A stretch of DNA of 20,038 bases, taken from positions 1-20,038 of the IMG/VR virus record IMGVR_UViG_3300042691_017309; one strand, 5' to 3'. Both the position numbers and the translations under genes were made by a program. This document shows, one piece after another, positions 1 to 20,038 of this stretch. Under the pieces are notes generated by a model that had not been told where the DNA came from, searched no databases, and was given only the letters and a program-made list of their open reading frames with translations. How positions within the stretch are numbered: the first letter of the stretch is position 1; each line of letters starts with the position of its first letter. This DNA is from a virus.

Positions 1-148
1 CCGGAAACTGATACCCGCACACCCGGCACGCCTCACGCACCGGGCCAAAGCCCGCCACGGTCACGCGCTCGTCGCCCCGGCACTGCGGACACTTCGTGTC
101 CACCGGCAGCGGCTTCGGGTCCGTCAGGAGCACCGTCGTCTCGCTCAC
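1..148 (-). CDS. Partial small zinc-ribbon protein (3' end outside window)
   Basis: The frame opens with GTG at 148 and runs off the left edge, so only the first 49 residues are visible. Two CxxC pairs (C20/C23 and C41/C44) form a zinc-ribbon pattern (CPQC and CRVC). The GTG overlaps the TGA of the upstream gene (GTGA), and a GAGGG Shine-Dalgarno-like stretch precedes it, which supports this start. It lies in the head-tail to tail part of the late operon, but no specific role can be given. The fold is inferred only from the Cys spacing. Confidence 0.6.
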   Translation of the reverse strand, partial: MSETTVLLTDPKPLPVDTKCPQCRGDERVTVAGFGPVREACRVCGYQFP

Positions 149-561
149 GATTCCCTCGCGTAGATGCGGAACTTCGCCACAAGCTCCTGCACCTTCACGC
201 CCTCGATGGCCTGGTCTTGCAGCGGCGTCGTGTCGTCGTAGAACACGAGGCCCGCCTGCGTGTAGCCGCTGATCGTGAGCGCCTGATCGCGGAGCAGTTC
301 GACCGCCTTCTGGCAGATCGACTGCGCCTCTTTCATGCCGGGGTAGGTCGAAAACGCATGGACCCACAGTTCGATCTCCGGGATGGCCCCGGTGCCGAAC
401 CCGCGCACGTCCCGCTCCCGCACTTCGAACCACACGAAGGGGAACGTCGCCGCCCGTGGCACGTCGTCATAGATGCGCGTGCCGACAAGGGCATTCATGC
501 CCGCCACGTTCAACTTGGCGTAGACCGCCGCCGACACGGGCGAGAGCGCGAGATAGGCCAC
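145..561 (-). CDS. DUF3168-family tail completion / tail terminator-like protein
   Basis: A 138-residue protein with the look of the DUF3168 family: an N-terminal helix with ALVGTRIYDDVP, then a strand region FPFVWFEVRE, then IEIELWV-like and a C-terminal FRIYARES strand. DUF3168 proteins lie after the head closure gene in HK97-like phages and are thought to act at the tail terminator/joining step. I chose GTG at 561 because GGAGGT lies just upstream and the GTG overlaps the TAG of the head closure gene (TAGTG). A longer frame upstream of this start only overlaps that gene. Confidence 0.75.
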   Translation of the reverse strand: MAYLALSPVSAAVYAKLNVAGMNALVGTRIYDDVPRAATFPFVWFEVRERDVRGFGTGAIPEIELWVHAFSTYPGMKEAQSICQKAVELLRDQALTISGYTQAGLVFYDDTTPLQDQAIEGVKVQELVAKFRIYARES

Positions 562-899
562 TAGTGGACCTCCGCGCACGAGAGATGCATAAACTGCCGA
601 TCCGGCAGCGGCTGCACGCCCGTGATCTGGAGCACTTTCGCGCTCATGCCCGCAGGCCAGCGCGGCGTCCACAAGGCCGTCATGCCCGGTGTGACACCAG
701 CCCGCACACGAGCACGGAACCGATAGATCGCATGCGATCCGACCGACTCGGCCTGCAACTGTTCAGAGGCCGACAGCGGGATGGGCTCGGCGGCAATCGT
801 CGCCACCGTCGCGGCCGTCTCCGTCACACCGCCCTGACTATCCGAGGCCGTGGTCACGGTGCGAATCACGAGCCGTTCCGACAGGCTTCCGGCGCTCAT
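561..899 (-). CDS. Phage head closure / head-tail adaptor protein (SPP1 gp16-like)
   Basis: A 112-residue protein beginning MSAGSLSERLVIRTVT. The pattern is that of head-tail adaptors: L..R..I..VTT..D..GG...T, a central HAIYRFRARVRAGVTPGM segment and a C-terminal LQITGVQPLPDRQFMHLSC strand pair. These proteins close the portal-connector channel after packaging. The ATG at 899 overlaps the TGA of the gp6-like gene (ATGA). The order connector, head closure, DUF3168 is the canonical siphovirus neck order and strengthens the call. Confidence 0.8.
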   Translation of the reverse strand: MSAGSLSERLVIRTVTTASDSQGGVTETAATVATIAAEPIPLSASEQLQAESVGSHAIYRFRARVRAGVTPGMTALWTPRWPAGMSAKVLQITGVQPLPDRQFMHLSCAEVH

Positions 900-1489
900 G
901 CCCACTCCGGGTGACGCACGAACAGCCGATACGGGGCACACAGCGACTCGACCGCCATGGGCGTCTCCATCGCGCTCGTGCCCACAATCACGCTCTCGCG
1001 GTGGGCATACCAGTGCCCCACCAGCAACTGCACGGCCTGCCGCAACGGGGCCGGCACCGATGCCGCCGACGTCGCGCCGGTCACGTATTCGACCTGCACA
1101 GCGTCCTCACGCTCGTAGACGGACGGCCACGTCTGCGCGTAGGCCAGCCGAATCACGGCGGGCTCGGCAAACGCGGGCAACGTATACACGCTGCTGCTCA
1201 AGGTCGTCAGCGCGTTGGCCGTGTCGTAATACTTCACGAACGTGACCGACTGGAGCGGGGCCGCACGAGGCAACCAGAAGCGGTGCGGGAACGTCGGCGC
1301 GGCGATTTGCCACGTCTGCGTCGTCAGCGACCGCCCGGTGTATTCCTCGACCCACGACACCGCCGCGTCGTGATACGCGCCCAGCACGGCGTCCTGATCC
1401 GTCAGGTCCGCATCGATCCGCACATGCTCCTTGAGCACGGCCAGATCAACCACCGGGATCGTCGGCCCCGTCTTGCGCGTGAACATCAT
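896..1489 (-). CDS. gp6-like head-tail connector protein
   Basis: A 197-residue protein with the signature of the phage gp6-like connector family (HK97 gp6, YqbG). An N-terminal LAVLKEHVRID...DQDAVL helix pair is followed by AAVSWVEEYTGRSL, a middle region of strands, and a C-terminal helix LRQAVQLLVGHWYAHRES with a MAVESLCAPYR tail. These proteins form a ring under the portal. Two ATG codons in tandem (1489 and 1486) can start it, and the first overlaps the TGA of the preceding small gene. Confidence 0.85.
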   Translation of the reverse strand: MMFTRKTGPTIPVVDLAVLKEHVRIDADLTDQDAVLGAYHDAAVSWVEEYTGRSLTTQTWQIAAPTFPHRFWLPRAAPLQSVTFVKYYDTANALTTLSSSVYTLPAFAEPAVIRLAYAQTWPSVYEREDAVQVEYVTGATSAASVPAPLRQAVQLLVGHWYAHRESVIVGTSAMETPMAVESLCAPYRLFVRHPEWA

Positions 1490-1695
1490 GCCGCCACCCG
1501 CCTGCGCCGCGTCTTGATCTCAGGCGCGGCAGAGAGGGCAGCACGCTCCGGGGGGGCCATCGCCATGACGGCCTCCCCGGACGCAATCAGCGCGTGCGCC
1601 ACCACGCTCGGCAAGTCATGCTCGCCGGGCCACAGCGCACGGATTACACCCGCATCCTGAAACTCACGCGGGTGCAGTAGGGTCACGCGCATCAC
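1486..1695 (-). CDS. Small head-operon protein of unknown function
   Basis: A 69-residue product between the post-capsid gene and the gp6-like connector, ending in a basic tail (KTRRRRVAA). Small proteins of this size often sit at this position in HK97-like head operons. I recognise no domain. The start is either GTG at 1695, overlapping the TAG of the upstream gene (TAGTG), or the next codon, ATG at 1692. No strong Shine-Dalgarno is visible, so translational coupling is likely. Confidence 0.6.
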   Translation of the reverse strand: MMRVTLLHPREFQDAGVIRALWPGEHDLPSVVAHALIASGEAVMAMAPPERAALSAAPEIKTRRRRVAA

Positions 1696-2120
1696 TAGCT
1701 CAGGATGCTGGCGTTCGTGACCTGGGCGCGGTGCGGCTGTTCCAGAGACGCGATGGCCGCGATCTGGACGCTCGCCGTGCCCGTCTCGGTGCAGGCCAGA
1801 CGGACATACCGCCGCTGGCCGTTGTAGCCGATGTGGTTCACCGCGTTCGCATCGCCCGTGGCGTTGATCACGAGGTTCGCGCCGACGAGGCCGTTGCTCG
1901 CCGTGACCACTTCCTCACCGCTCATGCCCGAGTCATCCGACGCGGTGAGCGAGACGGTGAAGTAGTTTGAGCCGTCAGCCGTGGTCGAGGTGCCGACCTG
2001 CACGAGCACGTCCACCAGCTCGTAGCCCTGACGGTCGATGATGTTGCCGGTCGTCGTCGCCGTCAGGGTCGCCGCCTGATTGAGCGCGTTGACGATCTTC
2101 TTATCGTTGAAGCCGTTCAT
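1695..2120 (-). CDS. Conserved post-capsid head protein (possible decoration protein)
   Basis: A 141-residue, Thr/Ala/Ser-rich, probably all-beta protein directly after the capsid gene. It resembles a recurrent post-capsid phage protein: YELVDVLVQVG, a variable strand region, then HIGYNGQRRYVRLACT and a C-terminal IAAIASLEQPHRA. A decoration or head-stabilising role is an inference from position and composition. AAGGAGGA ten bases before ATG 2120 makes the start secure, and 15 bases separate it from the capsid stop. Confidence 0.7.
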   Translation of the reverse strand: MNGFNDKKIVNALNQAATLTATTTGNIIDRQGYELVDVLVQVGTSTTADGSNYFTVSLTASDDSGMSGEEVVTASNGLVGANLVINATGDANAVNHIGYNGQRRYVRLACTETGTASVQIAAIASLEQPHRAQVTNASILS

Positions 2121-2135
2121 GGTCGCCTGTCCTCC

Positions 2136-3380
2136 TTACGAGAACTTCACGAACTTCAGCGCGTTGAAGTTCAGGACATCGCCGCCCACGCGAGCCGTGG
2201 TGTAGAACTCCACGTAGGGCTTCGACGAGTAGGGATCGCGCAGCACGCGGATGCCGAGGCGATCCACGATGGTGTAGGTTTCGCGCATGTTGCCGAAGGC
2301 CACCGCGAGCGCGCCGGTCGTGGTGTAGGCCACCATGTCTTCCATGAGATGCACCGGGTATCCGAGGATGCTGCCCGCCGCCTCGCCCGAGAAGTCCGGC
2401 ACGAACACGAATCCGCCCGCCGTGGACGCATCGGTCAGCGTCCGCACTTCCGCGAGCGTGGTGCGGTTCATGAACCAGCCCGAGCCCGCGAGATACGCCG
2501 GGTTCAGCTTGTGCTTCACCGCGATCAGCTTCTCGATGCCGGCCGGGTCGGTGCCGAACGAGCCGTTCGCGCCCGTGGCGACGTGCTCGAACTCGCCCCA
2601 GGTGCGCGAGGCGTCAGCGGTCGCCGCCGTGGCGTAGCTGGCGAACCCACGCGGACGGCCGACGCCCGTGCCGGTGACGAATGCGGTGTTCTGCGAGCGG
2701 GCGAACTGGTCGGCCACCTTCGCGCCGAGCCACGCTTCGATGTCCACGGCCGAGTCGTCGAGCAGCTTCTGCGTGACCTTCGGCTTCGCGTAGATTTCGT
2801 GAACCTGAATAGCCCACTTGTTGAGCTGCGGGGTGTTGGAGTCCGAGCGCGTGCCCGTCTCACCGACCCACGACGCCGCCGCTTCGTCCGAATCGCGGAG
2901 CCCTTCGAGGCGATCCGTCGAGATGGTCACGACGCTGGCGTGCTGCCGCATCGGGCTCGTCTCGTAGATGCGCGTGATGATGCGGCCGGTGCGATCCGCT
3001 TCGACGGTGTAGCCGCCGTCCGGGTCCGAACCCACCGACATCGCCTTCGCTTCAAGCGCGGCCAGGCCGGCCTCGTCGCCCTTGCGGAGGTAGTGGCCGA
3101 GCGCCTGCTTGTATTCGCGCACGGCGGGGGCGACGTCGCCCTTGCCAGCGCCGGCATCCGCGAACGCCATCACGTCGAGGCGCGAACGCAGGTCGGAGAT
3201 CACCTTGTCGCGGGCGATCTCCTTCTGGGTGATCGCCTCGTTGATGTCCTTCAACTTCGCCGTGATCAGCGGATCGACGGCACCCTCGGCGGCTTCCTTG
3301 GCCTTGACGGCGACGGTCTGCTTCAGCTCGTTGTAATCACGACCGAGCTGGTCGATCAGACCCTTCAGTTCCTGGTCCAT
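2136..3380 (-). CDS. Major capsid protein, HK97 fold
   Basis: A 414-residue HK97-type capsid protein. Residues 1 to about 75 are charged and helical, like the delta (scaffold) domain that the prohead protease removes. The fold proper starts near SDPDGGYTVEAD (about residues 118-129). Family landmarks include ASWVGETGTR, AKPKVTQKLLDDSAVDIEAWL, VTGTGVGRPRGF and, near the C-terminus, ILGYPVHLMEDM. ATG 3380 was chosen because GGGAG lies nine bases upstream and MDQELKGL starts the helix cleanly. The longer frame to 3428 lacks such a site. The start lies 44 bases inside the protease gene. Confidence 0.93.
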   Translation of the reverse strand: MDQELKGLIDQLGRDYNELKQTVAVKAKEAAEGAVDPLITAKLKDINEAITQKEIARDKVISDLRSRLDVMAFADAGAGKGDVAPAVREYKQALGHYLRKGDEAGLAALEAKAMSVGSDPDGGYTVEADRTGRIITRIYETSPMRQHASVVTISTDRLEGLRDSDEAAASWVGETGTRSDSNTPQLNKWAIQVHEIYAKPKVTQKLLDDSAVDIEAWLGAKVADQFARSQNTAFVTGTGVGRPRGFASYATAATADASRTWGEFEHVATGANGSFGTDPAGIEKLIAVKHKLNPAYLAGSGWFMNRTTLAEVRTLTDASTAGGFVFVPDFSGEAAGSILGYPVHLMEDMVAYTTTGALAVAFGNMRETYTIVDRLGIRVLRDPYSSKPYVEFYTTARVGGDVLNFNALKFVKFS

Positions 3381-4077
3381 GTGCGAGAACTCCCGCGAAC
3401 ACGTCCAGCAGATAAGCCTTGGCTTCATCTACCGGGGCGTCGCTAGAACCCTCGACATGGCGTCCCGCAATGTCGGTGGCGGTTGATCCCGCTGCATCCC
3501 GCAGCAGGCGCTTGTAACAAGTGGTGATCACGCGCTTAGCCTCGGCGCGTGACAGTTCGGCGTCCCGCCGAAGCCACTCTTCAAACTCTCGTTCTTCGGG
3601 TAACTCGAACGACTTCACGCCAATCACGCGGGCGGCGTCATTCGCCGGGAAGGTGACGAGCGACACTTCCCACAGGTTGACCTCCGTGAGCGTGCGAATG
3701 CCGCGCTCTTCGTCGATCTTCGACTTCAGCGTCTGGAACCCAATCGAGAGCCCAGACAGCGCGCCGTCCTTGAGCAGCGTGTAGGCTTCGCGGCCTCGCT
3801 GCGTATCCGACAGACGGCCCCGGACATAGAGCCCGGTGTCGTCCTCGCGCATTTCCTCGTAGACGCCAATCGGCTGCGACGTGTCGTGCTGCCACAGCAA
3901 AGCGGGGGCGCGTTTCTTGGTCTTCCACTCGCGCAGCGTCCGCTTGAACGCGCCCGGAGCCACGACATCCGCGTAGCTATCCAGTTCCCCGAACACCGAG
4001 CCGTAGCCCTCGAAGGCCCGCGAGGACTCATCGAGCGACTTCATCTCGCACGGAATGACCAGCCGTTCCAAGGTCAT
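3337..4077 (-). CDS. Prohead protease, HK97 family (peptidase S78/U35)
   Basis: A 246-residue protease of the HK97 prohead group, which cleaves the capsid delta domain during head maturation. Visible landmarks are FEGYGSVFGELDSYADVVAPGAF (start of the core), the catalytic His in LLWQHD (H64), the Ser motif SGLSIGF (S111) and NLWEVSLVTFPAN (E137). The core ends near residue 160. The remaining 85 or so residues are charged, contain Cys187 and have no catalytic motif. The gene overlaps the TGA of the portal gene at its start (ATGA) and the capsid start at its end. Confidence 0.92.
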   Translation of the reverse strand: MTLERLVIPCEMKSLDESSRAFEGYGSVFGELDSYADVVAPGAFKRTLREWKTKKRAPALLWQHDTSQPIGVYEEMREDDTGLYVRGRLSDTQRGREAYTLLKDGALSGLSIGFQTLKSKIDEERGIRTLTEVNLWEVSLVTFPANDAARVIGVKSFELPEEREFEEWLRRDAELSRAEAKRVITTCYKRLLRDAAGSTATDIAGRHVEGSSDAPVDEAKAYLLDVFAGVLAHGPGTEGSDRPARS

Positions 4078-5363
4078 GCGTCCACCTCTGCATCCCCCGG
4101 TTCATCTGGCGCGTCGTCTTCTTCGTCGTCGTCGAGCGCAGGAGCCACGAGCGCGGGGGCTGGTGCCTCCGTCTGCGTCAGCGGCGACAGGTTCGCCATA
4201 CGCCACGCCACATCGCCGCCCTCGACGGCCGGCAGGTTCTCGCGGGCGCGGGCCTCATTCGGCAGAATCACGCCGTTGGCGATGCCCACCGCATACGAGT
4301 CCATGCGCGTCTTCATGTCGCCGCGCAGCAGGCCATCGACGTTGAACTCGGCGTAGTAACTGCCCTCGGCCTCGATGAACTGCTGCCAGATCGCCTGTTC
4401 CCACGTCACCAGCCAGCGGCGGAGCGTGTATTGGAGGAACCCGATCTGCTGCTGCTCGATGCCGGTGCCCCACGACGTGGACTTCTCGGTGTCGCCAATC
4501 ATGTGGGGCGGCACCTGGAACATGCCGCAGATTTCCCCGCGCTGAAACTGGCGCGTCTCAAGAAACTGCGCGTCCCGCTTGGTGAGGCTCAAAGGCATGA
4601 CGTCCATGCCCTCTTCAATCACCGCCGCCCGGCGCTGCGACGAGTTGCCGCCGTAGGTCGCCAGCCAGTGCGATTCGATGTTGTCCTTCGCCTTGTCGCT
4701 CAGCACCTTCGGGTGCTTCAGCACAACATCCGGCCCGCCACCGTTCGCCCAGAACGTTCCGGCGCTTTCCTGCGTGGCCTGCGCGATGCCCACGACGTCG
4801 CGGGCGTCTTCGAGCACCGACCGGCCCTTGTAGCCGTTGGAACTCAAGCCCCGCACGTGGAAGATGTCCTCAGACGGCACGACGGTCGGCTGGTCCTCGG
4901 GACGCCGCCGAATCTCATACCGCAGGGACATGTCCCGCCCCTGCGTCACGTCCACCAGATCGGGATGTAAAGGCCACAAGGCGCGGGGGATATTGCCACG
5001 CTGGCCCGGTTCCCACTGAATCCACGCATACGCATTGCCGCGCAACAGGAGCGCCGCCTGCATCTGCTGGAGAAAATCGACGCGGGTCTGGTTTGGATTG
5101 GGCGACCGAAACACGATGGCGACCGGGTGATCATCCCGCCGCTGCCGCTCGCGCTCGCCGCGCCGCTGGTAGATGTGGAGCGGCAGGGTCGCCAGCGTGC
5201 CCGCAATCAGCGACACGCACGAGTAGACCGCCGCCACGCGCATGGCCGACTGCTCGGTCACGGACTGGCCGGACACGCTGCGGTTGCCCATCGTGAGCAG
5301 GCGCACGACTTCCGGGGCGAAGTCCTGTCTGAGTTCAAACAGTGCGCGCAATGGATTTCTCAT
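4074..5363 (-). CDS. Portal protein, HK97 family
   Basis: A 429-residue portal protein, the dodecameric ring through which DNA is packaged. Characteristic stretches are SVTEQSAMRVAAVYSCVSLI, LLLRGNAYAWI, HVRGLSSNGYKGRSVLE, GMDVMPLSLTKRDAQFLETR, FQVPPHMIGD and GILLPNEAR-like ILPNEARARENLP. The C-terminus is a highly acidic, Asp/Glu-rich tail after residue 400, which is common in this family. ATG 5363 overlaps the stop of the small membrane protein gene. The neighbours (protease and capsid downstream, terminase upstream) fit. Confidence 0.93.
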   Translation of the reverse strand: MRNPLRALFELRQDFAPEVVRLLTMGNRSVSGQSVTEQSAMRVAAVYSCVSLIAGTLATLPLHIYQRRGERERQRRDDHPVAIVFRSPNPNQTRVDFLQQMQAALLLRGNAYAWIQWEPGQRGNIPRALWPLHPDLVDVTQGRDMSLRYEIRRRPEDQPTVVPSEDIFHVRGLSSNGYKGRSVLEDARDVVGIAQATQESAGTFWANGGGPDVVLKHPKVLSDKAKDNIESHWLATYGGNSSQRRAAVIEEGMDVMPLSLTKRDAQFLETRQFQRGEICGMFQVPPHMIGDTEKSTSWGTGIEQQQIGFLQYTLRRWLVTWEQAIWQQFIEAEGSYYAEFNVDGLLRGDMKTRMDSYAVGIANGVILPNEARARENLPAVEGGDVAWRMANLSPLTQTEAPAPALVAPALDDDEEDDAPDEPGDAEVDA

Positions 5364-5500
5364 CGACGCCGCGACTCAAGCCCGCCCACCGTCATCAGCA
5401 GCCCGCCCGTGACGAGGCACGCCGGCCCGAGCCCCAGCGTGAGATACACGCCGAGCGCGAGCAGGACGAACCCGGCGTACAGACAGGCATCCGCCACCAC
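5360..5500 (-). CDS. Tiny two-helix membrane protein
   Basis: A short frame that opens with GTG GTG at 5500 and ends in TGA overlapping the portal ATG (ATGA). The 46-residue product is strongly hydrophobic: one helix around YAGFVLLALGVYLTLGL, then a Gly/Pro turn, then ACLVTGGLLMTVGG, ending in a basic LESRRR tail. That is a two-pass hairpin with a positive cytosolic end. No good Shine-Dalgarno was found. The hydrophobic frame and the coupled stop support it. Function is unknown, and a holin-like role is only a guess. Confidence 0.6.
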   Translation of the reverse strand: MVADACLYAGFVLLALGVYLTLGLGPACLVTGGLLMTVGGLESRRR

Positions 5501-5526
5501 GTCATATGACGGTATGCCGAATGCGC

Positions 5527-5736
5527 TTATTTGTCGGCGCTAGATGTTGCGATGTAGACAGCGCGGAGGCCGACGACCTGCGCCACGGCGAGCAGGACAT
5601 CGGCGCGGACGTTGCGCGGGGTCGGCCCGCAGACCCGGAGCACGGTGTTCTTGGTGCAGCCAGCCCGGAACCCGACCTCTTCCATGGTCAGACCGCTGGC
5701 GAGGTAGGCGGCGCGGAGCTGCTGGTGCGCGGTCAT
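5527..5736 (-). CDS. Small XRE-like helix-turn-helix protein
   Basis: A 69-residue protein with a helix-turn-helix at about residues 15-38 (LTMEEVGFRAGCTKNTVLRV), followed by a helix rich in Val/Leu/Ala. It looks like a minimal lambda-repressor-type (XRE) DNA-binding domain. ATG 5736 overlaps the TGA of the upstream zinc gene, with GAGGAG upstream. It sits between terminase and portal genes, an unusual place for a regulator. Its target is unknown; the duplicated or palindromic sites elsewhere in the window are possible candidates. Confidence 0.65.
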   Translation of the reverse strand: MTAHQQLRAAYLASGLTMEEVGFRAGCTKNTVLRVCGPTPRNVRADVLLAVAQVVGLRAVYIATSSADK

Positions 5737-6179
5737 GTGCCTGACTCCTCAAGCCTGAACCGGTCTGCGACAGCAGCCAGAATCGAAGACGTTGCCACGG
5801 TGTGGTCGGCCTCCCAGCAAGCGCCCCACCACCAGTCGTTGCCATACCGATAATGGTCTGCGTTCCTAGGTGCGTTCTGTTCGGATGGCCGTGGCCGCGA
5901 CGTCCTTGCCTGCCGCGAAGTCATCGCCTCCGGGGCCGTCGATGCTTCCATCGCGGCTGGTCGTGGCTGGGCCATGCGCGGCGCAACCGTGCTGGCAATA
6001 CGCTCGCGCTCCTCGGCCGACACCCACGGACGCAGCCGCCGAGCGCGGTCGAGCAGCGCCAGGTAGTTCAGTGCCGATGTCTCTAACATGGCAGCGTTGG
6101 CACCGATAATGAACGCGTTGCATTCGTCGCACGCTTCATAAGCGGTCGGACAGCCACAGAGGACGCACAACGCGGTCAT
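5733..6179 (-). CDS. Zinc-ribbon protein of unknown function
   Basis: A 148-residue protein starting MTALCVLCGC. The N-terminus carries five Cys in two clusters (C5, C8, C10, C17, C20), a zinc-ribbon pattern, followed by a helix (LETSALNYLALLDRARRL), an Ala/Pro/Arg-rich linker, and a Trp-rich C-terminal segment (YGNDWWWGACWEADH). I do not recognise the family. ATG 6179 overlaps the TGA of the membrane protein gene, with GGAGCG upstream. The frame stays open upstream to 6248, but that extension is only an overlap with the previous gene. Confidence 0.6.
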   Translation of the reverse strand: MTALCVLCGCPTAYEACDECNAFIIGANAAMLETSALNYLALLDRARRLRPWVSAEERERIASTVAPRMAQPRPAAMEASTAPEAMTSRQARTSRPRPSEQNAPRNADHYRYGNDWWWGACWEADHTVATSSILAAVADRFRLEESGT

Positions 6180-6197
6180 CGTGCCGCTCCAAGCACC
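6176..6197. repeat. Junction repeat B, copy 1
   Basis: 22 bp matching 6379-6400 at 20 positions, in the same orientation. On the minus strand it covers the last codons of the membrane protein gene, a GGAGCG ribosome site and the ATGA overlap. Confidence 0.8.
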
Positions 6198-6382
6198 AGC
6201 CACGTATAGGTGGCCACGACAAGCAGGACAATGCCAATAAACGACCACAACGGAGGGCTTGGCTCAATATTGACCAGCCGCCGAGGGCTAATCGTGTGCG
6301 TGTTGCCCACCGGGCGCGGCTCGTTCGCCGGGCGCGGCCATCCGTGGTCTCGGCTTGCTGGCGGTGTTGGCGGTCCGCTCAT
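6176..6382 (-). CDS. Small single-pass membrane protein in a duplicated-junction cassette
   Basis: A 68-residue protein with a Pro-rich polar N-terminal half and one hydrophobic helix near the C-terminus (about residues 46-66, LWSFIGIVLLVVATYTWLVL). The layout is that of a tail-anchored or N-in single-pass protein. Its last codons (VLGAAR stop) and its junction with the next gene closely repeat the end of the terminase gene (VFGASR stop). This suggests that it was inserted after the terminase gene. Function unknown. Confidence 0.65.
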   Translation of the reverse strand: MSGPPTPPASRDHGWPRPANEPRPVGNTHTISPRRLVNIEPSPPLWSFIGIVLLVVATYTWLVLGAAR

Positions 6383-6400
6383 CGTGACGCTCCAAACACC
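6379..6400. repeat. Junction repeat B, copy 2
   Basis: The partner of 6176-6197, 203 bp away. It covers the last codons of terminase large subunit and the ATGA overlap with the next gene. The mismatches are at the ninth and eighteenth positions. Confidence 0.8.
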
Positions 6401-8148
6401 GTGAGCCCCCGCGTCTCGTAGATCGACCGGCCATCACGCTCCCGGCCGATCAATGCGTGATGCACCAGCGTCGTCAGGGCCGTGATGCCGTCGATCTTCT
6501 CGGGCGACTTCTCCTTGGCCCACCGCCGCTCGCCCTTCGTGCCGGTCAGCAGCACGGCATTGGACGCCATCCAATCCATGATGCGGTTCCGCCCGTGGCG
6601 TAGCTCTCCCTCCCGCACCAGCCCGAGCACGCGCTTGATGGCCTCGTCGAGCGCGAAGCCCTGCCGGGTCGGCACCATGTCGATGCCCGCCGCCTGCAAC
6701 ACCTGGGCGGTTTCCGTGGCCGAGCGCGTATCGTAGGCCACCGCCACCACGCCATCCCGCTCGCAGTCCTCGAGGATTTGCTGACGCACGAACTCGTAGT
6801 CCGTCACTTCGCCCTCGGTCACGGTCAGCAGCTTAGCGCGCTCCCACTCGGCATACGGCCGGCCGGGGAAGCGTTCGAGCGCGGCACGGGGAAGCCAGAA
6901 CCGGCACTTGATCGCCAGCGTCCCGTCCTCCATGAGCCAGCCGCGCACCCACGCACAGAAGTCGTCCGACTCGCCCATGTCCAGCCCGCCGTAGCACGGC
7001 ACGCCCACGAGCGCGGAGTCGTCCGGCAGCGGCTGGCACGCGGCCCACTTACCCATATCGATGGCCCGGTTCTGCCCCTGCGTCCAGACGCAGAACGAGA
7101 ACCGCAACAGGTCCGACACGGCCGAGGGCATCCCCTTGGCCTGGTTCACCAGCTTGCGCTGGTAGTCCCAATGCACCGATATGCCGAGGTTGGGATGGGC
7201 CTTCAGCCAGTGCGGCCCCTCCACATCCCAGCGGTCGCACGTCGCGCACTCGGTGTCCGGGAACCACTTCCCCGCCGCCACGCAGGCATCGCACGGGTCC
7301 AGCCCGCACACGAAGCAGAACCAGTCGTCGCCATCCACGGTGCCGTCGAGCACCTTGCGGCTGTATTCGTGGTGCTGCCAGCAGACCGACGTGCGGTCAA
7401 AGCCGCTGTTGGTCGGCTCCATGATCAAGGCGTTGGGCTGGCCCTTCGTGCCCTTTCGCATCTTGTTGACCACGGTCGCGTCTCGGTGCTCGTGGACTTC
7501 ATCCAGCACCGCCGCCGTGACGCGCTTGCCGTCGAGGCCGCGCCGCTCCGAGCTAATCGCACGGATGAACGAGCCCGTCGTCGGCATCGCCAGGTTGTTG
7601 ACCGTAGGCTGGAACAAGTCACGCAGATGCGGAGACGCGGCGACCATCTTCTCGACGTCCGCGAACGCCACCTTGGCCTGGTCCTTCACGGCGGCGGCGC
7701 AGTAGAACTGCCCGCCCCGGATGCCGTCCGCGACACAGCGATAGATGAGGATGCCCGCGCAGAGGGGCGACTTGCCCGTGCCCTTGGCCGTCTCGATGTA
7801 GGCCGTCGAGAACCGCCGCCGCCGCTTCCCGCCTTTGAGCACCCACCAGCCCATGAGACTGCCGGCAATGAACTGCTGCCACGGCTGCAACACGAACGGC
7901 GTGCCGTCTGACGGGTCCGCGTCGGGGTCATCCTCGTCGTCGTTCGCGTCTACCTGTTCGGGCAGACACAGCACGTCGGAGAAGAAGTCGATCACCGCCT
8001 CGGATTCTTCGACGTCCCACAGCAGCCCGCGTAGCTCGGCCGTCTCCAGGTCGCGCAGATGGCGGGCGCACGCCTGCCGCACGAGGCGGGACGTCACCAC
8101 CTCCCCGGCGACGACGGCGCGAGCGTAGGCCGTGGCGCGGTCAGTCAC
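6379..8148 (-). CDS. terL: Terminase large subunit (HK97 gp2 / Terminase_1 type)
   Basis: A 589-residue packaging motor and headful or site nuclease. Walker A is ETAKGTGKS (about 119-127) and Walker B is AVLDEVHE (about 213-220). The RNase H-like nuclease domain begins at YGGLDMGESDDF (D390), with a second Asp in VAYDTRS (about 473). Between the domains, residues 278-304 hold six Cys (CFVCG, CDAC, CATC), a zinc-finger-like insert. I start it at GTG 8148, which overlaps the TGA of the upstream gene (GTGA). The frame is open 17 codons further up, but without a better site. Confidence 0.93.
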   Translation of the reverse strand: MTDRATAYARAVVAGEVVTSRLVRQACARHLRDLETAELRGLLWDVEESEAVIDFFSDVLCLPEQVDANDDEDDPDADPSDGTPFVLQPWQQFIAGSLMGWWVLKGGKRRRRFSTAYIETAKGTGKSPLCAGILIYRCVADGIRGGQFYCAAAVKDQAKVAFADVEKMVAASPHLRDLFQPTVNNLAMPTTGSFIRAISSERRGLDGKRVTAAVLDEVHEHRDATVVNKMRKGTKGQPNALIMEPTNSGFDRTSVCWQHHEYSRKVLDGTVDGDDWFCFVCGLDPCDACVAAGKWFPDTECATCDRWDVEGPHWLKAHPNLGISVHWDYQRKLVNQAKGMPSAVSDLLRFSFCVWTQGQNRAIDMGKWAACQPLPDDSALVGVPCYGGLDMGESDDFCAWVRGWLMEDGTLAIKCRFWLPRAALERFPGRPYAEWERAKLLTVTEGEVTDYEFVRQQILEDCERDGVVAVAYDTRSATETAQVLQAAGIDMVPTRQGFALDEAIKRVLGLVREGELRHGRNRIMDWMASNAVLLTGTKGERRWAKEKSPEKIDGITALTTLVHHALIGRERDGRSIYETRGLTVFGASR

Positions 8149-8441
8149 TTGCGCGTCTTGGGCTGGAGCACCATTTCGTATTCCACCTCGGGTGCCCATT
8201 CCAACGTGACGGTCATCGGCTTCATCTGTTTCACAAGCCGGGGGTCGAGCCAGATGCTCTCGTCGTTGCTGATGGCCGGCAGGTTGAGATGGTCAAGCCT
8301 GACGACGTGGGACGTCAGCGACGTCACGCCGGTAGACGACTCCACCGGGAACTCCCATGGCTTCGGCGGATCGACGTGCCCGCCGACCGCCCCAGCCGCC
8401 ACCGCGCCAGCCGCCTTCCGAAAGAAACCTCGTCGATTCAT
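8145..8441 (-). CDS. Small protein with Tat-like signal peptide
   Basis: A 98-residue protein beginning MNRRGFFRKAAGAVAAGAVGG. This is a twin-arginine signal pattern (RRGFF, then an Ala/Gly-rich weakly hydrophobic stretch), which would route a folded protein across the cytoplasmic membrane. The rest is short and beta-like, with no known domain. ATG 8441 was chosen because of the strong AAGGTGGGG ribosome site. ATG 8483 in the same frame would add 14 residues and overlap the upstream stop. Lying between the two terminase genes, it is probably an accessory (moron-like) gene. Confidence 0.6.
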   Translation of the reverse strand: MNRRGFFRKAAGAVAAGAVGGHVDPPKPWEFPVESSTGVTSLTSHVVRLDHLNLPAISNDESIWLDPRLVKQMKPMTVTLEWAPEVEYEMVLQPKTRK

Positions 8442-8465
8442 GCCCCCACCTTCCGATAGAGAAAC
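8438..8465. repeat. Junction repeat A, copy 1
   Basis: 28 bp identical to 8671-8698 except for one base. On the minus strand it carries the ribosome site and start of the Tat-like gene. In another frame it encodes FLYRKVGA followed by a stop, a remnant of the terminase small subunit C-terminus (FLNRKVGA). Confidence 0.9.
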
Positions 8466-8482
8466 GCCGTGACGCCGGTCCA

Positions 8483-8674
8483 TCAGCGGATGATCATTCC
8501 CGACTGCACGTCAATGGCTCGGTCGCTGGCCGGGTGCTCGTCACAGCCGTAGTGCTTCGCGCCCGGCTTGCTCGCCACCCACGTCAGCGTCGGATCAAAT
8601 CCGCGAATAATGTCGCACGCAGCCGACGTCGCCGGCTTGCCGCACACGTCACACGGTGGCCTCTCCTGTGTCAT
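8483..8674 (-). CDS. Small zinc-finger protein in a duplicated-junction cassette
   Basis: A 63-residue protein, MTQERPPCDVCGKPA onward, with C8/C11, C20 and a late YGCDEH (C44, H47). This is a treble-clef or zinc-ribbon-like arrangement. ATG 8674 overlaps the stop of terminase small subunit (ATGA) and uses AAGGTGGGG as ribosome site. After its TGA the same frame continues for 14 codons and ends like the terminase small subunit, which marks the edge of a duplication. Function unknown; it probably arrived as an accessory gene. Confidence 0.7.
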   Translation of the reverse strand: MTQERPPCDVCGKPATSAACDIIRGFDPTLTWVASKPGAKHYGCDEHPASDRAIDVQSGMIIR

Positions 8675-8698
8675 GCCCCCACCTTCCGATTGAGAAAC
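8671..8698. repeat. Junction repeat A, copy 2
   Basis: The 28-bp partner of 8438-8465, 233 bp away in the same orientation. It covers the last codons of terminase small subunit, the ribosome site and the ATGA overlap with the zinc-finger gene. Confidence 0.9.
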
Positions 8699-9129
8699 CG
8701 ATCCAACGGGCTGACCGGCTTCGCGTCCGCTGCCGGCGCATCCAGCAGCGCCTTCCCCGCAGGCGTCAACATGAACTGAAGTTCCAGCGCGTTGATTCGC
8801 TGCAAGATGCCCCGGTGATTCGTCCCGCCCGCCGCGTCCACGTCCCGGCCCAACCGGTCCTCGAGCACCACGAGCCGGACATACCGCTCGAAACTCAGCG
8901 ACGTGCTCGGCGTCAGCGTCCGCGCCCGCACCGCATACGGCGCCTGCCGCACCCACACCGCCCGCTCCTCATCCGTCAACGTCGCCGGGGGCGGCGCGTC
9001 TACGGGCTCAGGCAACGCCACCGCAGCCGCCTGCACATGCGCCGCACGGGACGGCACGGCCAGCAAGGCACGCTCGCGCAGCGCCTTTGGCTTCGCCCCC
9101 GCCCCCGGTCTCCTACCGCCCCAACCCAT
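8671..9129 (-). CDS. terS: Terminase small subunit (P27-like)
   Basis: A 152-residue protein with the N-terminal MGWGGRRPGAGAKPKALRER typical of P27-type small terminase subunits. A central TLTDEERAVWVRQAPYAV region and a helical segment SLSFERYVRLVVLEDRLGRD follow, with a C-terminal LTPAGKALLDAP and FLNRKVGA. It recognises phage DNA and recruits the large subunit. ATG 9129 has no Shine-Dalgarno but a TATAAA box six bases upstream, so it could be read from a leaderless transcript. It lies just upstream of terL with two inserted small genes between. Confidence 0.85.
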   Translation of the reverse strand: MGWGGRRPGAGAKPKALRERALLAVPSRAAHVQAAAVALPEPVDAPPPATLTDEERAVWVRQAPYAVRARTLTPSTSLSFERYVRLVVLEDRLGRDVDAAGGTNHRGILQRINALELQFMLTPAGKALLDAPAADAKPVSPLDRFLNRKVGA

Positions 9130-9290
9130 GCGCGTTTATACGGAAACTTGAATATCTTGAACCGGATTCAAATTCTTGGACTCGATTCCGGCAACGCTCA
9201 CCACGGGCGCGGTCCCTGAGACGGCGGTCGTCAACTTTTTGACCGGGTATGGCCGCTCGCCGTCATCGGATTGACGTATCGCGCCGCGCA
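9130..9290. promoter_or_regulatory. Regulatory gap before terS: palindrome and -10-like box
   Basis: A 161-bp gap, AT-richer than its surroundings near the terS start. It holds the palindrome TTGAACCGGATTCAA (9157-9171) and a minus-strand TATAAA box (9140 down to 9135), six bases before the terS ATG. No good -35 was found. A short stem, GTCAA with TTGAC, lies near 9231-9242. A repressor site or weak leaderless promoter is possible. Confidence 0.4.
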
Positions 9291-9695
9291 TCACAGCCCC
9301 GCCTGACTCTTACGCGCTCCGCACTGCGCGCACAGCGACTGCCAGTTCCCCTCACGATCATCGAACAGGTCGGCGCGCCCCCTATGGGGGATGACGTGAT
9401 CAACCTGATGGGCTGGTGTAAGTCGTCCTTGGTCGTGGCACTGGCTCATAACAGGGGGCAGGCCACCGGGGCGCATACCGCACAGCGGATACTCACGCTT
9501 GAACTGTGCAGCCGCACGCCTCCATGCTGCGTCGTACCCACGTTCGTGGGCTGTGCCCCGCTGCTGGTTGTGTGTGCGTGTGTGGGCAGGGCAGCGTCCC
9601 CGTGTCACCCGTGCGCTGCATCCTGGGGCGAGGCACAGCCGCAAGGGGGCGCGCAATCTAGCCGGGATAGGGGCGCGGGGGTGCGAAGGCAGCAT
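9291..9695 (-). CDS. HNH endonuclease next to terminase, last metal His missing
   Basis: A 134-residue protein of the terminase-linked HNH type. An N-terminal zinc pattern (C21, C26, C35: CLAPGC...RGRCPAH) is followed by RGTAHERGYDAAWRRAAAQF and then QVDHVIPHRG (D99, H100, H104), GNWQSL (N117) and CAQCGARK. In the family the last motif is normally CxxCHxxK. Here the His is Gly126, so activity may be reduced. Such proteins assist terminase and portal in DNA packaging of HK97-like phages. The start is less certain: ATG 9695 lies inside a hairpin and lacks a ribosome site. Confidence 0.8.
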   Translation of the reverse strand: MLPSHPRAPIPARLRAPLRLCLAPGCSARVTRGRCPAHTRTHNQQRGTAHERGYDAAWRRAAAQFKREYPLCGMRPGGLPPVMSQCHDQGRLTPAHQVDHVIPHRGRADLFDDREGNWQSLCAQCGARKSQAGL

Positions 9696-9716
9696 ATCCG
9701 CAGGGGCAGGATATGC
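9692..9716. promoter_or_regulatory. Inverted repeat over the HNH start codon
   Basis: Perfect 8-bp arms GCATATCC (9692-9699) and GGATATGC (9709-9716) with a 9-base G/C loop. In minus-strand RNA the putative HNH start AUG is in the stem. No U-run follows, so it is not a standard terminator. It may be an operator or a translation-control hairpin. Confidence 0.55.
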
Positions 9717-9725
9717 GTGATACGC

Positions 9726-9932
9726 CTATGGTGTCAAGCGTTTAGCGCGTGCCGCCCGCGCCTCGTCGCGCTCCCGAAGGGCGGCGTCCCGTGCGGCGTG
9801 GGCGGCGGTCAGGGCGTCAGCGGCGTCACGTAGTAGTTGTGCCTGCTGCGCCCATGCGCCATCTCCGAGCGTGTCGGCCATCTCCCGCAGCCGTCGCTCC
9901 ACGGGCGTCTCCCCTGGTGTCGTCTCGCTCAT
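9726..9932 (-). CDS. Small coiled-coil protein, unknown
   Basis: A 68-residue, almost wholly helical protein, rich in Ala, Arg, Glu and Asp. From about residue 10 (VERRLREMADTL) to the end the heptad-like run LLRDAADALTAAH...RERDEARAARAK predicts a coiled coil. ATG 9932 overlaps the stop of the preceding gene (ATGA). No family recognised. It is the last gene before the 30-base gap that carries the inverted repeat. Confidence 0.6.
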   Translation of the reverse strand: MSETTPGETPVERRLREMADTLGDGAWAQQAQLLRDAADALTAAHAARDAALRERDEARAARAKRLTP

Positions 9933-10318
9933 CGCGGCACTGCCAGCCCCTCGGTTGGGCTCAGCGGGGCGAGGCAACCGCCGAACACCACGCCGGCCAG
10001 TTCCCGCGCCAAATCGGCGTAGCGCGCTTCGTCGAGGCTCGCCGCCAGCATCACGCCACTAGGCGAAGCGTCGTCGCGGTGGTAGGCGTGGACCGAACCG
10101 TATTTCGTGCGCGTGTGGCTCAGCTTGGGCGACATGAGCGCGGCGCGCATCCTGGCCGGCTGCTCGGCCAGTTGGCGGGCAGTGCGGCACGCCCGGCATT
10201 CCTCATCCGTGGTGCCGACCTGACGCACGTCGCCGTAGACGTGGCGCAGGATTTCGGCCGCGTGTGACTCGCAGGCCACAACGTGGGCATTCCATTGGTT
10301 CGTGTAGATGTTTGCCAT
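9929..10318 (-). CDS. Unknown protein, first gene of the late operon
   Basis: A 129-residue protein from MANIYTNQWNAH. It has one CxxC (CRAC), an Arg-rich middle and an Ala/Leu-rich C-terminal helix. No family recognised. ATG 10318 lies directly after a good minus-strand promoter whose predicted start point falls at about 10319, so the message would be leaderless. The longer frame to 10354 would start upstream of that transcript and is rejected. It leads the chain to HNH and the terminase genes. Confidence 0.6.
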   Translation of the reverse strand: MANIYTNQWNAHVVACESHAAEILRHVYGDVRQVGTTDEECRACRTARQLAEQPARMRAALMSPKLSHTRTKYGSVHAYHRDDASPSGVMLAASLDEARYADLARELAGVVFGGCLAPLSPTEGLAVPR

Positions 10319-10325
10319 GTCCAAA

Positions 10326-10354
10326 ATCCTATCCCTATCGTTAGGACTTGTCAA
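10326..10354 (-). promoter_or_regulatory. Promoter of the leftward late operon
   Basis: Minus-strand TTGACA (10354-10349), exact to the sigma70-type -35 consensus, then a 17-base spacer and TAGGAT (10331-10326). Predicted start about 10319, one base before the ATG of the next gene. The -35 is inside the palindrome at 10344-10358. Confidence 0.7.
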
Positions 10355-10358
10355 GTCC
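10344..10358. promoter_or_regulatory. Palindromic operator between divergent promoters
   Basis: GGACTTGTCAAGTCC is a perfect 15-bp palindrome (7-base arms, one central base). It covers the -35 boxes of both divergent promoters and is flanked by direct repeats CGTTAGG at 10339-10345 and 10362-10368. This is the layout of a repressor operator controlling both directions. Confidence 0.75.
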
Positions 10359-10377
10359 CAACGTTAGGCGCTATTCT
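10348..10377 (+). promoter_or_regulatory. Divergent promoter for the plus-strand gene
   Basis: Plus-strand TTGTCA (10348-10353), 18-base spacer, TATTCT (10372-10377). The predicted start point is at the A of ATG 10384, so the transcript would be leaderless. The match is weaker than on the other strand. Confidence 0.5.
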
Positions 10378-10383
10378 TGGCCC

Positions 10384-10530
10384 ATGACACCCAGCGAAGC
10401 CGCGAAGGCGCTCGGCAGTATCAAGACCGCGAAGAAAGCCGCCAGCAGCGCCGAGAACGCGAAGAAAGCCACCGCCGCCGCCAAGGCCGCAGCCGCCCTC
10501 CGACGCGCCCAGAAGGCCAGCCAGGGCTAA
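10384..10530 (+). CDS. Lys/Ala-rich 48-residue protein, only plus-strand gene
   Basis: A 48-residue product starting MTPSEAAKALGSIKTAKKAA. It is rich in Lys and Ala with repeated AKKA(A/T) units and a basic end (RRAQKASQG), likely one long helix that could bind nucleic acid. It recalls short phage and plasmid proteins with a GS.KS..KA...R.NGKKGG pattern, but the Gly-rich end is absent. It is driven by the divergent promoter. Its TAA overlaps the TAG of the convergent minus-strand gene. Its transcript would be antisense to the 3' end of the early operon. Confidence 0.5.
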   Translation: MTPSEAAKALGSIKTAKKAASSAENAKKATAAAKAAAALRRAQKASQG

Positions 10531-10712
10531 CCCCGCCCCTGTGCGCGCTGGATGGCCGCATCCGCCGCCGCCTTGAGCGCCACATGCCGCCAAAACCGCC
10601 CGTGGGGGTCGCGCTGGATGGACACGATGCCGGACTCCGGCGGGTTCAGCTCGGCCCACAGTTCCATAGCGCGGAGACGGGGCGCGGTGAGTTCCAGGTA
10701 GTCGCAGCTCAT
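10527..10712 (-). CDS. Small unknown protein, last gene of the early operon
   Basis: A 61-residue protein, MSCDYLELTAPRLRAMELWA onward, with a middle IVSIQRDPHGRFWRHVALKA that looks like a strand-helix element. ATG 10712 overlaps the TGA of the DUF1064 gene (ATGA) and has GGAGGT upstream, so the start is firm. Its stop overlaps that of the plus-strand gene tail to tail. No family recognised. Confidence 0.65.
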   Translation of the reverse strand: MSCDYLELTAPRLRAMELWAELNPPESGIVSIQRDPHGRFWRHVALKAAADAAIQRAQGRG

Positions 10713-11026
10713 CGGACCTCCACCACGTCCACGCCATACTCGGCCGCGACGTGCTTCTTCTTCCACCGATACATGGGCGTCAACATGCCCTTGACATCTT
10801 CCACGACCGTCTGGCCCTCGCTGTTGCGGTAGCGGAAATCCCCGCGATACTCGCCCAGCTTCCAGCCGTTGACGTGCAGCCGGTAGCGTGGTTGCAGTTC
10901 CAGATCGCTAATCGCGCCGACGCTCTGCGCCAGCTTCAGTTCCTGATAGCGTTTGGCTTCGGCCTTTGAGGCGAACCGGATGCCGTCGATGACCGTGGGC
11001 ACCGCGTGATACTTCGAGCGTGCCAT
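10709..11026 (-). CDS. DUF1064 family nuclease-like protein
   Basis: A 105-residue protein with a close match in memory to DUF1064: SKYHAVPTVIDGIRFASKAEAKRYQELK, then LQPRYRLHVNG, YRGDFRYRN and VVEDVKGMLTPMYRWKKKH. The spacing of E29, D63 and the EDVK motif (E76, K79) fits a PD-(D/E)xK-type nuclease fold. The family is common in phages near replication genes and is thought to be a resolvase-like or repair endonuclease. The ATG directly follows the TAG of the upstream gene. Activity here is inferred. Confidence 0.85.
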   Translation of the reverse strand: MARSKYHAVPTVIDGIRFASKAEAKRYQELKLAQSVGAISDLELQPRYRLHVNGWKLGEYRGDFRYRNSEGQTVVEDVKGMLTPMYRWKKKHVAAEYGVDVVEVR

Positions 11027-11389
11027 CTACGCCGCCCTCCGCTTGCGCCAGCGCGCCTCGTCGCCCGTCTCGCGCAGCGCTTCCTGCCAGCCCAGACGCT
11101 TCCCCGCCGTGTGCGCGTTCGCCCGCACCATCAGCATTTCCTTCCGCACCACGGCAATCTGCGCGTCCGTGAGCCCCGCCGCCCGCATGCGCTGAATGAA
11201 CCGGCTGTAGCCGTTCGCTTTGCGGATGGCGGTGATCTTGGCCTGATGCGCCGCGAACCACTCCGGGCCACGCGCCTTGATGCCGCACGAGTTCGAGCAG
11301 AACCGCTGCGACTTGCGCCACGCCTCGAACATCCGCCCGCACTCGGGGCGCTTGCACCGCAGCCGGTGCGCTTTCATGCGCTGCGCCAT
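11027..11389 (-). CDS. Zinc-ribbon DNA-binding-like protein
   Basis: A 120-residue basic protein. Residues 10-36 hold a zinc pattern C12, C17, C31, C35 (RCKRPECGR ... RFCSNSC). A helical part follows, with LTDAQIAVVRKEMLM and an Arg-rich tail (RWRKRRAA). A nucleic-acid-binding role is likely but no family is named. ATG 11389 overlaps the TAA of the DUF551 gene (TAATG). A longer frame runs to 11509 but would overlap that gene completely on one side, so I prefer the short form. Confidence 0.65.
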   Translation of the reverse strand: MAQRMKAHRLRCKRPECGRMFEAWRKSQRFCSNSCGIKARGPEWFAAHQAKITAIRKANGYSRFIQRMRAAGLTDAQIAVVRKEMLMVRANAHTAGKRLGWQEALRETGDEARWRKRRAA

Positions 11390-11574
11390 TACTTCGGCGG
11401 CTCCGGGAGGGGCATCCAGTGCGTCGCTTCGGTAACGCCGCTCCATGAGCCGCCGCCACCCTTGTGCCGCGTGTAGTAGCTGACTGTCTGATTGGGGCCA
11501 CGCCCGCACCAGTTGGCGTCAAACACCAACACCTCGCGGTTGATCGGCGCGGTCGCTATCGGTTGCCAATCCAT
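11389..11574 (-). CDS. DUF551 domain protein
   Basis: A 61-residue protein with the short DUF551 pattern: WQPIATAPINREVLVFDANW near the N-terminus and ATHWMPLPEPP at the C-terminus. These single-domain proteins are widespread in phages and prophages. Their function is not known to me. ATG 11574 directly follows the TAG of the upstream gene. Confidence 0.85.
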   Translation of the reverse strand: MDWQPIATAPINREVLVFDANWCGRGPNQTVSYYTRHKGGGGSWSGVTEATHWMPLPEPPK

Positions 11575-11817
11575 CTAGTCCTCCCCCCGCTCGAACCACG
11601 ACGGCACCGCCTGCGGGCCGATGCGCGTCCAACTACTCGGCAGCACCCGCGATGCCACCGGCTGCGCCGCCTCCTGTGTCTTGTGCAGCGTCGTCTCCGC
11701 GCATCCCTCGCACCACTCCATGCCCGTGATGTCGCCTTGGTAGACCGTCCCGCCCTTCGGCGTGACCTTGCGGCAGGAGTTGCAGGCGCGACGGCCCATG
11801 CTGGCGATGAAAGGCAT
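11575..11817 (-). CDS. Small zinc-finger protein
   Basis: An 80-residue protein with two CxxC knuckles 20 residues apart (CNSC at 12-15, CEGC at 36-39), a compact zinc-ribbon, then a polar tail ending SWFERGED. The stretch between them (GGTVYQGDITGMEW) is strand-like. Function unknown. ATG 11817 overlaps the TAA of the upstream gene (TAATG). Confidence 0.65.
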   Translation of the reverse strand: MPFIASMGRRACNSCRKVTPKGGTVYQGDITGMEWCEGCAETTLHKTQEAAQPVASRVLPSSWTRIGPQAVPSWFERGED

Positions 11818-12176
11818 TAGGCCCGCCGCCGTTCGCGCTGGTAGTGCTGGAACGCCTCGAAGCTAATCGTCCGCGCCGCCGGGTCGTGCGCGTTCTGCGC
11901 CAGCCACGCCTCGTAATTCGCCCGCGCCGCCCGCTCATCCGCCGTCATCGGCCGCTCGTCGTCGTAGCGTTCCTGGTTTAGATACGTCGCCGGATACGGC
12001 ACGAACTCGCCGCCATCCTTCGTCCACTGCGCGCTCGTCGTCTGCCACGCCAGCGCCGTCAGGCACTTCGTCAGCAGGTCGGGCTCGATGCGCGCCATCC
12101 GCTCCCACGCCTTGCGCGCCGCCCCTTTCGCGGTCTTTCGCGGATACGCCGCGTAGAACTGACTGAACTCGTCCAT
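11817..12176 (-). CDS. Replication-protein C-terminal-like domain, stand-alone
   Basis: A 119-residue protein that matches the C-terminal part of many phage replication/helicase-loader proteins: FSQFYAAYPRKTAKGAARKAW, then a helix (LLTKCLTALAWQ), then GGEFVPYPATYLNQERYDDE. In most phages this module follows an N-terminal winged-helix domain. Here it is alone, so it may act with another protein or be a reduced form. ATG 12176 has GGAGGC five bases upstream, but that site is in a hairpin (12179-12196). Confidence 0.65.
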   Translation of the reverse strand: MDEFSQFYAAYPRKTAKGAARKAWERMARIEPDLLTKCLTALAWQTTSAQWTKDGGEFVPYPATYLNQERYDDERPMTADERAARANYEAWLAQNAHDPAARTISFEAFQHYQRERRRA

Positions 12177-12178
12177 GA

Positions 12179-12196
12179 CGCCTCCGTCTGGAGGCG
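12179..12196. promoter_or_regulatory. Hairpin masking the ribosome site of the next gene
   Basis: Perfect 7-bp arms CGCCTCC and GGAGGCG with loop GTCT. In minus-strand RNA the 3' arm is the GGAGG ribosome site two bases before the AUG at 12176. Pairing would block translation start. Confidence 0.65.
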
Positions 12197-12223
12197 GCGG
12201 TGCCCGGAATCGGACACCGCCGC
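12194..12223. promoter_or_regulatory. Long GC hairpin overlapping the masking hairpin
   Basis: Perfect 9-bp arms GCGGCGGTG and CACCGCCGC with an inner CCG-GAAT-CGG stem. It shares bases 12194-12196 with the neighbouring hairpin, so the two cannot both form fully. No U-run, so not a standard terminator. Confidence 0.65.
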
Positions 12224-12232
12224 GTTGCCGCC

Positions 12233-13057
12233 CTACACGATCACGCGGGGAAACTCTTCGTCGTCCTTCCACCGCAGGAGCCGCATCGACCGCTTCTGGA
12301 TGTAGGCGTTCCACGCCTTGATCGTCACCGCCATGCGGATGTGCATGCGCGTCGTCTTCCGCGCCGTGCGGGCATCGGACAACACGCGGCGCAGATGCAG
12401 AATCGGGCTGTCCGGGCCGAGGTTCACGCCGTCCTTGAGGCGGGCGAAGAACTCGACACGCTCGACCGGATGCCCCGCCACGAGATACGACAGCGCCGTG
12501 AGCACCGCTGGCGCGCCGACCACCTGATGCGCGGCCTGCATCGCATGCACCGCCTGCCCCCACCGCTCGGCGTTCGCCGTCACGTAGTCCGCGATCTCGC
12601 CCTGTGCGAACCGGAACGTCTGATTCGTCGTGGGCGCGCCGAACCGCTCGTAGGCCATCACCAGCGCCGCCGCCGCCGCTGTCAACGCGGTATTCGTGAT
12701 GCCGCGCACACTGAGCACGTCGGCCGTGCTGCGCGTCTTGCCGACGTCGATGGTGTGGAAGGCGCTCGTATTCACGCCACGCACCACCAGCATCGGCACC
12801 GCCCGATCCGCCCGGATCACGGCGAGCATGCGATGCTGGCCGTCCAGCATGCGCTCCCCGTTGAAGATGACCGGAACGCCGTTCATCTGCCAGCGCCCCT
12901 CGGACATCTGCCGCGCATAGTTCTCGACGCGAAACCGCTGCACCGACCGATTGACGGGTGTTCCAGAGGCAGACGCCATCGCGTCCTGCCGTGCCATCAC
13001 GTCGCGTGCAAACTCCGGCGTGATTGTCTCTACACCGACTGTCACCTGCTGTTCCAT
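12233..13057 (-). CDS. ParB-like protein with DGQHR motif
   Basis: A 274-residue protein. The N-terminal 110 residues form a ParB/Srx-like domain: VNRSVQRFRVENYARQM, GRWQMNGVPVIFNG, LDGQHRMLAVI (71-81) and PMLVVRGVN. The rest is helical, with a basic C-terminus. DGQHR is the nucleotide-binding/catalytic-like motif of this superfamily. Such proteins are common in phages of high-GC hosts without a ParA partner, and none is seen here, so a segregation role is doubtful. A nuclease or regulatory role is more likely. AAGGGGGA before ATG 13057 fixes the start. Confidence 0.8.
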   Translation of the reverse strand: MEQQVTVGVETITPEFARDVMARQDAMASASGTPVNRSVQRFRVENYARQMSEGRWQMNGVPVIFNGERMLDGQHRMLAVIRADRAVPMLVVRGVNTSAFHTIDVGKTRSTADVLSVRGITNTALTAAAAALVMAYERFGAPTTNQTFRFAQGEIADYVTANAERWGQAVHAMQAAHQVVGAPAVLTALSYLVAGHPVERVEFFARLKDGVNLGPDSPILHLRRVLSDARTARKTTRMHIRMAVTIKAWNAYIQKRSMRLLRWKDDEEFPRVIV

Positions 13058-13183
13058 GCTGTCCCCCTTGCTTGTACTGACTGTTCTTGATCTCTACCTG
13101 TCGGTTGTTCGGAGGGTGAGCAGGCAGAGTGGTCCCCTAGCAACCACCCGCTGCTCGTGAATCTGTCGGCCGCCCCGTCAGGA

Positions 13184-13492
13184 TCACAGGCCCTCGCCCA
13201 CGGTGAACGTCGCGGCGAAGTTGGGCAGACTGTCTGAGCACGTCACGCTCACCTCCACGCGCTCTGCCCGTTCGGGTCCACGCTTGCGGCTCTGTGGATT
13301 TGATCGCCGCCGAACTCCGCGTGGGGCCAACCGGTCCTCCCCAAAATCCCCACACGGCAAGGCGGATGCGCCGCCCGTCGCTTGAGCGATGAGAGACCGA
13401 ATCGTGCTGTGAGTGGTGCCCGCCTCTCTCAAAGCGGCTCTCGGTTGAGTCGCCCACCAGGACGCTGAGAGGGGCGTCTTTTCGGCCTGCAT
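13184..13492 (-). CDS. Unrecognised ORF, possible DNA-binding protein
   Basis: A 102-residue frame directly downstream of a clear promoter. ATG 13492 lies about 30 bases after the predicted transcript start, but no Shine-Dalgarno is visible. Residues 19-36 (ALREAGTTHSTIRSLIAQ) could be a helix-turn-helix. An Arg-rich stretch (RGVRRRSNPQSRKRGPER) and a strand-like end (VEVSVTCSDSLPNFAATF) follow. Base use is less GC-skewed at third positions than in its neighbours. It may be the operon's regulator, or not a gene. The 126 bases after it to the ParB-like gene hold no further gene. Confidence 0.4.
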   Translation of the reverse strand: MQAEKTPLSASWWATQPRAALREAGTTHSTIRSLIAQATGGASALPCGDFGEDRLAPRGVRRRSNPQSRKRGPERAERVEVSVTCSDSLPNFAATFTVGEGL

Positions 13493-13528
13493 AGCCTAGG
13501 TGGGCGCGGTATTGCGTTTCGCAGAGAC

Positions 13529-13557
13529 AGTAAAGCATAAGCGCCCCGCGCTTGCAA
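13529..13557 (-). promoter_or_regulatory. Leftward promoter of the ParB-like operon
   Basis: Minus-strand TTGCAA (13557-13552), 17-base spacer, TTTACT (13534-13529). Each box matches 4 of 6 consensus bases. Predicted start about 13522. Confidence 0.5.
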
Positions 13558-13560
13558 GCG
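13549..13560. promoter_or_regulatory. Palindromic operator over the -35 box
   Basis: CGCTTGCAAGCG is a perfect 12-bp palindrome over the -35. It shares the CTTG..CAAG core with the operator at 10344-10358, which suggests one regulator may bind both. Confidence 0.5.
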
Positions 13561-13679
13561 TAATCGTGCGGCGAATAGGTGCCGGGGTTCCGCCACGCGC
13601 CCCGGCCCGCGCTCTACTCCGCTCGGCAACACACCGAGCTTCTGGCGACCGGAACAGCGGTCGGCCCCGATCTCTCGGT
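13561..13679. other. Non-coding gap with two hairpins after the HNH gene
   Basis: Two short perfect stems lie in tandem: GCTCGG/CCGAGC (13621-13639) and CGACCG/CGGTCG (13646-13663). They follow the HNH stop and precede the promoter, so they could end the upstream transcript, but no U-run is present. No convincing gene seen. Confidence 0.35.
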
Positions 13680-14051
13680 TTAAGCCGCTGCTCCCGGTTT
13701 TTTGATGTCTAGGAACCGCACCGGCCCGTCGCCGCCCCGCGACCCAACCACGATCTCGACGTGCCCGCTGTGGACGCTGCGCGGCCCCTGGTGGCACGAA
13801 TGGCACAGGGTGATGAAGTCCCGCTGGTGGTGGCTGTGCCGCCCGTGGTCGCCACCCATGCCCTTCGAGCGAATGTGCGCGGCCTCAACCCGCACCGCCC
13901 CGGGGTATCCGCAGCGGCGGCACAGATACCCGTCCCGAGCCTTGGCCGCGTCCTTCGCCGCCAGCTCCTGCGTCTCGATGCGCCGCCGCCGCGCCTGCTG
14001 CATCTTGCGGGCCGTGCCCTTCGCGGGCTTGGGAAGCATGTGCGCGGGCAT
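13680..14051 (-). CDS. HNH endonuclease (small, RecA-nin region type)
   Basis: A 123-residue HNH protein. A basic helical N-terminus (RKMQQARRRRIETQE) is followed by zinc Cys C44/C47 (YLCRRCG), VEAAHIRSKGMGGDHG (H59), and RDFITLCHSCHQGPRSVHSG with the second zinc pair (C83/C86) and H87. It would make nicks or breaks in DNA. The ATG overlaps the TGA of the upstream gene by one base (TGATG). It is the last gene before a non-coding gap and new promoter. Confidence 0.8.
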   Translation of the reverse strand: MPAHMLPKPAKGTARKMQQARRRRIETQELAAKDAAKARDGYLCRRCGYPGAVRVEAAHIRSKGMGGDHGRHSHHQRDFITLCHSCHQGPRSVHSGHVEIVVGSRGGDGPVRFLDIKKPGAAA

Positions 14052-14314
14052 CACTCAGCCTCGAACGCCGCGCAGCCGTCGTCCCCGCCCATCGCCTTGC
14101 CGTTGCGGGGGCTGCGCGTGTTCGTGCAGAACCCGCCGCTGTCCACATCCCAGTGCGCGCACTCGCAGCACGGCCCCGGCATCGCCGCCGCCCGCTCGAG
14201 CACGGCCTCGAGCGCGAACACCAGCCCAAGGTTGCGATACGTGGGCGTGTCGTCGCTGGCGAGATTGTCCAGATGCTTCCGCACCGTTTTCAGATCTTCG
14301 GCCGTGACGCTCAC
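14051..14314 (-). CDS. Small Cys-rich phage protein
   Basis: An 87-residue protein. The N-terminal half is helical (AEDLKTVRKHLDNLAS, LGLVFALEAVLERAA). The C-terminal half holds five Cys (C49, C50, C52, C63, C81: PCCECAHWD...GFCTN), a zinc-binding pattern seen in many unnamed phage proteins. GTG 14314 overlaps the TGA of the HNH gene and follows GGAGGCGGC, which supports the start. Function unknown. Confidence 0.65.
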   Translation of the reverse strand: MSVTAEDLKTVRKHLDNLASDDTPTYRNLGLVFALEAVLERAAAMPGPCCECAHWDVDSGGFCTNTRSPRNGKAMGGDDGCAAFEAE

Positions 14315-14850
14315 GCCGCCTCCTCGTGTTCGTTGGGGGCCGGGATATACAGCCCCTTGGCCGCACGCCGGTATTCGTTGCCGCAGGGCTTGCAAGCTGT
14401 CTGGTAGCCGCTCTGCGAACCGCGCCGTTTGCCGAAGTGCGAGACGTCCAGCACGCGCTTGCAACGCGAGCACACGCGCTGCGTGTTGGGATTGCCGCCA
14501 GCCGCCACCACCCTGGCGCGGGCGTGCAGGAGCTTGTGATACGCCCTGTCCTCGCACACCACCAAGTTCGACGGCCTGTTGTCGCGCCGGTCGCCGTTGA
14601 CGTGATGCACTTCGTGGCGAGGGTTAAGCGGCCGACCAATCACACCTTCCACAATGCGGCGGTGTTCAAGCATTTGGTTGCTGGCGCGTCCGGGCACATG
14701 GATAACGCGATACGTCTTACCGCTCGCGTTCTTCATGTTGTGACCGGGGACGAATCGTGCGTGCTGGCCCTTCACGAAGCCCCTCGCCGTATCGTTCTGC
14801 TTGTGGCGCGACGTGACGCGCCCGCATCCGCACTCACACAGTCCGGTCAC
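14311..14850 (-). CDS. HNH endonuclease (HNH_3 type) with zinc ribbons
   Basis: A 179-residue protein with three parts. N-terminal CECGCGR (C5, C7, C9) leads into RGFVKGQHARFVPGHN. The middle holds the nuclease: LEHRRIVEGVIGRPL, HEVHHVNGDRRDN (H82, H83), NRPSNLVV (N95) and YHKLLHAR (H105, H109). The C-terminal zinc ribbon has CSRC (127-130) and CKPC (153-156). It resembles free-standing homing-type HNH nucleases of phages. GTG 14850 overlaps the upstream TGA (GTGA) with GAGGAGGA before it, so the start is firm. It may be a selfish insertion in this operon. Confidence 0.85.
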   Translation of the reverse strand: MTGLCECGCGRVTSRHKQNDTARGFVKGQHARFVPGHNMKNASGKTYRVIHVPGRASNQMLEHRRIVEGVIGRPLNPRHEVHHVNGDRRDNRPSNLVVCEDRAYHKLLHARARVVAAGGNPNTQRVCSRCKRVLDVSHFGKRRGSQSGYQTACKPCGNEYRRAAKGLYIPAPNEHEEAA

Positions 14851-15221
14851 GATTCCTCCTCGTATCCAGGCAGCGCCGACATGTCGATCTCGTTCGGCAG
14901 CGGCACGGTGATTTTGTGCATGTCCCATGCCCACGGCGGGAACCACTCCATCAGCTCCCCGAACTGCTTCTTCGTCAGCCCACGCGAGAAGGGGACGACC
15001 GGGATATCTCGCCCCGTGTAGGGATCGATGGACACACCAAAACACAGCGCAAGGCAGAGCGTGTGGCACTGCATCTTGGTGTAGCCCGTCACCTCGCTCA
15101 GCGCCTTCATCGGCACGCCAAACCAGTAGCGCAGTTGCTGATAGCTGCGCCTGTCGCGATTCGCCCGACTGCTGCGCGTGCCGACCGGCTCGAACTCGCA
15201 GCCGCAATGCGGGCACGTCAC
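14847..15221 (-). CDS. NinB-like recombination-region protein with zinc N-terminus
   Basis: A 124-residue protein. The start MTCPHCGCEFEP is a zinc half-ribbon (C3, C6, C8). The rest recalls a phage protein found in nin/recombination regions: SYQQLRYWFGVPMKALSEVT, VPFSRGLTKKQFGELMEWF and a C-terminal ITVPLPNEID. NinB binds single-stranded DNA and influences recombination, but this match is from memory of pattern and is distant. GTG 15221 overlaps the methyltransferase stop and follows GGGAGGTGG. Confidence 0.5.
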   Translation of the reverse strand: MTCPHCGCEFEPVGTRSSRANRDRRSYQQLRYWFGVPMKALSEVTGYTKMQCHTLCLALCFGVSIDPYTGRDIPVVPFSRGLTKKQFGELMEWFPPWAWDMHKITVPLPNEIDMSALPGYEEES

Positions 15222-16321
15222 GCCACCTCCCGCGCCAGCAGCGGGGCCACGTCGCCAATGCGCCGCCGTGCCAGGTCGAGATACGCCGGGTTCAACTCGC
15301 AGCCCACGAAGGACCGCTGGTGCCGGATCGCCACCGCGCCTGTGGTGCCGCTGCCGGTGAACGGGTCGAGCACCAGATCGCCGGGCTTGCTGCCGGCGAG
15401 GATGCACGGCTCGATCAGGGCTTCGGGATACGTGGCGAAGTGCGCCTCGGGATAGGGCTGCGTGGCGACCGTCCACACGCTGCGCTTGTTGCGGCCGGCA
15501 TCCGTCTCGTTTACTTGCTGTCGGTATGTCGGATCGCCGCCAGGCTGGCGCGCACCAGCGCCCATGATCTGACGCGGCGTGGATCGGTTTCTGGCGATGC
15601 TGGCCTCAGACGTGATCGCTTCCTTAATGGCATCCGCGTCGTAGTAGTAGCGCGCCGACTTCGTGAGCAGGAACAGATACTCGTGCGCCTTCGTTGGACG
15701 GTCGGTCACGCTCTCCGGCATGGGGTTGCATTTGTTCCAGATGATGTCCGATCGCAGATACCAGCCCGCGTCACGCAGCGCGAACGCCACCATCCACGGG
15801 ATGCCCACGAGGTCTTTGGGCTTCAGGCCGCTCACGGCATTGCGCGCATTGTGAGATGTTCGCCCTGCAAACTCCGCATTCCATCTTTCGTCAGGATTAC
15901 TACGCGGGGCAGACGTTCCAGCGTTGTAGCTATCCCCCAGGTTCAGCCACAGCGTGCCGTCGTCCCGGAGCACGCGCCACACGCCCGCGAACACCTCCAC
16001 CATGCGCGCCACGTATTCGGCGGGGGTCGGTTCGAGCCCGAGCTGCGCGTCGATGCGACGAGCGCCGCACTTGCGGCATGTCGTTCTGCCAGCCACGCTG
16101 TCCCTCGTCTGACCCGCACTGGTCGCGCTCTTACTGCTACCGTCGTTTTCTCGCCGCCGCTGATCGTGGTCGCACGCCGGATCGCCGCCATCCCACGTCG
16201 CGGTGCCGTAGTCGCGCAGCCCCCAGTAGGGGGGCGACGTCACGCACGTCTGCACCGACCCGGCCGGAATACGCGCCAACGTCTCCCGCACGTCCCCGAG
16301 CAGAACTTGCCATGTGCTCAT
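15218..16321 (-). CDS. DNA methyltransferase (N6-adenine or N4-cytosine, TSPPYW type)
   Basis: A 367-residue amino-methyltransferase. Catalytic motif IV is TSPPYW at 28-33, near the N-terminus. The AdoMet-binding motif I is LDPFTGSGTTG at about 318-328, near the C-terminus, with GCELNPAYLDLA after it. That order is the beta-class layout. A Cys/His insert (C50, H52, C82, C85) could bind zinc. HEYLFLLTKSARYYYD is typical. No restriction enzyme gene is next to it, so it may be an orphan protecting phage DNA from host enzymes. ATG 16321 overlaps the upstream TGA and follows GGGGGGAA. Confidence 0.9.
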   Translation of the reverse strand: MSTWQVLLGDVRETLARIPAGSVQTCVTSPPYWGLRDYGTATWDGGDPACDHDQRRRENDGSSKSATSAGQTRDSVAGRTTCRKCGARRIDAQLGLEPTPAEYVARMVEVFAGVWRVLRDDGTLWLNLGDSYNAGTSAPRSNPDERWNAEFAGRTSHNARNAVSGLKPKDLVGIPWMVAFALRDAGWYLRSDIIWNKCNPMPESVTDRPTKAHEYLFLLTKSARYYYDADAIKEAITSEASIARNRSTPRQIMGAGARQPGGDPTYRQQVNETDAGRNKRSVWTVATQPYPEAHFATYPEALIEPCILAGSKPGDLVLDPFTGSGTTGAVAIRHQRSFVGCELNPAYLDLARRRIGDVAPLLAREVA

Positions 16322-16617
16322 CGTTCCCCCCGATACTCTGCCCAGGTGTCGATGCCCCGGTCGGCCAGCCCTTCGAGCTGTTCCTGGCGCGTGAGCCGCA
16401 TCGCCCGCCGATACGCACCATCGCCCATCCAGTCGTTGCCGCCGTGCCACGAGGCCAGATCACGCTCTGCGGCTTGCTCGGCCTGCATCTGCTGGTAGTT
16501 GTCGTAGCACGCGGCACACCACGCCTCGCTCTCCGCGTCCACGAACGCCACGGGCTCGCTGCAAATGTCACAGACGTCGATGGCGCAGATGCCGCACTCG
16601 CAGGTGTCGCCGGTCAT
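16318..16617 (-). CDS. Small Cys-rich protein
   Basis: A 99-residue protein whose first 40 residues hold seven Cys (C6, C8, C11, C16, C19, C34, C37), in CECGIC, CDIC and CAAC. This is enough for one or two zinc sites of treble-clef or ring-like kind. The rest is polar and helical (QQMQAEQAAERDL, RLTRQEQLEGLADRG). Start ATG 16617 overlaps the stop of the upstream gene (ATGA). Function unknown. Confidence 0.65.
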   Translation of the reverse strand: MTGDTCECGICAIDVCDICSEPVAFVDAESEAWCAACYDNYQQMQAEQAAERDLASWHGGNDWMGDGAYRRAMRLTRQEQLEGLADRGIDTWAEYRGER

Positions 16618-16796
16618 GACTTGTCGATGACCAGCCCGTCAATCGGGCAGGAGTAGCCGAACCCGCGCAGCGCGTCCTCGAACACGAGCAGCACGGCCTC
16701 CGACGTGAAGTCCGGGGTGTTGTATGTGGCAGACACTTCAGTCCGGCGCGTGCCGTCGTCGTGGTCCGCTTCGAGAATGACCGTGACGCGGTTCAT
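16614..16796 (-). CDS. Small unknown protein
   Basis: A 60-residue protein starting MNRVTVILEADHDDGTRRTE, with probable strand-strand-helix-strand content and a C-terminal DGLVIDKS. No family recognised. ATG 16796 lies two bases after the TAG of the upstream gene; the frame is open further upstream but would only overlap that gene. Confidence 0.6.
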   Translation of the reverse strand: MNRVTVILEADHDDGTRRTEVSATYNTPDFTSEAVLLVFEDALRGFGYSCPIDGLVIDKS

Positions 16797-16798
16797 GG

Positions 16799-17017
16799 CT
16801 ACCAGCCGATGTCGGACGACTGCGCCGGGGCGCGCTCGGCCTGCGGCTTCGACTTGAGCACGCGCCACGCCGGAGCCTTCGGGTTGTCGCTGCTGTTGCG
16901 GAAGCAGACCACCGGGCCGATCCCCTCGATGGTGCCGGTCATGTATTCGCCCTTCGCGCCGCTCTTGAGCCACAGCGCGCCGAGTTCATCGGGGTTCTTC
17001 TTCGCCTGTTCAGACAT
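16799..17017 (-). CDS. Small protein, DUF736-like pattern
   Basis: A 72-residue protein. The middle LGALWLKSGAKGEYMTGTIE, followed by GPVVCFRNSSDNPKAPAWRV, recalls the short DUF736-like phage proteins (GALW.K....YM.G.I..). It sits directly downstream of the exonuclease and annealing protein genes, consistent with a helper in the same DNA pathway, but this is inference. ATG 17017 lies eight bases inside the exonuclease gene, with AAGGAGA upstream. Confidence 0.6.
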   Translation of the reverse strand: MSEQAKKNPDELGALWLKSGAKGEYMTGTIEGIGPVVCFRNSSDNPKAPAWRVLKSKPQAERAPAQSSDIGW

Positions 17018-17669
17018 TCGCCGTCTCCTTGATGACGCCCCACCCACGGAGCGCCGCTTCTTCGTTGTCCACTTCGCCCAGAAACTTCTCGATTGCCGCC
17101 ACCACAGCGTCCGACTCTTCCACCGCGTGCTCCACACGCGCCACGTAGACACGCAAATGTTCGGGCATATGCGGGCAGTAGCTGATGAAGTCGCACCACT
17201 CCGCGCCGGTCAACCACAGCAACATGCGGATCTGCGCCGCGTGGGCTGCCGGCACCTCGCCAGCCCTCATCCAATTGATGTGCGTGGCCGGACGGGGGCA
17301 CTTGATCTCGATGAGCCCTTCGTAGTCGCCCACGACGCCATCGGGCGAACCGCCCGCCATCAGCTCGTTGTGCGCGAGGAACCCCACCTGTTCCACCCAC
17401 TGCCCCGTCTGCGCCTCGTAGGCGGCACGGGCGGCGGGCTCCAGGTCGGTGCCGCGCTGCATGTCGGCCGACACGAACACGTCGTCCTGCGGCTGGCCGG
17501 TCAGGCGCTCGCACACGAGCTGCGTGCGGTAGTCGCGGCGGGCGGCAGCCTCACCGCTCTTGATAACGGCCAGCACGTCCTTCATGCGGGACGCGGTAAC
17601 GCGGCCGAGACGCGCCGCCAGCCACTCTGGCGTGCCCTGCGGGGCGCTGTGAACCGTGAAGTTCTTCAC
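17010..17669 (-). CDS. YqaJ-like (lambda exonuclease family) viral recombinase
   Basis: A 219-residue 5'-3' exonuclease. Family landmarks are GTPEWLAARLGRVTASR at the N-terminus, RGTDLEPAARAAYE (E77) and the PD-(D/E)xK core GGSPDG (D110) with LIEIKCP (E121, K123). It resects double-stranded ends to give single-stranded tails for the ERF protein encoded just upstream, so the pair forms a Red-like recombination system. GTG 17669 overlaps the stop of the ERF gene (GTGA) and follows AAGGTGGCGG. The longer frame upstream is only overlap. Confidence 0.9.
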   Translation of the reverse strand: MKNFTVHSAPQGTPEWLAARLGRVTASRMKDVLAVIKSGEAAARRDYRTQLVCERLTGQPQDDVFVSADMQRGTDLEPAARAAYEAQTGQWVEQVGFLAHNELMAGGSPDGVVGDYEGLIEIKCPRPATHINWMRAGEVPAAHAAQIRMLLWLTGAEWCDFISYCPHMPEHLRVYVARVEHAVEESDAVVAAIEKFLGEVDNEEAALRGWGVIKETANV

Positions 17670-18238
17670 GCCGCCACCTTCTGCGCCCGCGCCTTCAGCG
17701 TCTGGCGCATGTTCGGCATCGTCGCGTCCAGGTAGGCGCGGTTCTCGGGCGTCGTCTTGTCCCACGCTTCCTTGAGCGCGAGCAGCCCGTTGTCCGCTGC
17801 CGCCTCGAAGTCCGCGAGCCAGTCTGCGAACCCGACCGGGGCCACGAGCGCCGCCGCCTTCGCGGGCTTCTCGCTGGCCGCGTTCGCGTCGTCGTCCTCG
17901 GGGCAGACGCCCACGATGGCCGCGAGCCCGTAGCGGCGGGCATACGTCCACGCCGAGCCGAGCCCCTGCATGTCGCCCTTGGTGTTCAGCAGCGGGGTCA
18001 GCCCCTCGATGCTCTCGCCCGACTCGTGCAGCAGCTTCGTCACAAGCGCCGCGCCCGCCTCGGTCACGGTGCCGTATTGCACGACGCTGAACCCGTTCTT
18101 GTGCAGCGCCTCACGGCAGGCGTCCCACACCGACCCAAGGTCGGCATACTTGTTCTTGAAGTGCGGGTTGGTGCTGTCCTTCTTCGCGCCCTCGATGGCC
18201 GCTTGCGCCTTCACGAGCGCGGTTGCCAGTGCCTTCAT
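17666..18238 (-). CDS. erf: ERF family single-strand annealing protein
   Basis: A 190-residue protein with the ERF signature: NPHFKNKYADLGSVWDACRE (24-43), then LHKNGFSVVQ, and GDMQGLGSAWTYARRYGLAA (88-107). ERF proteins pair complementary single strands in phage recombination. The C-terminal 80 residues are a variable acidic linker plus a helical tail. It forms a two-gene recombination unit with the exonuclease directly downstream. ATG 18238 overlaps the TGA of the preceding gene (ATGA), with GGGGGGAAG upstream. Confidence 0.92.
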   Translation of the reverse strand: MKALATALVKAQAAIEGAKKDSTNPHFKNKYADLGSVWDACREALHKNGFSVVQYGTVTEAGAALVTKLLHESGESIEGLTPLLNTKGDMQGLGSAWTYARRYGLAAIVGVCPEDDDANAASEKPAKAAALVAPVGFADWLADFEAAADNGLLALKEAWDKTTPENRAYLDATMPNMRQTLKARAQKVAA

Positions 18239-18453
18239 CGCTTCCCCCCGTTGATCGTGTCGAGCGTCTGCCGGAAGAACGCGGCGAACGCCTCGGTCAT
18301 CTCGTCCGTCGTCATCTCCCGGCGCGAGCCCCACGGCTCCACGTCGAGGCACTTGCCGCACGTCGAGCCCCGCTGGCCGTGCGTCTCGCACCAATCGGCC
18401 GGTTCGACTTCGCCCTCGCGGGGGTCGTAGCTGAGCACCCAGCGGTCGCTCAT
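18235..18453 (-). CDS. Small zinc-motif protein before erf
   Basis: A 72-residue protein. WCETHGQRGSTCGKC (C22, H25, C32, C35) is a compact CxxH...CxxC zinc knuckle. The C-terminus is a helix (TTDEMTEAFAAFFRQTLDTI). No family recognised. ATG 18453 overlaps the upstream TGA (ATGA). Being coupled to erf, it may act in the same DNA pathway, but only position supports this. Confidence 0.6.
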   Translation of the reverse strand: MSDRWVLSYDPREGEVEPADWCETHGQRGSTCGKCLDVEPWGSRREMTTDEMTEAFAAFFRQTLDTINGGKR

Positions 18454-18665
18454 CCGTTCACCGACACCCTTCCGGTCGAGAACCCGCGCCGCCGCGCCGG
18501 GGTGCCGGTCATGTAGTCCACCGTCTGCAAGCGGTTGAGCAGCTTGTCGATCTCGCCCTCGCGCTCGCGCCACTCGGGCTGTCTCGCCGCCACGGCGCGC
18601 ATGAACGCGGCGCGGTCACGCTGCACGTCCGGGGCCGTCCACCAGGTTTCGTCGTAGGTCGCCAT
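18450..18665 (-). CDS. Small unknown protein
   Basis: A 71-residue charged, mainly helical protein starting MATYDETWWTAPDVQRDRAA, with a basic C-terminal part (GTPARRRGFSTGR). No family recognised. It begins three bases after the stop of the upstream gene and its TGA overlaps the next ATG. Confidence 0.6.
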   Translation of the reverse strand: MATYDETWWTAPDVQRDRAAFMRAVAARQPEWREREGEIDKLLNRLQTVDYMTGTPARRRGFSTGRVSVNG

Positions 18666-18668
18666 CGG

Positions 18669-18881
18669 CTACACCCTCTCGACGCCAGCGTCGGCCAACA
18701 CTTCCCAGATCGCCGTGTTCGCCGCGTAAGCGTCGAACCCAGAAGCCGGATACTCCTTGCGTTTCGTGCCGTCAGTGTTCAGTCGCCACCGCAGATACGC
18801 GGCCTCGTCCGCGCTCAGCGTAAGCACGTACTCCACGGGCGGCGGATCGGTCTTCACTACGCGCCTTTCGCACTTCGCCAT
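18669..18881 (-). CDS. Small unknown protein
   Basis: A 70-residue protein. A central VEYVLTLSADEAAYLRWRLN segment (strand then helix) is a pattern seen in many small phage proteins that bind nothing known. The C-terminal helix includes ANTAIWEVLADAGV. ATG 18881 has GAGGGGGAG upstream. Function unknown. Confidence 0.6.
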   Translation of the reverse strand: MAKCERRVVKTDPPPVEYVLTLSADEAAYLRWRLNTDGTKRKEYPASGFDAYAANTAIWEVLADAGVERV

Positions 18882-18882
18882 G

Positions 18883-19041
18883 TCACTCCCCCTCCCCGAG
18901 ACTCACGAGCACCCCGCCGAGCCGCGCCGCCTCCTCGGGGCGCAGCACCTTCTCGTTGCCGTTCACGCTCACCACCACGGAGCGGCCAACCTTCCGCACC
19001 ACCACTCCGGGGAACAGCACATGCAGCACGTCGGCTTTCAT
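18883..19041 (-). CDS. Small unknown protein
   Basis: A 52-residue protein, MKADVLHVLFPGVVVRKVGR onward. It looks like a small beta protein ending in a short helix (RPEEAARLGGVLVSLG). ATG 19041 overlaps the stop of the superinfection-exclusion-like gene inside junction repeat C. Function unknown. Confidence 0.55.
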   Translation of the reverse strand: MKADVLHVLFPGVVVRKVGRSVVVSVNGNEKVLRPEEAARLGGVLVSLGEGE

Positions 19042-19053
19042 GACTGCACCGCC
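19037..19053. repeat. Junction repeat C, copy 1
   Basis: 17 bp matching 19324-19340 at 16 positions. It covers the last codons (AVQS stop) and the ATGA overlap of the gene at 19038-19328. A further cgaag follows after a 2-base offset. Confidence 0.65.
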
Positions 19054-19328
19054 ATCGAAGACAGCCACTCAGCCGGGTCGTCCTCTCCCGTGGCTTCGTC
19101 GTACCAGTCCTCCCAGCCAGCGACGGCCGAGCCATCGTCAGCGCGCCACCGCTCCAAACCACCCACGTTTGAGAAATCGGGCTTGATGTTGTGGGCGAGC
19201 TGGAACCTGTCGTACTCCGCCAGCACGGCGAGCACCTTGACACCCTCAGCCACCGTGGCAACAGGCACCGCGAACGGCTCCATCGGCACCTGGGGAATCC
19301 ACCACACGCGCAGATCGCCAACCTTCAT
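19038..19328 (-). CDS. Superinfection exclusion-like protein
   Basis: A 96-residue protein with a recognisable stretch VWWIPQVPMEPFAVPVATVAE, then LAEYDRFQLAHNIKPDFSN, then GWEDWYDEATGED. I recall this pattern from phage proteins annotated as putative superinfection exclusion proteins, though the assigned function is weakly supported in general. No membrane segment is seen, but the two genes just upstream encode tiny membrane proteins. Its end (AVQS) repeats the end of the upstream gene (AVQP), see repeat C. ATG 19328 overlaps the upstream TGA. Confidence 0.65.
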   Translation of the reverse strand: MKVGDLRVWWIPQVPMEPFAVPVATVAEGVKVLAVLAEYDRFQLAHNIKPDFSNVGGLERWRADDGSAVAGWEDWYDEATGEDDPAEWLSSMAVQS

Positions 19329-19340
19329 GGCTGCACCGCC
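19324..19340. repeat. Junction repeat C, copy 2
   Basis: Partner of 19037-19053, 287 bp away, same orientation. It covers the last codons (AVQP stop) of the upstream membrane protein gene and the ATGA overlap. Confidence 0.65.
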
Positions 19341-19477
19341 CGAAGCGCCGCGTTGCGCCGAAGCTGGATCTCCGACTCGTAGTGGTAGACGCTGAGGGCG
19401 GCATCGAACAGGACCGCCGCGATCAGCGTCGCGAACGCCCACGCCAGCACGATCCGCAGGGCCGTCACGGCGCGCAT
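19325..19477 (-). CDS. Small single-pass membrane protein
   Basis: A 50-residue protein with one hydrophobic helix near the N-terminus (about residues 6-29, ALRIVLAWAFATLIAAVLFD) and a polar basic C-terminus (YESEIQLRRNAALRAVQ). ATG 19477 overlaps the upstream TGA by one base (TGATG). Function unknown; paired with another small membrane protein upstream, as in phage lysis or exclusion gene pairs. Confidence 0.6.
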   Translation of the reverse strand: MRAVTALRIVLAWAFATLIAAVLFDAALSVYHYESEIQLRRNAALRAVQP

Positions 19478-19602
19478 CACAGCGCCCCCGCCACTACGGC
19501 CACCGCCACGCACGCGCCCAGCACGAACGCCAGACACAGCAGCCCCATCGCCACCACCACCGCCCCGCCGTCCCCGTCGTCGTCAGGCTTGCGTTCCGTC
19601 AT
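19477..19602 (-). CDS. Tiny single-pass membrane protein
   Basis: A 41-residue protein with an acidic N-terminus (MTERKPDDDGDGG) followed by a long hydrophobic helix to the C-terminus (VVVAMGLLCLAFVLGACVAV, then AVVAGAL). ATG 19602 overlaps the upstream TGA and follows GGGAGG. Function unknown. Confidence 0.6.
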   Translation of the reverse strand: MTERKPDDDGDGGAVVVAMGLLCLAFVLGACVAVAVVAGAL

Positions 19603-19871
19603 GGTTGCCTCCCCTCCACGAACCGACGCACCGTGTCCCGGTGCCAGCGCAGCGGCTTTGCTGCGTCCCCCTTCGGCGTGAGCACCGGCATCGGCTGTGC
19701 CGTGCCCAGCGCCACCCGCCGATACAGCCCCGTGGCGCTCTGGCGCGTCACGACGGCCACTTCCGACACCCGCATCGACACTGGCCACAGCGCGGGATCG
19801 GTATGCGGTTGAATGCGCGGAACGCTTGCGAAATAGCGCGGGCCGGGTTCGTCTCTGTGTGTGGACGCCAT
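19599..19871 (-). CDS. Excisionase-like helix-turn-helix protein
   Basis: A 90-residue protein. Residues 33-60 (MRVSEVAVVTRQSATGLYRRV) look like a MerR/excisionase-type winged helix, followed by KPLRWHRDTVRRFVEG, where the KPxRW..DTV...V pattern is typical of AlpA/Xis-like small DNA-binding proteins. It could control early transcription or excision; no integrase is in the window to decide. ATG 19871 has GGGGGCTAGGG upstream and lies three bases after the stop of the partial gene to its right. Confidence 0.65.
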   Translation of the reverse strand: MASTHRDEPGPRYFASVPRIQPHTDPALWPVSMRVSEVAVVTRQSATGLYRRVALGTAQPMPVLTPKGDAAKPLRWHRDTVRRFVEGRQP

Positions 19872-19874
19872 ACC

Positions 19875-20038
19875 CTAGCCCCCGAACGGAAACAGGAACG
19901 ACTCGAGTGGGAGTCCGGTTCTGGCGTGCAGGCGGCGCAGCATCTCTGGCCGGGGAATTGCACGGCCTACGGCGTAGTGCCGGATGCTGCCCTCGGTGCA
20001 GGCCAGTTCGTCGGCCAGAGCCTGGTAGCGTTCGGGGC
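19875..20038 (-). CDS. Partial XRE-family regulator (5' end outside window)
   Basis: The last 54 residues of a protein whose start is beyond the right edge. ERYQALADELACTEGSIRHY is a Cro/C1-type helix-turn-helix, followed by GRAIPRPEMLRRLHARTGL and a C-terminal ESFLFPFGG. This is the usual end of an XRE domain. As the first visible gene of the early operon it may be the regulator that reads the palindromic operators further left, which is inference. Confidence 0.75.
   Translation of the reverse strand, partial: PERYQALADELACTEGSIRHYAVGRAIPRPEMLRRLHARTGLPLESFLFPFGG

Follow-up and report, generated by a model that had tools for sequence, protein, structure and literature searches.

The packaging operon of this phage contains a second copy of the 3' end of its terminase small-subunit gene (terS), which lies behind a small Cys-rich gene and brings a ribosome-site-like stretch and a start codon to the gene that follows. 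We posit that this 28-bp repeat is a DNA-level recombination scar left by one unequal illegitimate crossover between sister phages, a reading to which we assign a probability of roughly 0.6. The window, meaning the entire 20,038-nt stretch of viral DNA that was analysed, carries the genes concerned on its minus strand in the order HNH, terS, a 63-aa Cys-rich gene, a 98-aa Tat-like gene and terL, with portal, protease and capsid genes further on (Table 1). An HNH endonuclease gene near terS is the usual packaging neighbourhood of cos phages.

Table 1. Features of the terminase region of the window, listed in minus-strand order.
Feature	Position	Strand	Basis or remark
HNH endonuclease gene, 5' of terS	9291..9695	-	PF01844, E 5e-7; 66% identical in L128, same position
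terS, P27-like small terminase subunit of 152 aa, ending SPLDRFLNRKVGA	8671..9129	-	phrog_83 terminase small subunit, E 1.2e-9; relatives of 41-53% identity beside terL
Repeat copy 1 (native)	8671..8698	-	terS 3' end, Shine-Dalgarno-like GGAAGGTGG and the ATGA shared with the start of the small gene
Small Cys-rich gene ("zinc gene"), 63 aa, CDVC...CDEH	8483..8674	-	ORF with coding-like codon use; start inside repeat copy 1
In-frame continuation past the small gene stop	8438..8482	-	reads WTGVTAFLYRKVGA-stop (from sequence); ends in repeat copy 2
Repeat copy 2 (derived)	8438..8465	-	copy of the terS 3' end behind the small gene stop; probable ribosome site and start codon for the Tat-like gene
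Tat-like gene, 98 aa, with twin-arginine signal MNRRGFFRKAAGAVAAG at the N-terminus	8145..8441	-	TIGR01409 above cut-off
terL, large terminase subunit of 589 aa, its GTG start overlapping the stop of the Tat-like gene	6379..8148	-	TerL_ATPase and TerL_nuclease; phrog_9, E 7e-133

The duplicated terS end

Stop and start codons overlap at both repeat-bearing junctions. terS ends SPLDRFLNRKVGA-TGA and shares an ATGA with the ATG of the small Cys-rich gene (8674), which in turn stops at a TGA (8485-8483); the same frame then reads on through WTGVTAFLYRKVGA to a TGA overlapping the ATG of the Tat-like gene (8441). Both junctions contain the direct repeat GTTTCTC(A/T)ATCGGAAGGTGGGGGCATGA, 28 nt long and 27/28 identical with a single A/T mismatch, its copies starting 233 nt apart, and even when up to three mismatches are tolerated, the whole record contains it at two sites only (8671-8698 and 8438-8465). 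The repeat is far beyond chance, as the longest one-mismatch repeat in 200 shuffles of a 2.2-kb region was 18 nt, compared with the 28 observed. Coordinates and identity are as given in the original prediction, as is the FLYRKVGA-stop that follows the small gene in frame; the copied terS end is indeed in the frame of that gene but lies after, not inside, its present form, and the 261-bp span proposed for the inserted gene (8438-8698) takes in both repeat copies and a further 17 nt besides the gene itself. Relative to the terS end, copy 2 carries one non-synonymous change and zero synonymous ones. Longer homology upstream of both copies, with a gap allowed, was no better than in shuffles, and no other gene in the ORF list of the window ends like the terS tail. 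A degenerate search of IMG/VR for gene ends of the form FLxRKVGA-stop returned two matches; they are one and the same sequence, read in another frame within an unrelated terL.

Both copies present GGAAGGTGG directly before an ATG, with a predicted anti-Shine-Dalgarno duplex of -7.8 kcal/mol at either start (a value in the top 9% for ATGs of the window), and both supply the ATGA overlap, supporting the earlier claim that ribosome site and overlap are intact on each side. Since pairing and overlap are the same, copy 2 probably provides the Tat-like gene with both its ribosome site and its start codon. In Cluster K mycobacteriophages, several unrelated genes likewise have at their start codon a short repeat that overlaps the ribosome site, the start-associated sequence (SAS/ESAS); SAS are 13 bp long, number 11-19 copies, occur in the non-structural half alone and are conserved from phage to phage (PMC3203893). 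The window repeat differs in having two copies, containing terS coding sequence and occurring in one phage; an SAS-type repeat was rejected on the grounds of two copies in 20 kb (up to three mismatches) and a degenerate pattern with no other genuine case in IMG/VR. As a separate observation, several spaced copies of a motif, TTCAGAGGTAACATGTGTACTACC(A/G)AAAGG, which resemble start-associated repeats, lie upstream of the terminase genes in L061, L078, L090, L096 and others.

Codon statistics are coding-like for both small genes in the stated frame only. The small Cys-rich gene has zero homologues in IMG/VR, annotated phages, Pfam, PHROGs and NCBIfam, and its protein no credible PDB match, with a fold model (unaligned) of low confidence (pLDDT 52). 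Its description as a zinc finger draws on the CxxC...CxxH pattern, which is present, while a matching family in Pfam, PHROGs or NCBIfam is not. The twin-arginine signal attributed to the second gene is supported, with an RRxFF-type match to NCBIfam TIGR01409 of 18.2 bits (cut-off 16.7); beyond this model, the Tat-like gene has no homologue in IMG/VR, annotated phages or the family libraries. Simple gene duplication is not supported as the source of the repeat, the small Cys-rich gene showing no similarity to the Tat-like gene or to terS.

The terS-terL junction in related phages

Comparison with terS of related phages (L numbers) indicates which copy is original. Their C-termini (L004 NPLSRFLKHG, L114 NPLEKFLRRG, L124 NPLEKYLKKA and L128 NPLDRFTKKAGA, against SPLDRFLNRKVGA in the window) show the end of terS to be a conserved feature; the relatives in alignment A2 retain a C-terminal L..F core, and L128 terS ends ...LDRFTKKAGA. 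Given this conservation, copy 1 is the native terS 3' end and copy 2 is derived from terS; the latter comes after GVTA without terS context and begins within the terS reading frame rather than at a gene boundary.

In about 30 distinct related phages, every close terS relative included, terS directly adjoins terL. The closest relatives (L004, L006, L007, L114-L118 and L121; about 50% identity for L006, L114-L118 and L121) have a terS-terL gap of tens of nt or less, compared with 523 nt in the window, and thus lack the extra genes between the same conserved neighbours, as would be expected of a mosaic insertion. With terS immediately next to terL in every close relative, both the small Cys-rich gene and the Tat-like gene are accessory. 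The same comparison bears on the suggestion that the two repeat copies are iterated terminase binding sites of pac/cos type. In some phages the pac site is within terS or close to it, and the position beside terS would suit such a role, but the repeat is conserved in no relative, and a second copy is missing from those whose terS adjoins terL; we rejected this reading as very improbable.

Scattered members of the group have larger gaps filled by unrelated genes (L014/L015, L022, L037, L125, L128, L136 and L139), so that the terS-terL junction is a recurrent slot for accessory gene gain and loss in this phage group. In L037 it holds a gene for a 68-aa CxxC...CxxC protein (L037:3768-3974) with ATGA overlaps on both sides; its junctions are unrelated and it has no detectable homology to the small gene of the window, making it an independent Cys-rich gene in the same slot. 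In L136 it holds a 490-aa right-handed beta-helix and bacterial Ig-like protein (L136:559-2031), an unusual place for a spike-like protein.

No related phage was found to have terS directly against the Tat-like gene, the single-junction arrangement that the original prediction had anticipated, and neither of the two findings it had named as damaging (both junctions present with unrelated sequences, or a second copy missing from all relatives of the same gene order) was made among the relatives. That no terS-Tat-like gene relative was found is explained by neither small gene having a detectable homologue. The near-identical contig L003 begins within terL and stops short of the junction, and a scan of bacterial and archaeal genomes with terL yielded distant loci only. 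Among other relatives, L006 has the terS end again after terS, but only faintly (15 nt, p 0.02, a small palindrome included), and this echo is not relied on.

An echo is also found in L128, where an ORF of 51 codons follows terS in the slot and its last 12 nt before the stop match the last 12 nt of terS at 11 positions; the expectation is about 1e-5 per random gene-end pair, where perhaps ten pairs were compared and the 12-nt length was picked after the fact. Over the last 18 nt there are 11 matches (about 0.006 per pair). The base rate at the same loci was 0 pairs with at least 12/18 identical terminal nt among 518 mechanically called neighbouring genes, these being other genes, called by a program that missed the short ORFs of the L014/L015 arrays. 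The coding status of the L128 ORF is weak, and BLASTP finds no similarity between it and the terS of the window. It starts MGWASR and ends KAGA (L128:4334-4489), as does L128 terS at its own end, thereby echoing both ends of terS-type proteins; perhaps it is a degenerate internal-deletion copy.

Origin of the second copy

In the crossover that we favour, the left arm would have been a phage carrying terS, copy 1 and the small Cys-rich gene, and the right arm a sister phage in which terS was followed by the Tat-like gene. A break within the 3' end of the donor terS would have placed copy 2, the Tat-like gene and terL behind the small gene. Copy 2 would then be the terS tail of the donor, retained by selection because it holds the Tat-like gene's ribosome-binding site and overlapping start, with translation continuing to run from terS to terL. 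We infer the order and direction of these steps, because neither a donor nor a genome with these flanks and an empty site was found, the small Cys-rich and Tat-like genes being without relatives. A scar is favoured by the uniqueness and 27/28 identity of the repeat, the start of copy 2 inside the terS frame, the recurrent use of the slot, the L128 echo and a whole gene swapped between two junctions in L014/L015; near-identical DNA behind a stop codon also argues for a recent event at the DNA level. On the other side, the copy reaches about 12 nt further upstream than a ribosome site would require, it lies in the frame of the small gene (one chance in three, and also compatible with a lost protein tail), and the small ORF behind the L128 echo is of weak coding status.

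The original prediction assigned the roles differently: terS would once have overlapped the Tat-like gene directly, and the small Cys-rich gene would have entered with a second copy of the junction. We consider this history possible but clearly less probable, and the same applies to its conceivable routes, a two-ended insertion or a circular small-gene and junction molecule recombining homologously at the junction. It accounts for the same repeat facts with an insert of exactly one repeat plus a gene, and precise gene replacement between junctions has a precedent in L014/L015. The close relatives do lack the small gene, as it expects, but they also lack the Tat-like gene. Moreover, this history requires a donor already carrying the junction, or two joins, whereas a single crossover explains the scar in one event and is thus the minimal account. 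That a real, terS-derived copy accompanies the small gene stands; that this gene, rather than the Tat-like gene, was the newcomer does not follow, since with neither a single-junction relative nor homologues found, its insertion is inseparable from arrival of the Tat-like gene with a donor terS end.

A crossover of the kind we favour is ordinary phage mosaicism, or gene shuffling, with an unusually clear footprint. As in the mosaicism and "moron" acquisition of lambdoid phages and mycobacteriophages, dissimilar extra genes sit cleanly between conserved genes with frames and coupling kept; the window differs in that the downstream join still bears a readable duplicate of 28 bp from the coding end of the upstream gene. 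The footprint may show how phages fit genes into a packaging operon that is tightly packed and coupled in translation and yet leave it intact: the added gene brings, or receives, a copy of its neighbour's end with a ribosome site. Flanked by 28-bp direct repeats, the small Cys-rich gene could also be lost again by recombination between the copies.

Tailed gene arrays in the same slot

Two loci, L014:597-1640 and L015:136-1263, each hold five consecutive unrelated small ORFs between terS and terL, all of which end RSLRGT-stop. Three of the ORFs are nearly identical between the loci, while the fifth, from the end of the fourth tail up to the start of terL, is a wholly different sequence that keeps RSLRGT via different codons; gene exchange at junction sequences is thus real in the slot. 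The tail itself appears to be selected as a peptide, because all ten tails are the same peptide with freely varying codons and the four residues upstream are unconserved. The arrays look like a common C-terminal tag on exchangeable genes. Scanning IMG/VR for RSLRGT-stop-start gave no further arrays. Exchangeable genes flanked by repeated sequence recall integron gene cassettes, at most in L014/L015, and differ from these in that the junctions are coding ends of the preceding gene and that no integrase or attC-like site came to notice.

A functional tail could be proposed for the window as well, as a C-terminal peptide common to terS and the accessory proteins of the slot that docks, for example, on TerL, the portal or the capsid. 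The small gene would formerly have ended FLYRKVGA and either lost this end by a recent nonsense mutation or still reach it by UGA read-through. We regard both the general proposal and its application to the window as unlikely, even though the five unrelated ORFs per array share RSLRGT with many synonymous differences, the slot ORF and terS of L128 share KAGA, and copy 2 in the window shares the frame of the small gene. The copy lies behind a stop, its one non-synonymous and absent synonymous changes are the opposite of the L014 pattern, terS of L014 lacks RSLRGT, and the tail is shared by no other window gene. It is similarly doubtful that slot genes form an exchangeable cassette series whose common peptide (RSLRGT; K[VA]GA in L128 and, before the stop mutation, in the window) serves as a docking or capsid-loading tag, or, improbable too, that junction copies were kept as tag and ribosome site together.

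The arrays nonetheless offer the more novel lead, a possible common C-terminal tag on swappable small proteins beside the terminase. There is a loose likeness between RSLRGT and the consensus for encapsulin targeting, SDGSLGIGSLKRS (PMC8346489), which we offer as a lead only. Elsewhere among the terminase loci, the terL frame of L127 (L127:4296-5546) is apparently interrupted by an intein-like insertion, with Hint-type sequence after GSGKALALDTPIATPTGWSTMGELSVGDLI.
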